DNA of 64,000 bases from a bacterium. GTDB taxonomy: Bacteria; Myxococcota; UBA727; JAUIJE01. Below, one piece after another: positions 1 to 64,000 of the stretch (the first letter of the stretch is position 1; every line of letters begins with the position of its first letter). Position numbers and translations under genes: made by a program. Under the pieces are notes generated by a model. The model searched no databases and was not told the DNA's origin. It saw only the letters and a list, made by a program, of their open reading frames with translations. Location of the stretch: assembly GCA_030431455.1 (NCBI GenBank), contig JAUIJE010000014.1, forward strand, positions 62,001 through 126,000, written 5' to 3'.

Positions 1-1
1 C

Positions 2-934
2 GCGTTTTTGCGCGGGCTGCCCGGCACCGCCGCCGCCCTCTACGAGGGCCAGACCGCACGAAGCCTCGCGCGGCTCATGCGCCAAAAGGGCGGCCTGCTC
101 ACCGCCAAAGACCTCGCCGCCTACCGCGTGATCGAACGCGCGCCCCTCGCGGTGCAGTATCATGGGGTGACGGCCCTGCTCAATCCACCGCCCTCACTGG
201 GCGGCTCGCTCATCGGGCTGAGCTTGGCCTTGCTCGACGAGGTGCCGCTCTCCACCTTTGCGTGGGGCAGCGCCCGGCACATCGGGGCCCTCGGGGGCAT
301 GATGCACGAGGTCGATCGGCTCCGCGCACAAGGCGTGACCCACCCCGACCAACTCGACGGCGCGGCCCGGGCTGCGTTCGCCCGCCGGCAGTCCACCGGC
401 GGCACCACGCATTGCACCATTTCCGACGCCGACGGCAACGTGGCGAGCATGACCACGTCCAACGGCGAAGGGTGCGGCCACTTCATCCCCGGCACCGGCA
501 TCATGCTCAACAACATGATGGGCGAGGACGACCTGCACCCCGGCGGCTTTCACCAAGCCCCCGCGGGCGAGCGGGTGGCCTCGATGATGGCCCCCACCGT
601 GATCCTCGACGAGCAGGGCCGCCCCACCTTGGGCCTCGGCTCGGGCGGCTCCAAGCGCATCCGCACCGCGGTGCTGCAGGTGTTGTGTCACGTCGTCGAC
701 CACGGGTTGGCGCTGCAGGACGCGATCGACGCGCCGCGGTTGCACATCGAGGACGACCGCTTCCAGCTCGAGCCCGGCTTTGACGACGCAGTGCGGCAAT
801 CTCTGGCCCCGCTCGCCCCGGTCAACGTGTGGCCCAGCCAAGACCTCTATTTTGGCGGGGTGCACGCGGTGGTCGCGGGCCGGGCCGCGGGCGCCGACCG
901 CCGCCGGGGAGGCGCGACGCTGGTGCTCGATTGA
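2..934 (+). CDS. Gamma-glutamyltranspeptidase, C-terminal part (5' end outside window)
   Basis: The reading frame is already open at base 2, so this is a fragment of about 310 residues from an enzyme usually 550-600 long. It carries the autoprocessing region: a Gly-Gly-Thr-Thr-His stretch (catalytic Thr codon near base 403) followed by the S-D-A-D-G-N-V-A-S pattern typical of the small subunit. Further on are the GTGIMLNNMMG segment and a GSGGSKRI oxyanion/substrate loop. The family cleaves gamma-glutamyl bonds such as those of glutathione, normally outside the cytoplasmic membrane after self-cleavage before the Thr. The signal peptide and large subunit lie upstream of the window. A cephalosporin acylase-like member of the same family cannot be excluded. 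Confidence 0.9.
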   Translation, partial: AFLRGLPGTAAALYEGQTARSLARLMRQKGGLLTAKDLAAYRVIERAPLAVQYHGVTALLNPPPSLGGSLIGLSLALLDEVPLSTFAWGSARHIGALGGMMHEVDRLRAQGVTHPDQLDGAARAAFARRQSTGGTTHCTISDADGNVASMTTSNGEGCGHFIPGTGIMLNNMMGEDDLHPGGFHQAPAGERVASMMAPTVILDEQGRPTLGLGSGGSKRIRTAVLQVLCHVVDHGLALQDAIDAPRLHIEDDRFQLEPGFDDAVRQSLAPLAPVNVWPSQDLYFGGVHAVVAGRAAGADRRRGGATLVLD

Positions 935-993
935 CGCACGGGGCCAGGCAAGTCCCCCTTGAGCACCGCGGCGCGCCGGCTACAATCGTACGC

Positions 994-1839
994 ATGATTG
1001 GTTTTACCCGTGCCGTGCTCTGCTCTTCCCTGTTGTGCGCCGCCGCCTGTCCCGGTCCGGAGCCGGTCTACGACGAAGAGCTCGACCTGCAGGCGGTGAG
1101 CGTTGACCCCGGGGCCATGGCCGGCACCTGGGCCCAAAAGCACAGCATCGTCAACGTGGCCAACCTCCCGCTCATCGGCGACCAGCTCGCGGGGGGCGAG
1201 TCGTACCACTTGGTCAAGCGCGAGGTCACCGACGACGGCGGCTACACCCAGACCACCCAGGTGTGCGGGGGCCGCATCTACGACACCGGCGGGACCAGCT
1301 CGTTCATCGAGGACGAGAAGTGGCAGCTGGTACCGCTCATCACCTGGCAAACGGTGAACATCGACGACGGGCTGGGCACCTTCGACGTGAAAAACCACAT
1401 CGAGCTGTGGTCCATCGACCTGCCCGACCCCATCAACGACGAGATGCCCGCCGACGCCGAGGACGCCAACACCGAGCCGCACAAGAGCCGCATCTACGAC
1501 GCGGACAACGACGGCCACCTCGGCACCACCATGCAACTGGAGGGACTTGCCCAGGGCAACGTCTACTTCGTGCAACGCAAGAAGGTGGACTTCAAAGGGG
1601 TGATCGTGGCCGAAGACGAGGTCCGCGGGCTCATCCCCGACTACAAGTACGAACAAATCACATTGGGGGCGGACAACGAGCTGCTCGAGAACCAACTCGA
1701 GCGCACCGAACACCCCGATCCCAAACAGAGCTGGTTCCAAGAAATTCGCACCGACGACGACGCGGACTGCGACCGCGTGCTCCAGCACGTCGAGGACCGC
1801 GACCTCGAGCGCCTCAACCCGTTCTTGGCCCCGGAGTAG
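994..1839 (+). CDS. Putative lipoprotein, unrecognised
   Basis: This 281-residue protein starts at the ATG at 994, where a short hydrophobic signal (FTRAVLCSSLLCAAAC) ends in a lipobox-like A-A-A-C. The mature part is acidic and polar, without a domain I recognise. It contains a D-A-D-N-D-G stretch resembling a calcium-binding loop near residue 170. The frame stays open upstream of 994 but codes only Arg/Pro-rich sequence there, so the later start is preferred. It follows the transpeptidase by 59 bases in the same direction and may be co-transcribed. The function is unknown. Confidence 0.7.
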   Translation: MIGFTRAVLCSSLLCAAACPGPEPVYDEELDLQAVSVDPGAMAGTWAQKHSIVNVANLPLIGDQLAGGESYHLVKREVTDDGGYTQTTQVCGGRIYDTGGTSSFIEDEKWQLVPLITWQTVNIDDGLGTFDVKNHIELWSIDLPDPINDEMPADAEDANTEPHKSRIYDADNDGHLGTTMQLEGLAQGNVYFVQRKKVDFKGVIVAEDEVRGLIPDYKYEQITLGADNELLENQLERTEHPDPKQSWFQEIRTDDDADCDRVLQHVEDRDLERLNPFLAPE

Positions 1840-1893
1840 CCGCTCCTCAAAGTTCTGCCGGGGAGTGGCTGCAGCTTTGCGTGCGGTATGGGG

Positions 1894-2187
1894 CTATTCA
1901 CAGGGCCCGCCGTACTCAAACGTCACTTCACCGTCTTCACAACGCGCGGTTTCAGCCACGGTGCCGTAGTATTCGGCACAGTCGTATTGGTCGCCGTCCC
2001 CCATGATGGCGTTGCAGCTCAAGTCAATGCGGGCGTCGATTTCGCACTCCTCGTACGCCTCGTTGAGGCTGTCCTGGGCCCGTTCACAGGGCGTGCGCCC
2101 ATCGACCGGGCCGCATGCCAGCGTGGTGGGTGCACCCGCGACAAAAACCATCAGCCACACCCGGCCTTGGCGTCGGGCGCTACGCAT
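1894..2187 (-). CDS. Small Cys-rich lipoprotein, tandem family member 1
   Basis: A 97-residue protein with a basic N-terminus, hydrophobic stretch and lipobox T-L-A-C followed by G-P. The mature part shares a pattern with its upstream neighbours: E-x-A-Q-x-x-L-x-x-A-Y-x-x-C-E, then D-L-S-C, a central Y-D-C-A, and a terminal C-E-D-G-x-V-T-F-E-Y-G-x-x-C. The conserved cysteines probably form disulfides after export. The ATG at 2187 overlaps the stop of the 43-residue gene by eight bases, suggesting translational coupling; an earlier in-frame start would extend it by 12 residues. Function unknown; outer-membrane location is inferred only from the signal. Confidence 0.7.
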   Translation of the reverse strand: MRSARRQGRVWLMVFVAGAPTTLACGPVDGRTPCERAQDSLNEAYEECEIDARIDLSCNAIMGDGDQYDCAEYYGTVAETARCEDGEVTFEYGGPCE

Positions 2188-2311
2188 CGCAGACATTCCC
2201 GTCGTCGAACACGACCGTGCCACAGGGGTCGCGGCTGTCGACGCACGCGCCCGCGCTCAGGCCGACGACGACCAAGGCCCCCGCAGACACGACCGGGCGG
2301 ATCAGACGCAC
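2180..2311 (-). CDS. Mini-lipoprotein (43 residues) with the family's C-terminal motif
   Basis: A GTG-started frame of 43 codons that overlaps the end of the upstream gene by 10 bases and the start of the downstream gene by 8. It encodes a hydrophobic signal (V-V-S-A-G-A-L-V-V-V-G-L-S-A-G-A-C) and about 20 mature residues with three Cys. The tail C-G-T-V-V-F-D-D-G-N-V-C matches the C-terminal C-x-x-G-x-V-x-F-x-x-G-x-x-C of the neighbouring lipoproteins, while the helical middle is missing. It looks like a shrunken paralogue. There is no clear ribosome-binding site, so translation probably depends on coupling. It could be a decayed remnant. Confidence 0.5.
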   Translation of the reverse strand: MRLIRPVVSAGALVVVGLSAGACVDSRDPCGTVVFDDGNVCDA

Positions 2312-2574
2312 ACCCCGGAGGAGTCGTAGTCGATGTCGCCGTCTTCGGTGCAGGTGGCGCTGTCGGCGATGCGGGAAAAGAAGTCGGTGCAGTCGCCGCT
2401 TTTGTCCGCGAAGGACGGGCAGTCGAGGGAAATGGGCTCGAGCTCGCAGGCCTCGTAGGCATCATCGAGCGCGGCCTGGGCCGCCTCACATTCAGCCACA
2501 TTGTCCGGCCCACAAGCCCCCATCCCGAGGGTGAGAACGGTCAAAAAAACCATGAAAAACAGATACTTATGCAT
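2302..2574 (-). CDS. Small Cys-rich lipoprotein, tandem family member 2
   Basis: 90 residues from the ATG at 2574: signal peptide M-H-K-Y-L-F-F-M-V-F..., lipobox G-M-G-A-C, then G-P-D-N-V-A-E-C-E. The mature domain follows the same plan as the others in this cluster: A-A-Q-A-A-L-D-D-A-Y-E-A-C-E, C-P, G-D-C-T-D-F-F, T-C-T-E-D-G and a last Cys two residues from the end. It is followed at once by the 43-residue gene, whose start lies inside this gene's last codons. Function unknown. Confidence 0.75.
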   Translation of the reverse strand: MHKYLFFMVFLTVLTLGMGACGPDNVAECEAAQAALDDAYEACELEPISLDCPSFADKSGDCTDFFSRIADSATCTEDGDIDYDSSGVCV

Positions 2575-2648
2575 CTCGCCACAAACTCCGGGCAGAAAAA
2601 AAGCCCGGGCAAAGCCGAGCTTTCTTTCAGAACCGATGTGAAATCGGA

Positions 2649-2921
2649 TCAGGCGCAGGCGTCGCCGTAGTCGAAGTCCACGGTGCCGTCGTCGTTGCAG
2701 GTCGCCGAGTCGGTCACGCCTTGGTAGTACGCGGTGCAGTCCAGGGTGCTCTCCGAGAGGGCTTCGCAGGACAGGTCGATGTTGGTGTCGATTTCGCACG
2801 CGGTGTACGCATCGTCGAGGGCGGTCTGGGCTTCTTCACACGCACCCACGTTGTCGGGGCCACAGGCGGCGATGGCGAGGGCGGCACAACCGAGGGCGGC
2901 GACAGCAAGAATCTTTTTCAT
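2649..2921 (-). CDS. Small Cys-rich lipoprotein, tandem family member 3
   Basis: 90 residues. The ATG at 2921 is preceded by AAGGAG eight bases upstream, which fixes the start. The signal peptide M-K-K-I-L-A-V-A-A-L-G-C-A-A-L-A-I-A-A-C leads into G-P-D-N-V-G-A-C-E-E-A-Q-T-A-L-D-D-A-Y-T-A-C-E, almost identical in plan to the gene at 2302-2574. The C-terminal motif T-C-N-D-D-G-T-V-D-F-D-Y-G-D-A-C is intact. It appears to head the run of small genes going left, with 74 bases before the next one. Function unknown. Confidence 0.8.
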   Translation of the reverse strand: MKKILAVAALGCAALAIAACGPDNVGACEEAQTALDDAYTACEIDTNIDLSCEALSESTLDCTAYYQGVTDSATCNDDGTVDFDYGDACA

Positions 2922-3091
2922 GGTCAATCTCCTTAAGCGAATCCGGCATCGAACGCCTGATCCATTTGGCAAAAAGCATCCCTTAGATGCCGCCCAAAAC
3001 GAAAAATGGGAACCCCAAAAATGAGATCCCCGGGATTTTTTGTGACCATGGTCCGGCGCTGAAGACGCGGCAAAACGCCGCGCCGTCGTCG

Positions 3092-3355
3092 TCAGCGGCA
3101 GGCGCTGCCGTATTCGAACGTCACCACACCGTTCTCACACATCACCGTGTTGGAGATCGTGCTGAAGTGCTCGCTGCAATCCGAGGCGGTGTCGGCGTAC
3201 AGCTCGCATTGCAGATCGATGTCGTCGGTGGTGTCGCCACACTCGTCGTACGCAGCCACAATGTCTGCTTGCGCCTCTTCACAATAGGCTTGGTTGTCGG
3301 GGCCACAGGCACACAGTGCCGTCGTCAACGCAGAGATCACAATCAAAGCACGCAT
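3092..3355 (-). CDS. Small Cys-rich lipoprotein, tandem family member 4
   Basis: 87 residues from the ATG at 3355, with AAAGGAG just upstream. Signal M-R-A-L-I-V-I-S-A-L-T-T-A-L-C-A-C, then G-P-D-N-Q-A-Y-C-E-E-A-Q-A-D-I-V-A-A-Y-D-E-C. It keeps the Cys spacing and the terminal M-C-E-N-G-V-V-T-F-E-Y-G-S-A-C motif. It is the most diverged full-length member (a G-D-T-T-D-D insertion) and the farthest upstream, separated by 170 bases from member 3 and divergent from the tRNA gene. Function unknown. Confidence 0.8.
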   Translation of the reverse strand: MRALIVISALTTALCACGPDNQAYCEEAQADIVAAYDECGDTTDDIDLQCELYADTASDCSEHFSTISNTVMCENGVVTFEYGSACR

Positions 3356-3398
3356 GAACACTCCTTTGGGGAGCACCGCCTACTCCCTCTGCTTTCGC

Positions 3399-3428
3399 TC
3401 GACAACGCCGCGGTGGCCTGCACAGAAT
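3399..3428 (+). promoter_or_regulatory. Possible sigma-70-type promoter for tRNA-Leu
   Basis: TCGACA at 3399-3404 and CAGAAT at 3423-3428 are separated by 18 bases and lie 10 bases before the tRNA 5' end. The match to consensus is only moderate. Confidence 0.3.
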
Positions 3429-3437
3429 GAGCGCGAT

Positions 3438-3522
3438 GCCGGGATGGCGGAATCGGTAGACGCAGATGACTTAAAATCATCCGAGGTCACCCCTCGTGCG
3501 GGTTCAAGTCCCGCTCCCGGCA
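3438..3522 (+). tRNA. tRNA-Leu (anticodon UAA)
   Basis: An 85-nt cloverleaf: acceptor arms GCCGGGA (3438-3444) and TCCCGGC (3515-3521) plus discriminator A; anticodon stem GATGA/TCATC around the 7-base loop CTTAAAA, giving anticodon TAA; a long variable arm as expected for a class II tRNA; and a T arm containing GGTTCAAGTCC. The 3' CCA is not encoded. It reads UUA, a rare codon in a GC-rich genome. Confidence 0.95.
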
Positions 3523-3629
3523 CAACCTCCCCACCACCAGTCTTCGTCTTTTGGGTCGGTGTGGCGGCCGCGACCCGCGCGGGGGCCCCGCCCGGCTGGC
3601 GTGACGTGTCACACTAGCGTTACCCAAGC

Positions 3630-3651
3630 GCCGAAGAGCGCTCGGCTTTTT
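3630..3651 (+). terminator. Possible intrinsic terminator downstream of tRNA-Leu
   Basis: GCCGA (3630-3634) pairs with TCGGC (3642-3646) around a 7-base loop, followed by TTTTT. The stem is short. The rest of the 3523-3814 gap shows only a 5-2-5 inverted repeat, GTGAC-GT-GTCAC at 3601-3612, and no gene. Confidence 0.4.
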
Positions 3652-3814
3652 CAGAAAATGTAGCGAAGTCAGACCCTTAGCCTGTCGCCAAAGGGCAAAA
3701 GGCCGTCGTGTCTGGTCAAGGCCCACATCCGCCCAGATCCGACATTCCATCCAAGTTGGCTCCCTTGGCCGTTACGCCGGCGGGCTGACCAACACTTTGA
3801 AAGGAGAACAACCC

Positions 3815-5587
3815 ATGTTCCGTCTGATTTCTCTCATCGCTGTCCTCGCCGTCTTTTCGGCCACACCGGCCGCCGCCTTCGGGCTCAAGCTGCCGGTGAA
3901 AATCCCCGGGGGCCTCGGGCCCGAAGGCGCGGAAAAAACCCTCCGCGAAATCCAAGGTGACGTGAAGGACGCCAACAGCGCCCTCAACTACATCAACTAT
4001 GGCAAGGACGCCGACCGCGAACTGTCGTCGATCCAAAAAGCCGAAAACCTCATCAAGCAGGCCAAGTCCAAGACCGGCATCACCCTGCGGATGGCCAGCG
4101 GCTACCAAGCCACCCTCAAGGACATCGAGAACACCGAAAAACGCATCGCCAACGCCAAGCTCGCGCACGAGTGCACCAAGGCGCTGCTCGAGATCTATCG
4201 CAAACAAAAGTCGCCCGAGGGCGCTAAGGACGCGGACTTCAAAAAGCTCGAGGACGCGGTCAAGAAATTCGAATCCGCCAAACCCGAAGGGTTCGACAAG
4301 ATCGTGACCTTCTTCACCGAGCGCATCCAGTACGTCAAAGAAAAGAACGACGAGCTGCACGCCCGGGCGAAGGCCAAAGCGGAGAAGGAAGCCGCCGAAG
4401 CCGCGCGCCAAAAAGCCTCCGCCGCGATCAAGCGCGTCAACGACGCCGCCGCCGCGGTGCGCTCCGCCTTCGAACGCGAGATCGACTCTGACCTCATCGC
4501 CGCCTACGAAGAAGCGATCAAAGACGAGACCCTGACCCCGGCGCACAAGGCGTTCTACGAGCACGAACTTTTCCACATGAAGCGGGAAGAAGCCTTCAAA
4601 GGCGGCGACGGCAAAAAAGCCGGCAAGGTCATCGCCAAGATGGTCGGCGGCAAAGCCGTGGCCGCGGGTGAGAACAAGAGCAAAAACATCAAGCTGTCGT
4701 TCAACACCAAGAAGGACAACTGTTACTTCGTGTTCTCCCGCTTCGACAAGCCGAAGAACACCAAACTCGAGAAGTGGGAGTGGTCGCAACGGGGCAAAGG
4801 CGCCCTGCCGCAAGTGTTCGTGGTGCGGCCCGGCCGCAACTCGGTGGGCTCGACGGTGCACGGCGTGTGCGCGACCCACAAAGCGAAAATGACCGCCACC
4901 GCCGAAGCCGAATACCCCGGCAGCCGCAACCCCTACAACTACACCGTGATCGAGATTCCGCGGAACAAAGTCCCCGTGACCCTCACCGCGCACCTCGACA
5001 TCGTCGTCGAAGACCAATGTGACTTGGACTGGTGGGCGAGCCTCTGGAAAAACCCGATTCCCGGCACCATCGCCTACCGCAAGCACGAGCCGGTCCTCAT
5101 CGCGGGCAGCGGCGGCGCGGGCGACGGCAGCATCAGCTACTTCAACGTCGTGAGCACCAAATGGAACGGCAGCAACGCCGGCAACGCCAGCCACGATGTG
5201 CCCAACCTCGTCGAGTTCGCGAGCAAGTACGGGTACTGGAAATGCAACGTCAACTTCGCCAAGTCGTCCAACGGCCTGCGCATCAAGAAGTGCGAGGAGA
5301 AGATCTGGAAGAAGTACAAAAAGCGCTACAACCGTCTGCAAGAGAAGGTCGACGCCGCGCGTGACGCCAAGCTGATCAACCTCACCGCCGAAGCCGCCCT
5401 CTCCGAGCTCGACGCGAAGATCGACAAAGAGATGGAGAAAAAGTGCCAACCCCTGCGGGAGAAGGTCAACGCGGAAGCCGAGAAGGTCGTGAACAACCTG
5501 ATCGACACCATGACCGACACCCCGCCGAAGGAAAAGCAGGACCGCCTCGAGTACCTGCGCATGGAGCGCGCCGCGTTCCGCAACTGA
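3815..5587 (+). CDS. Secreted alpha-helical/coiled-coil protein, unrecognised
   Basis: 590 residues. The ATG at 3815 has AAAGGAG nine bases upstream. A Sec signal peptide (M-F-R-L-I-S-L-I-A-V-L-A-V-F...A-A-A) precedes a long Lys/Glu/Ala-rich segment (about residues 40-260) with coiled-coil character. A central, probably beta-rich part (about 285-470) has several Trp and scattered Cys. A second charged helical region (about 490-590) ends the protein. No catalytic motif is visible. It is monocistronic: a long leader precedes it and two terminator-like hairpins follow. A structural or adhesive periplasmic/outer-surface role is a guess from shape alone. Confidence 0.75.
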   Translation: MFRLISLIAVLAVFSATPAAAFGLKLPVKIPGGLGPEGAEKTLREIQGDVKDANSALNYINYGKDADRELSSIQKAENLIKQAKSKTGITLRMASGYQATLKDIENTEKRIANAKLAHECTKALLEIYRKQKSPEGAKDADFKKLEDAVKKFESAKPEGFDKIVTFFTERIQYVKEKNDELHARAKAKAEKEAAEAARQKASAAIKRVNDAAAAVRSAFEREIDSDLIAAYEEAIKDETLTPAHKAFYEHELFHMKREEAFKGGDGKKAGKVIAKMVGGKAVAAGENKSKNIKLSFNTKKDNCYFVFSRFDKPKNTKLEKWEWSQRGKGALPQVFVVRPGRNSVGSTVHGVCATHKAKMTATAEAEYPGSRNPYNYTVIEIPRNKVPVTLTAHLDIVVEDQCDLDWWASLWKNPIPGTIAYRKHEPVLIAGSGGAGDGSISYFNVVSTKWNGSNAGNASHDVPNLVEFASKYGYWKCNVNFAKSSNGLRIKKCEEKIWKKYKKRYNRLQEKVDAARDAKLINLTAEAALSELDAKIDKEMEKKCQPLREKVNAEAEKVVNNLIDTMTDTPPKEKQDRLEYLRMERAAFRN

Positions 5588-5640
5588 TGATGTGATTCAC
5601 AAGGTTTTCGGTCCTGGGCAACCAGGCCGGAACATGGGTG

Positions 5641-5709
5641 GGCGCCGGCCGCAAGGTCGGCGCCTTTTTTTGTCGAGATGAAGAAGGCGTTCGCCGGCGC
5701 CTTTTTTTT
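5641..5709 (+). terminator. Tandem intrinsic terminators
   Basis: GGCGCCGGCC (5641-5650) pairs with GGTCGGCGCC (5655-5664) around GCAA, followed by seven T. A second, weaker GGCG...CGCC hairpin with eight T ends at 5709. Both follow the plus-strand gene ending at 5587. Confidence 0.85.
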
Positions 5710-5727
5710 ATCGAGGAGAAGAAGGTT

Positions 5728-5795
5728 GAACGCCTTGGGCGTTCGGCGTTCTTCCAACGAACGCCGAAGGCGTTCGCAGAACGCCTTCGGCGTTC
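5728..5795. repeat. Cluster of three perfect palindromes GAACGCC-N3-GGCGTTC
   Basis: Perfect 7-3-7 inverted repeats sit at 5728-5744 (loop TTG), 5759-5775 (loop GAA) and 5779-5795 (loop TTC). The outer half-sites of neighbours can also pair with each other (5745-5751 with 5759-5765). The cluster lies between convergent genes and just beyond the terminators. A related copy, GAACGC-CCAC-GCGTTC, is at 6848-6863. Confidence 0.85.
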
Positions 5796-5801
5796 GCCCG
5801 G

Positions 5802-6746
5802 TTAGCGCGTTCGCCCCCCGCGGCCGAACGCGTTTTGCAGGCGGAGCATCTCTTCGTTGTCGCCCGCCTTGCGCAGGTGCGGGTGGTCGACGCGGCCGTC
5901 GGCGGCTTCGAGCTGGTGGGTCAACCACTTGTCCATCCACTGGCTGCCCACAGTTTTGCCTTGGAGGGCGTGGGCGCGGTCGAGGGCGAGGAAGTTGATT
6001 TCGCCCGTCGCGGTCACCGCGGCGGCGCCATCGTCGCCGGTCCACCTTGTGTCGAGCACGAGATAGAAGGGCTTCATCGCGGCGTGGCGGAGCAGGGCGG
6101 CCTGGTTCTTTTTGGGGATCTTCTTGAACGTCGCCGTCCCCTCGACCACGGTCTGGCCCCCGGTCTTGATGCCCCACGAGGCGAACTCCGCGGCCGCGCC
6201 GGCGAGAAGACCCCGGTTGAGCGCGGCGGTGTCGGCGGCGGACGCGCCCTTCAGGTGCAGCGCGAACGCCTTGGGCAGCGCGGCGTCGAACGCGCGGGCG
6301 AATGCAGCGTCATTGGCCCGGAGCAGACGCAGGGCTTCGGCGCGCAGGCCCTTGGGGCTGTGGGTGCCGAGGTTCTTGGCCGACCCCGCCATCCGGGCGA
6401 TGCCCCGGGCCGCGTCGAGGTCCCCTCGCTGGGCCGCGGGGTGCAGCGACGCGAGGGACCGGACGGCGGCCAGGAGCTTCTGCGCGCGCCGGGACCGGGA
6501 CTCGGACAGCTCAGCGGCTTTGCCCCATTTTTTCAGCGCCGCGGTCTGCACCTGCACCGCGCCGGCGAAGTCGAGGGCGTCGAGCTTCTGCCGCACGTCC
6601 TCGGCGGCTTTGTCCAACGCCTTGTCCGCGTCATCAAACGACCGCGCGACCCGGACCGCGGGCGCGGTCAGCGGGCCGCGGGCCGGCGGCGCGGTGGGCG
6701 AGGGGGCAGCGAGGGCGAGGCACAGCAGCGGCAGGGTGGGCGTCAC
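5802..6746 (-). CDS. Secreted hypothetical protein, Ala-rich, helical
   Basis: 314 residues from a GTG at 6746 with CAGGAG upstream; the frame is open further upstream but without signal character. N-terminus V-T-P-T-L-P-L-L-C-L-A-L-A-A-P looks like a short signal peptide. The mature N-terminal half is predicted helical, with repeated Leu/Ala/Lys segments (D-K-A-L-D-K-A-A-E-D-V-R-Q-K-L). The C-terminal part, around M-K-P-F-Y-L-V-L-D-T-R-W-T-G, is probably beta-rich. Its last codons run into the palindrome cluster at 5728-5795. I recognise no family. It is convergent with the gene at 3815-5587. Confidence 0.65.
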   Translation of the reverse strand: MTPTLPLLCLALAAPSPTAPPARGPLTAPAVRVARSFDDADKALDKAAEDVRQKLDALDFAGAVQVQTAALKKWGKAAELSESRSRRAQKLLAAVRSLASLHPAAQRGDLDAARGIARMAGSAKNLGTHSPKGLRAEALRLLRANDAAFARAFDAALPKAFALHLKGASAADTAALNRGLLAGAAAEFASWGIKTGGQTVVEGTATFKKIPKKNQAALLRHAAMKPFYLVLDTRWTGDDGAAAVTATGEINFLALDRAHALQGKTVGSQWMDKWLTHQLEAADGRVDHPHLRKAGDNEEMLRLQNAFGRGGRTR

Positions 6747-6847
6747 GGGAAACTCCTGGGCGGGGCGGCCCCCCACCGTAAAACAGAAGGTCCCTGGGAC
6801 GCGCGCGGCCGCCGCCGGATTCGCGGCGAGGACGTGACGTCCCCCAC

Positions 6848-6863
6848 GAACGCCCACGCGTTC
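6848..6863. repeat. Single copy of the GAACGC palindrome
   Basis: GAACGC-CCAC-GCGTTC, a 6-4-6 inverted repeat closely related to the cluster at 5728-5795. It lies about 100 bases upstream of the start of the 5802-6746 gene. The two sites therefore bracket that gene. Confidence 0.6.
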
Positions 6864-6920
6864 GCCCGTTCGCGGGGTGTGGAGCGCCTACTCAATCAAA
6901 GATGCAGTGCGCTCGCCAGG

Positions 6921-6952
6921 GCCACGACGAGCGCCCATCGGGCGTCTCGTCG
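6921..6952. repeat. Dispersed bulged hairpin element, copy A
   Basis: Imperfect hairpin: CGACGAG-CGCCC on one side and GGGCG-T-CTCGTCG on the other, with a single-base bulge. It starts seven bases beyond the stop codon of the minus-strand gene at 6960-7886. A near-identical element at 16643-16674 has the same bulge and the same flanking GGCCA. Confidence 0.7.
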
Positions 6953-6959
6953 CGGGACG

Positions 6960-7886
6960 CTAGGGCACGTAGCCGTCGGCTTCCATCATGAAGTTGTTGG
7001 GAAAGCCGAAGTCCGCGACCATGTCGTCCCAGGGATAGCCCGCGCCCTCGGTGGCGCTGTTGGACCAGAAATCCACCCCGGTCTGGGCCGAGCCTTCGTC
7101 ACAGTGTTCGAGACACAGTGAATAGCCACTGGACGCGGCCATGTGCACGCCAATGAAAATGGATTCGCCCGGGGCCAGCGTCACCGGCGGGTTGAGCTCG
7201 ACGGTGTAGACCCGCGAGGTCTGGACGTTGGCCTGCTGCGGTTGGTTCACGCTCTGCACCATGGTGGCGCTCGGCTGCGCGGGGGGCTGGGTGCCGCTGC
7301 CCACGAAGATGTCCACGGTGTGGGCCAGGCCCCCGGCGCATTGCGGATTGCCCAGGGGACCGGCCGTGCGGTACCGCACGGTGGTGACCACGAACGGGCC
7401 GCCGGGATCGAGACGGGTCGCGGCCACGTGGCCGGCCTCGGCGGGCAAGATGGGCCAGGTGGAGCCCGCCGTGCCCGCACAGGGAATCGACGTATTGGCC
7501 AACGTCATGAACACCACGTCGCCATCGCCATCGCCGTCGCCGTCTCCACCCCCCCCATCGCCGTCGCCGTCTCCGTCTCCATCCCCCCCATCGCCGTCGC
7601 CGTCGCCGTCTCCATCCCCCCCGTCGCCGTCTCCGTCTCCATCCCCCCCATCGCCATCGCCGTCGCCGTCTCCATCCCCCCCGTCGCCATCACCGCTCAA
7701 GGCCACGCACAACCCGCTGGCGCAGGTCAGGCCCGCGTCGCACGCGCCCCCGTCGGTGCAGGCACATGTCTCTGCACCGATGCGGCACTCGTCGTCGGGA
7801 TCCTGTGGGTTGCCATCGCCTCCCCCGTCACACGCGGACAGCCCCAGGACCAACACCGACACCACCCACCACATCGCTCGCTGCAT
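6960..7886 (-). CDS. Lipoprotein with GDGD linker and C-terminal beta domain
   Basis: 308 residues from the ATG at 7886, with GGAGG upstream. Layout: signal peptide with lipobox L-S-A-C (about residues 1-19); a Cys-rich segment of the C-x-D-G-x-x-C-x-x-G-L-x-C-x-x-G-x-C type (about 30-62) as seen in myxobacterial surface proteins; a Gly-Asp linker of about 60 residues encoded by a GAC/GAT-GGC microsatellite (about 7510-7695); then a domain of about 180 residues with T-V-D-I-F-V-G-S-G and G-E-S-I-F-I-G-V-H segments and one C-x-x-x-C. It is probably displayed on the cell surface. The linker acts as an acidic spacer and may bind calcium (inference). Function unknown. Confidence 0.75.
   Translation of the reverse strand: MQRAMWWVVSVLVLGLSACDGGGDGNPQDPDDECRIGAETCACTDGGACDAGLTCASGLCVALSGDGDGGDGDGDGDGDGGDGDGDGDGGDGDGDGDGDGGDGDGDGDGDGGGGDGDGDGDGDVVFMTLANTSIPCAGTAGSTWPILPAEAGHVAATRLDPGGPFVVTTVRYRTAGPLGNPQCAGGLAHTVDIFVGSGTQPPAQPSATMVQSVNQPQQANVQTSRVYTVELNPPVTLAPGESIFIGVHMAASSGYSLCLEHCDEGSAQTGVDFWSNSATEGAGYPWDDMVADFGFPNNFMMEADGYVP
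7510..7695. repeat. Gly-Asp coding microsatellite
   Basis: Imperfect tandem six-base units (plus strand CCGTCG/CCATCG with CCCCC interruptions) encoding GDGDGD...GGDGD on the minus strand. It is prone to length change by slippage in multiples of six, which keeps frame. Confidence 0.9.
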
Positions 7887-7985
7887 CACATCCTCCACGG
7901 GCCATGCCCTCGACAGCACCCCCCACGAGTACGGGCTGCGGCGCAGGCCCGCCCCTGAACATGTCGGATGTTTCCTGACAGCGAG

Positions 7986-8717
7986 CTAAAGCCCGAGCCG
8001 CCACCGGAACCGGAACATATGGCGGCAATCGACCGGCTCAGACCCCCGGCGACAGGGCGCGAACCGCGTGCGTTTGAGCGCGGCCCGGCTCAGCCGGTCG
8101 AGCGTGGGATGCACCCCACGCACCACCCGGGTGCCCCGCACCCGGCCGCGTTTGTCGACGAGCAGCTCGAGCACCACCGTGCCCTCGATGCCCTCTTCGC
8201 GCAGTCGGCGTGGGTAGCGCGGCACAAACCGCTCGAGCACTTCAGGGGCGGACACGTCCTCCCCGGCTGTCGGCGCGAACCGTTCGGCGCGGCGCGGCGG
8301 GGGGACGCGGCGCGGCGAGGATGTGCCGGCAGCGTCGGCCGGCGCGGGCGCCGCGGCGCGGGTCACGCTGGCCGAGGTTGTCGCCACGAGCGGGGACGGC
8401 CGCTGGTCCGGGGGCGTGTCGGCGGGGAGCGGCACCGGGGGAGCGGACGGTGACGGCGTGTGGGGGAGAGCGGCGGGCGGGGGCGGCCGGGGCCGCGGGG
8501 GCCGGGCGCGCGGCGTCCGGGGAGCGGCGGGGGGCGAAGGCGCGGGCGTGGCCGGCGCGCTCGGCACGAGGGCAAGCTCGACGACCGGGTCGGCGGCCTG
8601 CGGAGCGAAAGCCAGCCGGCCGGCGACCGTGCCAATCACGCCATGCGTGCCCAGCGCGAACAGCAGTGCCGCCCCCAGGGTGAGGCGTGTGGAGGGCGGG
8701 GCCGGCGCGGTCGGCAT
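7986..8717 (-). CDS. TonB-family energy transducer (second copy)
   Basis: 243 residues with TonB architecture. A short cytosolic N-terminus and one membrane helix (about 12-33) lead into a Pro-rich periplasmic spacer (about 45-135). The TonB C-terminal domain (about 160-243) has V-P-R-Y-P-R-R-L-R-E-E-G-I-E-G-T-V-V-L-E-L and the V-D-K-R-G-R-V-R-G-T-R-V segment. It is a paralogue of the gene just upstream, sharing the R-F-A-P-C/L-F-S-P-C ending. The role is to pass proton-motive energy from ExbBD to an outer-membrane receptor. It has its own likely promoter 7 bases from the ATG, so the message may be leaderless. Confidence 0.85.
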   Translation of the reverse strand: MPTAPAPPSTRLTLGAALLFALGTHGVIGTVAGRLAFAPQAADPVVELALVPSAPATPAPSPPAAPRTPRARPPRPRPPPPAALPHTPSPSAPPVPLPADTPPDQRPSPLVATTSASVTRAAAPAPADAAGTSSPRRVPPPRRAERFAPTAGEDVSAPEVLERFVPRYPRRLREEGIEGTVVLELLVDKRGRVRGTRVVRGVHPTLDRLSRAALKRTRFAPCRRGSEPVDCRHMFRFRWRLGL

Positions 8718-8723
8718 GCCCCG

Positions 8724-8752
8724 ATACTATGATAACAGTTCTCAGTTCTCAA
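8724..8752 (-). promoter_or_regulatory. Sigma-70-type promoter for the second tonB
   Basis: On the minus strand TTGAGA (8752-8747) and TAGTAT (8729-8724) are 17 bases apart. The expected start point falls at or next to the ATG at 8717, so a leaderless transcript is possible. The spacer carries a direct repeat (GAGAACT twice), a possible repressor site. Confidence 0.55.
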
Positions 8753-8778
8753 CAGCGCGGTTGCGCCGGACCGACCGC

Positions 8779-9930
8779 TCAGTCGTAGATTTCCCACTTG
8801 AAGCGGTAGGTATACGGGCACGTGACCGGCTTGCCGTCGACCTTACACGGCGAGAACAGCGTCTTTTTCAGCGCGGCCCGGGCGAGCTTGTCGAGGACCG
8901 GGTGCAGGCCCTTGATCACTTTGGTGCCCCGCACGCGGCCATCCTCGTCGATGAGGATCTTGAGCACGACCACGCCCTCGATGCCTTCGTCCTTGAGCTG
9001 CTTGGGGTAGCGCGGGACCGAGCGTTTGATCACCGTCGGGGGCGTGCTGATCGACGCCTGCCGCACCGGCTTGAACTTCTTGGCCGACCCCCCGCGGTAT
9101 TTTTTCACGTCGTCGGGGTCGGTGAATTTCTCTTTGTTGGGGTCGCCGTAGGCGGTGTTGCCCACGCGCACCTTGAACCCGGAGTTGCCCTTGGTGGTGG
9201 ACTCCATCGAGATGCCGGTCACGAGCGGGGGCGGCTCCTCGTCGACGGGCTCGGGATCGCTGTTGGAGGGGGGCGGCTCGGGGGGCGGCTCGGCCGGCTT
9301 CTCCTTCACCTTGGTCTCGGGGAGCTTCTTCTTTTTGGGCTCGGGCTTGGGCTTTTCCGGCTCCGGCTCCTCGATTTCGGGCTCGGGGGGAGGCGGGGGT
9401 GGGGGCGGCTCAAAGATGGCCATCTCCACGCGCTCGTCGAGGGGTTTGGGTTCGGCCAGGCTGGAGGTGCCCACGCCGACCCCGCCGTGGAAAATCACCG
9501 CCAAGACCAGGGCCCCGACGATGAGCATCCAGTTGGCGCCGGTGCCTTGGGAGATGACGTCCATGGCCCGGCCGGTGGCCACGGCGGTGGCGGCGGCGAC
9601 TTCAGCCGAGGTCGCGACATGGGCGGCGCCGGCGGCGGCGCTGGAGCTGGTGGCGGCGGTGGCGCCGGCGGCGGAGGTGGCGGCGGCGGCGGCGGCGGCC
9701 GCCGGCGGGGTGGACGCCATGCCCGGCGGGGTCGAGAGGAACAGCGCGGCGACGGCCTTGCGGCGCACGGCGGCGGGATCGGGGTGGCCGGGATCGGCGG
9801 GGGCGGCCGAGGTCGCGGGGGGCTCGGCGGCGCCCGCGTCGTCGGTGTTGTCCGGGCGCGATGCCTTGGTCTCGGCCTCGGGGTCGACCTCGAGGCTGAA
9901 GGGATCTTTGGGCATCGGGGGAGAGGTCAT
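8779..9930 (-). CDS. TonB-family energy transducer with long N-terminal extension
   Basis: 383 residues. The C-terminal TonB domain (about 300-383) has V-P-R-Y-P-K-Q-L-K-D-E-G-I-E-G-V-V-V and V-I-K-G-L-H-P-V-L-D. The Pro/Glu/Lys spacer (about 170-235) is classical TonB, and one membrane helix spans about 134-154. Unusually, about 130 residues of Ala/Ser/Thr-rich, probably disordered sequence precede the helix and would lie in the cytoplasm. It is last but one in an exbB-exbD-tonB-tonB string, 35 bases after exbD. A role in uptake or in a Tol-Pal/gliding-type motor is possible. Confidence 0.85.
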   Translation of the reverse strand: MTSPPMPKDPFSLEVDPEAETKASRPDNTDDAGAAEPPATSAAPADPGHPDPAAVRRKAVAALFLSTPPGMASTPPAAAAAAAATSAAGATAATSSSAAAGAAHVATSAEVAAATAVATGRAMDVISQGTGANWMLIVGALVLAVIFHGGVGVGTSSLAEPKPLDERVEMAIFEPPPPPPPPEPEIEEPEPEKPKPEPKKKKLPETKVKEKPAEPPPEPPPSNSDPEPVDEEPPPLVTGISMESTTKGNSGFKVRVGNTAYGDPNKEKFTDPDDVKKYRGGSAKKFKPVRQASISTPPTVIKRSVPRYPKQLKDEGIEGVVVLKILIDEDGRVRGTKVIKGLHPVLDKLARAALKKTLFSPCKVDGKPVTCPYTYRFKWEIYD

Positions 9931-9965
9931 CGAATCCTATGAACGGTCAGACGCGGTCGTCGATC

Positions 9966-10394
9966 TCACGACCCGGGCGATTGGATGTTGAGGGCGAACT
10001 TGAGGATGCCTTCTTGTTTGACGAGGTCGATGATGTGGATGACCTCGCCGTGGGAGGCGATTTTGTCGGCGGCGATCACCGCTTGAACCTCTTTTTTGTC
10101 GTCCTTGAGGCCCTGGATGTGGGCCCGCAGGCTCGGCTCGTCGGTTTTTTCGCCGTTGAGGTACAGCTGTCGCGCCCCGCTCGCTTGGTCGACGGTGAAC
10201 GCGATCATCACCGTCGAAGGTTCGGTCCCGCCGCCGGTGGACGCCTCGGGCAGGTCCATCTTGATCGAGTCGGCCACGACGTAGCTGGTGGTGACCATGA
10301 AGATCACCAGCAGACACAACATGATGTCGACGAGCGGGGTGACGTTGATGTCACTGATGACGCCGCCGTCTGAGGATTTGGCTCCGCCGGCCAT
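9966..10394 (-). CDS. exbD: Biopolymer transport protein ExbD/TolR family
   Basis: 142 residues. The N-terminal D-I-N-V-T-P-L-V-D-I-M-L-C-L-L-V-I-F-M-V helix contains the conserved membrane Asp (about residue 23) that carries protons in ExbD/TolR. A short periplasmic domain follows. The start at 10394 has GGGAG upstream. It lies 22 bases after the ExbB gene. Together they form the proton channel that powers the TonB proteins encoded downstream. Confidence 0.92.
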   Translation of the reverse strand: MAGGAKSSDGGVISDINVTPLVDIMLCLLVIFMVTTSYVVADSIKMDLPEASTGGGTEPSTVMIAFTVDQASGARQLYLNGEKTDEPSLRAHIQGLKDDKKEVQAVIAADKIASHGEVIHIIDLVKQEGILKFALNIQSPGS

Positions 10395-10416
10395 GGGGGC
10401 TCCCTTTGCTCAGGTG

Positions 10417-11070
10417 TCAGTGGCTGTCGTCTTCGTCGACGGGCTTGAGGTGGGCGAGCAACACGTGCACCAATGCCTCTGCACTCGCCTCCAGCGCCTT
10501 GAGCCGCCGGTTGAAGTAGTTGAACACCGCCACCGCAGGCATCGCCACCAACAGACCCACCGCGGTCGCCGCGAGCGCGGCGGACAGGGTCGCCATCACC
10601 GCCCCGGCCGAGGCGTTGGCGCCGCTTTGGCTCCCGAGCTCAAACAGCGCGGAGATGATCTCCAGCACCGTGCCGAACAGCCCGAGGAACGGGGCGTTGT
10701 TGCCCACCGTGCCGAGGAACGCGAGGAACCGCTCGTAGCGAAGCTTCTCGATCAGGGTCGCGCTCTCCGCGAGCTCGCGCACCGCGTGCGCGCCGATGGG
10801 CGCGCCCTCGAGGGCGGCCGACAACACCCGGGCTTCAAAACCCTTGACCCCCGCGAGGAGCTCTTTGGCTTCGCCGTACTTTTGCTGCAGGAACAGATCG
10901 TTCAACCGTTTGGCGAGGTCGCGCACGTTGCCTTGGTTGCTCTGGAAGAAGATGAAGCGCTCGATCATGAACGCCACCGAAATCACCGAAAGCCCCACCA
11001 TGAACCACATGACCGCGGTGCCCGCACCGGTCCGCGACAGCTTGACCACCATTTCGGTGATATCGATCAT
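10417..11070 (-). CDS. exbB: MotA/TolQ/ExbB proton channel protein
   Basis: 217 residues with three predicted membrane helices (about 18-38, 118-140 and 158-180). It shows the family signature A-P-F-L-G-L-F-G-T-V and the A-L-A-A-T-A-V-G-L-L-V-A-M-P-A-V helix. The start at 11070 has AAGGAG upstream. As first gene of the exbB-exbD-tonB-tonB operon it builds the inner-membrane stator. A 7-bp inverted repeat lies 29 bases ahead of the start codon. Confidence 0.92.
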   Translation of the reverse strand: MIDITEMVVKLSRTGAGTAVMWFMVGLSVISVAFMIERFIFFQSNQGNVRDLAKRLNDLFLQQKYGEAKELLAGVKGFEARVLSAALEGAPIGAHAVRELAESATLIEKLRYERFLAFLGTVGNNAPFLGLFGTVLEIISALFELGSQSGANASAGAVMATLSAALAATAVGLLVAMPAVAVFNYFNRRLKALEASAEALVHVLLAHLKPVDEDDSH

Positions 11071-11098
11071 TCCATTGCTCCTTGCTTTGGTCCCGCAT

Positions 11099-11116
11099 AC
11101 TTACCAACCGGTAAGT
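11099..11116. promoter_or_regulatory. Inverted-repeat operator candidate upstream of exbB
   Basis: ACTTACC-AACC-GGTAAGT: perfect 7-bp arms with a 4-bp spacer, in the only sizeable upstream gap of the transport operon. Its form resembles TetR-family operators. Bases 11117-11334 between it and the next terminator hold no supported gene. Confidence 0.55.
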
Positions 11117-11334
11117 TGGCCGCAAACGGTAAAGCCGGGCGTGGATCACTTCTTCACGCACCCGTCACATCGGCACACCAGCCCGGCCGCCGGACACCCG
11201 CATTCGGTTGTCCAAGTTGAGAGTGTGTCAGCTTGAAATTGCTGCACCGCGCTTGTCCCCCGTCTGCCCGACCCACGGGACCACCGGGGCCCGCGATCCT
11301 GACGCGGTGGTGCCCCCGCCGGGTGGGCACGCCC

Positions 11335-11365
11335 CAAAACAAAGACCCGCGCCGAAGCGCGGGTC
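11335..11365 (-). terminator. Intrinsic terminator (minus strand)
   Basis: GACCCGCGC and GCGCGGGTC form a 9-bp stem around a 4-base loop (11344-11365). Reading the minus strand, TTTGTTTT follows. It ends the transcript of the gene at 11415-12314. Confidence 0.8.
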
Positions 11366-11414
11366 CTCTTGTTCGGGCTGGTGAGGGCAGCCCCAACATC
11401 AACTCAGGCACACA

Positions 11415-12314
<900 letters not shown>

Positions 12315-12416
12315 AGAATTCTCCAGGTTGCGGCGCGCGGCGAAAGGCGGCGGCCGTCGGGTTCATCTGCGATTGGGGTCGGGGGGATCGATCCGTCACC
12401 GGATCGGCAGAAAAGA

Positions 12417-13559
12417 TCAGGGCGCGCGCCGGGCCATCCGGGTGTCGTGTGACGACGGTGTGGTGGCGAGCTTCTGGTCGGCGGCGAGGGTCCAGGCGCG
12501 GCGGGCCACCGCCTGCATGATGGGCTCGGCCTGGTCGTAAGGGAGGCCTTCCATGGCGATGGCGATGATCAGCTGGCGCCCGTCGGGCAGGGTGGTGAGG
12601 GCGAGGTCGCAGATGCGGCGGTGTTGGGTGCCGGTCTTGTGCGCCACTGCATATTGAGATGGCACCGCCCCCCGGATGCGGTTGCCGCTCGACCACGCGC
12701 CTTCGAGTACATCGAGAATTTCGCGGGACGTGGATGCGCTGATGAGGCGGCCCCGGGCGAGGTCGGTGTAGATGTCGCCGATCATGCGCATCGACGCGTG
12801 GTTGCGGCCGAGCGCGTAGTAGTCGGTGTAGGCGTCGTCGAGGTCGGCCTCGTCATAGTGCTTGTAGGGTGGGCCGATGTGTTTTTGCAGGAGGTCGAGA
12901 CGGGGGTGATGGCCGTCGCGCCACCGGGTGTCGCGGACTTGCCACATTTTGAGGTCCGCGGCCCGGGGATCGAGCCGGGTGTAGACCCCCAGGCGGGCGT
13001 CGAGCATGGTCACCACCGGGCCGAAGGCGCGCCGCCCATCGAGGAGCAGCCCTCGTTCCACCGCGATGGGGGTGATGCGGGACAGCAACATGTCGGTGGC
13101 GGCGTTGTCGCTGTCGCGGATCATGTAGGTGATGAGCTCGCGGATGGGGATGTCTTCGCCCGCCCGGCGGCGGTTCATCGCGGGGGCGCCGTCGCGGAAG
13201 TCGCGGTAGCTATAGTGCAAAGCCTCGTCGAAGGAGAGCAAGCCCGCGTCCCGTTGCCGGAACAGCTCCACCAGGAACAGCATCTTGATCCCCGACGCCA
13301 GATACATGCGCCGGTCCGCGTGGTGGGCGAACTCTTCGCCCCGGTCGAGGTCCTTGACGTACACCGCGATCAGACCGTCGTGCCCGGCCATGCGGTCTCT
13401 GATCAGCCTGCGCAATGTGTGTGCGTAGGCTGGCTCTTTCAATGTGTCTGCAGGGTCGTCACGGGTGGATGCGTCGCCTTGCCGCCGGTTGGCCCGGGCC
13501 CACAGGCCCGCGCTGAGCAACGAAATCAGCACCAGGGGGACGATCGCTCGACGTGACAT
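12417..13559 (-). CDS. Class A beta-lactamase-like serine hydrolase
   Basis: 380 residues from the ATG at 13559 (a TTG 12 bases upstream is the alternative), with one N-terminal hydrophobic segment acting as signal or anchor. Motifs: S-G-I-K (S89, K92) as S-x-x-K, S-D-N (150-152), and K-T-G-T (308-310). The first two are 61 residues apart, as in class A enzymes (60). The S-D-N to K-T-G distance is 158 instead of about 104, so roughly 50 extra residues lie between them. I cannot find the omega-loop E-x-x-x-N. It may be a carboxypeptidase-like or regulatory relative rather than a resistance enzyme. Confidence 0.8.
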   Translation of the reverse strand: MSRRAIVPLVLISLLSAGLWARANRRQGDASTRDDPADTLKEPAYAHTLRRLIRDRMAGHDGLIAVYVKDLDRGEEFAHHADRRMYLASGIKMLFLVELFRQRDAGLLSFDEALHYSYRDFRDGAPAMNRRRAGEDIPIRELITYMIRDSDNAATDMLLSRITPIAVERGLLLDGRRAFGPVVTMLDARLGVYTRLDPRAADLKMWQVRDTRWRDGHHPRLDLLQKHIGPPYKHYDEADLDDAYTDYYALGRNHASMRMIGDIYTDLARGRLISASTSREILDVLEGAWSSGNRIRGAVPSQYAVAHKTGTQHRRICDLALTTLPDGRQLIIAIAMEGLPYDQAEPIMQAVARRAWTLAADQKLATTPSSHDTRMARRAP

Positions 13560-13634
13560 GATCCGCGCCAATCATAGAAAACCCACGCCCCCCGGGCCAA
13601 AAAACCGCACGACGACCAGCGTGGATGCGGACGC

Positions 13635-14912
13635 CTACACCGCCCGGGCGTAGACCAAGACCTCGTCGTAGCCGAACCGCGGCACGCGCTGCTCCAGCGA
13701 CATGCCGAGCTTTTCCGCCACCCGGATGGAGGCGAGATTGTCCGGCAAAATCAGGGCGATGACCTCGTCAAACCAGCCCCGGGCCCGGGCCTGGTCGAGC
13801 AGGGCCTGGGCCGCTTCGGTGGCGTACCCGAGGCCGGTGTGGGCGCGGTCGATGACCCAGCCGATCTCCACCCGGTCGCGGCCGGCGACGTCGGGTTGCA
13901 GGTTGAACCCCACCCGCCCGAGGCATTGCCCGGTGGTGCGCGACAGCACGGTGAGCATGCCCCAGCCTTGGGCCTCGTACAGCGTCATCCACCGGCGGGT
14001 GGCGTCGAGTTGGCGCTGCTTGTTGAGCAGATGTCGCACCGTCTGTTCGTCGTCGAGCAGCCGGGCGAGGTGAGGCAGGTGGTGCTCGGTGATGGGGCAC
14101 AGGTACAACCGGTCCGTGACCACGTCGAGGTCTTGCGGCAATGTCTGCGCATACTCGGCGCGCAGGGCCAGCGCCCGGTCGGGTCGATCCGTGGCGATGG
14201 CGTAGACCCCGGCCCGCACATACCGCGCGATGTCTTCGTCGTCGTTCACCGTCCACAGGGTCACGCACAGCCCCGCGTCGTGACAGACCCGGATGAGGTC
14301 CTCGGTCATCAGCCGGTGGTCGATGTTGATGTCGCGCACCCCGAGGCCGAGGAGGTGCACGATCACCGCGGCGAACGAGCCCTCGGCTTGGATCGCCTCT
14401 GCATCCACATTGCCGGCCCGGCGCAGGTGGCGGTCGGCGAACTGCAGCTCGTCGAGGTAGCCCCAATCGAACGCGTGCAGGTAGGCCCGGTGGCCCAGGC
14501 CCCGGGTGGTGAGCTGGCGGACCACCGCCCGGGCGAGACCGGGGTGGCGCCGTCGCTGGTGGTCGCGCTTGAGTTCGATGCTGATCACCGACCCGTCGTC
14601 GGGCCAATGCGACAGGGCCTCGTCGAGGGTGGGCACGACGCTCCCGTCCTCGTGGTGCACGCGGCCGAGCTCTTCGGCGGTCCGGGCCGACACCGGGCCG
14701 GTGGCGTCGGTCATGCGGTCCAGGGTCGCGTCGTGGTGGACGATCACCGCCCCGTCGGCGGACAGGTGCACGTCGACCTCGACCCCGTCCACGCGGTCTT
14801 GGCCCCTCAGCCCGTAGGCGCCGTCGATGGCCGCGAGGGTGTTTTCCACAAACAACGCGGCGCCCCCGCGGTGGGCCACGATCAGGGTGCGGGGCGGGGC
14901 GGTGGGGGACAT
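13635..14912 (-). CDS. Fusion: glycerophosphodiester phosphodiesterase + GNAT acetyltransferase
   Basis: 425 residues from the ATG at 14912 (GGAG upstream). The N-terminal half (about 8-260) is a GDPD domain: V-A-H-R-G-G and E-N-T, the metal-binding V-E-V-D-V-H, H-H-D-A-T-L-D-R, S-I-E-L-K, and a final T-V-N-D-D-E-D-I. The C-terminal part (about 270-425) is a GNAT fold of the RimJ/RimL type: T-D-R-L-Y-L-C-P-I-T, then G-R-V-G-F, I-G-W-V-I-D-R-A-H-T-G-L-G-Y-A-T-E-A and N-L-A-S-I-R-V-A-E-K-L-G-M. GDPD releases glycerol-3-phosphate from deacylated phospholipids. What the acetyltransferase modifies is unknown. No signal peptide, so cytosolic. Confidence 0.85.
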   Translation of the reverse strand: MSPTAPPRTLIVAHRGGAALFVENTLAAIDGAYGLRGQDRVDGVEVDVHLSADGAVIVHHDATLDRMTDATGPVSARTAEELGRVHHEDGSVVPTLDEALSHWPDDGSVISIELKRDHQRRRHPGLARAVVRQLTTRGLGHRAYLHAFDWGYLDELQFADRHLRRAGNVDAEAIQAEGSFAAVIVHLLGLGVRDINIDHRLMTEDLIRVCHDAGLCVTLWTVNDDEDIARYVRAGVYAIATDRPDRALALRAEYAQTLPQDLDVVTDRLYLCPITEHHLPHLARLLDDEQTVRHLLNKQRQLDATRRWMTLYEAQGWGMLTVLSRTTGQCLGRVGFNLQPDVAGRDRVEIGWVIDRAHTGLGYATEAAQALLDQARARGWFDEVIALILPDNLASIRVAEKLGMSLEQRVPRFGYDEVLVYARAV

Positions 14913-15066
14913 GGGGGCTCCAGGCGGCGGGACCGGGCGCGGGGCGCGTCCGGCGCTTTTGTGTGCATGCAATGCGCAGCGCCGGCCGGCAACGGCGCGC
15001 GGGCCCGGCCAGGCGGGAGGCGGCCTGGGGCGGGCGTTTGCGGCCTTTGGCGGGGATGGTTCTTGG

Positions 15067-15086
15067 AGTTTAAGACGTTATAAACT
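15067..15086. promoter_or_regulatory. Near-palindromic operator candidate before the prenyl synthase
   Basis: AGTTTA-N8-TAAACT with a central ACGT; 16 of 20 positions are self-complementary. It is AT-rich in a GC-rich setting and includes a TATAAA that could be a -10 element. A GbsR/MarR-type regulator gene lies just downstream of the synthase and is the obvious candidate to bind it. Confidence 0.5.
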
Positions 15087-15111
15087 ACAAAGAACCCGAG
15101 AGGACGAGCCC

Positions 15112-16035
15112 ATGCAAACCCAAGCGTTCGTGGCCGCGGTGGACCAAGCGATGGAGGAGGCGGTGGCCGCCTACACCGAGACGTTCGCGGGTTCGGTGTT
15201 GGCCGAGACCGCGGTGGCCGCCCACGGCAAGCGGGTGCGCAGCCGCCTCATCGGGTTGTGCGCCGACGACCTCGGGGTCGAGCCCCAGCAGGTGGTCAGC
15301 CTCGCCGCGGCCGCGGAGATGGTGCACGCGGGCAGTCTGCAGCACGACGACGTGCTCGACGACGCGGACACCCGGCGGGGGGTGCCCGCCACCCACGTGC
15401 GGTACGGCAACCACGTGGCGATCTTGGGCGGCGACATGTTGCTCGCCCTCGCGGTGGGCCAAGTGGCGGGGGGGCCGCGGGTGTGGACGGTGGAGTCGGC
15501 CCGAACCCTCGCCAAGATGAGCGGGGCCGCCTCCGACGAGATCTACTGGCGCGAAAAGCGCGAGGTGTGCCCGGTGTCGGTGTGGGAGGGCATCGCCCGG
15601 GGCAAGACCGGGGCGCTGTTTCGCTTTTGCCTCGGCGGCACCGGGGTGTTGATCGATGAGCAGCGGTACCGCACCCTGAGCCAGTTCGGGGAAGAGCTGG
15701 GCGTGCTCTACCAGTGGGTGGACGACCTGCTCGACTTTGTGCCCCGCACGGGCAAGCGCCGGTTCGCGGACCTGTTCGAGCACAACCCCAACCGGGTGCT
15801 GAGCGCGGCCAGCGCCGCGGGGATGTCGTTGGCCCTGCCCGTGGCGGACGAGGCCGCGGCCCGCGCGCTGGCCACGGCCCTGCAGCCCCATTGGGAGCGG
15901 TCCCGGGACCAAGCCCTGGCCGCGGGGGGCGGGTTGTCGGCCGCGATGGTGGACGCGGGGTTGCCCCGGTGCGCGCACATTCTCGACGAGCTCCTCGCCA
16001 AGCTGGCCCCGGTGGCGGTGTCGGAAGCGGCCTGA
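15112..16035 (+). CDS. Polyprenyl/isoprenyl diphosphate synthase family protein
   Basis: 307 residues from the ATG at 15112 (GAGGA upstream). Both Asp-rich motifs are present: L-Q-H-D-D-V-L-D-D-A-D (first, about residues 78-88) and Y-Q-W-V-D-D-L-L-D-F (second, about 200-210). G-K-R-V-R-S lies near residue 40 and an A-R-G-K-T-G-A-L-F segment near 165. Family role: head-to-tail condensation of isopentenyl diphosphate onto an allylic primer for quinone, carotenoid or undecaprenyl precursors. The second half is shorter than in octaprenyl synthases. It is followed 60 bases later by a GbsR/MarR-type regulator. Chain length cannot be told from sequence alone. Confidence 0.88.
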   Translation: MQTQAFVAAVDQAMEEAVAAYTETFAGSVLAETAVAAHGKRVRSRLIGLCADDLGVEPQQVVSLAAAAEMVHAGSLQHDDVLDDADTRRGVPATHVRYGNHVAILGGDMLLALAVGQVAGGPRVWTVESARTLAKMSGAASDEIYWREKREVCPVSVWEGIARGKTGALFRFCLGGTGVLIDEQRYRTLSQFGEELGVLYQWVDDLLDFVPRTGKRRFADLFEHNPNRVLSAASAAGMSLALPVADEAAARALATALQPHWERSRDQALAAGGGLSAAMVDAGLPRCAHILDELLAKLAPVAVSEAA

Positions 16036-16095
16036 GCCGGGCGGGGGCGCGAGCGGTCAGGTGCGGCCGCGGGGCCCGGTGCAGTAGGATGGAAT

Positions 16096-16632
16096 ATGGG
16101 CAAAGCGCGCGAATCCAGGGCGGACATCGCTGACTACGAAGCCGTGGCCGGCGAGGCGGTGGGCCGGGTGATCGAGTTTTGGGGGTTCAAGCGCAACCAA
16201 GGGCGGCTGTGGGCTTTGCTCTATATGCGCGGTCACCCGCTCACCGCCCAAGAGATCATGGACGCCCTGGCGATCAGCAAAGGCGCGGTCAGCATCCTCA
16301 CCAAAGAGCTCGAGGGCTGGGGGGTGCTCAAGCGCCGCCGGGACCTGGGCGACGGTTTGTTGCGGTACGAGGCCGAGGCCGAGCTGCTCAAGATGGTGGC
16401 CCACGTGGTGCGCCGCCGGGAGTTCAACCTGGTGAGCGACGTGCGGGCCTCGCTGGAGGAGGCCCGGGACTTGGCCAAGGCGGACGGCGCGGACAAGGCG
16501 GTGATCGCCCGGATTGACACAATGTTGCTGCTCGCCCGGGTGGCGGACAGCACCGTGCGCTTCCTGCTCGACCGGGTCCCCACCGAGCTGAATGAGGTGG
16601 CGTCGTTGTTCGCGCCGTTCAAAAAAAGCTAG
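16096..16632 (+). CDS. GbsR/MarR-family transcriptional regulator
   Basis: 178 residues. The N-terminal half has the winged-helix pattern of the GbsR branch of MarR: R-V-I-E-F-W-G-F-K-R-N-Q-G-R-L-W-A-L-L-Y, then L-T-A-Q-E-I-M-D-A-L-A-I-S-K-G-A-V-S (recognition helix, about 53-70) and the wing W-G-V-L-K-R-R-R. A helical C-terminal half follows, with D-T-M-L-L-L-A-R-V-A. It is cytosolic and DNA-binding, probably controlling the prenyl synthase through the near-palindrome at 15067-15086. The effector is unknown. A repeated hairpin element starts 11 bases after the stop. Confidence 0.85.
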   Translation: MGKARESRADIADYEAVAGEAVGRVIEFWGFKRNQGRLWALLYMRGHPLTAQEIMDALAISKGAVSILTKELEGWGVLKRRRDLGDGLLRYEAEAELLKMVAHVVRRREFNLVSDVRASLEEARDLAKADGADKAVIARIDTMLLLARVADSTVRFLLDRVPTELNEVASLFAPFKKS

Positions 16633-16642
16633 AACGCATCTG

Positions 16643-16674
16643 GCCACGACGAGCGCCCCGTCGGCGTCTCGTCG
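16643..16674. repeat. Dispersed bulged hairpin element, copy B
   Basis: CGACGAG-CGCC pairs with GGCG-T-CTCGTCG with the same single-base bulge and the same GGCCA flank as the copy at 6921-6952. It also lies directly behind a stop codon. The remaining bases to 16861 show no gene. Confidence 0.7.
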
Positions 16675-16861
16675 CAAAGCGCCAGCTCTTCTCGAACTCA
16701 CGTTTGGGTTTTTGCTGCAATGGCATACGGGCTGAAACCTCGCTGAACCGCGTGCAGATCACGTCGTGCGCCCCCTCACGCAGGTTGGGGCGGAAATGAC
16801 CGAGACTGCTGGCTTCAACACAAGCGCGTTCGGCGGTGAGGGCCGGACAAGGAGGATTGGG

Positions 16862-17278
16862 ATGGCGATTGGATATTCGGTGTGGATGCTGCTGTTGGGG
16901 GTCTTGGGCGCGGCGAATCTCATCATCGCGAAAAAGCCCGATGCCAAAGAAGTCATCGCCAAGATCTCGCCGTACCAAGGCTGGATCGGCGCCATCTCCG
17001 CGCTCGGCGGCGTGTGGTGGATCATCTACGCGGTGCTCAACATCGGTTGGCTCACCTCGGCGCCCATCGCCTGGGCGACGTTGGCCGCGGTGGCCGGGGT
17101 GCAGCTGTGCCTCGGGTTGCTGCTCGGGGTCGGCGTGATCAAGACCTTCGTCAAACAAGCCGAAGCGCAGGCCAAGATGAACGACATGGTCACCAAGCTC
17201 GCGCCCTACCAGGGCATTCTCGGCTTGGTCGCCATCGGCCTCGGCATCTGGGGGCTGGTGTCGTTCTTTATCTTCTGA
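16862..17278 (+). CDS. Small integral membrane protein, four predicted helices
   Basis: 138 residues from the ATG at 16862, chosen because AAGGAGG sits seven bases upstream. Predicted helices lie at about 4-22, 40-60, 66-90 and 115-136. A repeated motif, A-K-I-S-P-Y-Q-G-W-I-G-A-I and T-K-L-A-P-Y-Q-G-I-L-G-L-V, occurs before helices 2 and 4, so the protein looks like an internal duplication. I do not recognise the family. A strong terminator follows. Confidence 0.7.
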   Translation: MAIGYSVWMLLLGVLGAANLIIAKKPDAKEVIAKISPYQGWIGAISALGGVWWIIYAVLNIGWLTSAPIAWATLAAVAGVQLCLGLLLGVGVIKTFVKQAEAQAKMNDMVTKLAPYQGILGLVAIGLGIWGLVSFFIF

Positions 17279-17314
17279 GCCGCGATCGCACCCAGCCCCG
17301 GCTGGGTCGAGCGT

Positions 17315-17344
17315 AAAAAGGGCACCCTGCGGGGTGCCCTTTTT
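17315..17344. terminator. Bidirectional intrinsic terminator
   Basis: AAAAAGGGCACCC-TGCG-GGGTGCCCTTTTT: an 8-bp G/C stem with A-run and T-run on its two sides. It sits between convergent genes ending at 17278 and 17363. Confidence 0.92.
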
Positions 17345-17362
17345 GCTTGGGGCGAATGCCGA

Positions 17363-17863
17363 TCAGAACGGCTCGAGACAAGACTCGCTTTGGTCGACGA
17401 CGCAAGTCCCCGCCGCGCAGCGGGGCTCGAAGGTGTAATTGCCGTCGCAGCCGGTGTGCCGCTCCCGCATCGGGGCGCATGCTTCGTCCTCCAAGAACCG
17501 TTCGGTCATGCGTTCGACCCGTTCTTGCCAGGCGGTGTTGGTCACCGCGCAGTGGTCGTAGAAAAACCACAGCGAACACTCACAGGCCCAGCCGGTGCAC
17601 ACCAAGTGACAGTCCGCGTCGGTCTCACACGCCAACGCGCCCTGGTCGACGGCGCGGTCGTACGCCTGCCGCAACGGTGGCTCGGCGGTGTTGTCATCGG
17701 GATAGTCACAGCACAGGGTGTCGATCTCGGCCAACGTGATGTCGTCCGAGGGCGCGGGGCAGGCCTCCGGCTCGCCGGGCTCTTCCCCCGGGCTCCCGCC
17801 CGTGCAGCCGGCCCCCGCGAGCACAACCAGCAAGGTGAGACCAACGGGGCGCGCCCCGCGCAC
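17363..17863 (-). CDS. Cys-rich lipoprotein, unrecognised
   Basis: 166 residues from a GTG at 17863; a TTG at 17893 would add ten. Signal V-R-G-A-R-P-V-G-L-T-L-L-V-V-L-A-G-A-G-C gives a lipobox. The mature part holds about a dozen Cys, including L-C-C-D-Y, C-E-T-D-A-D-C-H-L-V-C-T-G-W-A-C-E-C and R-C-A-A-G-T-C. Such E-T-D-A-D-C-x-x-V-x-T patterns occur in myxobacterial secreted proteins. Probably disulfide-bonded and exported. Function unknown. Confidence 0.7.
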   Translation of the reverse strand: MRGARPVGLTLLVVLAGAGCTGGSPGEEPGEPEACPAPSDDITLAEIDTLCCDYPDDNTAEPPLRQAYDRAVDQGALACETDADCHLVCTGWACECSLWFFYDHCAVTNTAWQERVERMTERFLEDEACAPMRERHTGCDGNYTFEPRCAAGTCVVDQSESCLEPF

Positions 17864-18028
17864 AAAAAATCGCCACCTCAGGAAAGCCCCCAATCCACAA
17901 AGAGTGTAGCCGGAGGCCCAAACCCTGCCAGATCACGCATGGATCGCGGGGCTTGGCGCCAATCAGAGGCGGACAACCCCGGTTTGTGTGCGCGCAGGTC
18001 CCGGGTATTCAGGCGGCGGGAGGCGAAC

Positions 18029-19192
18029 ATGGTGCGGTGGTGGAGCGGATGTGGGGCCTTGGCGCTGGGGACGTGGTGGTTGCTCGGGCTCAGCGCGTGC
18101 CCGGCGACGTGTGTGCCGGGCGAATCGCAAGCCTGCGCGTGCGACGACGGTGATGATGGGGCCCAGGTCTGTCTGGACGACGGCAGTTTTGGGGAATGTT
18201 CCTGCAACGGCGATGGCGATGGCGATGGCGATGGTGACGGTGATGGTGACGGCGACGGCGACGGCGATGGTGACGGTGACGGCGACGGTGACGGCGACGG
18301 TGACGGCGACGGTGACGGCGATGGTGAGGCCTTGGCGGGTGTGTCGTTCATGGAACGTTTTGTCGGGTTGTGGTCGGGGCCGGCGGACTCGAGCACCGCG
18401 CTCGGCGACTTCCCGATCATGACCATGGACGCGCGGCCCATCTCCGATCACACGCTGTTCGCGCGGGGTGACCTCGACGGGGACAACAGCATTCGATTCC
18501 TGTTCGACGTCGAGACCATCGACGGCGAGGACCTGTTCATCTACCGCAACGGGGGCTACTTCGCCGGCGCGCTGCGCGACTCGCGCACCAAGATCGAGAC
18601 CGCCGACCCGGTCAACGGCACCTATCGCTTCTGCGCCGTCCACGGTGGGTTCTGCAACCCCAACCCCGGCTGCGACTACATCGACGCCGTGTGGCAGTTC
18701 GACGGGGACGACAAGGTCAGCCTCGACGTGACCGTGTGTGGGCAGCCCCACGTATTGTGGCAAGCGGACCGCATCGAGACCCGCGACGCCCCGGCCCCGT
18801 TCCCGGTGGACCTGACCCCCCAGGACGACGGCACCGGCCCCTACCCGGACATGCCCAGCGTCGACGTGACCTTGGGGTGGAACGATCCTGCGCCCGCCGG
18901 CGCGCAGCTCATCCTGTCGCTGTCGGTGAGCCCCTGTCCGCTCAATCCCCTGTCGCCCTGCGCGGTGAGCCGCACCTTCCTCGTCATCCTCGCCGGGGGC
19001 GAAACCTCCACCGCGTTCACCCTCGATCAAGTGCACCCCGGCCCCTATTCGCTCAACGTGTTGTTCGACGCCGACGCCAACTTCTTCCCCAGCTCCGGTG
19101 ACCGCATCTCACCGTTCAACGCTTCGGTCACCGTCGACGCCGCCGGGGACAACACCATCAACACCACGGTCAACACCCCCCTCCCGTTCTAG
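18029..19192 (+). CDS. Lipoprotein with Cys module, GDGD linker and C-terminal beta domain
   Basis: 387 residues from the ATG at 18029 (GGGAGG upstream). Layout: signal peptide with lipobox L-S-A-C (about 21-24); a Cys module of the C-x-P-G-E-S-Q-A-C-A-C-D-D-G-x-x-G-A-Q-x-C type (about 28-58), widespread in myxobacterial surface proteins; a GDGD linker of about 40 residues; then about 280 residues of likely beta structure with segments such as H-T-L-F-A-R-G-D-L-D-G-D-N and a late domain resembling an Ig-like or carrier fold (D-V-T-L-G-W-N). It is probably surface-exposed. Activity unknown. Confidence 0.75.
   Translation: MVRWWSGCGALALGTWWLLGLSACPATCVPGESQACACDDGDDGAQVCLDDGSFGECSCNGDGDGDGDGDGDGDGDGDGDGDGDGDGDGDGDGDGDGDGEALAGVSFMERFVGLWSGPADSSTALGDFPIMTMDARPISDHTLFARGDLDGDNSIRFLFDVETIDGEDLFIYRNGGYFAGALRDSRTKIETADPVNGTYRFCAVHGGFCNPNPGCDYIDAVWQFDGDDKVSLDVTVCGQPHVLWQADRIETRDAPAPFPVDLTPQDDGTGPYPDMPSVDVTLGWNDPAPAGAQLILSLSVSPCPLNPLSPCAVSRTFLVILAGGETSTAFTLDQVHPGPYSLNVLFDADANFFPSSGDRISPFNASVTVDAAGDNTINTTVNTPLPF
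18205..18330. repeat. Gly-Asp coding microsatellite
   Basis: Tandem GGCGAT/GGTGAC six-base units on the plus strand encoding an uninterrupted GDGD run. This is the third such tract in the window, in a gene otherwise unrelated to the other two. Confidence 0.9.
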
Positions 19193-19305
19193 CCAGGGCG
19201 TCCGCGGCCCCGGCCGGCGTGGCGGGGACGAAACTGTGGCTGCACCCAGGCGGCGTGGCACACTCCGTGGACCGGTCGCGCCCCCCGGTTCTGCAGGAGT
19301 CCCTG

Positions 19306-20142
19306 ATGTCCGTTGCTGTGCTCTCCCGTCGGTTCGGCTTGGCCCTTTTCATGCTCGCGGCGGTCGGGCCGTCGTCGGGGGCATGGGCCGAGCCCCTCCC
19401 GCTCGGCGTACATTCCCTGTCGCCCCTCGACGAGACGCGGCTGCCGCCCAACCGTCCCCATGTCTACGGCGTGGGCGATCCGGAGTTCGGGGCGGAGGCC
19501 ACCGCCACGTGGTGCGACGATCCCGACGGCATCGGGGAGCCTTGCGAAGGGCAATCGATGGCCCGCGAGGCGCTCGTGTGCGACGACGACTACGGCTGCC
19601 TGTTTCGGTACCGGTTCCCCGGCGATTTGGTGCCGGGCACGGTGGTGCGCGTACAGCTCGAAAATCCCCCGCAGGGTTTTGCGTTCATCGAGGGCCGCTT
19701 CGGGGCCGACGCGTTCGACGACCCTGACGCGCCGTTGCTCGGCGCGCCCGACGTGCAGTTCGAGCCGACGGTGGTGGTCACGTCGATCAACGCGGTCGAC
19801 GACGGCGGGCTCGGCCACCTCCTGGTGTTCATGGGCGATGCCGACGAGGCGGAGCTGTCCCCGGTGACCGCGGTTCTGCCCGGCGCCAACGGCACACAAA
19901 GCCTGCGCACCGCGGTCGCGGACCCGGCCGAAGCCCGCGAGGTGTGTGTGCAGTACAGCGCGGTCGACCTCGCGGGCAACGAATCCCCACGCAGCGAGCG
20001 CGTGTGCGGCGAGGTGGGGGGCGCGATCCTCGGCGCGCTGGGGGGCTGCACCCACGTCGAGACCGGGCGCGGGGGGCCGGCGGGCGTGCTCGCGCTGGTG
20101 GCGCTCGGCTGGCGCACCCGTCGTCGTCGCCGCCGGGCCTAG
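19306..20142 (+). CDS. Secreted protein with MYXO-CTERM-like sorting tail
   Basis: 278 residues from the ATG at 19306 (CAGGAG upstream), with a Sec signal ending about A-W-A-E. The middle resembles an Ig-like/bacterial surface domain (P-x-N-R-P-H-V-Y-G-V-G-D, later V-D-L-A-G-N-E-S). The C-terminus has the tripartite layout of the MYXO-CTERM sorting signal: G-G-C, then a hydrophobic helix (G-V-L-A-L-V-A-L-G-W), then a run of eight basic residues. In that system the Cys is processed and the protein retained on the cell surface. It overlaps the convergent cytochrome gene by four bases at the stop codons. Confidence 0.75.
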   Translation: MSVAVLSRRFGLALFMLAAVGPSSGAWAEPLPLGVHSLSPLDETRLPPNRPHVYGVGDPEFGAEATATWCDDPDGIGEPCEGQSMAREALVCDDDYGCLFRYRFPGDLVPGTVVRVQLENPPQGFAFIEGRFGADAFDDPDAPLLGAPDVQFEPTVVVTSINAVDDGGLGHLLVFMGDADEAELSPVTAVLPGANGTQSLRTAVADPAEAREVCVQYSAVDLAGNESPRSERVCGEVGGAILGALGGCTHVETGRGGPAGVLALVALGWRTRRRRRRA

Positions 20143-21050
20143 CCCGCGGGCACCTCGGCCCAGAACACCCCGCGAAAATCACCCGCGGCATACCCGGTGG
20201 CGTGATCGTCCGGGTACTTCGCGGCCAGTTCGGCCTGTACGCCTGGGGCCAAATCCGTGCCGTGACATTGTAGACAGAGCGGCCCCACCGCGATGGGCTC
20301 GACGTAGCCGAGCCCGCCGCCGGGCAGGTCGGCGGTCAGATAGGGCACGTCCCGGGATTGTCCCAGGCTGCGCAACAGCGGCGCGGCCCACGCCGGGGGG
20401 GTGTTGCCCGGGTTGCGCAGCCGCTCGCTGGCGCGGCCCACCTTCACCGTGGTCGACGCCGCCTGCGCGATCTTGGGCGCGTCGAGGTGACAAGCGTCCA
20501 CCGCCCCGGCCGCGCCCTTGGCTTGGATGGCCTTTTGCAACGTACCCATCAGGCCCTGTTTGAGCGGGCCGAGCGCGGCTTTCCCCTTTTGGACCTGGGC
20601 GTCGTCGAGCGGGCGGGGGGCGGGGGGCGGCATCAACCGCGCGCTCAGGCCCGGGCGCCGTCCGCCTTCCTCCGCCCCGTAGTGGGTGGCGAGATAGCTG
20701 ACGATGGTGTGCTCGGTCTTTTCATCGAAGGGCCAAAGTCCCTGCGTCTTTTGCATCCAGCGGATGAGGCCCACCCAATGCTCTTCATCGCCGCGGTTCT
20801 GGATGACCAGCTTGGCACTGTGACAGACCGTGCACTGGCCTTTGACCAACTCGAACCCCTCGGCCACCACCAGCCCGGTGTCGGCGTCCACCGGGAGCGC
20901 GCCGGCTTTGTCCGACGGGGGGGCTTGGCCGAGCACCGGCCGGGCGGGGGCGGGGGCGGCCTGCACCGCCGGCGGGGGCGGGGGCGCGGCCGAGGGGGTA
21001 CAGGCGGAAAACGCCACCAAGCAGCCCAGGCCGAGGAGCACCCCGCGCAT
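20139..21050 (-). CDS. Sulfite dehydrogenase cytochrome subunit (SorB-like) fused to a Tll0287-like haem domain
   Basis: 303 residues. A lipoprotein-type signal (F-S-A-C, Cys about 17) and Pro/Ala linker precede a monohaem cytochrome c domain with C73-T-V-C-H77 and a later W-P-F-D-E-K-T-E segment, as in SorB-type partners of sulfite dehydrogenase. From about 155 to the end is a DUF3365/Tll0287-like domain with C-H-L-D-A-P-K-I-A, R-L-R-N-P-G-N-T-P-P-A-W and a second haem site C259-L-Q-C-H263. The ATG overlaps the SorA-like gene's TGA by one base, so the two are coupled. Predicted role: accept electrons from sulfite oxidation in the periplasm. Confidence 0.82.
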   Translation of the reverse strand: MRGVLLGLGCLVAFSACTPSAAPPPPPAVQAAPAPARPVLGQAPPSDKAGALPVDADTGLVVAEGFELVKGQCTVCHSAKLVIQNRGDEEHWVGLIRWMQKTQGLWPFDEKTEHTIVSYLATHYGAEEGGRRPGLSARLMPPPAPRPLDDAQVQKGKAALGPLKQGLMGTLQKAIQAKGAAGAVDACHLDAPKIAQAASTTVKVGRASERLRNPGNTPPAWAAPLLRSLGQSRDVPYLTADLPGGGLGYVEPIAVGPLCLQCHGTDLAPGVQAELAAKYPDDHATGYAAGDFRGVFWAEVPAG

Positions 21051-22291
21051 CACGAGACCCGCACCGCGATGCGGTGACACGCGTTGTTCAAGTATCCCTT
21101 GGGGTTCCAGCCGGGCACGACCATGGGCTGGCTTTGGCCGCGGGCGTCGGTGGCCCGGGCCCAGACCTCGTAGTAGCCGGCCTCGGGGAAGGCCACGCGG
21201 GTTTCGAAGTGCTGCCACGCGAGGCGGTTTTTGGCTTTGCGCAGCTTGGCCCGCTGCCAGGTGGCGCCGAAGTCGATGGACACCTCCACCTGTTTGACCG
21301 CGAGCTCGCCGGCCCAGGCGTGACCGCGCAGTGACATGGGTTTGCCCGCGGGGTGCACCAGGCCTGAGCCCGGAAACGTGATCAAGGACTTCACCGGCAT
21401 CGACTCGATGATGCACATCTCCTCGTCGGGCACGTCCTCCCCGGGGGCCACCGGGCGGCAGGGCACGCGGTAGGAATGGCCTTCCATCTTGGGCCCGTCG
21501 TGCACCCGATCGCGGACCGCCAAGCGGGTGAGCCACTTGCCCGAGGCCGAGGCGGGAAAGCCCCCCGCCACCAACCGCAAGGGGGCCCCGTGCAGCGCGG
21601 GGATGGCCTCGCCGTTCATGGCCCATGCCACCAATGTTTCTGGTTGGTTGGCTTTGGCCAGGGGCACCCCCCGGCTGATCACGACCTTGTCCTTGTTGCC
21701 CGACAGGTGGGTGTCCGCGCCGTAGTAGCCCACGTACTTGGCGTTGGGCTTGACCCCCGCGGCCTGGAGCACATCCCGCAGCCGCGCCCCGGTCCACTCC
21801 GCGCTCGACACCGCGCCGGTGGTCCATTGGTTGCCCTTGGCATTGGGCCGAAACTCCGCCCGGCCATTGCCGCCGCACTCCAACGTGAGCTGGTAGGTGT
21901 AGGCCCGAAATCGTTTCTGGAGCTCTTGGAGGGTCAAGGTCACCGGCGCGTTCACCGCTTCGCCGTCGATGGTCAGGGTCCAGGTCGCGGGGTCCACCGT
22001 TGCCGGGGCAATGCCATTGTTGCGCACAAACATGCGGTGCGCGGGGGTGATCTCGTCGTCGAGCAGATGGGCCGGGACCTCGGCGTTGAGGGGCCGGTCG
22101 TTGAGGGTGATGAGCCCTGGGTCCTTGCCCGCCAAGCCCTCGGCGGCGAGGGCCACGGGGACCAGACCCGCAGGGAAGTGTCGCGCGAACGGCACCGACA
22201 GGCCGAGCACGGTGCCCACCGCGGCCGCGCCGGAGTCGGCGAGAAAGCCGCGGCGCCCTTTGTGATACCGGGAACGGGGAGGTTGGGTCAT
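21050..22291 (-). CDS. Sulfite dehydrogenase molybdopterin subunit (SorA/SoxC/sulfite oxidase family)
   Basis: 413 residues. A twin-arginine-type leader (G-R-R-G-F-L-A-D-S-G-A-A-A-V-G) indicates export of a folded cofactor protein. Oxidoreductase molybdopterin domain about 75-270, with the cofactor Cys in T-L-E-C-G-G-N-G-R and the G-Y-Y-G-A-D and P-L-R-L-V-A-G-G-F segments. The C-terminal Mo-co dimerisation domain (about 290-410) has V-E-V-S-I-D-F-G-A-T-W and Y-E-V-W-A-R-A-T-D. It should oxidise sulfite to sulfate in the periplasm, passing electrons to the cytochrome encoded next. It lies 21 bases after the rhodanese-fusion gene in the sulfide operon. Confidence 0.9.
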   Translation of the reverse strand: MTQPPRSRYHKGRRGFLADSGAAAVGTVLGLSVPFARHFPAGLVPVALAAEGLAGKDPGLITLNDRPLNAEVPAHLLDDEITPAHRMFVRNNGIAPATVDPATWTLTIDGEAVNAPVTLTLQELQKRFRAYTYQLTLECGGNGRAEFRPNAKGNQWTTGAVSSAEWTGARLRDVLQAAGVKPNAKYVGYYGADTHLSGNKDKVVISRGVPLAKANQPETLVAWAMNGEAIPALHGAPLRLVAGGFPASASGKWLTRLAVRDRVHDGPKMEGHSYRVPCRPVAPGEDVPDEEMCIIESMPVKSLITFPGSGLVHPAGKPMSLRGHAWAGELAVKQVEVSIDFGATWQRAKLRKAKNRLAWQHFETRVAFPEAGYYEVWARATDARGQSQPMVVPGWNPKGYLNNACHRIAVRVS

Positions 22292-22312
22292 GGGCGCCTC
22301 ACGAGCAGGGGG

Positions 22313-24166
22313 TCATGGGTGGGGGCCCAGGGCCACCGCCAATCCGAGGCGGCTGTACTCGGCCCACGACCCGTCGTAGTTGAGCAACCGGGACGCGTCG
22401 TGTCCCGCTTGCCACAAAGCAAAATAGAGAGCAGCCGAACGCGTGCCCGACTGGCAATAGGTCACCACCCGGGTCTCGGCCCGAATGCCGAGGGGGGCGA
22501 CGAGCGCGCGGATCTGGTCGGGGGGCAGCAGCCGGTGGGACTTATCGTCGAGCACCCGGGGCCAATCGAGATGGTGCGCCCCGGGGATGTGGCCCTTGGC
22601 CGCGGCCTTGCGATGCTGCTCTTCGCCGGTGTACTCGACCGCGCTGCGGGTATCGACCAAGGTCGCGCCATCCCAATGGGCATGCACCGTGGCCCAGCGC
22701 GATTGGTCGGGGCTGCCCTGGGCCACCACCCGCACGTCGCCGACCTTGGGCCAGAGGCCCTGGCCCTCGGCGACGCCGTGACCGGCCTGCTTCCAGGCCT
22801 GCAGGCCCCCGTCGAGCACCCGGGCGGGCCGATCCGTGAGGGTGCGCAGTGTCCACCACAGCCGGTAGGGCTCGGGCCCGCCGTCGCCGTAGAGCACGAG
22901 CACGCTGTCCTGGTTGACCCCGCGGGCCCGCAGCGCGGCCTGGAGCTCGGGCGCGGTCCGGGACAGCCCCGGAATGTCATTGTTGGCACTGTAATCGGGG
23001 CGGTCGATGCGCACCGCGCCCGGAATGTGGCCCATCTCGAAGCGGTCCGGCGGGCGCACGTCCAACAACACCAGATCCGGGGCGAGCAGGGCGGCCGCGA
23101 CCTCGTCCACGCTCGCCATCGCCTCGGGGTGGGCGTAGCCGGCGGCGCGGGCTTGGTGGCCCAAAGCGCCCAAAGCCGCCGCGGCCTCGTCGGGGGACGC
23201 GGGGTAATCGAAGTCGGTGCGGGGGGCGGGCTGGGACGCGGCCGCGACCTCGCCGCGCAACGGGGTGCTCATCGCCACCGGCGGCGGCTGGGCCAAGTAC
23301 CAACCGCCCGCGAGCAGGCCCGCGCCCACCAACGTCGGCAGCCACACCCGGTCCTGGGGCAGCCGGACGGGCCAGGCCATCTGGGCGAAGAATGTGTCGG
23401 GGAAGGTCTCGACCCCGTCGAACCCAATGTGACGGGGTGGCTCGTCGGGCATCTTGGCGGTGCCGAACACCCAATCCCAGATGGAAAAGATGATGCCGAA
23501 GTTGACCGTGGTCTTGCTGTCCCCGTCGTAGTCGTGGTGCCAGATGTGCATCCGGGGACTGTTGAGCACGTACTTGAGCGGACCCCAGTCGAGGTTGAGG
23601 TTGGCGTGGTTGAAGTGGCCGACGAGGGTGCCGAAGATGGCGTGGAACATCACCGCCTCGTAGCCGAACCCAAAGAACGCCAGGGGCAGGTAGAGCACGG
23701 ACTTGTAGACCACCACCTCGGTCCACTGAAACCGGAAGGAGACGATCCAGTCCATCTCCCCGTCCTGCACGCTGTGGTGGGTCTTGTGGAACTCCCAGAG
23801 CACCGGGACCCGGTGCAGGAGGTTGTGCACACACCATTGCAGGAAGTCGATCACCAACAGCGCGACCACGATCTGGACCCACACCGGCCACGATGCAGCC
23901 GCATTGCGGTAGACCCCTTCGTACAGGCCGCCGGCTTGCAGCGCGCGGTCGACGTGAGGGAGCACGCGGTGCACCGCGATCCCGTAGAGGATGACGCCGA
24001 GGAAGTGCCCGTTGAACACCAGGTGCAGCACGTCCGACCACAGCCGGGGCCGCAGCTGACGCTGGTCCCGGCGCCACGGGAAAACCCGCTCCAGCACCAC
24101 CAGCAACAACGAGATGCCGGCGAGCGAGAGCGGATAGAGGTAGGGCGAAAGCGCCGCCCAACTCAC
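22313..24166 (-). CDS. Fusion: membrane fatty-acid hydroxylase/sterol desaturase domain + tandem rhodanese
   Basis: 617 residues from a GTG at 24166 that overlaps the preceding stop (GTGA). The N-terminal 290 residues form a fatty acid hydroxylase/sterol desaturase domain: several membrane helices and the His clusters H-N-L-L-H (114-118), H-K-T-H-H (127-131), H-F-N-H (184-187) and H-I-W-H-H (207-211) that would bind two irons. After one more helix (about 276-292) come two rhodanese modules. The first (about 345-455) has no Cys at the active-site loop; the second (about 480-605) has C-Q-S-G-T-R-S. The rhodanese part may transfer sulfane sulfur to sulfite or thiols. The purpose of the membrane di-iron domain here is unknown. 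Confidence 0.88.
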   Translation of the reverse strand: MSWAALSPYLYPLSLAGISLLLVVLERVFPWRRDQRQLRPRLWSDVLHLVFNGHFLGVILYGIAVHRVLPHVDRALQAGGLYEGVYRNAAASWPVWVQIVVALLVIDFLQWCVHNLLHRVPVLWEFHKTHHSVQDGEMDWIVSFRFQWTEVVVYKSVLYLPLAFFGFGYEAVMFHAIFGTLVGHFNHANLNLDWGPLKYVLNSPRMHIWHHDYDGDSKTTVNFGIIFSIWDWVFGTAKMPDEPPRHIGFDGVETFPDTFFAQMAWPVRLPQDRVWLPTLVGAGLLAGGWYLAQPPPVAMSTPLRGEVAAASQPAPRTDFDYPASPDEAAAALGALGHQARAAGYAHPEAMASVDEVAAALLAPDLVLLDVRPPDRFEMGHIPGAVRIDRPDYSANNDIPGLSRTAPELQAALRARGVNQDSVLVLYGDGGPEPYRLWWTLRTLTDRPARVLDGGLQAWKQAGHGVAEGQGLWPKVGDVRVVAQGSPDQSRWATVHAHWDGATLVDTRSAVEYTGEEQHRKAAAKGHIPGAHHLDWPRVLDDKSHRLLPPDQIRALVAPLGIRAETRVVTYCQSGTRSAALYFALWQAGHDASRLLNYDGSWAEYSRLGLAVALGPHP

Positions 24167-25248
24167 CCGTGGGCCTCGGTGCTTTCGGTGGGGGCGTCGA
24201 GGCCGTTGTGGAAGATGGGCAGACCTTCGTCGTTCCAGCGGAGCATGCCGCCGTTCATGGACACCGCGTGGGCAAAGCCCATCTCCTTCATCATCATCGC
24301 GGCCTTGCCCGAGCGTCCGCCCGAGCGGCACACGAGCACGTAGGTGTCGTCCTTGTCCCAGCCTTCGGCGGCGCCCATCAGCTCGGGGAGGGGCACGAGC
24401 TCAGAGTGCAGCACGTGCCCCAGTGGGCCCCAGAACTCGTCGGGGCCACGCACGTCGACGATCTTGACCTCGCCCTTTTTGCCCAGCACCCAGCGGGGGG
24501 TGACCTCGGGGACCCCGGTGGCGGAGATGCGCACGTTGGCCCAGTCCCCGCTCATGTCGAGGATGCCGCACTGGAGGTTGAGCGGGAGCGCCTCATCGAT
24601 AAACCGTGGATAGGCAAGCTTGAGGTTGTCCATGATGGTCAAAAACTCCGCCTCGGTGACCTTCAGGCCCACCCGGGGGTTGTGTTCTTTTTCGTGGGCC
24701 ACCGTGGTCTGGGTGCGGCCCTTGTAGTCGTGGCCGGGGTAGAGGGTGAAGTCGTCGGGCAGGCTGAAGATCTGGTCGCGCACGGACTTGAACAACGTGG
24801 TCGCGTCCCCTTGTTGGAAGTCGGTGCGCCCCGAGCCTTCGATGAGCAAGGTGTCGCCGGTGAACGCGGCTTTGGCGTCGGGCACGACGTAGGTCATGCA
24901 CCCCGCGGTGTGACCGGGGGTGGCCCGGGCCTCGAGGGTGTGGTGGCCGAAGGTGAGGGTCTGGCCGTGGTCGAGCGAGAGGTTGGCGCAGCTGACTCCG
25001 GCTTTGGCGGACACCCCGGTCTGGCCCCCGTGGGTCTTTTGCAGCAGGCCCGCGCCGGTGACGTGGTCGGCGTGCACGTGGGTGTCGAGCAGGTACTTGA
25101 GGTTGAAGCCCTCGTCGTCGAGCAGCGCGCGGTAGTTGTCGAGCTGTTCGCGCACGGGGTCGATGATCACCGCTTCCTTGGTGGTCTCGTCCGCGAGGAC
25201 GTAGGTGAAGGTGCTGGTGGCGTCGTCGAAGAGTTGGCGGAAATACAT
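24163..25248 (-). CDS. Persulfide dioxygenase (ETHE1-like) - rhodanese fusion
   Basis: 361 residues from the ATG at 25248 (CAGGAG upstream). The metallo-beta-lactamase-fold domain (about 1-235) has T-H-V-H-A-D-H, P-G-H-T-A-G-C and G-D-T-L-L-I-E-G-S-G-R-T-D-F, diagnostic for the ETHE1 persulfide dioxygenase branch (mononuclear iron). The rhodanese domain (about 255-350) carries active-site C-R-S-G-G-R-S. It converts glutathione persulfide to sulfite, and the rhodanese may load persulfide or form thiosulfate. It is first gene of the four-gene minus-strand operon, behind a sigma-54 promoter at 25315-25330, and divergent from the SQR operon. Confidence 0.93.
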   Translation of the reverse strand: MYFRQLFDDATSTFTYVLADETTKEAVIIDPVREQLDNYRALLDDEGFNLKYLLDTHVHADHVTGAGLLQKTHGGQTGVSAKAGVSCANLSLDHGQTLTFGHHTLEARATPGHTAGCMTYVVPDAKAAFTGDTLLIEGSGRTDFQQGDATTLFKSVRDQIFSLPDDFTLYPGHDYKGRTQTTVAHEKEHNPRVGLKVTEAEFLTIMDNLKLAYPRFIDEALPLNLQCGILDMSGDWANVRISATGVPEVTPRWVLGKKGEVKIVDVRGPDEFWGPLGHVLHSELVPLPELMGAAEGWDKDDTYVLVCRSGGRSGKAAMMMKEMGFAHAVSMNGGMLRWNDEGLPIFHNGLDAPTESTEAHG

Positions 25249-25314
25249 CGGGGACTCCTGGGCGGGGCGCGGATGCCGCGTGTCCCGAGGGTTGGAATGT
25301 CTGCACACCTAAAA

Positions 25315-25330
25315 TGCCAACCGCGTGCCA
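25315..25330 (-). promoter_or_regulatory. Sigma-54 promoter (-24/-12) of the persulfide dioxygenase operon
   Basis: The minus strand reads TGGCACG-CGGT-TGGCA. The GG and GC dinucleotides have the correct 10-base spacing, and the -24 half is a perfect consensus. The predicted start is near 25304, leaving a leader of about 55 bases before the ATG at 25248. Confidence 0.75.
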
Positions 25331-25393
25331 ACCCGGCGGGCGCCTTTTGGCCGCCATTCTACGCCGGGGCGGGGGCGGCGCGGGCGCGGCCCG

Positions 25394-25419
25394 GCAACGT
25401 GTTGCGACATGTTGCGACA
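25394..25419. promoter_or_regulatory. Tandem activator binding site (UAS) between divergent sigma-54 promoters
   Basis: Two copies of TGTTGCGACA stand back to back (25400-25409, 25410-25419), preceded by a GCAAC half-site at 25394-25398. The period of 10 bases puts both copies on one face of the helix. The site lies about 70 bases from one -24 element and 52 from the other. Related copies lie at 28517-28536 in front of the activator gene. Confidence 0.7.
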
Positions 25420-25470
25420 TAACCGGGACGCGGGGCGGGCCGGTGGCGTGCGTCTGCGGGGGGCGGGCGA

Positions 25471-25485
25471 TGGCCTGGTCCTTGC
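25471..25485 (+). promoter_or_regulatory. Sigma-54 promoter (-24/-12) of the DUF1641-SQR operon
   Basis: TGGCCTG-GTCC-TTGC: GG and GC are 10 bases apart and the -12 half is a perfect TTGC. It lies 58 bases before the ATG at 25543. It is weaker at -24 than the divergent promoter. Confidence 0.6.
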
Positions 25486-25542
25486 GATTGGTCTCGGCGA
25501 ACCAGGCGGGGCCCCGGGCCGCGCCGCCACCGTGGGGGAAAC

Positions 25543-26229
25543 ATGGTGTCCACAACCTCGAGCGGCAACCGCCGGCTGGCGATCCCCGACGACCCGGTCC
25601 TGGCCACGTTGCTGCGCATCGAGTCGCGGCTCGACAACCTCGAGACCCGCCTGGCCCCGGTGCTGGACGCCGTCGACCAACTGCCCGGCGCGTTGGGCAT
25701 GGCCGTCGACAAACTCGACGAGTTCGGCGCGCGCACCGGCGACCTCGACGAACGGTTCACCCGGCTGATGGCCCTGGCGGAAAAGCTCACCGAGCCCGCG
25801 GTCCTCGACCAGCTGTTCGGCCTGCTCGACATCGCCGGCAAAGCCCCCGGCACCACCGCCACCACCGTGGACATCATCGACGCCTTCGTGGCCCGGGCCG
25901 AGGCCGAAGGGGTCCAGGTCGACGAGGTGATCAAAAACGCCGACGCCACCGTGCACATGGTGCTGCGCCTGGTGCAAAACCAACAGCTGCAGGAGATCCT
26001 GCGCACCGGCGCCCTCGAGGCCGCCATCCTCGGGGTGGTGCAGTCGTTGGCCGGGGCCAAAGAAGCCGTGCGCCACGAACACATCGGCTTTTTCGGGTTC
26101 TTCCGGCTCTTGCGCGAGCCCGAGATTCAAATGGCATTGAACGCGGGGGTCAGCGCCGCCCGCAGCGTCGGCAGCGCCCTCGGCGGCTCTGCCCCTTCCA
26201 AACAACTGGGACCCAAAAACGACGCCTGA
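25543..26229 (+). CDS. DUF1641-family protein, partner of sulfide:quinone oxidoreductase
   Basis: 228 residues, soluble and highly helical. The N-terminal part (about 20-95) has heptad-like Leu/Asp repeats ([21 protein letters not shown]). The C-terminal part (about 130-205), with [22 protein letters not shown] and N-A-G-V-S, fits DUF1641. That family is commonly encoded next to sulfide:quinone oxidoreductases and some formate dehydrogenases; its biochemical role is not established. It is 30 bases upstream of the SQR gene in the same operon. Confidence 0.85.
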
Positions 26230-26259
26230 GCGTCGCCGTCTCCCCCCGAGGACAGCATC

Positions 26260-27450
26260 ATGAGCGAACACAAACACTCCATCGTCATCGTCGGCGGCGG
26301 CACCGCGGGCATCTCCGTGGCCGCGCGTCTCGCCAAGTCCGCCCCCAAGCCGGACATCGCCATCATCGAGCCCTCCGAGAAGCACCACTACCAGCCCCTG
26401 TGGACCCTGGTGGGGGGCGGGGTGTTCGACCGGGAGGTCACCGAGCGGGACGAGGCCGACCTCATCCCCGACGACGTCACCTGGATCCGAGAAAAGGCCA
26501 AGACCTTCGAGCCCGAGAAGAACCAAGTGACATTGGCGAATGGCGACGTGGTCAAGTACGACCAGCTCATCGTGGCCGCCGGCATCCAGCTCAACTGGGA
26601 CAAGGTGAAGGGGCTCAAGGATGCCCTGGGCAAAGACGGGGTCACCTCCAACTACGACTACAACACCGTGTCCAAGACCTGGGACTTCATCCGCACCTTC
26701 CCCGGGGGCAACGCGGTGTTCACCTTCCCCGCCACCCCCATCAAGTGCGCGGGGGCGCCGCAGAAGATCATGTACCTCGCGGAGGAGGCGTTCCGGCGCC
26801 AAGGGGTGCGCGAGAAGTCCAATGTGATTTACGCGACCGCCACCGCGGGCATGTTCGGCATTCCCCGGTACAAAAAGGTGCTCGACGGCATCGTCGCGGA
26901 CCGGGGCATCGAGCCAAAGTTCAACCAGAACCTGATCGAGATTCGCCCCGGATCCAAAGAGGCGGTGTTCGCGGATGTGGCCGGGGGTGACGAGCTGGTG
27001 CTCAACTACCAAATGATCCACGTGACCCCGCCCCAGAGCGCGCCAGGGTTTATTGTGGAGAGCCCCCTGGCGGGCGACGGCGGTTGGGTGGCGGTGGACA
27101 AACACACCATGCAGCACGACAAGTACGAGAACGTCTTTTCGCTCGGCGACTGCAGCAGCTTGCCCTGTTCGAAGACCGGGGCCGCGATCCGCAAACAGGC
27201 CCCGATCCTCGTCGAGAACGTGCTCGCGTTCCGCAAGGGCCAAACGCTCACCGGCAAGTACGACGGCTATGCCTCGTGCCCGCTGGTCACCGGCTATGGC
27301 CGGGTGGTGCTCGCGGAGTTTGGCTACGACGGCAAAATCATGGAGACCTTCCCCATGAGCCAAGCCAAAGAACGGTTCTCGATGTACGCGCTCAAGGCCC
27401 ACATGCTCCCCGACCTCTATTGGCACGGGATGCTCAAGGGCCGGATGTGA
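26260..27450 (+). CDS. sqr: Type II sulfide:quinone oxidoreductase
   Basis: 396 residues. The N-terminal FAD-binding V-G-G-G-T-A-G-I-S and the [15 protein letters not shown] stretch are SQR hallmarks. The two redox Cys sit in K-C-A-G-A-P-Q-K (C163) and S-C-P-L-V-T-G-Y (C340), the same contexts as in the mitochondrial-type (type II) enzyme. [15 protein letters not shown] is the second FAD-contact region. It oxidises sulfide at the membrane, passing electrons to quinone and sulfane sulfur to a thiol acceptor, the substrate for the divergently encoded dioxygenase. The ATG has GAGGA upstream. Confidence 0.94.
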
Positions 27451-27534
27451 CCGATTCTCGACGTGGCGTGGGTCGACCCGCGCCAGGTCGAAAGCGAGGC
27501 TGACGGCCCGGTCCTGTCCCCCACAGTGGGGTCG

Positions 27535-28512
27535 TCAGTGTCGCTTGGCGCGAGGCCAGCTCAGGTTGGCCTCGCGCATTTTTCTCCACAGCGTCGAGCG
27601 GCTCATGCCCAAGATCTCGGCCGCTTGTTCGCGGTCGCCCTGGGCCCGGGTCAAGGCCCGGCGCATGCGCTCCACCTCCGACGGGGCGGGGCTGCCCTTT
27701 TGGTTGGGCGGGGCTTCGCCCCGCAGCTCGGGGGGGAGCGCGTCGAGACCGATGATGGGCCCATCGGTCATCACCACCGCGTACTCCATGACATTGCGCA
27801 GCTCCCGCACGTTGCCCGGCCAGTCGTAGGACACCAGCGCGTCGAAGGCGTCGGCCTCGATGCCCTCGATGGCGAAGTCCCCCTCGCTCTTCGAAAACTC
27901 CCCGATGAGGTGGAACGCCAGCGCCTCGATGTCGCCGGTGCGTTCGCGCAGGGCGGGCAAGAAGATGGGCAGGACCCGGATGCGGAACATCAGGTCGCGG
28001 CGGAACTTGTTGGCGTCGGCCGCGTCGCGCAACGAGACGTGGGTGGCGCTGACCACCCGCACATCGATGGAGACCTTTTCGCTGCCCCCGAGGGGGACGA
28101 ACTCGCGCTCCTGCAGCACCCGCAGCAGCCGGGCCTGGATGTCCAGTGGCATTTCGGCGATCTCATCCAGAAACACTGTGCCCTGGTCGGCGAGCCGGAA
28201 CAGGCCCTTGCGGTCTCGCACCGCCCCGGTGAACGCGCCCCGCACATGGCCGAACAGCTCGGAGGCGAGCATCTCCCCGGTGAGGGACGCACAGTTGACC
28301 GCGTAAAAGGGGGCCTTGTCCCGTCGCGAGAGCTGGTGGATGGCCCGGGCCGCGAGCTCCTTGCCGGTGCCGGTCTCGCCCCGGATGAGCACGCTGGCCT
28401 CGGCCCGGGCGGCCTTTTCCAGGGTCTCGAAAAAATCGTTCATCTCCGGGGCCACGGTGAGCATGCCGAAGACGTTGCGCGGGGGTGTGCGGGGGGCTCG
28501 ACGGATGGCCAT
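27535..28512 (-). CDS. Sigma-54 activator (AAA+ plus Fis-type HTH) without sensory domain
   Basis: 325 residues from the ATG at 28512 (a GTG five codons upstream is possible). The AAA+ domain starts almost at once (about 15-250): Walker A G-E-T-G-T-G-K-E, the sigma-54-contacting G-A-F-T-G-A loop, [10 protein letters not shown] and an arginine-finger region. The C-terminal Fis-type HTH (about 280-320) has [16 protein letters not shown]. No receiver, GAF, PAS or Cys-rich sulfur-sensing N-terminus exists. Only one Cys is visible, in the ordinary A-V-N-C-A-S-L position. Its gene faces the SQR operon and carries the same 10-bp motif in its leader, so it most likely controls the sulfide genes. Confidence 0.88.
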
Positions 28513-28516
28513 GACC

Positions 28517-28536
28517 TGTTGCAACACGTTGCGACG
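28517..28536. promoter_or_regulatory. Activator autoregulation site
   Basis: TGTTGCAACA (28517-28526, a perfect palindrome) is followed directly by CGTTGCGACG (28527-28536). This is the same 10-base module and spacing as at 25400-25419. It lies just upstream of the activator's ATG and would cover its ribosome-binding region, suggesting autorepression. Confidence 0.65.
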
Positions 28537-28572
28537 AGCTTGGCAAGGACAATGTCGCTGGGTCGGGCCTGG

Positions 28573-29214
28573 CTACGACGGGAACAGCGGGGGCAGCACC
28601 GCGTAGGGGTCCTGGGGGTCGGGGCTCGGCCGGAACATGATCGCGATGCGCGGGCCCGCGCGTTTGCACTTCGGGACCGCGTGCTCCCAGGTGCGCTGGA
28701 TGGTCCCGCCCATCACGCACAGGTCGCCCCACCCGAGGTAAAAGCTGTGGGCGGCCGGCCCGCCCTTTTCGCGCAGCAAGAACTTGCGCGGCTCGCCGAC
28801 CGACACCGTGCACACCATCGAGTGGGCGAGGTTGCGCGCGAGCACGTCGCCGTGCCACGCCACCGAGTCGCGGCCGTCGCGGTAGTACGCCATGGACACG
28901 TGGCGCAGGGCGAGGTCGTAGCGGGCGCTGAGCGCGTCGGCCATGCCCCGCACGAGGTCACCGAGCGGACCGTGGGCGGGCCCGCGCGACATCAGCCGGG
29001 GCACGTCGACGATGCGGTCGTACATCGCCCGCTGCTCGTGTACCCAGGGCGCGCGGCGCACAAGCTCGTCGAAGATCGCTTCGTGGCCGTCGAGCCAGCC
29101 GGGGCAGCGGTCGACCCACGCGCCGTGCGTAAGCTCGAGGCGCTCAAGCCGGGCGAAGGCCTCGTCGAAGCGGGGCGCCGAGCGCCCGAACAGTCCTGCT
29201 TGCACCGCGACCAT
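28573..29214 (-). CDS. AlkB-like 2-oxoglutarate/Fe(II) oxygenase
   Basis: 213 residues. Iron ligands W-H-G-D (H121, D123) and E-H178; the co-substrate/substrate motif R189-I-A-I-M-F-R195 is the AlkB R-x5-R signature. The Y-R-D-G-R-D-S-V-A-W segment before H121 also matches AlkB homologues. Family role: oxidative demethylation of alkylated nucleic-acid bases, though some members act on RNA or protein. It is cytosolic. It is the gene before the sigma-54 activator on the same strand, 60 bases apart, but probably unrelated to sulfide oxidation. Confidence 0.88.
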   Translation of the reverse strand: MVAVQAGLFGRSAPRFDEAFARLERLELTHGAWVDRCPGWLDGHEAIFDELVRRAPWVHEQRAMYDRIVDVPRLMSRGPAHGPLGDLVRGMADALSARYDLALRHVSMAYYRDGRDSVAWHGDVLARNLAHSMVCTVSVGEPRKFLLREKGGPAAHSFYLGWGDLCVMGGTIQRTWEHAVPKCKRAGPRIAIMFRPSPDPQDPYAVLPPLFPS

Positions 29215-29337
29215 CGTGCGCCGAGGGTACTGAACAAAACAGCAGTGTTCAAGCCCCGCCGTACGCCCCCCGTCGACGCACCGGGCGGTCCAAAATCGCC
29301 CCCAACGCGCTACACCCAAAGCACCCATGGAGGACAC

Positions 29338-30888
29338 ATGCCCATCGAGCGCAGCGGCAACCGGCCCGTCATCACCCCCCGCCCCGCGGACACCACCACC
29401 GCGACCACCGGCGCGGGCGCCCCCGCCGACGTCACCGCCCCCGATGCGCCCCCGGGTCCGTCCGGTCTCGACGCCGCCACCGACGCGGGCACCGTGCCCC
29501 ACGACGCGGGCGCCCCGGCCTCGGGCGCGCCCACCCTCGGCGCGGGCGTCGGCCCCATCGCGTCCCGCTTCGCCCAGACCCTGGGCGGCCCCAACCTCTT
29601 TTCGCTGCGGCCCGGCCTGCTGCAAGACGCGGTGGGTCTCGACGTGGTGCTCGCCCAGATCCCCAAGACCCCCGCCGGCCAGGCCGGGGTCAAGCAGCTC
29701 ATCGCCGGGTTTGAACAAAAGACCGGGGTCAAGGTCCCCGACGCGATGGTGGCCGCGGCCATGGCCAACCCCCAGCACCTCGCGAACATCCTCCAGCTCA
29801 CCCCGGGCCAGATGTCGGCGGGCATCGACGCGCTCAACGCCGCCCACCAAGCGGGTAAGGTGCCCGACACCAAGCCGCGCACCCACCGGTTGCCCCAGAC
29901 CTTCGACTTCGCCGACCTCGCGAAGGTCAAGTACGACCGGCCCGACACCGCGGTCAAAGAGCTCGCCCCTGGCCTGCTGCGCGGCGACGTCAAGAACGAC
30001 GCGCTCTCCGACGACCAAGCCAAAATGAACGTCGCGTTGGCCGAGGTGTTCGATCGTCTCTCTGCCAATGCTACTGCAGAGGATGGCGACAAGTTCACCA
30101 TTCAGTACGGCGGCGGCAACTACACCCGGGTGGACACCTTCCTCGGGGCGTTGGCCAAAGACGGCTACGAGATCGAGGCCAAGGTCGACCACCGGGTGGC
30201 CAACTTCGCCGGGCTGTTCACCAAAGCGCCCACCGGCCAGCTCCTCGACGTGCCCGCCCCGCTGATGGTGCGCACCGGGGTCAAAGACGCCGCGGGCCAA
30301 GAGGCGGTGGTGCCCGCGGTCCACTCCGAGCTGGTCATCTCCATCAAGTCTGGTCCCGAGAGCAAACAAAAGCTCGACGGGGACATCAAGTTTTACCAAG
30401 GGGTGAGCGCCACCGGCTTTTTCCCCTGCGACATCAACCGCACCCCGACGTGGGCCGGCGCCACCACCGCCGACGTGCTCACCGGCCAAGACGCGCTCAA
30501 GGCGGTCGAGCTCGCGGGCTTGCTCACCGACATCATCAACGACGCCTCCGCCAGCCTCGACCTCGTCGCCGCCGGCTACGGCGTGACCGGGGTGTGCAAC
30601 GACTCGGTGGCGGTGATCCAGCAAGCCCTCACCGGCCACACCACCGCCTATCCCCTGTTGATGCGCGACGACACCTTGCTCGGCGAGTTCCAAGCCCGGC
30701 TCGGCGACAAAGACCACCGCGACGACCCCGAGTACCGCACGCTCAAAAGCGCCATCGACGCGTTGCCGAGCGACATGACCGCCAACGCCAGCGCACAGGC
30801 CCGGGCCGAGGCGTCGATGCCGTGGAAGCCCGGACAAGAGCCGTTCGTGTCGTCGGCCCACGCCCGGGCGGCCTTGACCGGCTCCTGA
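29338..30888 (+). CDS. Hypothetical protein, 516 residues
   Basis: The ATG at 29338 has GGAGG upstream. No signal peptide. The first 70 residues are Thr/Ala/Pro/Gly-rich and probably disordered. The rest is mixed helical/strand sequence with segments such as R-P-G-L-L-Q-D-A-V-G-L-D, Q-Y-G-G-G-N-Y-T-R-V-D, H-S-E-L-V-I-S-I-K and G-V-T-G-V-C-N-D-S-V-A-V. The soluble, multi-domain look with a flexible N-terminus would fit a cytosolic scaffold or an exported effector, but nothing identifies it. It stands alone between the AlkB gene and the BI-1 promoter. Confidence 0.65.
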   Translation: MPIERSGNRPVITPRPADTTTATTGAGAPADVTAPDAPPGPSGLDAATDAGTVPHDAGAPASGAPTLGAGVGPIASRFAQTLGGPNLFSLRPGLLQDAVGLDVVLAQIPKTPAGQAGVKQLIAGFEQKTGVKVPDAMVAAAMANPQHLANILQLTPGQMSAGIDALNAAHQAGKVPDTKPRTHRLPQTFDFADLAKVKYDRPDTAVKELAPGLLRGDVKNDALSDDQAKMNVALAEVFDRLSANATAEDGDKFTIQYGGGNYTRVDTFLGALAKDGYEIEAKVDHRVANFAGLFTKAPTGQLLDVPAPLMVRTGVKDAAGQEAVVPAVHSELVISIKSGPESKQKLDGDIKFYQGVSATGFFPCDINRTPTWAGATTADVLTGQDALKAVELAGLLTDIINDASASLDLVAAGYGVTGVCNDSVAVIQQALTGHTTAYPLLMRDDTLLGEFQARLGDKDHRDDPEYRTLKSAIDALPSDMTANASAQARAEASMPWKPGQEPFVSSAHARAALTGS

Positions 30889-30947
30889 TCTCGGATTCGG
30901 GAAAGAATCGGGAATAAAGTCGCCGGGTTGTCCCCGGTCGGGTGCGG

Positions 30948-30975
30948 TTGACCGCGGCTCGCAGAAGGCTACATT
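30948..30975 (+). promoter_or_regulatory. Sigma-70-type promoter for the Bax inhibitor-1 family gene
   Basis: TTGACC (30948-30953) and TACATT (30970-30975) with a 16-base spacer. The expected start is near 30982, giving a leader of about 38 bases to the ATG at 31020. Confidence 0.6.
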
Positions 30976-31019
30976 AAGCCCGTTGTCGGGCCGGTTCGGC
31001 CCATTCCCAGGGGTTTCCC

Positions 31020-31787
31020 ATGCGTTTTTCCAATCCCGCGCTCCAGACATCCACGTTTGCCAACTTCCGCGCGAACATCCACGACGCGGCCCAGACCGAG
31101 AAGGTCCGCATGACGGTGCAGGGCACGGTCAACAAGACCGGCCTGCTGCTCATCCTCACCGCGGCCGCGTTCGCCTTCGTGTGGAATCTCGCCCTCACCG
31201 CCGGCCCCGCGGCCGCGTACCCGTTTTTCATCGGCGGGTTCATCGCCGCGTTTGTGGTCGCGCTGTTCGCCGGGTTCAAAAAAGAGTGGGCGATGTTCAC
31301 CGGGCCGCTTTACGCGGTGCTCGAGGGCCTCGGCCTCGGTGGTCTCAGTTTTTACATCAACATGCGCTTCCCCGGCATTCCCTTCTGGGCGGTGGTGGCG
31401 ACCTTCGCGGTGATGTTCTCGATGCTGGCGCTGTTCAAGACCGGCGTCATCAAGGTCACCGAGAAGTTCAAGGCGATGGTCGGCGTCGGGATGATGGCGG
31501 TGATGGTCATCTACCTGGTGCAGATCGGCCTGTCGTTCTTCCTGGGCATGAGCATCCCCGGCCTGTTCTCCGCGGGTTGGATCGGCCTCGGCTTCTCCCT
31601 GCTCGTCGTCGGGCTCGCCGCGTTCCGCCTCGTGCTTGACTTCGATTTCATCACCAAGGGCGCCGACCAAGGCTTGCCCAAGTACATGGAGTGGTACAGC
31701 GCGTTCGGTCTCATCGTCGGCCTGGCCTGGCTCTACGTCGAGATTCTGCGGCTGCTCACGATCATCGCGTCCATGACCCGCGACTGA
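31020..31787 (+). CDS. Bax inhibitor-1/YccA family membrane protein
   Basis: 255 residues with about seven hydrophobic helices. The N-terminal F-S-N-P-A-L and the motifs P-L-Y-A-V-L-E-G-L-G-L-G-G-L-S and A-F-R-L-V-L-D-F-D-F-I-T-K-G-A-D-Q-G-L-P-K-Y-M-E-W-Y match the bacterial BI-1-like group (YbhL/YccA-related; often DUF4381/Bax1-I). The paired acidic residues near the C-terminal helix (D-F-D, E-W) correspond to the pH-sensing pair known from BI-1 structures. Role: proposed ion leak or membrane-protease modulation. It is monocistronic, with its own promoter and terminator. Confidence 0.88.
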   Translation: MRFSNPALQTSTFANFRANIHDAAQTEKVRMTVQGTVNKTGLLLILTAAAFAFVWNLALTAGPAAAYPFFIGGFIAAFVVALFAGFKKEWAMFTGPLYAVLEGLGLGGLSFYINMRFPGIPFWAVVATFAVMFSMLALFKTGVIKVTEKFKAMVGVGMMAVMVIYLVQIGLSFFLGMSIPGLFSAGWIGLGFSLLVVGLAAFRLVLDFDFITKGADQGLPKYMEWYSAFGLIVGLAWLYVEILRLLTIIASMTRD

Positions 31788-31820
31788 CCGGCCCCGGCCC
31801 CGCCGGCTCGCCCCGAAAAG

Positions 31821-31846
31821 GCCCCTCGCTGAGCGAGGGGCTTTTT
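31821..31846 (+). terminator. Intrinsic terminator
   Basis: GCCCCTCGCT and AGCGAGGGGC form a 10-bp stem around a single-base loop (31821-31841), with TTTTT after it. It ends the BI-1 family gene. Confidence 0.9.
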
Positions 31847-31928
31847 GTTCCCCACGGTCTGTTCCCGCCGGTTTGTGTCCCCCAGCTTGTTTTCCCAGGC
31901 AGTGCCATTGGCTCGCGACTCCTCCCCT

Positions 31929-32141
31929 GTGCGCATCGACCGTTGCCTGTGCTGTGAGGTCAGCTTCGCCGCGGCCCGGGCCCGGGCCGAGCGCGTGGGG
32001 GCGGTGAGCCTGGTCGCACTCCAGTCCCACATGGACGTGGGCACCGGCTGCGGTTTGTGCCACCCTTACCTGCGCCGCTGCCTGCGCACCGGCGAGACGG
32101 TGTTCACGTCGATTCTCGAAGAGGACGACGAGCCCGCGTGA
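31929..32141 (+). CDS. BFD-like [2Fe-2S]-binding small protein
   Basis: 70 residues from a GTG at 31929; a GTG at 31902 or TTG at 31908 would lengthen it, and no clear ribosome-binding site decides. The pattern D-R-C-L-C-C-E-V-S-F, then about 35 residues, then G-T-G-C-G-L-C-H-P-Y-L is the C-x-C...C-x-x-C cluster site of bacterioferritin-associated ferredoxin-like domains. The ending G-E-T-V-F-T-S-I-L-E-E-D-D is typical of stand-alone members. Likely a small cytosolic iron-sulfur protein in iron or electron handling. The stop overlaps a possible GTG of the next gene. Confidence 0.75.
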   Translation: MRIDRCLCCEVSFAAARARAERVGAVSLVALQSHMDVGTGCGLCHPYLRRCLRTGETVFTSILEEDDEPA

Positions 32142-32149
32142 GGTCCAGC

Positions 32150-32509
32150 ATGGGAAGAAGCCAACCCGACGCCGAAGACCTGCTCACCGACGAAGACCTC
32201 GACACCTCCGCGTTCGACTGTTGCGACGACGTCGACGTGGTCCTGCAGCGCTGCCCCCGGTGCGGCCACATCTGGGCCGAGTGCCTGAGCTGTCACACCT
32301 GGTTCATCAACCTCGACAATCTCAATGCACGGTTTTCGTGTTTTCGCGAGTTCGACGAGGACCCGCCGCTGACCTGCGCGGCCTGCGAAAAGCCGTTCCG
32401 GTTGGACGCCACCGTCGAGGACTTCCTGCCCACCGCCGAACAAGTGGTGGACAAGGGCTACGGCCGGTACCTGATGCCCCACCTCCGCGCCAAGTACGAC
32501 GTCGATTAG
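32150..32509 (+). CDS. Small protein with zinc-ribbon-like Cys pairs
   Basis: 119 residues from the ATG at 32150, with GAGG eight bases upstream (a GTG at 32138 overlaps the previous stop). Cys pairs: F-D-C-C-D-D, R-C-P-R-C-G-H, E-C-L-S-C-H-T-W and T-C-A-A-C-E-K-P-F, compatible with one or two zinc ribbons. It is acidic and cytosolic, directly coupled to the BFD-like gene. I do not recognise the family. The pairing suggests metal or redox handling (inference). Confidence 0.7.
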   Translation: MGRSQPDAEDLLTDEDLDTSAFDCCDDVDVVLQRCPRCGHIWAECLSCHTWFINLDNLNARFSCFREFDEDPPLTCAACEKPFRLDATVEDFLPTAEQVVDKGYGRYLMPHLRAKYDVD

Positions 32510-32513
32510 AGCG

Positions 32514-35447
32514 CTATTCGTTGGTCCAGGCTTGGGTGGCGCTGACGGTGTAGCGCGGCGAGCCCGGGGGTTGGTTCTCGAGGGTGTTGAGGTGTTCGTC
32601 GAAGCCGAAGTCACGGCTGGGGGCGCTGTAGGTGTACTCGTCGGTGCCGCCGCAGCACAAGAAGTCCTCTTGGCTATACACAGAGGCGAACCCGATGACC
32701 AATGAGCCGCGAATGCGGTAGCTGCTCATCTTCTCGACGTGGCGGATGAGGTTGTGGATGCCGCCCGAGGAGTTGCCCGACGTGGCCGGCATCCAGCCGG
32801 TGAAGACCTCGGCGTTGAAGGTCATCGCGCTGCCGTTGCGCTTGTTGTAGTGGGTGGAGTCCGCGGCCATGTCCGTCCACGGCGCCTCGTCGTCTTCCCA
32901 GTTGTCCGAGGCCGCGGCGAGGCGGTCGTTGGCGAGCAGGAACGGCACGAAGTGGTAGTTGCTGTCGGTCTCGTCGAGTTCGTCGGGGTTGGTGTCGATG
33001 TTGATCTTGCCCACCGACCACATGGGCAGGTTGGTGGCGATGGTCAGGCCTTTGGGGAGGATGCCGCTTTTGACCGTGATTTTGCCCCCGGCCACGTTGC
33101 GGTTGACCTTGGGGTTGACGTAGCGGGCGTTGATCACCCGCACAATGTTGGTGCGTGCCCGGATGGGGTTGGTGTCGACGTCGTAGTTGTAGCGGGCGCA
33201 ATCGGGAATGGTGAAGGCGTTGGTGCTCGTGGGGATGCCGGGGGCGCCGAGCTCCTCAAACGGTCGACCGGCCAGGCTGGTCGAGCACAGGTTGTAGAGC
33301 AGGGCGTGGTTGGACACCGCCCCGCGGCGGTTGTCGTTGGAGTCGCTGGTGTTGAACGTCACCGTGGGCAGCGGTTGGTTGATGGCCGAGCTGGTGGGGT
33401 TGGCGGGGTCGGTGTAGTCGACGAGCCAGGGGTAGAGCTTGCGCAGCTCTTGGTAGTCGGCGCTCTCGCCCCCGCTCAACCCCGGGACGGTGTCGTTGAA
33501 CGAGCCTTGCCGCGGCCACTCTTGGGGGTGGCCTTGGGCGGCTTCGGTTTTGCCAAAGCCGTCCATGGCGCCGTCCCAGGTGTTGGTGATGTACACCACC
33601 CCGTTGAACTCCCGTCCGGACCCGTTGCACGTCCCGGGGAAATAGCTGCCGAGCTCGGAGCCGGTGCAGTCGGCGAGCGCGGCTTGGAACGCGGCCACGT
33701 CGAAGTTGAGGGGCAACATCTTGCCCCGGTCGGACTTGAACTTGGAGTCCTTGTTGCCGGTGTTGCTGCTGCTCTCGGCCCAGCCGGTGCGTTCGGTCTG
33801 GGGGCTGCGGTAGCCGGACCGGCTGCCGTTGAGAAGCGCGGCGTGCACGTCGAGGTCGACCTTGGGCAGCACCCCGAGCGACTGCTCGCACCGGGCGCGG
33901 TCGCCGGTGAGGCCCGAGGCGTCGACGAGGCAGCCCTCGGTGCTGTCGCCGCACTGGTCGTCGAGTTCGTCGTAGGTCGCGGGGCAGGCCCCGAGGGTGG
34001 AGCGGGCAAACTCGCCGGAGCTGGTCGAGCTGGTCTTGCCCACGTAGTGGCCGGGGTACCAATACAGGTCGCCGCTGCCGTGGTCTTTGCGGTGGATGGG
34101 GCCGTAGCTGACCACCGCGGGCGCGTCCGTCGACGGGTCGTAGGTCATCTTCATCACCCCGACGCCGTTTTGGTGGGTGCCGTAATAGGAGAAGCGGTCG
34201 GGCACGTCGGCTTCGGCGTTGCCCCAGGTCTGCAACGAGTTGATGTCGGTCTGGCCCACGCCGGCGATGCCTTCGATGCCCTCGAGGTCGAGTTCGGTGT
34301 GGTTGCCGGGGTGGTCCGACCAGATGGGTTTGCCCGGCCAGGTCCAGCCGTCCTCTTTGATGTACCAGACGCCGTTCACAATGCGAATGTCTGCCTTGAA
34401 CGCGAACTTTTGGTTGCGGATGTCGCCGGTGTCTTGCGACCGGACCGGGTCGATCACGAAGCGCGAGTTGGCCGACTTGCCCGCGTCGGGGTCGGAGCCA
34501 TTTTTGTAGGTGCAGTTGTTGAAGTTGGGGGCGTCGGCGGCATCGCAGTAGCGCAGCGACGAGTTCCAGCCGGCTTGGGAGTGCGGGTCGCCGCTGATGG
34601 GCAGGCGCAGCGGATTCACCCCGTGGGAGGAGTCTTGCAGCCGGCCCTCGAGGTCTTCGTCGGTCCATTGCTTCCAGTTTTTGCCCGAGCTTTTGCAGTT
34701 GGTGCAGCCGTGGTCATCGCTGCTCCCGATGCTGACGGTGGAGTTGTCCGCGAGCCGCACCTTGAGGGTGTTGGACCCGGAGTGGTTGTAGGTGCAGTGG
34801 CTGTCCCCATTTTTGTAGATCTCGCCCGAGGTCGTGACCCAGTCGACGGTGAGACCGCTGTTGCCGGCCAGGCACCAGCCGTAGTTGGAGTGGGCGCGGC
34901 CGGTCCAGTTCATGGTGGGGCCAGGGTGATCGTGGGCCCAGGTGTCGGCAAAGATGTAGAACTGAAACACCGAGAGCTGTCCCAGCACGACGTCGGCGGT
35001 CTGTTCGGCGGCGGTGTAGTTGGCTTGGTCACGCAGGCGCAACCCAATGCTGATGGGAATCTGGCGCGAGGTCATGCCCCGGAAGGGACCGTTGGGGATG
35101 TCGGCCCGGGCGGGGGCGCCGGTCTCGATCGCGAGCTGCTCGAGGTCGTAGCCCGCGGGGGTGATGGTGCTCTTGAGGGTGGCGTTGAAGTAGGCGTCGA
35201 GCTCGGCCTGGGTGGGCTCGGGGTTGGACGACAAGAACTGGTCGGCGAGCGCGACCACGGTGCGTTGCACCCCGTCCGCTTGGTAGAAGGTCTGTTTGCG
35301 CTGAAGCATCTTGCCGCCGGTGTTGGCGGTTTTTTCGACCTGGATGAGCATGACCACGAGACCCGCGGACAGCAGGGCGGCGAGCATCATCACCAGCAGC
35401 AGGATGTAGCCGCGGGGCGCAGAAGACGAGACGGGTCGGGTGGACAT
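32514..35447 (-). CDS. Very large PilX-like pseudopilin/adhesin
   Basis: 977 residues. It starts like PilX: a short basic leader (A-P-R-G-Y-I-L-L-L-V-M-M-L-A-A-L-L-S-A-G-L-V-V-M) with one N-terminal membrane helix (about 13-36), then the Q-T-F-Y-Q-A-D-G region. Known PilX proteins are under 250 residues. Here about 900 extracellular residues follow, rich in Asn, Ser, Trp and Asp, with some 20 Cys and repeated N-S-S, G-S and D-x-D stretches. GAAAGGA precedes the ATG. It is last in the fimT/gspH-pilV-pilW-pilX-like operon, a position where a PilY1 adhesin might be expected, and may supply that function itself (inference). Confidence 0.8.
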   Translation of the reverse strand: MSTRPVSSSAPRGYILLLVMMLAALLSAGLVVMLIQVEKTANTGGKMLQRKQTFYQADGVQRTVVALADQFLSSNPEPTQAELDAYFNATLKSTITPAGYDLEQLAIETGAPARADIPNGPFRGMTSRQIPISIGLRLRDQANYTAAEQTADVVLGQLSVFQFYIFADTWAHDHPGPTMNWTGRAHSNYGWCLAGNSGLTVDWVTTSGEIYKNGDSHCTYNHSGSNTLKVRLADNSTVSIGSSDDHGCTNCKSSGKNWKQWTDEDLEGRLQDSSHGVNPLRLPISGDPHSQAGWNSSLRYCDAADAPNFNNCTYKNGSDPDAGKSANSRFVIDPVRSQDTGDIRNQKFAFKADIRIVNGVWYIKEDGWTWPGKPIWSDHPGNHTELDLEGIEGIAGVGQTDINSLQTWGNAEADVPDRFSYYGTHQNGVGVMKMTYDPSTDAPAVVSYGPIHRKDHGSGDLYWYPGHYVGKTSSTSSGEFARSTLGACPATYDELDDQCGDSTEGCLVDASGLTGDRARCEQSLGVLPKVDLDVHAALLNGSRSGYRSPQTERTGWAESSSNTGNKDSKFKSDRGKMLPLNFDVAAFQAALADCTGSELGSYFPGTCNGSGREFNGVVYITNTWDGAMDGFGKTEAAQGHPQEWPRQGSFNDTVPGLSGGESADYQELRKLYPWLVDYTDPANPTSSAINQPLPTVTFNTSDSNDNRRGAVSNHALLYNLCSTSLAGRPFEELGAPGIPTSTNAFTIPDCARYNYDVDTNPIRARTNIVRVINARYVNPKVNRNVAGGKITVKSGILPKGLTIATNLPMWSVGKINIDTNPDELDETDSNYHFVPFLLANDRLAAASDNWEDDEAPWTDMAADSTHYNKRNGSAMTFNAEVFTGWMPATSGNSSGGIHNLIRHVEKMSSYRIRGSLVIGFASVYSQEDFLCCGGTDEYTYSAPSRDFGFDEHLNTLENQPPGSPRYTVSATQAWTNE

Positions 35448-35476
35448 GCACGGTCCTTTCGACGAGGAAAGGGGAA

Positions 35477-36487
35477 TCAGAAGAAGAGGAGCAGGTTGCG
35501 AAACCCGGTGGTGCCGACCACCGGGCGCATCAACCAGCTTTTGGTTTTGCTGCGGGTGGGCCCGTTGAGAATTTGGGCCGCGCTGGCGGTGGTGCGGGAG
35601 GGGGCGAAGGCCCCGGTGATGAGCCCGATGCGCAACGTGCGCAAGCCGCCGGGAGAGTTGCTGTCGTAGTTGGGGGCGAAGGTGTCGACCTTGTTGTCCG
35701 AGTCGGTGTCGAACCCGTACTCAAACTGAATGTCAAAGATGTGGGGGGCGAGCATCGCCACCGAGGGTTCGCCGGCGTCGTCGGGGCGCACCATGCGCAG
35801 GGTGTTGTCGCTGGGATCGCGGAACACGGTGTAGACCGCGCCCAGTGTCATGGTGCCGCCGTCGTAGTTGGCGTTGGTGACGTCGGGTTCGGTCTCGTAG
35901 CCGGAGGCGGTGGTGGCGAGGTCACAGCCACAGCCGGTGCCGTTGGGATCGTTGATGGGGCTGTTGCACCGGCGGGTGGCCCACCCTGCCGTGACATTGG
36001 GTTGGTGCAGGACCATGACCTGGTCCTGCATGAACACGTCAAAGGTGTCGCCGTTGAGGGTGGGGCAGTCGTCCGCGGACCCGTCGTTGTCGGCATCGAT
36101 GCGGTTGCTGATCAGCACCTGGTCCCCGGTCACCGACGAGATCGAGAACGGTCGGGCCTCAAAGCTGGTGAAGTGGATGCGGTCGGAGCTGTCGCAGGCG
36201 GCCAGCGAGACACTCTCGATGGTGAGGGCCCCGCAGTCGTCGTCGACGACCAGGGCGGACTGGGGCCGGACCGAGCCTCCCCCGACCTGCTGGAGCTCGG
36301 TGGTGAGGACATCGAGGAGCATCTTGGCTTCCTCATCGGCGGTGGCCTGTTGGCCAAGGCGGTTGCCTTGGGCGATGAGCTGCATGGACGCGGACACCGC
36401 GGCGGCGGCGATGAGGCCGCTGACCACCGTGGCCACGGTGAGCTCGATGAGGGTGAAGCCGCGGGGATGGATCGATCGTCGGGTCAT
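35477..36487 (-). CDS. PilW-like minor pseudopilin
   Basis: 336 residues from the ATG at 36487, which overlaps the upstream stop (ATGA). Type IV prepilin signature R-G-F-T-L-I-E-L-T-V (cleavage after the Gly) and a hydrophobic helix (about 10-32). The long globular part has N-R-I-D-A-D-N-D-G-S-A-D-D-C, a C-G-C pair and F-E-Y-G-F-D-T-D-S-D-N-K-V-D, common in PilW-type proteins. Probably part of the pilus tip-initiation complex with its operon partners. Confidence 0.85.
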   Translation of the reverse strand: MTRRSIHPRGFTLIELTVATVVSGLIAAAAVSASMQLIAQGNRLGQQATADEEAKMLLDVLTTELQQVGGGSVRPQSALVVDDDCGALTIESVSLAACDSSDRIHFTSFEARPFSISSVTGDQVLISNRIDADNDGSADDCPTLNGDTFDVFMQDQVMVLHQPNVTAGWATRRCNSPINDPNGTGCGCDLATTASGYETEPDVTNANYDGGTMTLGAVYTVFRDPSDNTLRMVRPDDAGEPSVAMLAPHIFDIQFEYGFDTDSDNKVDTFAPNYDSNSPGGLRTLRIGLITGAFAPSRTTASAAQILNGPTRSKTKSWLMRPVVGTTGFRNLLLFF

Positions 36488-36879
36488 GGTCGATTGCTCT
36501 GCAGCTGGAGTTGACGGTTGCCGAGCTTCTCCGCCCATTGCACGCGGAGGTCGATGCTGCGCACCCCGGGGACGGGGTCGGCGGCCACCACGTTCCAGGT
36601 CACGGTGTAGGCGCCGCCGGGTACTTCGATCCCATTGGCATTGTACGTGCGCGAGAACGTGCCGCCCTCGACGATGCTGCCGTCGTCGCGCTGGACCAAG
36701 AGCAGCTCTTCCATGACCTGCTCCCCCACCGCGAGGGCTTCGGTCATCTTTTGCTGGTGGGCGTACTGGTGGGCGACGAAGATGAAGCCGCCGATGAGCC
36801 CGGCGAACACCGCGAGGAACACGGTGCCCGCGACCATCGCCTCGACGAGGGTGAACCCCTTGGGTGCCGGTCTGGTCAT
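36484..36879 (-). CDS. PilV-like minor pseudopilin
   Basis: 131 residues from the ATG at 36879, again overlapping the upstream TGA (ATGA). Prepilin site K-G-F-T-L-V-E-A-M-V with the conserved Glu at +5, then a hydrophobic helix (about 10-33). A short globular domain includes E-E-L-L-L-V-Q-R-D-D-G-S and V-R-S-I-D-L-R-V-Q-W. It is translationally coupled on both sides within the pseudopilin operon. Confidence 0.87.
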   Translation of the reverse strand: MTRPAPKGFTLVEAMVAGTVFLAVFAGLIGGFIFVAHQYAHQQKMTEALAVGEQVMEELLLVQRDDGSIVEGGTFSRTYNANGIEVPGGAYTVTWNVVAADPVPGVRSIDLRVQWAEKLGNRQLQLQSNRP

Positions 36880-37448
36880 TCCATCTCCACGGTGCCGATG
36901 GCGGGCCAGACCTTCACGGTGGTGGTCTTGCCCGTGATTTTGTTGGTGATCGCGAACGCCCCGTACTCGTCGTACGCCGTGCCCCCCCGCCGCTCGAACT
37001 GAAACGGCGTCTGCGGGGCGCCGGACACGGTGGGGGTCGAGATTTCGACGAGCTTGGTGTCCACCGACTGTTGCAGGGTGGAGAGCGAGGCGCAGTCGCC
37101 GGTGGTGGCTTCGGGCCCGACGGTGATGGTCCCGTTGCTGCCGTCGACGGTCACGTCGATGTCGCACAGGGTGGTGCGGGCTTGGTTGCGGGCCAGGCGG
37201 ATCATTTGGGTATAGCGCTCGATCTGGCTGCGGGCGCGTTGTTTGCGAATGGCGGCGGTGAAGTTGGGCACCGCCATCGCCGCGAGCAGGCCGCTGATGG
37301 CGATGACGAGCATGATCTCGCCCAACGTAAATCCGCGCGGGGCCTTGCCGCCCCGGGTCGGTGCTCGCCGCGTCGCGGGGGCCCCGGCGGGTGCCATCCC
37401 ACGAGCAGTGAGCGAAGTGTCATGAACGCCCCAACGCGACCTGATCAT
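36876..37448 (-). CDS. GspH/FimT-like pseudopilin
   Basis: 190 residues. The ATG at 37448 has GGGAG upstream. The prepilin motif R-G-F-T-L-G-E-I-M-L lies at about residues 38-47, giving an unusually long leader of 38 residues; a later start at M18 would shorten it. The helix A-I-S-G-L-L-A-A-M-A-V-P-N-F-T-A-A-I is typical of FimT/GspH, followed by the beta domain. It is first gene of the minor-pseudopilin operon, with a 6-5-6 inverted repeat 57 bases ahead of the start. Confidence 0.87.
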   Translation of the reverse strand: MIRSRWGVHDTSLTARGMAPAGAPATRRAPTRGGKAPRGFTLGEIMLVIAISGLLAAMAVPNFTAAIRKQRARSQIERYTQMIRLARNQARTTLCDIDVTVDGSNGTITVGPEATTGDCASLSTLQQSVDTKLVEISTPTVSGAPQTPFQFERRGGTAYDEYGAFAITNKITGKTTTVKVWPAIGTVEME

Positions 37449-37504
37449 CTTGCTCCCCGCTGTCTCACTTTGAAGGTACCGCGTTCATAGAAAGCATACG
37501 CGCA

Positions 37505-37521
37505 TGACCCTAAATGGGTCA
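37505..37521. promoter_or_regulatory. Inverted repeat in the pseudopilin operon promoter region
   Basis: TGACCC-TAAAT-GGGTCA, perfect 6-bp arms, AT-rich centre. It is the only such element in the 37449-37620 gap and lies upstream of the pseudopilin operon. A regulator-binding site is likely but unidentified. Confidence 0.45.
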
Positions 37522-37620
37522 CAACCGATCACGCTAGCTTGCTGGGATCTGGATCGCGAGTTTGCGGACGGATCGACGCCAGGCGGGCCGCGTCGACGCC
37601 ATTTGCCGACATACACGGAC

Positions 37621-37646
37621 ACCGGCCCCCTGAGACAGGGGCCGGT
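37621..37646. terminator. Hairpin, possible terminator of the 37689-38345 gene
   Basis: ACCGGCCCC pairs with GGGGCCGGT (9 bp, 8-base loop). No T-run follows in either direction, so it may need Rho or only protect the transcript end. Confidence 0.4.
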
Positions 37647-37688
37647 TCATGTTCGAGGTTGTGTCGAAATGAAACGGTACCGGGGCGT

Positions 37689-38345
37689 TCAGCCCAGGGC
37701 GCCCTTCAGCTGGGCGCAGAGGTCGCGGACCTCACTGGAGCCGGTGGTCAGCTCCACGTTCTGGATGCGTCCCTTGAGCAGATTCTTGCTCTTGGTGGCC
37801 GGGCCGTCGACAAGCCCGAGCAGGCCTTGGAGGGCTTCGCGGAGCACATCGTCGTCGGGGTGAGACAGCACCCGGCTGAGCACGTCGAAATCCGCGGGCA
37901 GGGCAAAGCCGGCGTCGCGCAGCTCGTTGACCGCTTTTTCGGTCTGCACGGGCGAGACCGCGGCCTTGAGCGCCTTTTCGAGCTCAGCCTTTTTGCTGCC
38001 CCCGCCCGCGATGCGGCGCCGGGACGACGGGCCCGCGGCGGCGGCCTTCTTCTTCTTGCTCTTGCCCTTGGCCGCGGGGGCCGGGGGCGGCTCCTCGTCG
38101 ACCTTTTCAAAGCCGAAGTCCTCGGCCCCGGGCCGGGTGGCGAGCATGTCTTTCAAGTTCTGCGGGAGCTCCCGCTTGCCGTCGAAAAACTCGTGCAGCT
38201 GCGCCTTGTACTTGTCGTAGGCGGTGCCCTTGGCCACGCGCGCCTTCAGGCTTGCTTCGTCGGGTGCCGCGCTCGTCTTGCCGTCCATGCGCACACGGTC
38301 CGGCAGGGTGGCGGTGGAAACCTCGCGTCGTCCGCGAAAACCCAT
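37689..38345 (-). CDS. Hypothetical cytosolic protein with Lys/Ala-rich linker
   Basis: 218 residues from the ATG at 38345 (GGAGG upstream). The N-terminal helical part (about 20-75) has D-K-Y-K-A-Q-L-H-E-F-F-D-G-K-R-E-L-P. A basic, low-complexity linker follows (about 85-115: K-G-K-S-K-K-K-K-A-A-A). The C-terminal helical domain (about 120-218) looks like one or two HEAT-type repeats (L-S-R-V-L-S-H-P-D-D-D-V-L-R-E-A-L-Q-G-L-L). Such a layout suggests a protein- or nucleic-acid-binding adaptor, but no family is recognised. Bases 38346-38605 upstream hold nothing I can support. Confidence 0.65.
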   Translation of the reverse strand: MGFRGRREVSTATLPDRVRMDGKTSAAPDEASLKARVAKGTAYDKYKAQLHEFFDGKRELPQNLKDMLATRPGAEDFGFEKVDEEPPPAPAAKGKSKKKKAAAAGPSSRRRIAGGGSKKAELEKALKAAVSPVQTEKAVNELRDAGFALPADFDVLSRVLSHPDDDVLREALQGLLGLVDGPATKSKNLLKGRIQNVELTTGSSEVRDLCAQLKGALG

Positions 38346-38605
38346 TTGTCCTCCATCCAAAAGCCCACAGATCGGATCCTGTTCGCCGCGAATGGCCCCC
38401 ATGCCGTTCGCTCTGGATTCTCGTTTTCGTGGGCACGCTGTTTGGTCCAGCTTGACCAGAGTATAGGTGCCCGGTCTGGCCGGACAAACCAGAAAACCAT
38501 CGGGCCGGCCCAATTGTTCAAAAAAAACCGCTTAGTACCAGCCCGCGGGGAGAAATTTTCGTGTGCCGTCGGCGGCTTGGGCGCGCTTGTTCAGGCGGGG
38601 TCTCG

Positions 38606-39244
38606 TTATCCCCGCACGACCTCGAGCGCGACCCCGGGCTGATCCCGCCCCCCGTACAACACCCGCCACGCGTCCGACCCGGTGAACACGACCTCGTCGT
38701 CGTCGATGCTCTCGGCCAACATCACCTGCCCGCGGAACGCGCGCCGCGCGGCGATGAACCCGCACAGCGACAGCGCCATCATCAATGCCCATGCACACGC
38801 CACCACGAGATGGTGCGCAGGCACGAACAGCGCGAGGGGCGGCGCGCACATCGCAAACCCGCCCGCGAGGGTGGCGCTCACGTCCCGCCACCGTTTGCCG
38901 GCGAGGTGCCGATCCGCGCACACCCGGCACAAGGGCATGTCGATGTCCGCCTTGCGGCGCGACGAGACGATCAACCCCGTGAGCACCGGGAAGAGCAACG
39001 GGATCGCCACCGAGAGCGGCAAGAACGCCATCAGCATCGGGGGCAATTGGGTAAAGCGCACCGTGGTGCGGCGCGAGCCCGTGACCCGGCCGCATTGCGC
39101 GCAACCGCACGATTGGATGCCCTGCTCGGACAACAACCGTTTGTCGATGCGGACCCGGGTGTGGCTTTGCGTGTGCGGGATCAGGTCCCCGCGGCCCCCG
39201 ACCCCGACGGGAAGGTGGTGGTGTGATGTTGGTTCTGCGCCCAT
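38606..39244 (-). CDS. Membrane protein with Cys pairs, unrecognised
   Basis: 212 residues. A cytosolic N-terminal Cys-rich segment (C-G-C-A-Q-C-G, about 46-52) is followed by four likely membrane helices (about 68-92, 122-138, 140-160 and one weaker). Between the first two is a loop with L-C-R-V-C-A-D-R-H. The paired C-x-x-C sites suggest a zinc-ribbon-like fold on the cytosolic side. Weak ribosome-binding site; start uncertain. Function unknown. Confidence 0.6.
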   Translation of the reverse strand: MGAEPTSHHHLPVGVGGRGDLIPHTQSHTRVRIDKRLLSEQGIQSCGCAQCGRVTGSRRTTVRFTQLPPMLMAFLPLSVAIPLLFPVLTGLIVSSRRKADIDMPLCRVCADRHLAGKRWRDVSATLAGGFAMCAPPLALFVPAHHLVVACAWALMMALSLCGFIAARRAFRGQVMLAESIDDDEVVFTGSDAWRVLYGGRDQPGVALEVVRG

Positions 39245-39419
39245 CTGTACTCTCGTGAAGCCCGAAACCCCTGGGGCTTAGGACAATGATAGACGGCCTG
39301 GGCGAAATCGCACATGCGCCAGTGGGGCATTGGGACACTCCGGATCTGGCCCCCGCGTTCTGGTCTCGAGCGCTCGTGCTTTGAACCCGGGAGCGCCGGG
39401 CGCGGCTTGCGTTTTGGAT

Positions 39420-40874
39420 CTACTCGTCGAGCAAATAGAGCCCCACGGTGCCGACCCCGCCGAGGGCGGCCACGGTGCCCGCCACCAACAGGCCGGCGGC
39501 TTCGGCGATGGCCAACACCATCAAGCGGGCCTGCAGCGCTTCGTGTTCGGCGGGGGACAGGGTGCCGGCGTCGACCTGCAGGCGCGCGTTCTGCGACCAG
39601 TAGGCCGTGCCGAGCAACCCGGCGCCGAGCCCCACGAACGCCACCACCCCCGCCGCCGAGATCCCGAGCGGCACGTAGGTCCACCACGGCGCGGGGGGCG
39701 CAGGGGGCGGGCCCAGCGCGTGGTGCAGCGGGGTGTCGCGCGTGCCCACCCGGGTGGGGCCGTTGTCGCCGATGTCGCTGGCCTCGACGTAATACTCGAT
39801 GGCCGCGACCTCGGCGGGGGGCACGATGTCGACCGCGTAGGTGGGGGCCGCGAGCACGTGCATCGGCCGGTGCTCGAAGGGCCCGCTCGACGAGAACCGA
39901 TAGGCCACCTGCACGCGGCCGACCCCGGTGTCGTCGACGACCTGGGCGGTGACCGTGACCTCGCCCTCGGCGCCGCCCCCGACCACGCCGACGTTGGCGA
40001 TGCTCGGGGGCGTGGTGTCGTGGCGGACCCGCAACAGGATGTCGGCGACCGGCGCGCCCTGTCGCTCGATCAGCAACGCGACGTCGTCGAAGGTGGTCTC
40101 GGACAAGGCGACATCGAGCACCAACGTCGGGTTGCCGTCGGGCGCGCGGCGGGCGAGCGTCACCCCGGGGGGACCGAGCACGTCGAGGGTGTGCAGGTCC
40201 ACCGCCACCGGGCTTTTGACGTCGAGGGTCACGGTGTGGCGCCCGCCGGGGAACAGTGGCTCGTCGCCGCGCCGGGTCACGGTGATGGGCAACACCTGGA
40301 CCGCGACCTTGCCCACCGCGAGGCCCTCTTGGGGCTTGCACACGATGAGATTTTCCCCGGGGCGGAACAGCACCACCCGCGGGCCAAAGGCCATCTCGGG
40401 CGCGGCGCACAGAGAGCCGGGGGGGGCGAGGAAGGTGGCCCCGGGGAGGGCGGTGGGCGCGGCGCGGTCGTCGAGCAGGCCCGTCGCCCCTTGGGGCACG
40501 GTGAGCGCGGCCACGGTGATCGACAGGGCATCGCTCGGTTCGGTGGGGCGGCCGGCGGCGTCGATGGCGAAGACGGTGGCCCGGTATTGCCCGGGTGAGA
40601 GGTTGTCGAACGTCACCCGGCGGGCGTCTTTGTCCACCGCGCGATCGGTCACCGGCCGGCCTTCGTCGTCGGTGAGGATGACCTGGTACCGGGCCGCGCC
40701 GGGCACCGGGGTGAACCGGGCTTGCACCGTGGCCGGGGCCTTGGGCAGTTGCAAAAAGAACGGCGCCTCGGTGCTGGTCCATTGCGGGGTGGGCAAATCG
40801 CTGGGCGCCTCCTGGGCAGCCGCGGGGGTGCACAGAAGCATTGGCAACAGGAGGGCGGGCAGGGGGCGGGGCAC
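39420..40874 (-). CDS. Exported fibronectin III-like protein with C-terminal membrane anchor
   Basis: 484 residues from a GTG at 40874 (a TTG at 40886 adds four). Signal peptide P-R-P-L-P-A-L-L-L-P-M-L-L-C-T-P-A-A-A. A fibronectin-III-like module (about 45-120: A-R-Y-Q-V-I-L-T-D, G-Q-Y-R-A-T-V-F-A-I-D) is followed by an uncharacterised beta region and a later Ig-like part (about 310-375: A-Q-V-V-D-D-T-G-V-G, E-Y-Y-V-E-A-S-D). Two C-terminal hydrophobic helices (about 400-425 and 455-478) would anchor it. It is divergent from the histidine kinase gene by 99 bases. Function unknown. Confidence 0.65.
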   Translation of the reverse strand: MPRPLPALLLPMLLCTPAAAQEAPSDLPTPQWTSTEAPFFLQLPKAPATVQARFTPVPGAARYQVILTDDEGRPVTDRAVDKDARRVTFDNLSPGQYRATVFAIDAAGRPTEPSDALSITVAALTVPQGATGLLDDRAAPTALPGATFLAPPGSLCAAPEMAFGPRVVLFRPGENLIVCKPQEGLAVGKVAVQVLPITVTRRGDEPLFPGGRHTVTLDVKSPVAVDLHTLDVLGPPGVTLARRAPDGNPTLVLDVALSETTFDDVALLIERQGAPVADILLRVRHDTTPPSIANVGVVGGGAEGEVTVTAQVVDDTGVGRVQVAYRFSSSGPFEHRPMHVLAAPTYAVDIVPPAEVAAIEYYVEASDIGDNGPTRVGTRDTPLHHALGPPPAPPAPWWTYVPLGISAAGVVAFVGLGAGLLGTAYWSQNARLQVDAGTLSPAEHEALQARLMVLAIAEAAGLLVAGTVAALGGVGTVGLYLLDE

Positions 40875-40973
40875 GGGGACAGCCAACCGGGGGAGTGTTT
40901 CACGCGGCGGGCGGCGACTTCAAAATCCCGGCCGCCGACGACAGAGCGGGGCAGCCGGGGTACAGTGCCGGCC

Positions 40974-43190
40974 ATGGGCGGTCCCCACTGGATGGAAGCC
41001 TGGGACGAGGTGATGGAAGCGCCCTGCGTGTGCTTCGGGCGTGATCTGCGCGTCACCTGGTCGAGCCCGCGGCTGCGTCGGGTGCTGCAGCGCGCGAAGG
41101 TGGGGGCGAGTTTTGCCCAGGTATTCCCGCATCTGACCGACCAAGAGGGCGCGCTGGCGGCGAGCTTTGCGGACGGTCCCTTGCCCGAGGGCGGGATCGA
41201 GGCGGGCCGGTGGGTGGAGTTTCAGCGGGGGCCCGAAGGCGATGAGATCCTCGCGCTGTTCAACCCGCTCCCCGTCGAGGAGGAGGTCCGGCTGTCCGCG
41301 GCCGGGCTCGCGACCTTGAGCCACGAGATCCGCACCCCGCTCAACGCCATCGTGGGCATGGGTGAGCTGCTCGAACAGACCAAGCTCGACACCGTGCAGC
41401 GCCGCTACGTCGGGGTGTGCCGGGCCGCGGCCGAGGGGTTGCTCGAGCTGATCAACAACTTCCTCGACATGCAAAAGCTCAACGCGGGCCGGCTCGAGAT
41501 CGAGGCCGCGCCGTTTCACCTGTGGGAGCTGCTCGACGCGGTGGTCGAGATCGCCTCGATGCGCACCAACCAAAAGGGTCTCGCCCTGCTCACCGAGATC
41601 GAAGAGGGCACCCCGTTGCGCGTCGAGGGCGACGCCCACCGCTTGCGCCAGGTGTTGCTCAACCTGGTGGCCAACGCCGCCAAGTTCACCGATCACGGTC
41701 ACGTGACATTGTCGGTGCGGCGGGGGCCGCGCCCGGCGCAGCTGTTGTTCGTCGTCGAGGACACCGGGCAAGGGGTGCCGCCGGACCGGGTCTCGAAGCT
41801 GTTCATGCCCTTTTGGCAGTTCAGCTCGGAGCGGGCCAAGCGCAGCCAGGGCACCGGTCTGGGCCTGTCCATTTCCCGCCAGCTCGTCGAGCGCATGGGC
41901 GGCCACATTTGGTACGAGCCGCGGCCCGAGGGGGGCAGCCGGTTCTCGTTCACCGCCAAGCTGCCGCCGGCGGACGCGACGGTGAAAGACCCGGTGGAGC
42001 CGGCCCCCGACGTGCGCGGGGCCCGCACCCTGCTGGTGTGTGACCGGCCGCGGCCCCGGGCGGCGATGGCGCGCATGCTGCGCAGCTTTGAGCTGTCGGT
42101 GACCGAGGCCGACGACGCCCAGGGCGCGGCCCAGGAGTTGAGCGCGGCCCGGACCCCGTTTCAGTTTGTGTTTGTCGATGCAGATGCATTGTCGACCACC
42201 GCCCGGGCCAACCTGCGCCGCTCGGCGGGGCCGGCCCGGGTGATGTACTGCGCGACCCCCACCGAGCTCACCGCCCTGGAGGCGCGGGGGGAGCAGCCGG
42301 ATGCCTACGTGCTCAATCCGGTGCGAAGGCTTGAGCTGTACCAAACCATCAATGCCACTGTATCGACCAGCGCGCGGCCGGTGAGCCGGGGGCTGGTGCA
42401 CCTGTACGGCCCCGCCTCGGGGCTGCGGCGCAGGGTGCTCATCGTCGACGACAACCCGGACAACCTGCTCATGGTCCAGGCCATGCTCGAAGCCGGCGGA
42501 CACGAAGCGGTCGCGGTCATCGACAGCGACGAGGGGCTCAAGCGCATCAATGAAGGCGGCTTCGACCTGGTGTTGCTCGACCTCAACATGCCGGGCCGCT
42601 CGGGCTACGACGTGGTCGCCCTCGCCCGGGCCCACGAACGGGAGGTGGAGCGCGCCCCGGCCCCCATCGTGGCGTTTTCGGCCAGCGGCTCGCCCGCCGA
42701 CGTCGAGGCCTGTCTGGCCGCGGGCTTCACCGCCCACGTGAAAAAGCCGATCACGCTCCAGCGCATCACCGAGGTCGTCGACCGGTTCGCCCGGCCCGCG
42801 GACGGCGAGCCTTCGGGGCCCCACCCCGTGGCCGAGGTGGCCGCGCCGCTGCCCCCCACCGGCTCGTTGTTGCCCCAGGTCCCAAGCGAGACGGTCAAAA
42901 ACGCCATCGCCAACCTCCTGCCCGAGTTTTTTGAGCGCCGCCGCCAAGACGTGCTGCGCCTGCGCGAGGCCCTCGCCGCCGAGGACCACGAGGTGTTCCG
43001 CTTCATCGGGCACCAGCTGGCCGGCACCGGGTCGACCTTTGGCTTCCCCGAGCTGACCGACCTCGGGGCCGCGCTCAACCAGGCCGGTCACCAGAAGGAC
43101 ACCGCCACCGCCCGCACGGTGGTGCGGGACATCGAGACCGTTTTGCGCGGCGCGGATCCAGACTTTGCCGCGGTCGATGGCGCGAAATAA
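40974..43190 (+). CDS. Hybrid sensor histidine kinase with two receiver domains and Hpt
   Basis: 738 residues, no membrane helix. Short N-terminal PAS-like part (about 1-100); HisKA with phospho-His H117 in L-S-H-E-I-R-T-P-L-N-A-I; HATPase with N-box N-L-V-A-N-A-A-K-F, D-T-G-Q-G and G-T-G-L-G-L-S. The first receiver (about 345-460) keeps only part of the acidic pocket and lacks the Lys (L-N-P instead of K-P), so it is probably a pseudo-receiver. The second receiver (about 485-605) is complete (I-V-D-D-N, L-L-D-L-N-M-P, K-K-P). A C-terminal Hpt (about 635-735) has H-Q-L-A-G-T. The full phosphorelay likely ends on the NtrC-type regulator 51 bases downstream. Confidence 0.88.
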   Translation: MGGPHWMEAWDEVMEAPCVCFGRDLRVTWSSPRLRRVLQRAKVGASFAQVFPHLTDQEGALAASFADGPLPEGGIEAGRWVEFQRGPEGDEILALFNPLPVEEEVRLSAAGLATLSHEIRTPLNAIVGMGELLEQTKLDTVQRRYVGVCRAAAEGLLELINNFLDMQKLNAGRLEIEAAPFHLWELLDAVVEIASMRTNQKGLALLTEIEEGTPLRVEGDAHRLRQVLLNLVANAAKFTDHGHVTLSVRRGPRPAQLLFVVEDTGQGVPPDRVSKLFMPFWQFSSERAKRSQGTGLGLSISRQLVERMGGHIWYEPRPEGGSRFSFTAKLPPADATVKDPVEPAPDVRGARTLLVCDRPRPRAAMARMLRSFELSVTEADDAQGAAQELSAARTPFQFVFVDADALSTTARANLRRSAGPARVMYCATPTELTALEARGEQPDAYVLNPVRRLELYQTINATVSTSARPVSRGLVHLYGPASGLRRRVLIVDDNPDNLLMVQAMLEAGGHEAVAVIDSDEGLKRINEGGFDLVLLDLNMPGRSGYDVVALARAHEREVERAPAPIVAFSASGSPADVEACLAAGFTAHVKKPITLQRITEVVDRFARPADGEPSGPHPVAEVAAPLPPTGSLLPQVPSETVKNAIANLLPEFFERRRQDVLRLREALAAEDHEVFRFIGHQLAGTGSTFGFPELTDLGAALNQAGHQKDTATARTVVRDIETVLRGADPDFAAVDGAK

Positions 43191-43241
43191 CGCACGGGTC
43201 CTTTGCATGTTCGGGCGGGTCGGTTATGCGTGATCTCACGC

Positions 43242-44648
43242 ATGAGCCACCACATCCTCATCTGTGACGACGACGACCTCATCCGCAAGGCGGTCTCGGC
43301 CCAGCTCGAAGCCGCCGGCCACGAGGCGTCCACCGTGCCCGACGGGGAAGCCTGCGTGCACCGCGCGTTGCGCAACAGCTACGACGCGATCCTCCTCGAC
43401 ATCCAAATGCCCGGGCTCGACGGGCTGGGCACCCTGCGCAAGCTGCGCGAGTCGGGCGTGGACGTGCCGGTGTTGGTGATGACCGCCTTCGGCGACATCG
43501 AGTCGGCGATCGAGGCCACCCACCTGGGCGCGTTTTGTTACCTGACCAAGCCGCTCAACTTCGACGAAGTCTACATCCAAGTCCAGAACGCGGTGGAGCA
43601 GACCCGTCTGCGCCAAGAGGTGTCGCGCCTCCGGGAAAAAACCCACGGCGAAGACTATGGCAAGCTGGTGGGCAAAGCCCCGGCCATGCGCAATGTGTAT
43701 GAAACGCTGAGCCGGCTTGAAGCGGTCAACGCCCCCACTGTGCTCATCCACGGCGAGTCGGGCACGGGCAAAGACCTCGTGGCCCAAGCGATTCACACCC
43801 AGGGGCCGCGCGCGGGCCGGCCGTTCATGGAGATCGATTGCGCCTCGCTCCCGGAAAACCTCATCGAGGCCGAGCTGTTCGGCTATGAGCGCGGCGCGTT
43901 CACCGATGCCCAAAAAACCAAGCCCGGGCTGTTCGAGGTCGCGGGGGACGGGACCATCTTCCTCGACGAGATCGGGGAGATGGCCCTCGCCACCCAGGCG
44001 AAGTTTTTGCGCGCCCTGGAGAACCGCCAGTTCAAGCGGCTCGGGGGCGTGGTCAACCATTCGCTGCACGCGGCGATCATCGCCGCCACCAACCGCGACC
44101 TCCGCGCCGAGGTGGAAAAAGGCAACTTCCGCGAAGACCTCTTTTTCCGGCTCAACGTCATCCCCATCCAAGTGCCGCCCCTGCGCGAACGGGCCGAGGA
44201 CATCCCCCTGCTCGTGCACCACTTCCTGCAGCGCTTCAACCGCGAGCTGGGGCGTGACACCCCGCCGTTCTCCGACGAGACCGTCGCGATCCTGTCCCAG
44301 TATCATTGGCCGGGAAATGTGCGCGAGCTCAAGAACGTCATCGAGCGCATCGTGATCCTCGGGGGCATGGCCAGCGGCATCCTGCCCAGCCACCTGCCCC
44401 CTGAGATCCGGTTCGCGGAGAAACGCCCCGCCCCCCTCAGCCCCGGCGCGTCCACCGACGGCTCCGGCCGGTTCCGCCTGCCCCCCGCGGGCATCAACCT
44501 CGAGGACGTGGAGAAGGACTTTTTGGTCCAAGCCCTCGAGCTGTCCGCGGGCCGACGCGGCAAGGCGGCGGAGCTTTTGGGCATCAGCCGCCACGCCTTG
44601 CGGTACCGCATGCAAAAATACGATCTCGAAGACAGCAGCCCGGGCTGA
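43242..44648 (+). CDS. NtrC-family response regulator (REC-AAA+-Fis)
   Basis: 468 residues from the ATG at 43242. The receiver domain (about 1-120) has I-C-D-D-D-D, the phospho-acceptor in L-L-D-I-Q-M-P-G and T-K-P-L. The AAA+ domain (about 145-370) has Walker A G-E-S-G-T-G-K-D and L-D-E-I-G-E-M. The sigma-54 contact loop reads G-A-F-T-D-A instead of G-A-F-T-G-A. A Fis-type HTH ends the protein (A-A-E-L-L-G-I-S-R-H-A-L-R-Y-R). It is encoded right after the hybrid kinase, its probable partner. The variant loop leaves sigma-54 activation likely but not certain. Confidence 0.9.
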   Translation: MSHHILICDDDDLIRKAVSAQLEAAGHEASTVPDGEACVHRALRNSYDAILLDIQMPGLDGLGTLRKLRESGVDVPVLVMTAFGDIESAIEATHLGAFCYLTKPLNFDEVYIQVQNAVEQTRLRQEVSRLREKTHGEDYGKLVGKAPAMRNVYETLSRLEAVNAPTVLIHGESGTGKDLVAQAIHTQGPRAGRPFMEIDCASLPENLIEAELFGYERGAFTDAQKTKPGLFEVAGDGTIFLDEIGEMALATQAKFLRALENRQFKRLGGVVNHSLHAAIIAATNRDLRAEVEKGNFREDLFFRLNVIPIQVPPLRERAEDIPLLVHHFLQRFNRELGRDTPPFSDETVAILSQYHWPGNVRELKNVIERIVILGGMASGILPSHLPPEIRFAEKRPAPLSPGASTDGSGRFRLPPAGINLEDVEKDFLVQALELSAGRRGKAAELLGISRHALRYRMQKYDLEDSSPG

Positions 44649-44649
44649 G

Positions 44650-45357
44650 CTACTCTCGTTGGGGCGGGAACAGCCCTGACTCGATGTCGTGGTCATCGGT
44701 CGCGGCGCCGGGGGCGAGGTGGTACCGGAGCGAGAACGGGAAGCGGAGGCCTTCCGCGGTCTCGGCCTCGCCGTTGATGCGCACGTCAACGACGTCATCG
44801 TCGGCGGTCTCGACCGGACGGACCTGCAGGGCAAACGCCACCGCGTCCGCGTACCGTCCCAAGCCAAACTCGACGAGGAGCAGCGCCTCGTCATCCACGT
44901 CCGCGAACGCCGAGAATGAGGCGTCGGGCCCGGCGGTGGCGAAGGCGTCCGGGAAGGCATCGGGCATGGCGTCCTCTCCGGCCCACTCACCGCTCAGGTA
45001 GGTCGTGGTCTCATCCGCGAGGGCGGGGAGGTCCGCACCGGTGTCGAGCACAAAGCCGCGGGCGTCGTCGTCCTCGTCGGCCGTGAACACCACCGAGGTC
45101 TGCGTGAACGCCTCGTCCCCTTGGTGGAAGATCAGATACTGGGCATAGGTGGCGGCGACGTCTGGGCTGGACGAGAGGGGGGCGCCGTCCGGGCCGCGTT
45201 CGCGGTAGGCGGGGGCCCGCACCGGGCCCTCCTCGAGGTCGGACGCGCCGGTGCCGCTGGCGACCGGTTCCCCATACAGGAACTCGACCAGCGGGTTGGG
45301 CCCACAGGCGACACAAACGGTGAGCAGGGGCAGGGCGAGGGGGCGAAGGACCATCAT
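44650..45357 (-). CDS. Lipoprotein, paralogue A of a tandem pair
   Basis: 235 residues from the ATG at 45357 (AGGAG upstream). Signal peptide with lipobox T-V-C-V-A-C. The mature N-terminus P-L-V-E-F-L-Y-G-E-P, then S-D-L-E-E-G-P-V-R-A-P-A-Y-R, is shared with the next gene, as is the ending P-F-S-L-R-Y-H-L-A-P-G-A-A-T-D-D-H-D-I-E-S-G-L. Acidic and probably beta-rich. The stop is one base from the stop of the convergent regulator gene. Function unknown. Confidence 0.75.
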   Translation of the reverse strand: MMVLRPLALPLLTVCVACGPNPLVEFLYGEPVASGTGASDLEEGPVRAPAYRERGPDGAPLSSSPDVAATYAQYLIFHQGDEAFTQTSVVFTADEDDDARGFVLDTGADLPALADETTTYLSGEWAGEDAMPDAFPDAFATAGPDASFSAFADVDDEALLLVEFGLGRYADAVAFALQVRPVETADDDVVDVRINGEAETAEGLRFPFSLRYHLAPGAATDDHDIESGLFPPQRE

Positions 45358-45452
45358 GGCGTCTCCTGGTCGTGGCGTGTGTGCGCACAGGAGGTTTGGC
45401 GTCACCGCCGCGGATCTGTCACCGATCCGCGGCCGCGACCGGTCCGCCGGGC

Positions 45453-46163
45453 TCAGGGGTCATGGGGCCGCAACAGCCCGCCGTTGATTTCGTGGTCGGC
45501 GGTGGCCGCCTCGGGGGCGAGCACGTAGCGGAAGCTGAACGCCAGGTCCGCCGCGTCATCGAGCCGCGCGGCCTGGCCGGTGATGCGCACCTCAACGTGG
45601 CCGGCGTCCCCGGCCACGTCTCGCACCTGCAGGGCATAGCCGGTCACGGTGGCCACGGTGTCGTCCACCTCCAGGTCCAGGTAGAGCGCGTCGTCGTCGC
45701 CCACCGGCACCGGCGCCCATGTCGTTGTGTCGTCCGCGTCGACAAAGCCCTGCGGGAACAGGGCGGGGGGCGCGTCGGCCCCGGCCCAGTCGAGCCCGAG
45801 GTACACCGTGCCCGGGTCCGCGAGGTCGGCCAAGGCTACGGTGCTGCTCAACCAGAACGCGCGGTGGCCTTCGGCGCGGTCAAAGCTCACCTTGACCTCG
45901 GTCCAAGACGCGGCCCCGGTCTCGTCGAGGAAGGCGAGATATTGCGCCACCGTGTCCGCGCTGTCGCGGTCCCCGGCGTAGACCGCACCCCCCGCGATCA
46001 GGTCGCGGTAGGCCGGGGCCTGGACGGGACCGTCCTCGAGGTCGGACCGGCCGGTGTCGTCTCCGATGTGTTCGCCGAAGAGCAGGTCGCTGACCGGGTC
46101 GCTGCCGCACGCGGTGAGGGTGAGGGTGAGCAGGACAAATAGGGCATAGGGGACGCGGACCAT
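45453..46163 (-). CDS. Lipoprotein, paralogue B of a tandem pair
   Basis: 236 residues from the ATG at 46163. Signal peptide M-V-R-V-P-Y-A-L-F-V-L-L-T-L-T-L-T-A-C. The mature protein repeats the plan of the neighbouring lipoprotein: V-S-D-L-L-F-G-E-H, S-D-L-E-D-G-P-V-Q-A-P-A-Y-R, and a C-terminal F-S-F-R-Y-V-L-A-P-E-A-A-T-A-D-H-E-I-N-G-G-L. The middle has diverged strongly while the ends are conserved. A tandem duplication is clear; the ends may bind a common partner. Function unknown. Confidence 0.75.
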   Translation of the reverse strand: MVRVPYALFVLLTLTLTACGSDPVSDLLFGEHIGDDTGRSDLEDGPVQAPAYRDLIAGGAVYAGDRDSADTVAQYLAFLDETGAASWTEVKVSFDRAEGHRAFWLSSTVALADLADPGTVYLGLDWAGADAPPALFPQGFVDADDTTTWAPVPVGDDDALYLDLEVDDTVATVTGYALQVRDVAGDAGHVEVRITGQAARLDDAADLAFSFRYVLAPEAATADHEINGGLLRPHDP

Positions 46164-46616
46164 GTTCTCTCCTGTGGTGGGTCGTCACCGGAGGTTTGGC
46201 CAGAGGGCGCGCGTTCCGTCAGGCTTCGCGTGAAAAATCGCACCAACGGGATCGTTCAAGAATTGTGCAGGTTGATTTGGTCTGCGGTCACGACGGCGGT
46301 CGCCGCCGCGGGAAAGAGCATTGCGGGCGCGTGGCGGTTTGCCCCGGGGCGCTCGACCGGCACCGCGAGCCCGGGGAACGGCACGGGAGGGCGCGTTCGA
46401 GGCATGGGCTGGGTGGGAAGATCCACTTGCTGAGTTGAACGGACGACGGCAGTTCCATCACCGCGGGTGATCCACCGCCCGCGCCGCCCGCGTGGGGTTT
46501 CAGCATCGTTTAATTGTCGGCCAGGCCGCATGGGGCCGCGGTCGTCGTCGGGGGCGACGGTGCCGTGCGGGGCGGCGGTGTTTGCAGGCCGGCCGGGCGC
46601 ACCTTAAAGACCGCGC
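46164..46616. other. Divergent intergenic region without a supported gene
   Basis: 453 bases between the lipoprotein pair and the plus-strand gene at 46617. Base composition dips around 46225-46275. I found no terminator, RNA or convincing coding frame, and expect promoters for both directions. Confidence 0.5.
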
Positions 46617-46994
46617 ATGACCGACATCGCGTCCGACATCCTCGATGCCCTCGTCCAGGACGACGAGACCGTGCGGTTCGACCCCGACAAGCTGAGCGCG
46701 GTGCAGCGGCGGTTTGTCGCCGCGCTGCCCGCGGGAGACGCGGTGGCCCTCACCAAAGAGGTGTTGGGGGTGGCGTTCTTCTTGGACGTCAAAAAGAAGC
46801 TGCGCGAACCCGCGATGCAGGTGGTGGCGCTGGCGCGCACGGCGGCCGCGACGTTGCAACGGCTCGGCCACAAGTTTGGCGATCTGGCCGACCAACAACA
46901 GCGCCAAGCGGAGAAGCGCCTCGGCCAGACCTCCAGTGTCATTCCGGTCGGGGAGCGCGGCGGCAGCGGCGCCAAATGGTGGGATCTGCGATAG
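46617..46994 (+). CDS. Small cytosolic hypothetical protein
   Basis: 125 residues, no signal peptide. Helical: D-I-A-S-D-I-L-D-A-L, then K-L-S-A-V-Q-R-R-F-V-A-A-L, a hydrophobic V-A-L-T-K-E-V-L-G-V-A-F-F-L-D-V-K-K-K and a polar Gln-rich end (D-Q-Q-Q-R-Q-A-E-K-R). It is 49 bases upstream of another hypothetical gene on the same strand and may form a two-gene operon with it. No family recognised. Confidence 0.6.
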   Translation: MTDIASDILDALVQDDETVRFDPDKLSAVQRRFVAALPAGDAVALTKEVLGVAFFLDVKKKLREPAMQVVALARTAAATLQRLGHKFGDLADQQQRQAEKRLGQTSSVIPVGERGGSGAKWWDLR

Positions 46995-47043
46995 ACCAAA
47001 ACGAACGGTCGGCGTTTCCGACCCAACCCTTCGAGGAGAACCC

Positions 47044-47820
47044 ATGGCCCAAATCAACAGTGCCCAAGCCAATCAAATTGCAGGAAAAGCCATCGCCCGG
47101 GCGTTCGTCGACGAGGCCAAGAACTCCCCGCTGGGTGAGATCAAGGCCGAGTACCAAGCGTTCCTGGGCACGTTGAGCGCGGACGCGCAAAAAGCGTTCG
47201 ACGGGTTCATCAACGACAACGCCCCCGAGATCTCCGAGTACCTGGGCGTGGACGACAAGCTTGAGCGCCAGGCGTTCCGGGCCAAGAGCGACGCGATTTG
47301 GCAAAAGTACGGCGCCCGGGACGGCGACCGCATGAAGCTGTTCACCGACGTGTTCGGCCCCGAGGTCGTGCAGGGCCGCGAGTCCCACCAGTTGAATTTC
47401 AACCTGAGCCAAGGGCCGAACGGCGAGGTCGTGGGCGAGCTCGGGGTGTGGAAACCCAAGCCCAATGACTCTGCGTTCGAGGTGTTGCTCACCGAGACCC
47501 TGGCCTCGGCCACGCTCACCTTCGCTGCGGACGGCAGCTACACCATCGACAGCAAGTCGGTGACCGCGGCCGGGGACCAAGCCGGCGACCTCGCGGCGGC
47601 GAAGAAGGCCCTCGACGCCGCGCTCCGGTCCGACGCGTTTTGCCAGGAGAACAAAGTGCTCGAAGCCGCGATCAGCGACGGCGGCGAGCTCGTCCTCCCC
47701 TCCATGGTCATGTGGCACACCGCCGAGCGGCTTCAGACCCACATCAACCAGATCGCGGCCACCCTCCCCGAGCTCACCGGGGTCACGGTGCGGCTCACCT
47801 CGCAAAACCCGCTCGAATAG
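47044..47820 (+). CDS. Cytosolic hypothetical protein
   Basis: 258 residues from the ATG at 47044, with GAGGAGA upstream. No export signal. An N-terminal helical part (about 1-100: A-Q-A-N-Q-I-A-G-K-A-I-A-R-A-F-V-D-E-A) is followed by a likely alpha/beta half (F-N-L-S-Q-G-P-N-G-E-V-V-G-E-L-G-V-W; S-Y-T-I-D-S-K-S-V). A strong terminator follows. Function unknown. Confidence 0.65.
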   Translation: MAQINSAQANQIAGKAIARAFVDEAKNSPLGEIKAEYQAFLGTLSADAQKAFDGFINDNAPEISEYLGVDDKLERQAFRAKSDAIWQKYGARDGDRMKLFTDVFGPEVVQGRESHQLNFNLSQGPNGEVVGELGVWKPKPNDSAFEVLLTETLASATLTFAADGSYTIDSKSVTAAGDQAGDLAAAKKALDAALRSDAFCQENKVLEAAISDGGELVLPSMVMWHTAERLQTHINQIAATLPELTGVTVRLTSQNPLE

Positions 47821-47843
47821 CGCGCGGCCACACCCCCAAGAAC

Positions 47844-47875
47844 AAAAACGCGCCCTTTCACCGGGGCGCGTTTTT
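47844..47875. terminator. Bidirectional intrinsic terminator
   Basis: AAAAACGCGCCC and GGGCGCGTTTTT form an 8-bp stem plus A/T tails around a 7-8 base loop, between convergent genes ending at 47820 and 47905. Confidence 0.9.
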
Positions 47876-47904
47876 GTGTGTAGCCGACCCGGGGCCCGAG
47901 CGGT

Positions 47905-48645
47905 TCAGGCCTGCCCGATGCGGTACGCTTTCCAGTATTCGCGCTCGTCCAAGAGCGAGATCGCGTCGAACTCCTCGAGCACGTTCGCGTGGTTGGGCCG
48001 GTTGTAGAACAGGTACGCCTCCCGCGGCTTGGCCTCGAGGTCGCGCACGATGTGGGCCACGACCTTGCGCATGATGTCGGCCAAGAAGGGGTTGTACATG
48101 AAGATCACCAACGGCTTCTCCGGGAGCGCGTAGGTGGTGGCGTCGGCTTGCACCGGCGTAATGTGATTGCATCGCTGAGGCCACGGGGGCGTGAACTTCT
48201 CCACGTTGTCGCAGGCCACCTGGTGCAGGGACTCGGACAGCTCCACCCCGATGATCTGCTCGAACGGGAACTCGCTCGCGAGCAGACACGCGCGCCCCTT
48301 GCCGGAGCCGAAATCGACGAAGGTGAACTTCTCGTGCTCGAGGGGCACGCTGTTCATCATTTCGCGCACGGACTCTTCGCCCACCGCCTGGTAGCCGTTG
48401 GCGCCGTCCTTGGCGCTGCCCTCAAAATCGAGCTCCACCGGCGAGATGAAGCCCGCGGTGTCGATGCCCCCGTACCGCTCGTCAAACGCCCGGTCCGCCT
48501 GGACGTAGGCGCGCCCCTCGGGGTGAAACCGGTGCTTGAGCCGGGCCACCACCACCTGGGGCACCATCTTGACGGTGTCGCGGACCCCGCGCCGCTTGAC
48601 GCTCCAGGCCAGCCGCGAGGCCAGCTTCTTCGGTACATCCAACAT
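47905..48645 (-). CDS. Class I SAM-dependent methyltransferase-like protein
   Basis: 246 residues. The central F-V-D-F-G-S-G-K-G-R-A-C-L-L-A is the motif I glycine-rich SAM loop, with I-I-G-V-E-L as motif II and V-I-F-M-Y-N-P-F as the motif IV region. The N-terminal 70 residues are basic and include K-R-R-G-V-R-D-T-V-K. The start at 48645 has GGGGGA upstream. Substrate not predictable. It is convergent with the gene at 47044 and single in its transcript. Confidence 0.82.
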   Translation of the reverse strand: MLDVPKKLASRLAWSVKRRGVRDTVKMVPQVVVARLKHRFHPEGRAYVQADRAFDERYGGIDTAGFISPVELDFEGSAKDGANGYQAVGEESVREMMNSVPLEHEKFTFVDFGSGKGRACLLASEFPFEQIIGVELSESLHQVACDNVEKFTPPWPQRCNHITPVQADATTYALPEKPLVIFMYNPFLADIMRKVVAHIVRDLEAKPREAYLFYNRPNHANVLEEFDAISLLDEREYWKAYRIGQA

Positions 48646-48734
48646 GTGATTCCCCCGGCACCTCGAAAGGTCGCGTTACGGTACCGCATGGGGGGCCGCG
48701 CACAAGACGCGCCGGTCACACGCGGGGGCGGGTC

Positions 48735-50381
48735 TCAATCGCGCACGACGACGATGAAGACCTGGTCGGTTTTTCCCGAAAGCTCGATGCTTTCCAGCTT
48801 GATGTCCCCCCGGGCGGCGAAGGCCAACAGCGCCCGCCCGTGGTGGAACTGCGCGGCGGCCAACCGAAGCGCGCCTTCGCCTTTGCCCCGCACCGACCAC
48901 ACGTCGGTGCCGTCGGGCCCGGTGCGGCTGACCAGAGCGGACAGCGCCACGTCTTTGCCCTTCTTGCCGAAGGTCCCGTCGCCGCCTTTGGGCGCCCGCA
49001 AGAAGCCACCCCGGTTGTCGAAGGTGCACACCGCGGTCTCGCCGCACGTCGAGCGCGAGATCAACTTGGACGCCTGGTGCCGAAACTCGTCGTCGTATTC
49101 GACGTGCACCAGCCGCAGCACATCTTGGCCGGTGGCCCCCAAGGCCCCGCCGCCGAAATCCACCGGGGCGTCGATGTTGGCCGACACCAGCAGCCGGTCG
49201 TCGCGGTGCCCGAGGTCGCGGATGCTGACCATGCCGCTTTGGTCGCCGATCTTCTCCACCGGGAACGCCTTGCCCGCGGGGTTGAACTTCACCACCCGCG
49301 CGCCCTTTTTCAGGTTGAAGGCCACGAAGGTGTCCTCGACCTTGGTCACCACGATGGAGCGCAGGTCCACTTTGCCTTTGCCCCCGGTCTGGGCCGCCCA
49401 AGTCAGCCGCCCGTCGTCGAGCGAGACCCGCACCACCGCGACGTCGTTTTTGCCCGCGGCGAGCAGGCTCGCTTCCCCGCAGCTGTGCTGGCCGCTGAAG
49501 GTCCCGGCCATAAACACCGACGAGTCGACCACCCGCGCCATCGACAGGCCGGGGCAGCCCTTGAGCTTCTCTTTGAACCGCGCGGTTTTTCCGTCCGGGG
49601 TGATGCGCGCGACCGTCGACGACTTTTTGCCCCCGACCACCAGCACCACGTCGTCCCCGAAGAAGGCCACCCCGGGCGCGGCCTCGGTTTTGCCGAGCTT
49701 GTGCATCTCGTAAAAGAGGGTCTTGCCGTCCTTGTCGAACCGCCGCAGCGACACCGCCTCGTCGTGCGCGTTGGCCACGACGAAGCCCCCGTCCTCGTGG
49801 ATCGCGATGCTGACTTTGGGCTCATCGTCCATCGGGCCCACGAGCTCACCGGTCACCACCGTGCCCGGGGGCTGCTCGAACACCGCGGTGACGGTCTTGT
49901 CCTTGTCCATCACCAGGTCGCAGGATTTGCCGCTGCAATCGCCCTCGAACCGCGAAAACACGTCCGTGCCCGTGGCGGTGGGGATGAGCGCGACCTTCTC
50001 CACATCGTTGAGCGTGAGGTCGCAGGTCTCGGGGCAGCTCAGCCGGCGGTCCTCGCTCGACAGGCGGCCCTCGCCGATGACCTTGACCACGAGTTTGCGT
50101 TGGGGGGCGAACTTGACCTCGGCGGTCTTGGGCCCATCGAGGGCCAGGGTGCACAACGCCTTTTGCCCGGCGCAGTCGCCGCCCCAGGAGATGAAGGACT
50201 GGCCGGGCGCCGGCTTGGCCCCGAGCACCACCTGGTCGGCGGACGACTCGAGCACGCAGCTGTCACTGCAGGAAAATGCACCAGTGTCGTCGGCGACCGT
50301 CCCGGTGCCTTTGACCGTGACCGTCACTTGCTCGGCGCAGCCCGCGCCGAGCAGCACCAAAGGAAGGAGCCGCCGCCACAT
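48735..50381 (-). CDS. Lipoprotein with divergent InlB-type repeats and beta-propeller-like C-terminus
   Basis: 548 residues from the ATG at 50381. Signal peptide with lipobox L-L-G-A-G-C. Two or more modules of the divergent InlB B-repeat type (about 20-165): V-T-V-K-G-T-G-T-V...C-S-D-S-C, then G-Q-S-F-I-S-W-G-G-D-C-A-G-Q-K-A-L-C and K-T-A-E-V-K-F; the second has F-S-R-F-E-G-D-C-S-G-K-S-C-D. The rest (about 175-548) has repeated strands (S-I-A-I-H-E-D-G-G-F-V-V-A-N; V-S-I-R-D-L-G-H-R-D-D-R-L-L-V-S-A-N) suggesting a propeller. Surface location is inferred. Function unknown. Confidence 0.75.
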   Translation of the reverse strand: MWRRLLPLVLLGAGCAEQVTVTVKGTGTVADDTGAFSCSDSCVLESSADQVVLGAKPAPGQSFISWGGDCAGQKALCTLALDGPKTAEVKFAPQRKLVVKVIGEGRLSSEDRRLSCPETCDLTLNDVEKVALIPTATGTDVFSRFEGDCSGKSCDLVMDKDKTVTAVFEQPPGTVVTGELVGPMDDEPKVSIAIHEDGGFVVANAHDEAVSLRRFDKDGKTLFYEMHKLGKTEAAPGVAFFGDDVVLVVGGKKSSTVARITPDGKTARFKEKLKGCPGLSMARVVDSSVFMAGTFSGQHSCGEASLLAAGKNDVAVVRVSLDDGRLTWAAQTGGKGKVDLRSIVVTKVEDTFVAFNLKKGARVVKFNPAGKAFPVEKIGDQSGMVSIRDLGHRDDRLLVSANIDAPVDFGGGALGATGQDVLRLVHVEYDDEFRHQASKLISRSTCGETAVCTFDNRGGFLRAPKGGDGTFGKKGKDVALSALVSRTGPDGTDVWSVRGKGEGALRLAAAQFHHGRALLAFAARGDIKLESIELSGKTDQVFIVVVRD

Positions 50382-50413
50382 CGGGCAAACTTTGTCGCCA
50401 AAAGTGCGGAAAC

Positions 50414-51298
50414 TCAAGATGTTGGACGAAATCGGCCCGCGCTTCGGGCCCGGCGCAGGCGGCCCAAATCGACGAGCATGCTCGGCACCAGGCCGAACGG
50501 CACCTTGCTGCGCGGCTGCTGCTGCCAGCAGATCGGCACTTGCGCGACCTGGTACCCCCCGTCCAACAGCGCCACCAACCACTCGGCATCGAGGGTCACG
50601 CCGTCGATGCGCGCGGTGCGCAACAGGTGCTGGGCCGCGGGGCGGGGCAGCAGCTTGAGGGGGGCGTTCTGGTCGGCGAACCGGTCGAGGACGGGAAAGG
50701 TCGCGCGCACCAACCGGCTCCAGGCGCGGCTTTTGGCCCGGCCGATGCGGCCCGCGCCTTGGGCCCGGCCCCCGTCGGCGGGGGCGCGGGTGCCGATCAC
50801 CACGTCGGCGGGGCCGCGCACGAGCACGTCGAGGGCGGTCGCGACCTGGGCCGCGTCGACCTTGCGGTTGAGGTTGACGTAACAGACCGCGTCGGCCCCG
50901 CGGTCGAGTGCGGTGAGCATGCCTTCGCGCAGGGCCAGCCCCTTTTGGCCGTGGGGGCCGGGCGCGCGGTAGAAGAGCGGCTGGACCTCGATGCCCCCCG
51001 CGAGCAGGCCGCGTGCGCGCGCGGCGCCCTGCCGGGCCGCGGGACCAAAGTTGGTCTTTTGATCGGTGTCGTCGACGACCACGAGGCCGACGTGCACGGG
51101 GCCCCCGGGGGGAAAGACGCCGGCGAGCTGCTGTGCTTTGTCGACGACCTGGGGACCGATCGCGGCGAACGCGGTGTCGTACGACGAGGTGATGACCTCG
51201 AGGTGGATCTTGCGCCCCGCGCTGGCCAACGCGGCCGCGGCGCGGGCGGCGTCGTCGCGGTAGGGCGGGGGGAGGGGGCACGGCTTGTCTTCGGCCAC
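50414..51298 (-). CDS. Glycosyltransferase family 2-like protein lacking the usual DxD
   Basis: 294 residues from a GTG at 51298 (start uncertain, weak ribosome-binding site). The fold order resembles dolichol-phosphate mannosyl/glucosyltransferase-type GT-A enzymes: G-L-V-V-V-D-D-T-D near residue 70, G-Q-K-G-L-A-L-R-E-G-M-L-T-A-L, D-V-V-I-G-T-R, then F-A-D-Q-N-A-P-L-K-L and a late D-A-E-W-L-V-A-L-L. Where such enzymes have a D-x-D nucleotide-sugar/metal motif, this one reads N-L-N-R-K-V-D, so activity may be altered. It is divergent from the ECF sigma factor gene by 55 bases. Confidence 0.7.
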   Translation of the reverse strand: MAEDKPCPLPPPYRDDAARAAAALASAGRKIHLEVITSSYDTAFAAIGPQVVDKAQQLAGVFPPGGPVHVGLVVVDDTDQKTNFGPAARQGAARARGLLAGGIEVQPLFYRAPGPHGQKGLALREGMLTALDRGADAVCYVNLNRKVDAAQVATALDVLVRGPADVVIGTRAPADGGRAQGAGRIGRAKSRAWSRLVRATFPVLDRFADQNAPLKLLPRPAAQHLLRTARIDGVTLDAEWLVALLDGGYQVAQVPICWQQQPRSKVPFGLVPSMLVDLGRLRRARSAGRFRPTS

Positions 51299-51353
51299 GC
51301 GGTGGCCATTATCAAAGGAGCCCTCGCCACACACCGGGGGCGGCTGGAATGAG

Positions 51354-51950
51354 ATGAGAGAAGACCGCAAAGACGCGCCAGATTTGGATTTGGCCTTGGT
51401 GATCAAAGCGCAAGAGGGCGACCGGCACGCCTTCGATGAGCTGATGCACAAGCACCAGGACCGCATCTACAAGGTGGCGCTCTCGATGATGAAAAGCCCC
51501 GCCGACGCCGAAGAGGTGGTGCAGCAGACGTTTTTGTCCGCGTTCGAGAAGCTCGACGGGTTTCGCCGGGAGAGCGCGTTCTTTTCGTGGGTGTACCGGG
51601 TGGCGATGAATCACTGCCTGATGCGGCTGCGCAAAAAGCGGCCCCAGCTGTCCCCCCAGCGCGATGTCGAGGAGCCGGACGCCGACGAGGGCGTGTTCTC
51701 GGCCCAATACGTGAGCCCGTACGACATGGTGCTCAGCCACGAGGTCACCGCCGCGATCGACGCGGCGGTGGCGAGCCTGTCCGAGGAGATGCGCGAGGTC
51801 CTGTACCTGCGCATGCACCATGGGCTGCGCAACCAAGAGATCGCCGACGAGCTGGGCATCACCCTGCCCAACGTCAAAAGCCGCCTGCACCGGGCCCGCC
51901 AGCACGTCAAAGACGCGCTGGCCGATGCCCACCTGCGTTCCGGCGGCTGA
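51354..51950 (+). CDS. ECF-type RNA polymerase sigma factor
   Basis: 198 residues from the ATG at 51354. Region 2 (about 20-90): A-F-D-E-L-M-H-K-H-Q-D-R-I-Y-K-V-A-L, D-A-E-E-V-V-Q-Q-T-F-L-S-A-F and F-F-S-W-V-Y-R-V-A-M-N. Region 4 (about 130-185): L-S-E-E-M-R-E-V-L-Y-L-R-M, Q-E-I-A-D-E-L-G-I and V-K-S-R-L-H-R-A-R. Layout and length fit ECF sigma factors of the RpoE-like group. No anti-sigma gene is directly downstream; the next gene is convergent. It reads away from the glycosyltransferase-like gene. Confidence 0.9.
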   Translation: MREDRKDAPDLDLALVIKAQEGDRHAFDELMHKHQDRIYKVALSMMKSPADAEEVVQQTFLSAFEKLDGFRRESAFFSWVYRVAMNHCLMRLRKKRPQLSPQRDVEEPDADEGVFSAQYVSPYDMVLSHEVTAAIDAAVASLSEEMREVLYLRMHHGLRNQEIADELGITLPNVKSRLHRARQHVKDALADAHLRSGG

Positions 51951-51954
51951 GCGG

Positions 51955-52920
51955 TCAGTTCTTGCTGCGACCGAAGAACTTCGCGATCGCCGCGCCGATG
52001 CCCGCGACCGCGAGCACGATCAGCTTGCCACTTTTGGCCAGGATGGCGGCGAGGGCCGCGAACAGACCGGTCTTGGCCGCGAGCTTGCCCGCGACGAGGG
52101 CGCCGACGCCGTAGGCCGCGACCTTGTCGAGCTCGGGGTCGAAGTCTTCGTAGCGGTGCCCATCGTTGAACTCGACGAACTTGAGCACGTCTTGCATCCC
52201 GGTCTTCACCGGTTGGAGCGCTTCCATGCTCGAGATGGCGCTGAGCACAAGGTAGCCGCGGCGGCCGAGCACCCGAATGTCATAGTTCAGGGTGTTCTTT
52301 TCGTCGTTCTCGACCTTGAGCTCTTGGGCCCAGTACAGCTTCTTGGCCGCCTTGTCGTAGTGCGGCGGCTCGGCCCAGCCCACGAGCGTCATAGCGGGGT
52401 AGCCCTGCTCGCGGCGCATTTGGTTGGCGTCCGCGGTGGACTCTTGCATGTCTTTCAGCAGGTCGTCGTAGTCAATGTCCTCTGCGTCATCGTCATCGAC
52501 GTAGCCATCTTCGCTGTAGCTGATGGCCACGCCCCAGCTGTCGTCGGCGATGGGCCCCACGTCGCTGGGGAAAATCATGCCCAACGTGCGCGGGCCCGGG
52601 GGGTTGCCCCAGAGATTCTCCAGGACGAAGGCCGCGTCTTCCGGCCCAATGTAACGGAATCGATCGGACAGCTTGAGCTTGGCTTTGCCCCCGGGGAGCT
52701 CGACGGTGCCGGTCTTCCACTCGAGCTTGGCTTCGAGGGCCTCCTGCAATTTCTTGACGTCGATTTGGCCGTCTTCTCCGAGCAGCTCGGCGGGGATTTC
52801 GCCCGCTTGTGCGTCGTCTTGTCCGTCGGTGGGGGCCTCGCCGCTTTCGGCCCAGGTCGCGGGGCTGAACAACAAACCGGCCACCAGGCCGGACACAGAC
52901 AAGACGGACAGCTTGTGCAT
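51955..52920 (-). CDS. DUF2167-family exported membrane protein
   Basis: 321 residues from the ATG at 52920 (AGGAG upstream). Signal peptide M-H-K-L-S-V-L-S-V-S-G-L-V-A-G-L-L-F. The conserved DUF2167 blocks are clear: W-K-T-G-T-V-E-L, L-G-M-I-F-P, W-G-V-A-I-S-Y-S-E-D-G-Y-V-D-D-D-D-A-E-D-I-D-Y, L-V-G-W-A-E-P-P-H-Y-D, and L-N-Y-D-I-R-V-L-G-R-R-G. It ends in a hydrophobic helix pair (about 275-312) and a basic tail. The family has no established activity. It is convergent with the ECF sigma gene, with four bases between stops. Confidence 0.88.
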   Translation of the reverse strand: MHKLSVLSVSGLVAGLLFSPATWAESGEAPTDGQDDAQAGEIPAELLGEDGQIDVKKLQEALEAKLEWKTGTVELPGGKAKLKLSDRFRYIGPEDAAFVLENLWGNPPGPRTLGMIFPSDVGPIADDSWGVAISYSEDGYVDDDDAEDIDYDDLLKDMQESTADANQMRREQGYPAMTLVGWAEPPHYDKAAKKLYWAQELKVENDEKNTLNYDIRVLGRRGYLVLSAISSMEALQPVKTGMQDVLKFVEFNDGHRYEDFDPELDKVAAYGVGALVAGKLAAKTGLFAALAAILAKSGKLIVLAVAGIGAAIAKFFGRSKN

Positions 52921-53017
52921 AAAAACTCCTGTACGGCCGAGCGCCGAGCCCGGTGCGTCGCACGTTTGGCGGGCAAACAAAAGTGACCGGGGCCAGGTAC
53001 CAATGGGTCAGCGTGGG

Positions 53018-53569
53018 TCAGGGCAGGTCGCTGTACCCGACGAGGGCTTGGTCCAAAAAGCTCCCCCGTTTGACCACCTCGGCGCGGACCACGTAGGCAT
53101 CGTCGCCCTCGGCCGCCGACCACACCACCCGGGCCACGCGCCCTTTGCGCACGTCGAGCACGATGCCGCTGGTGTCGGGCTTGAAGTTGAACCGCCCGCG
53201 GTCTTCCCAATCAAAAAAACACGCCATGCCCGGCGCGGGGCCAGGCTGGCTGCCGCGTGGGATGTAGAACCCGGCGCGCTTCAAGTAGTGCACGAGGTTT
53301 TGGCTGGAGCGGAAAAAGTAGTTCTGGGCCGGGGTGTTGGCCGAGCCGCCGAGCTTGCGGTAGCCGTTCTCGTCGCGGGCAAAATCGCGCTCGATGCCGT
53401 CTTTGAGCCACGGGCTGCCCGCGACCATGACCACATCGACCGCGCAGATGTCGCTCTTGACCGGGTTGAACCCGCCGTCGGCGGCGACCCCGACCAACGC
53501 CCGCGCGGCCTCGATGATGTGGGCGCGGCGGGCGAGACGAGCAGGGGACGGACTGGGGTGGGACACCAC
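53018..53569 (-). CDS. DUF1287-like / NlpC-P60-type hypothetical protein
   Basis: 183 residues from a GTG at 53569, with AAGG about ten bases upstream. The pattern C-A-V-D-V-V-M-V-A-G near residue 42, then D-F-A-R-D, Q-N-Y-F-F-R-S-S-Q-N-L-V-H-Y-L-K-R-A-G, P-G-M-A-C-F-F-D and G-I-V-L-D, resembles DUF1287, a group related to NlpC/P60 peptidases with the Cys as possible nucleophile. No signal peptide is visible, odd for a cell-wall enzyme. The assignment is tentative. Confidence 0.6.
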   Translation of the reverse strand: MVSHPSPSPARLARRAHIIEAARALVGVAADGGFNPVKSDICAVDVVMVAGSPWLKDGIERDFARDENGYRKLGGSANTPAQNYFFRSSQNLVHYLKRAGFYIPRGSQPGPAPGMACFFDWEDRGRFNFKPDTSGIVLDVRKGRVARVVWSAAEGDDAYVVRAEVVKRGSFLDQALVGYSDLP

Positions 53570-53682
53570 GCGCTGACCTTAGCATCGCCGCGGGCGCTTT
53601 TTCGAAACCCCGGACCGCGTTGGATTCGGTCACGTCGCGTGCTCACCTCCGGTTGGTATCGTGGGCCGCGGGAGGCGTGGGT

Positions 53683-56600
53683 ATGCGGAATGGAATCACT
53701 CTGGCCGGGCTTTTGGCCCTGGCGCTGGCGGCGGCGTGTGACTTTGGGCCGCTGCCCCCGCTCAACCCCTTTGACCCCGACGCGCCGGACGACTTGCAGG
53801 CCCCGGTGACGATCACCGGGCGGGTCGACCGCGACGGGGCCAATGTCGAGGGGCTCGATGTGCGCTTGGTGCCGCACCCCGGGAGCGGGGATGTGCTCGG
53901 GCGGACGTCCACCACCGAAAACGGCGCCTTTGGGGTGTCGGGCCCGTCGCGCGCCACCCATGTGCAGTTCCGGGAGTTCGGCTGCGCGATCCATGCAGAA
54001 CCATTGGGCGAGATCGCCCCCGGCCAGGAAGTGGACCTGGGGGTGGTGTTCATCGATCAGGTGCGCGGCGACCTCGCGGTCAAAGGCCGGGTCAGCACCG
54101 GGGGCGCGCTGGCCAACGACGCGGGCATCACCGTCGAGCTCTACCGGACCAACGCGGCCGGGGCCGGGGCCACCTGCACCGAGAAGGTGGCCGAGACCGT
54201 GACCCAATCCGGCGGGGGGTTCAGCTTTGGCAACCTCCCGGGCGGGTACTACGCGGCCGCGGCCAAGTCCCCCGGGCTCACCGTCGACGTCAGCCCGGGC
54301 CAGGAGCTGCCCTGCGACTACGCGGGGGACGACTTCTTTTTTGACCTCTCGCTGTCGAGCGTGGCCGGCCGCCTGAGCGTGAACAGCACCGACCCCGAGG
54401 CGCCCCCGGGGGTGTCGCGCACCGAGCGGGTGGTGTTCGCGGGGGACGAGACCTTTGACTGGGCCGACACCGTCGAGCTGTCCGAGGACGCGACCTTTGG
54501 CGGATACAGTGAAGAGCTGCCCTTTTCGTCCCAGGACCCGCTCACCTACCCCGCGGCCGACGACGAGATCATGCGCACGGTGGGCCAGACCGCCCTCTAT
54601 GCACGGTTTTCCTCGAGCTGCGGCGACTCTCCGCTGTACGCCGCGCCGGTGTTGGTCGACCCCGAGCCGCCGCTGCTGGTGGCGTTCCAGGTCGGGCCCG
54701 CGGATGTCTTGGCCCAACAGGACGGGGTGCCGGCGGCGGTGATCGCAGACGCGAGCCCGGCCGCGGCCATCGCCCTCGACGCGCTCGACGCCAGCGGCGT
54801 GCGCTTGGTGATCGATGCGGTCGAACAGGTGGCGGGCCAACCCGTGCGCACCACGGTGTTCGATCAGACCGTGACCGCGGCGGAGAACCTCGTGTCCGTG
54901 CGGGACGTGCTCGTGGTCCCGCCCGAGGAGGGCACCTACCGGTTCGAGGCCGCCATCGCCGACCTCGCGGGCAACACCGCCTACTTCTTGAACGGCGCGG
55001 GCCAGCCCGTGACCGCGTACGCCTTTGACGTCATCCGCGACGCCGCGCCCCCGCGCACCCCCTTGCCCGCGGCCACCGACATCACCGTGACCGACGACGT
55101 GGCCCTCATCTGGCTCGACGCCTACGACTGCGGCCTCATCTGCGAACAGAACCCGGGGGACAACCCGTTCTACGTGCGCGGCGGCCCCGCGTACCCGGAC
55201 TTTGCCAATGTCGCTGGACCCCCGTTCGTGGTCCCGGTGTTCGAGGAGGGCGAGACCGAGATCGAGGTCCGCGCGGTGGACGCGGCGGGCAACCCCTCGC
55301 CGGGCATCGGCCGGGTCACGGTGCGGCAAGCCCGCGACCGGACCGTGCTCGACATCCCCTCCGACCAGGTCCTGCGCACCGAGCACCGGCCGAGCCTCAC
55401 CGCCGGGGGGGGCACGCTGTTGGCCCAGCTTGTGCCCCACCACGTGCTCGCCGACCCGCTCCAGGACGCGGCGGTGTTGGTGAGCCAGCCGGTCAGCACC
55501 GAACAGGTCGGCACCGATCCGTTGACCTCGTCGCGGCCGGACATGGTGCGCAAGCTCAACCTCGAGCTGCACGTCGATTCGTTCAGCGACCTCGAGTACA
55601 ACCAGAGCCAGCGCTCGGCCGCGGGTCTCGCCTACGGGGCGGGCTTGATGCATTGGGTGGAGTGGACCCCGTCGGTGTTCACGAGCTTGGGCCGGCACAA
55701 CTGGGCGACCTTCGACGGCAACGGGGTGATCAGCATCGCGCCCATCAACGCGTACCTCGGCGGGCTCGACCCCGAGGGGGTCCCGGCCCCGACCTGGGAC
55801 AACGACGGGTTCGACGGGCAAGCGGTGCTCGAGAGCCAGTCCTGCCGGGTGGCGGGCCCGGTCCGGTGCGTGAGCACCGATGCGTACCGGAGCCATTTCG
55901 ACCGCGCGACCCTCGCCGCCGCCCCCACCGGGGACGGCGGGTTTGTGGTCGGGGGCATGGGCGGCCAACTCGTGCGCACCACCGACGAGCCGGTGGTGGA
56001 GACCCGCACCATCACCGGGCCGGTCTTGATCGGCACCCGGGTATCCAGTGACATTATCCGGGGCATCGGTTCGCTGCGCTTGGTGATGGACGCCCCCGCG
56101 GGCGAGGTCGCGGGCGTGGGGATCTACGAAATCAATGGCAATGGATTGACCTACGACCGCAACCGGCCGAGCAATCAGCTGATCTACGGCGAGGTGTTGC
56201 TCTCCGGCGCGGGGGTTGAGCTGGTGCAGGACTTCAACGGCCACGCCACCCGGGGAGGCAACGGCGACGTCATCGTGGGGCTGTTGGTGCCCGCGGGCAT
56301 GACCGTCGATGTGCCGGTGGTGAGCTGGACCAACGACGAAGTGGGTGGGGTCCCGACCGGCATCAGCCCCACCACCGACACCCTGTGGCTGTCCGGCTTG
56401 GTCGAGTTCGACCTTGGGGCCCTCACCGCCCCCTACGGCAGCTTGGACGCGGCCGCGGTGGACGCGGTCACCGAGCCGGGGTTGGCCCTGGCCTTCGAGA
56501 TGTCGGTGATGCCCCCCGACTACGAGTACAAGCCGCGCTTCAACGGGCTCAGCTTTGTCCGCACCGCCGACGGGCGCGAACCGGTGGCGATGCCGTTGGC

Positions 56601-59600
56601 CCAAAGCCAAAACCCCGCCGCGGCCAGCCCGGTGCACATGGCCAACCGCGGCCTCGAGCGGGGCATCGATTTTTCGCTCTCGACGTCGTCGGACACCCTG
56701 CTCACTGTGCCCGAAGAGAGCTGCCGCATCGCCATGCGGGTGGATGAGCCGGTCACGGTCAACAACATCTCGTTCAATGGCAATGGCCTCATGGACAATG
56801 CCTATGTGCGGCTCTTTCACCGGCCCCTCGCGGCGGGACCGCTTGGCACCTACGCCCCTCCGCAGCCGTTTTACGAGACCTTCTTCAGCGGGAGCTTCTC
56901 CCAAGGCCAGAACCTCGCGTTCCGGCCGGTGGAGTACGACCAAGCCCAAGGCATCGCGAACTGTGACGACATCGACGGCGGCGAGCTGGTCAACCAGACC
57001 TTCAGCGTCACCGTGCCCACCAACGTACTTGACCAAGTCTCGGTCAACCCCCCGGCGGGGACCGCGGCCGAGGTCAGCACCGGGACCGTCACCTATCCAG
57101 AGTTTGCCACGGTGCCGGACCCCCTGATGGCCACCCCCTACGCCGTCACCCCCGGCGAGGTGGTGCGCGTGTACATGACCCAGGTGAGCGGTGACTCGGA
57201 CATGTACGTCAAGCTCGGCGCGCCCCCGGCGGTGGCGGACTACGATTGCCGTCCCTACGCGGCGCTGTCCGACGAGGTGTGCACCTTTGTCATCCCCCCG
57301 GGCGTGACCGAGCTGTACGTGGCGATGGAGGCCTACGACCCGATCAGCGACTTCGAGGTGTCCGTGCGCCGCCTGGTCGAGGTCAGCGAGATCACCGCCC
57401 TCCCCGGCGAAGACCTCACGGTGTCGAGCTCCGGCACCCAGAACCACAGCGTGTTGGTGCTCGAAGACACCGGTGCCGGCTACCCCCAAGGGTATCTCGG
57501 CTTCTCGGGTGACCAATGTGGTTTTTACAGCGGCTACTACGACACATTCCACAGCTGCTTCATCGCCATCCCCGACGACGCTCTCACCTACCGCATCTAC
57601 GTCGACCAAGAGGTGCCCCACGACACCACCACCGTCACCGCCACCACCCGCTACGACCAGACCCCGGTGTTTCAGGTCGGCAGCTTGCCGGTGGCGGCGG
57701 GCCAAAACGTCGTCGTCACCGCCCCCACCGGGCCCGGCCGCCTGCGCGTGGGCTACAACGACCCCGTCACCACCAGCGACTACGTCTGCCAAGAAAACCT
57801 CAACACCGCGAACCCGGACCCGTGCGAACTGCTCATCTCCGGTGACCGCGACGCGGTGTACATTGGCATTGAGTACGGCGATGGCGAAGCCACCTACGAC
57901 GTCACCGGGGTGGTCACCGCCACCGGGTGCACCGGGGTGGAAGCCGAAAACCCCGGTCCCTACGGCACCGACGCGTCCCGCGTCCTCGAGCCCGGCTATT
58001 ACCTGATGACGGTGGCGAGCTACGGCTTCCCCGCCGAGTGGCCCACGTCGGGTCCCGGGATCTACACCGGGCCGGCCCAGCCCGGGGCGGGGGCGGTCAA
58101 GGTCTTGGGCGCGCCGGTGTCCCCGAGCTACTTCATCGGCGCGGACTTCGTCGACGACCGCTTCGATGTGCCCGCCATCGATGAGGGGGGCACGGTGTGC
58201 AACGTGACCCTCGATCTCACCGCCGCGCCCACCATCACCCGGGTGGCGGCCAACGAGAAGTACGCGGTCGCGTCCTACCGCAGCACCGGCCCCGACGGTG
58301 CGGTCACCGAGCGCCTGCGGGTCATGTCCGTCGACGAGACGGCCAGCCAAGGGCCGGTGTTCGACCAGAGCTGGCCGTTGCCGGATGAAGCGCTGACCAC
58401 CTGGGGGCTGTCGGTGAGCGGCACCCGGGTCACCGCGGTGCTCGCCACCCGGGCGGGGCAGTTCGCCCGGGTGCGGGAGTTTGACATCGGGACCGACGCC
58501 CTCAGCGAGGTGCAGCCCGCGTGTCTGGTGCTCAACGAGGAGCCCACCTTCCTGCAGCTGCGCGACGCGGTGTTCGAAGGGCCGGTGCTCACCGTGGGCG
58601 GACAGGGCGTGTCCGGGGCCGAGCTGCGCGTCTACGAACGCGAGGGGCCGGCCGAGGTGGGCGCTTGTCGCAGTTGGGCGTTGCGCCGGCTCAAGACCTA
58701 CCCCGCCGAGGAGATGCGCGGGGTGGCCCAATCCGGGGGCGACGCCTTCGCCGTGCTCGAGGGCGTGTCCGGGGCGCGGGCCGCCCATCACGAGCTGCGC
58801 CGGTCGGGCCCGGTCTACCCCGGGGGCGCCCGGGGGGTGATCGGCTACGACGCCGCCGACGACGGGGCCTTGCTCCTGGCGATGTACGACACCGCCCAAG
58901 GCACCGGCCGGCTGATGCAACTTCATTTGGAGCCGGCGGTCGCGGTGCTCGACGTCGAGCTGCCCGCGGAGACGGTGGTGAGCCAACCACGGTTCGCGGG
59001 GGCGGGCCGGTTCGCGGCGTTTTCGCACAGCAGCTCGGGCACCGGCTTGCCCCAGTTGGTGGTGGCGCCGGTGAGCGCGACCTACGCCCCGGTGGCCTTG
59101 ACCAACGCCACCGTGGCCGGCGTGACCGGCTTCTCCCCCGACGAGCCCGCGCGGGTGGGGCGCGAACACCACCTCGCGTCCGACGGCCGCTACCTGGCCG
59201 CCCTGTCCGACCCCGGGGTACAGGTGTTCGACCTCGGGGCGGCCGGCTTGCCCGCCGCCGACCTCGTCCCGGTGCTCGACGAACCCTTGGCGTCGAGCAA
59301 CGTGCGCAACCTGGTGATGAAGAGCGGCGGGCTGCTCGTGACCTACGCGGATCGCAGCGCCGACCTCTGGCTGTTCGACGACGCCAACCCCGAGGTGGTG
59401 CACCGCCACTTCGATGGGCTCGACGAGCGCGCGGTGGGCCTGACCGACACCGGGGTCATCTTCTTGCAGCCGCCGGTCACGATCCAAACCGGCCGTACCC
59501 CCATGTTCTTCGACGTGGCCGAGCTCAGCTTCGCCGCGTTGGTGTTCGGCGATGACGCCAAGCTGCCCCTCGGCACCATGCCCAGCGGCGCTTACTTCCA

Positions 59601-59847
59601 CCGCTTCCCCGCGGTGGCCCCCACCGCCAGCGGTGACCTGATCGTGCAAGACATCGGCGCGCCGGTGCCCGTGCTGTGGCGCCTGTCCAAAACCCACGGC
59701 CGAACCGAACCGGTGGATGGCAGCCTGCGGCCGCTCACCTCGTCGGACGACACCGCCCTCAACGCGGTGCGAGTGGCGGGCGATTGGGTCTACTACGTCA
59801 AGGCGCGCGGCCTCGGCTATGCACTGTATCGCATGGAGCTTCGTTGA
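53683..59847 (+). CDS. Giant multidomain lipoprotein (2054 residues)
   Basis: The ATG at 53683 has GGGAGG upstream. Signal peptide with lipobox L-A-A-A-C. Visible modules: two carboxypeptidase-regulatory-like domains near the N-terminus (I-T-G-R-V-D-R-D-G-A-N-V-E-G; K-G-R-V-S-T-G-G-A-L); Ig-like segments (A-A-I-A-D-L-A-G-N-T, V-D-A-A-G-N-P-S-P); a middle region with Trp/His strands; at least three domains resembling pre-peptidase C-terminal modules (about 1140-1430: Y-M-T-Q-V-S-G-D-S-D-M-Y-V-K, F-V-I-P-P-G-V-T-E-L-Y-V); and a C-terminal half with repeated A-V-A-S-Y and L-A-S-D-G-R-Y-L-A-A-L strands, propeller-like. It is likely a surface adhesin or assembly scaffold. Its last codons overlap the next start. 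Confidence 0.85.
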   Translation: MRNGITLAGLLALALAAACDFGPLPPLNPFDPDAPDDLQAPVTITGRVDRDGANVEGLDVRLVPHPGSGDVLGRTSTTENGAFGVSGPSRATHVQFREFGCAIHAEPLGEIAPGQEVDLGVVFIDQVRGDLAVKGRVSTGGALANDAGITVELYRTNAAGAGATCTEKVAETVTQSGGGFSFGNLPGGYYAAAAKSPGLTVDVSPGQELPCDYAGDDFFFDLSLSSVAGRLSVNSTDPEAPPGVSRTERVVFAGDETFDWADTVELSEDATFGGYSEELPFSSQDPLTYPAADDEIMRTVGQTALYARFSSSCGDSPLYAAPVLVDPEPPLLVAFQVGPADVLAQQDGVPAAVIADASPAAAIALDALDASGVRLVIDAVEQVAGQPVRTTVFDQTVTAAENLVSVRDVLVVPPEEGTYRFEAAIADLAGNTAYFLNGAGQPVTAYAFDVIRDAAPPRTPLPAATDITVTDDVALIWLDAYDCGLICEQNPGDNPFYVRGGPAYPDFANVAGPPFVVPVFEEGETEIEVRAVDAAGNPSPGIGRVTVRQARDRTVLDIPSDQVLRTEHRPSLTAGGGTLLAQLVPHHVLADPLQDAAVLVSQPVSTEQVGTDPLTSSRPDMVRKLNLELHVDSFSDLEYNQSQRSAAGLAYGAGLMHWVEWTPSVFTSLGRHNWATFDGNGVISIAPINAYLGGLDPEGVPAPTWDNDGFDGQAVLESQSCRVAGPVRCVSTDAYRSHFDRATLAAAPTGDGGFVVGGMGGQLVRTTDEPVVETRTITGPVLIGTRVSSDIIRGIGSLRLVMDAPAGEVAGVGIYEINGNGLTYDRNRPSNQLIYGEVLLSGAGVELVQDFNGHATRGGNGDVIVGLLVPAGMTVDVPVVSWTNDEVGGVPTGISPTTDTLWLSGLVEFDLGALTAPYGSLDAAAVDAVTEPGLALAFEMSVMPPDYEYKPRFNGLSFVRTADGREPVAMPLAQSQNPAAASPVHMANRGLERGIDFSLSTSSDTLLTVPEESCRIAMRVDEPVTVNNISFNGNGLMDNAYVRLFHRPLAAGPLGTYAPPQPFYETFFSGSFSQGQNLAFRPVEYDQAQGIANCDDIDGGELVNQTFSVTVPTNVLDQVSVNPPAGTAAEVSTGTVTYPEFATVPDPLMATPYAVTPGEVVRVYMTQVSGDSDMYVKLGAPPAVADYDCRPYAALSDEVCTFVIPPGVTELYVAMEAYDPISDFEVSVRRLVEVSEITALPGEDLTVSSSGTQNHSVLVLEDTGAGYPQGYLGFSGDQCGFYSGYYDTFHSCFIAIPDDALTYRIYVDQEVPHDTTTVTATTRYDQTPVFQVGSLPVAAGQNVVVTAPTGPGRLRVGYNDPVTTSDYVCQENLNTANPDPCELLISGDRDAVYIGIEYGDGEATYDVTGVVTATGCTGVEAENPGPYGTDASRVLEPGYYLMTVASYGFPAEWPTSGPGIYTGPAQPGAGAVKVLGAPVSPSYFIGADFVDDRFDVPAIDEGGTVCNVTLDLTAAPTITRVAANEKYAVASYRSTGPDGAVTERLRVMSVDETASQGPVFDQSWPLPDEALTTWGLSVSGTRVTAVLATRAGQFARVREFDIGTDALSEVQPACLVLNEEPTFLQLRDAVFEGPVLTVGGQGVSGAELRVYEREGPAEVGACRSWALRRLKTYPAEEMRGVAQSGGDAFAVLEGVSGARAAHHELRRSGPVYPGGARGVIGYDAADDGALLLAMYDTAQGTGRLMQLHLEPAVAVLDVELPAETVVSQPRFAGAGRFAAFSHSSSGTGLPQLVVAPVSATYAPVALTNATVAGVTGFSPDEPARVGREHHLASDGRYLAALSDPGVQVFDLGAAGLPAADLVPVLDEPLASSNVRNLVMKSGGLLVTYADRSADLWLFDDANPEVVHRHFDGLDERAVGLTDTGVIFLQPPVTIQTGRTPMFFDVAELSFAALVFGDDAKLPLGTMPSGAYFHRFPAVAPTASGDLIVQDIGAPVPVLWRLSKTHGRTEPVDGSLRPLTSSDDTALNAVRVAGDWVYYVKARGLGYALYRMELR

Positions 59848-60422
59848 ACCAAAGCCATTGGCGCATCCGCGCCCACATCAGCCGGCAGGTGGTGGGACGG
59901 CTGCACGAACTCCCCGCCGAGGCGGCCCGCCGGGTGCGCGACGCCCTCAGCGAGGAGCAGGTGGCCCGGGCCCGGGGCGACGGCCTGGCCGCCTGGGTCG
60001 ACATGGTCGACCACATGACGGTGTGCAACGTGGTGCAAGACGTCATCGGCTCCGAGGCCAACATCGCCTATTGGGAAGAGGGGGCGCGGCAGACCTACGG
60101 CGGCGGGTTCTTGCAGAAGTTTTTCAGCACTGCCAAGAACGTGTTCGGGGCTTCGCCGATGGCCACGTTCAAACGGTTTGATTGGGTGTACAGCTTCTCC
60201 ACCCGCAACCTCGGCACGGTGGAGGTGGTCACGCCCGACGAGCACACCGCGGAGGTCACCCTGGACGGCTTTCCCGCGGACCGTTTTCGGTTCAGCTGTT
60301 ACCGCGAAGGGACCCAGGGATCGTTGCGCGGCATCTTTGCGCTGTTCGACATCGCCGGTGAGGTCACGGTCGTCGACGAGGACGAGGCCCGGGGCCGGGT
60401 GGTCTACCGCGCGCGGTGGTGA
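59844..60422 (+). CDS. Hypothetical protein coupled to the giant lipoprotein
   Basis: 192 residues from a TTG at 59844 that overlaps the previous stop (TTGA), with GGAGC five bases upstream; no better start exists until later Met codons. No export signal. The helical N-terminal half includes R-Q-V-V-G-R-L-H-E-L-P and W-V-D-M-V-D-H-M-T-V-C-N-V-V. The C-terminal half is strand-rich with F-D-W-V-Y-S-F-S-T-R-N and V-V-D-E-D-E-A-R-G-R-V-V-Y. It has a faint general resemblance to myxobacterial DUF2378 proteins, too weak to assign. Tight coupling suggests joint expression with the lipoprotein. Confidence 0.65.
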   Translation: MNQSHWRIRAHISRQVVGRLHELPAEAARRVRDALSEEQVARARGDGLAAWVDMVDHMTVCNVVQDVIGSEANIAYWEEGARQTYGGGFLQKFFSTAKNVFGASPMATFKRFDWVYSFSTRNLGTVEVVTPDEHTAEVTLDGFPADRFRFSCYREGTQGSLRGIFALFDIAGEVTVVDEDEARGRVVYRARW

Positions 60423-60443
60423 GCGGCGGACAGGGCCCCGGGC

Positions 60444-62336
60444 TCAGGGTTCGCCCACGATGCCGTCGAGGGTCTCTTGGGTGAGCGGGTGATAGCTGGC
60501 CCGGGCCGTGCGGTAGATGCGCTGGGCTTTGTCGCGGCCCCAATCAGACTTCATCAGGCCGTCGTACATCGGGCGCACCAGGCGGCGGCGGCCTTGGCTG
60601 GTCACGAACTGTTCGAGGCTGGGCACCGCCGGGTCATAGTGATTGGCCACCGCGAGCTTGAGGAACTCGAAGCGCAGCTCGCTGTTTTTGGTGGTGGAGA
60701 GCTGAAGCTTCTGGTCGAGGGCGGCGAGCTTCTGCGTGTCCAGCGAGCGGGGCAGGGCCCGCATGAACAGCACCCACTCCAGTGACGAGAAGTCTTGGGT
60801 GGAGAGCTGGGCGAGGGGCTGGCCCTTCGCGAAGGCGCCGGCCGCGGTCTTGATCTGGGTGAGGGTGTCGGACTCGACCGCAGGGACATTGTCGGGCAGG
60901 CCCGGGCGGTAGAGCCAGGAATTGACCTGAAGGGCGTCGAGCTTGTCCGCGCCGAAGCTCTTCTCCAGGCGGGCGGAGAACTTTTTGGTGGTCATGCTCG
61001 AGAACGCGTTGTCGTCGAAGTAGGTGCGCAAGAACGCGTCAAACTTTTCCCGGCCGAGGTTGACCTCGAGCATGCGCAAGAAGGCCGAGCCCTTGTCATA
61101 GGGAATGGAGTTGATGGAGTCGTCCGGGTTCTCGTCGTCGATGGGCCGGCACAGCGCGGTGGCGGGGTTGTCGCGGCCGAGGTCGTCAAGCTCCTCGAGC
61201 AGGTCACGCCGGCCGATGCTCTCGACCAGCTTCGCCCGCCGCTTGCCATAGATTTTCTCGAGGATGCGATTCTCGATGTAGGTAGTGAACCCCTCGTTGA
61301 GCCAGAAATCGGCCCACGCGGCGTTGGTCACGAGGTTGCCCGACCAGGAGTGGGCGAGCTCGTGCGCCACCACCGAGGTCAGCGATTTGTCGCCGGCGAT
61401 GGTGGTGGGGGACAGGAAGGTCAGGCGCGGATTCTCCATGCCCCCGAAGGGGAACGACGGCGGCAACACCAGGATGTCGTAGCGGCCCCACCGGTAAGGG
61501 CCGTACAGCTCCTCCACCGCGGTCATCATGTTCTCGACGTCGGCGAACTCGGCGGCGGCCGCGGGCAGCACCCCGGGCTCGGCGTACACACCCGTGCGGG
61601 GGCCGAGCTCTTGGAACGCGATGTCGCCCACCGCGAGGGCGATGAGGTACGGGGGGATCGCCTCGGGCATGGCAAAGGTGAATACCCGCTCGTCGCCGTC
61701 GACGCGGTCGCCCTTGTGCTCGGCGCTCATCACCGCGGCCAGGGTCTTGGGCACCCGCACGGTGGCGTCGTAGGTGATGCGCACCCCGGGGCTGTCCTGC
61801 AGCGGAATGTAGGTGCGGGTGAGGATGGCTTGGCCCTGGGTGAACAGGTAGGGCAGCTTTTTGCCCACCGTCTGCGCTGGGGTCAGCCATTGCAGGGCCT
61901 GGGCCCCCTCGGTCGTGCGGTACCGCACGATCACATGATCGGTGTCGGAGCGAAGCCGCACCACCAGGTCGCGGCCCATCATGGGGTGATCGGGCCCGAG
62001 GTGGTACGAAAGCGCGATGCCGGCCTGGTCATAGACATTGCGGATGTCGAGGTCGCGCGCGTCGAGGTGCAGCTCAGTGGCGCCCGGGGACTGGGCGATG
62101 GTGAGATCGGCCACCGCCTCGATCCGGCGCCGGGAAAAGTCCACCCGCGCGTCCCAGGACAGGTGCCGCACCCGGGCGAGCTCGGGCCGGGCGTGGCTGT
62201 GCGGGTCGAGGGCGGCCGGGCGCACGGGGGCAAACAGGCTCTCGGGCTTTTGCCACTCATCGGGAGCGGGCGCGCTCTGGGCACATCCGCCGGACAGGGC
62301 GAGCGAAAGCAGGGCGAACATCGAGATCGTGCGCAT
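60444..62336 (-). CDS. M1-family zinc aminopeptidase, exported
   Basis: 630 residues from the ATG at 62336 (GGAG upstream). Signal peptide with lipobox-like L-S-G-G-C. The exopeptidase motif F-G-G-M-E-N lies near residue 300, the zinc site H-E-L-A-H-S-W-S-G-N near 320-330 and W-L-N-E-G-F-T about 18 residues later. A long helical C-terminal domain (about 430-630) matches the leukotriene-A4-hydrolase-like branch. It removes N-terminal residues from peptides outside the cytoplasm. It is monocistronic, convergent with the hypothetical gene at 59844. Confidence 0.93.
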   Translation of the reverse strand: MRTISMFALLSLALSGGCAQSAPAPDEWQKPESLFAPVRPAALDPHSHARPELARVRHLSWDARVDFSRRRIEAVADLTIAQSPGATELHLDARDLDIRNVYDQAGIALSYHLGPDHPMMGRDLVVRLRSDTDHVIVRYRTTEGAQALQWLTPAQTVGKKLPYLFTQGQAILTRTYIPLQDSPGVRITYDATVRVPKTLAAVMSAEHKGDRVDGDERVFTFAMPEAIPPYLIALAVGDIAFQELGPRTGVYAEPGVLPAAAAEFADVENMMTAVEELYGPYRWGRYDILVLPPSFPFGGMENPRLTFLSPTTIAGDKSLTSVVAHELAHSWSGNLVTNAAWADFWLNEGFTTYIENRILEKIYGKRRAKLVESIGRRDLLEELDDLGRDNPATALCRPIDDENPDDSINSIPYDKGSAFLRMLEVNLGREKFDAFLRTYFDDNAFSSMTTKKFSARLEKSFGADKLDALQVNSWLYRPGLPDNVPAVESDTLTQIKTAAGAFAKGQPLAQLSTQDFSSLEWVLFMRALPRSLDTQKLAALDQKLQLSTTKNSELRFEFLKLAVANHYDPAVPSLEQFVTSQGRRRLVRPMYDGLMKSDWGRDKAQRIYRTARASYHPLTQETLDGIVGEP

Positions 62337-62422
62337 CGGTTCTCCGTCGCGCGCAGCCGCGCATGGGTCGTGCGGGCCGCGCATACCGCGCGTTACGGAA
62401 AAAAGCCCCGCTGAGCAAGCGG

Positions 62423-62931
62423 TCAGGGGCCAAACAGCGCGCCGCGGGCCTCGTCGAGGGTGGCCGCGGGGCAGGCCACGCTCGGCATCAGCAGCGGGCC
62501 CAAGCCCAGGGCCACGGCCAAGCCCGGCCGTCGTCGTCCGGGGCCAGCCCAATGGTATGGCATTGGGCGTACACCTCGGCCACCGCCACCGCGGCCCCGT
62601 GCAAGGCGAGCGCGCGATTTTGCACCTGGGGCTCGTCGGCGGCGAACACGCAAAGGCCCTCCACGATTTGGTCGAACCACACCGGGGCCCGGGTGCGCGC
62701 GGGCCGGCCGCCCTGGGCCAAGCCGCGCACCTTCTCGTCCCCGTCGAACATCTCGACGAACACATCGAGATGTTCGGCCCCGATGTGGGCCATGGGCGCC
62801 CGCAACATGAGGTTGAGCGCGGACACGTCCCCGGGCCAGGGGTGCTCGACGTGGACCGCGTCCCGGTCCAGCTCGTGGGCGGGCCGCTCGGCCCCGGCGG
62901 CGAAGGCTTGGACCCGGCGCAGAAAGGTCAC
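62423..62931 (-). pseudogene. Hypothetical gene with apparent frameshift near its 3' end
   Basis: Starts at a GTG (62931) overlapping the Rieske gene's stop (GTGA). The frame encodes about 135 sensible residues (V-T-F-L-R-R-V-Q-A-F-A; V-F-V-E-M-F-D-G-D-E-K-V-R-G-L-A; H-G-A-A-V-A-V-A-E-V-Y-A-Q-C). It then runs into a Trp/Pro-rich tail and stops at 62488. From about 62535 the -1 frame instead gives P-G-L-A-V-A-L-G-L-G-P-L-L-M-P-S-V-A-C-P-A-A-T-L to a stop at 62423, with the normal high-GC third positions. One base seems to be missing in the GGCC(C)GGG run near 62535-62540, by mutation, sequencing error or programmed shift. Function unknown; coupled to the oxygenase. Confidence 0.6.
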
Positions 62932-64000
62932 GGCGCGGCCCGGTCGGACACCGGGGGCGGGTCGGGCTCGCGCACCACCTGCAGGGTGCGCACCGACTCG
63001 CCGGGGAGGTCGGCCTCCGACCACAACGAGGGCGCGAGGCGGTTGATGTACTGCACAAACCGCGCGACGGGCGCGTCGATCTTCAAGAGGTTGCGCGGGT
63101 TGAAGCGCACGTTGTCGTAGACCGCGCCGTCCTCGTCGCGCAGGGTCATGAACATGAGCTGGGTGATCCACATCAGGGCCAGCGCGTAGAGCGCCATCGG
63201 GCCTCGTCGCTTTTTGGTCACGTAGATGGGCTGGACCTCGCAGCGGTGCTCGTCGACGGGGCGGTACGAGAAGAACATGTGAAAGCCGATGAACGGCCAC
63301 CGGCCAAACAGCCGGGTGCGCTTGGCCAGCGACAGGCCCCCGAGGTTGCCGAAGCCGTAGCGCATGCCGTACGCGTACGTCTTGCCGAGCATGAACTGCA
63401 CGAAGCGTTGGCGCAGGGTCTTGCCGGGGATCTTCCAGCGCAGCTCGAAGGTGAAGGTGTGACCGTCCTCGGCCGCGGTGGCGTCGAGGGAGGGGTTTTC
63501 GATCTCCATGCCGTGAATGGTGGAGAGGTGCTGGGCATCCAGCCCGTTGATCATCGTGACGTGATGGTGGCAAGGCCGGGTGTAGGGGGTGCCGTGCAGG
63601 AAGGTCAGCTCGCCTTTGTCCTCGAGGTCCGCGAGGTCGATGACGGGGACGGGGGCTTCGGTGGCGGGGAACACCCAGATGAAGCCGTACTTTTCTTCGG
63701 TGGCCCAGCGGTGCTGGCGGGCGTTCTTGGGGATGGGCTCGCCGCAGGGCACGTCGACACACGCGCCGGTGCCGTCGTAGCGCCAGTGATGGAAGTAACA
63801 TTGGATGGTGTTGCCCACCACCTTGCCCTCCCCGAGGTCGACCCCCATGTGCGAACAAAACGCATCCAGGCAGCGCACCGTCCCGTCGTCCCCGCGAAAC
63901 AGCACCACCTGCTGGCCGCACAGGACCATGGACTTGACCTGGCCTTTGGCCAGCTTGTTCGACGGGAGGGCGTGGTACCAGCCCGCGGGCACCACGTCCC
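62928..64000 (-). CDS. Rieske non-haem iron oxygenase (5' end outside window)
   Basis: The frame is open through the window edge; a GTG at 63995 is possible, but D-V-P-A-G-W-Y-H-A-L reads on upstream, so the gene is treated as partial (at least 355 residues). Rieske [2Fe-2S] ligands C-S-H and C-Y-F-H-H-W lie near residues 47-72. The mononuclear iron motif N-G-L-D-A-Q-H-L-S-T-I-H is near 152-163. The C-terminal catalytic domain has helices (A-L-A-L-M-W-I-T-Q-L-M-F) that could touch the membrane. It needs a reductase, not seen here. Substrate unknown. Confidence 0.9.
   Translation of the reverse strand, partial: DVVPAGWYHALPSNKLAKGQVKSMVLCGQQVVLFRGDDGTVRCLDAFCSHMGVDLGEGKVVGNTIQCYFHHWRYDGTGACVDVPCGEPIPKNARQHRWATEEKYGFIWVFPATEAPVPVIDLADLEDKGELTFLHGTPYTRPCHHHVTMINGLDAQHLSTIHGMEIENPSLDATAAEDGHTFTFELRWKIPGKTLRQRFVQFMLGKTYAYGMRYGFGNLGGLSLAKRTRLFGRWPFIGFHMFFSYRPVDEHRCEVQPIYVTKKRRGPMALYALALMWITQLMFMTLRDEDGAVYDNVRFNPRNLLKIDAPVARFVQYINRLAPSLWSEADLPGESVRTLQVVREPDPPPVSDRAAP

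Follow-up and report, generated by a model that had tools for sequence, protein, structure and literature searches.

A single open reading frame in the window, the 64,000-nucleotide stretch of bacterial DNA analysed here, joins a putative di-iron lipid hydroxylase to a tandem rhodanese, and this hydroxylase-rhodanese fusion is real and conserved. Outside the window, 30 further distinct loci carry the same architecture in frame, and the neighbours conserved around it are a GH113-like protein and a sulfite dehydrogenase, not sulfide-oxidation genes in general. Both parts come from known families; the open-access papers searched appear to contain no description of the architecture, its predicted topology or its gene set. 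An earlier note on this DNA had named no described enzyme of this build. Annotation by a single domain would label such a protein either as a 'sterol desaturase' or as a 'rhodanese' and miss the combination of a presumed lipid-modifying di-iron enzyme with a sulfur carrier on the same polypeptide. Its role can be put to the test through the two partners that recur beside it.

Architecture of the fusion gene and its operon

The GTG start of the fusion gene lies at 24166 and overlaps by 4 nucleotides the TGA of the upstream persulfide dioxygenase (PDO) gene, while its stop ends at 22313, 21 bases from the SorA gene, which in turn shares 1 base with the cytochrome gene. The PDO, fusion, SorA and cytochrome genes form an operon of four tightly packed genes, divergent from genes for a DUF1641 protein and sulfide:quinone oxidoreductase (SQR). 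The features are as follows.

22313..24166, minus strand: fusion gene, FA_hydroxylase domain, fifth membrane helix (TM5), linker and tandem rhodanese; 617 aa, GTG start, single frame
23282..24166, minus strand: hydroxylase part, residues 1-295; Pfam match, histidine boxes H114/118, H127/130/131, H184/187 and H207/210/211, pLDDT 91.9
23291..23344, minus strand: TM5, residues 275-292; hydropathy and charge profile, helix in both models
23150..23287, minus strand: linker, residues 294-339; conserved TPMxGExxAxSQP in the alignment, disordered core
22787..23110, minus strand: first rhodanese domain, residues 353-460; Asp428 replaces the catalytic Cys (Pfam and alignment)
22352..22669, minus strand: second rhodanese domain, residues about 500-605; catalytic loop C571QSGTRS (Pfam and alignment)
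24163..25248, minus strand: PDO with C-terminal rhodanese (Lactamase_B and Rhodanese); best NCBIfam model is sulfur transferase/dioxygenase Blh, far under its cut-off
21050..22291, minus strand: SorA-type molybdenum sulfite dehydrogenase, Tat-exported; Mo-ligand Cys and twin-arginine signal in the sequence
20139..21050, minus strand: c-type cytochrome with a SorB-like and a Tll0287-like haem domain; SorB 32 bits, under cut-off
25543..26229, plus strand: DUF1641 protein, divergent from the fusion operon
26260..27450, plus strand: SQR, nearest to type III, at 241 bits against a cut-off of 525

The earlier note had described one frame with these exact coordinates, running from a hydroxylase into two rhodanese modules, and the Pfam matches and the uninterrupted 617 codons bear this out. 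The neighbours that it named, a persulfide dioxygenase, a sulfite dehydrogenase and SQR, are also correct: the first is the PDO-rhodanese gene upstream, the second the SorA-type gene downstream, and the SQR gene is divergent. The window SorA gene reaches 230.8 bits against the SorA equivalog cut-off of 600, which is nevertheless its best-scoring model. The pairing of SorB-like and Tll0287-like haem domains in the cytochrome is apparently uncommon for the partner of a sulfite dehydrogenase. Beside SQR lies a sigma-54 activator (27535-28527, minus strand) with an AAA+ domain, a Fis-type HTH and little or no sensor domain, and the L065/L152 and L150 stretches, each with a fused gene, also encode a related regulator. 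Elsewhere in the window, several secreted or lipoprotein-like genes (18113-19192, 6960-7706 and 11415-12290) encode long (Gly-Asp)n repeats close to the N-terminus, and the product of 19219-20142 (plus strand) ends in a Cys, a hydrophobic stretch and an Arg cluster that by eye resemble a MYXO-CTERM-type sorting signal.

The hydroxylase and rhodanese halves

Residues 100-236 match Pfam FA_hydroxylase (PF04116) at 100.1 bits, above the gathering cut-off of 31. The histidines fall into the clusters H114-x3-H118, H127-x2-H130-H131, H184-x2-H187 and H207-x2-H210-H211, of which the third is additional to those quoted in the earlier note, and all ten are conserved without exception across 41 relatives, fused and unfused. 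Modelled alone, the half gives a confident structure (pLDDT 91.9, pTM 0.87), for which no PDB fold match was found below E 2; nor was there a sequence-profile match to a solved structure, and membership of the superfamily is therefore assigned from the Pfam score together with the histidines. The nearest NCBIfam model, OlsE (NF052566), scores 90.7 bits against a cut-off of 475. On these features the half is a putative di-iron lipid hydroxylase that looks active.

Pfam Rhodanese (PF00581) matches two stretches of the C-terminal half, at 116 bits against a cut-off of 22. The second domain carries the loop CQSGTRS, invariant in 28 aligned fused proteins, with C571 at the position of the catalytic Cys, in agreement with the Cys active site proposed earlier. 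The first domain has an invariant Asp (D428) at that position in the same alignment and is presumably inactive. The non-catalytic first domain of two-domain sulfurtransferases usually lacks the Cys, and the half shows the tandem folds and the restriction of the catalytic Cys to the second domain that characterize these enzymes (TST/MST). It resembles the thiosulfate sulfurtransferase 1uar by sequence (E 9e-27) and both 3p3a and 1uar by fold (TMt 0.83-0.84). In its C-x4-R shape the loop CQSGTR follows those of 1uar and Azotobacter RhdA and departs from the CGSGVT of 3-mercaptopyruvate enzymes, and the SseA model NF008557 reaches 87.7 bits, below its cut-off of 250. The rhodanese half therefore has the look of an active sulfurtransferase, as judged from its motifs and fold. 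Between close pairs, dN/dS is well below 1 in the hydroxylase, the linker and both rhodanese domains, the mark of purifying selection; these are simple Nei-Gojobori estimates, less reliable for the divergent pair of the window and L153. In every pair compared, dN is lower in the hydroxylase half than in the rhodanese half.

Distribution and origin of the fusion

A scan with the hydroxylase half, using one genome per species, yielded 33 loci, and further whole-genome searches added fused loci. The frame runs on into the tandem rhodanese in 25 of the 33 scan loci, L074 being cut by a contig end, and two genomes hold two fused copies each. The motif TPMxGExxAxSQP follows TM5 in nearly all fused proteins. 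A misjoined contig at the junction, a danger raised in the earlier note, is ruled out because the same in-frame junction with its conserved linker recurs in the 30 other loci. The second danger raised there, that homologues are two separate and unlinked proteins, is rejected within the searched genomes: unfused relatives have no linked rhodanese, and the best rhodanese matches in their genomes are just 30-37% identical, leaving no close separate partner in those examined. An apparent split gene in G471 was discarded since the gene is cut by contig ends.

Carriers are mostly metagenome-assembled genomes labelled Myxococcales, Myxococcota, Sandaracinaceae or Deltaproteobacteria. The 195 genomes searched from the phylum of the window yielded a single close hydroxylase, an unfused one, so the window copy is isolated in its own phylum and may have been acquired by horizontal transfer. 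A search of 9 genomes from a phylum in which a distant unfused relative occurs yielded no fusion. The fused state takes 7 changes on a tree of the hydroxylase part, as against 15 in shuffles. One gain followed by several losses is the simplest reading of a tree that alone cannot tell gain from loss. Unfused members inside the fused clade mostly end just past TM5, and L054, L137, L142, L084 and L059/L063/L069, most of which lie inside that clade, are read as losses and not as ancestors. L142 (6417-7631, minus strand), the unfused sister of the fused L149, has an (SHSC)n repeat tail at the position of the rhodanese and is probably a decayed fusion. In some fusion-carrying genomes a hydroxylase paralogue without the rhodanese is kept as well, some 2 kb downstream from a PDO-like gene (L144, 7095-7874; L143, 7070-7843; 52-54% identity).

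Predicted membrane topology

The full-length model, built from the 28-sequence alignment, has a mean pLDDT of 84.7, falling below 50 at residues 296-302 and 307-317 of the linker, which is flexible and about 45 residues long. The loop that follows TM1 is rich in Lys and Arg (4.2 per sequence), as is the region of the histidine boxes; fewer occur in the TM2-TM3 loop and beyond TM5. Hydropathy, positive-inside charge and the assumption that the domain follows its superfamily together predict an N-out protein with four membrane passes and cytoplasmic histidine boxes, in which TM5 leads to a periplasmic rhodanese, and the membrane helices agree with those of the models. The rhodanese half has no signal peptide of its own. 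TM5 is retained in relatives that lack the rhodanese and so did not arise solely for rhodanese export.

Conserved gene neighbourhood

Neighbours were compared at 26 fused and 18 unfused loci, each with at least 2.5 kb downstream, and genes in GC-rich loci were called by codon scoring. Two neighbours tell fused from unfused loci almost perfectly. A GH113-like secreted protein is adjacent in 25 of 26 fused and 0 of 18 unfused loci (Fisher p about 2e-11), and a sulfite dehydrogenase gene occurs no more than 4.5 kb away in 19 of 26 and 0 of 18, respectively (p about 8e-7), p-values that overstate the evidence because the loci are related. L051, the sole fused locus without an adjacent GH113, has masked bases. 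The GH113-like protein scores 151 bits to PF22612, and proteins of this kind clearly match GH113 mannanase structures, with signal-like N-termini and, in most, the conserved acid/base Glu. GH113 was looked for in the window operon and is not there; the nearest homologue in the window genome (53% identity) lies on a separate contig, in a gene context unrelated to this one.

The neighbouring sulfite dehydrogenases have the molybdenum Cys, often a lipobox-like Cys and often a fused c-type haem, and a Tat motif is recognisable in 19 of the 21 scanned. A representative scores 519 bits to SorT and has a SorU-like tail that reaches the SorU cut-off. A sulfite dehydrogenase is missing from the surroundings of seven of the 26 fused loci, five of which carry an ArsR-rhodanese regulator in its stead. 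As sulfur genes accompany the fused and not the unfused loci, it is the rhodanese half, not the hydroxylase, that travels with them. The sulfide-operon setting described in the earlier note is correct for the window genome but hardly extends beyond it: PDO adjoins the fusion in only one other locus, L150 (49% identity), and the SQR link is seen only in the window. In several loci, fused and unfused alike, the gene just upstream of the hydroxylase encodes a conserved protein that has a lipase-like SHSKGG motif but matches no Pfam family (L079, 4745-5932; L047, 4866-5984; L058; L137).

Proposed function and alternatives

The reading preferred here, held with about even confidence, is that the protein is a membrane-anchored periplasmic thiosulfate/persulfide sulfurtransferase that works with the sulfite dehydrogenase and is fused to a putative lipid hydroxylase. 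The fusion, the conserved active sites of both halves and the recurrent neighbours are observations; for this model we infer the topology, the metals, thiosulfate as the donor and the direction of the reaction. The N-terminal half would be a di-iron hydroxylase with its metal site facing the cytoplasm, probably hydroxylating a membrane lipid, a substrate proposed because it is the default for the FA_hydroxylase superfamily. TM5 would cross the inner membrane so that the two-domain sulfurtransferase hangs in the periplasm, its first domain structural and its second catalytic. There it would transfer sulfane sulfur from thiosulfate to a thiol or back, with sulfite as product or substrate, and the exported sulfite dehydrogenase (SorA/SorB in the window, SorT-SorU fusions elsewhere) would oxidize sulfite to sulfate with transfer of electrons to cytochrome c, thereby pulling the reaction. 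In the window genome SQR and PDO would tie the module to sulfide oxidation. The two halves would share one process or place without handing substrate to each other. The earlier suggestion of a supply of sulfane sulfur at the membrane survives, with the supply predicted on the periplasmic side.

The periplasmic PspE of E. coli converts thiosulfate to persulfide and sulfite (PMC10215317), and SorT/SorU is a periplasmic sulfite-oxidising pair (PMC4760952). Conversion of thiosulfate to persulfide is unfavourable unless products are removed (PMC10215317), which counts against the sulfurtransferase model, as do the absence of a signal peptide from the rhodanese half, the retention of TM5 in relatives without a rhodanese, the seven fused loci that lack a sulfite dehydrogenase and the near-universal GH113 neighbour, to which the model gives no role. 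If correct, it would give sulfide/thiosulfate oxidation in Myxococcota a periplasmic, membrane-anchored step and would account for a sulfurtransferase being kept beside an exported sulfite dehydrogenase in the carrier bacteria.

The constancy of the GH113-like neighbour suggests that an envelope (glyco)lipid or glycan is involved, and a possible but clearly less probable alternative starts from this hint. The hydroxylase and the GH113-like protein would make or reshape a (glyco)lipid of the cell surface. The periplasmic rhodanese, together with the sulfite dehydrogenase, would protect this lipid or add or remove sulfur, for example in a thiolated or sulfonated lipid, with released sulfite disposed of by the dehydrogenase. 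The constancy of GH113, the signal-like N-termini, acid/base Glu and mannanase match of these proteins, the lipase-like gene that precedes the fusion in some loci and the role of Sinorhizobium SorT in detoxifying sulfite derived from organosulfonates (PMC4760952) all favour this alternative. Against it, GH113 is unlinked in the window, and the gene clusters seen in the neighbourhood include no recurrent glycosyltransferase, sulfonate transporter or enzyme of sulfur activation. A bolder version, which we regard as unlikely, makes the fusion, the GH113-like protein and the sulfite dehydrogenase one undescribed envelope pathway, in which a (glyco)lipid would be hydroxylated on the cytoplasmic side and modified or repaired with sulfane sulfur in the periplasm; if true, lipid oxidation and sulfur metabolism would be joined across the membrane by one polypeptide.

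It is improbable that the hydroxylase half now serves mainly as an anchor and exporter for the rhodanese, its chemistry being incidental or unrelated to sulfur. Unfused relatives are widespread without sulfur or GH113 neighbours, which implies a hydroxylase reaction independent of the rhodanese, and the active sites are predicted on opposite sides; a mere anchor, however, would have no need of ten histidines invariant in the fused proteins or of a dN below that of the rhodanese half. Most improbable of all is direct coupling, in which di-iron oxidation and sulfur transfer on the same lipid give a sulfur-modified lipid: covalent fusion and the co-conservation of both active sites speak for it, but the predicted separation of those sites on opposite membrane faces, the flexible linker of low model confidence and the persistence of the hydroxylase without a rhodanese in many genomes argue against it, and with it against the earlier proposals that one reaction couples lipid oxidation to sulfur transfer or that the protein itself makes a sulfur-modified lipid.

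Comparison with known systems

With the FA_hydroxylase/sterol desaturase superfamily the window protein shares the histidine boxes, membrane helices and domain length, and it adds TM5 and the fused rhodanese; its score to OlsE is too low for it to be OlsE. The rhodanese half has the tandem fold, inactive first domain and second-domain Cys of the Thermus thermophilus rhodanese 1uar, Azotobacter RhdA (1e0c) and E. coli SseA (1urh), together with their NYDGSWxEY end motif. It differs from these two-domain enzymes in being tethered to the membrane behind a hydroxylase, and its CQSGTRS loop, invariant among the fusions, differs from the loops of the aligned solved structures. An extracytoplasmic location, predicted for the rhodanese half of the fusion, is common to E. 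coli PspE and YnjE, which are free and not membrane-fused, PspE being single-domain. The recurrent sulfite dehydrogenase is of the same kind as SorT/SorU and SorA/SorB, with SorT and a SorU-like cytochrome forming one polypeptide in many fused loci, and we know of no report of these enzymes accompanying a hydroxylase-rhodanese fusion. The PDO-rhodanese fusions of bacterial sulfide oxidation, one of which adjoins the window gene upstream, likewise join a rhodanese to an oxygenase of a sulfur pathway, but their oxygenase is soluble, has the metallo-beta-lactamase fold and acts on sulfur itself, unlike the hydroxylase of the fusion described here.
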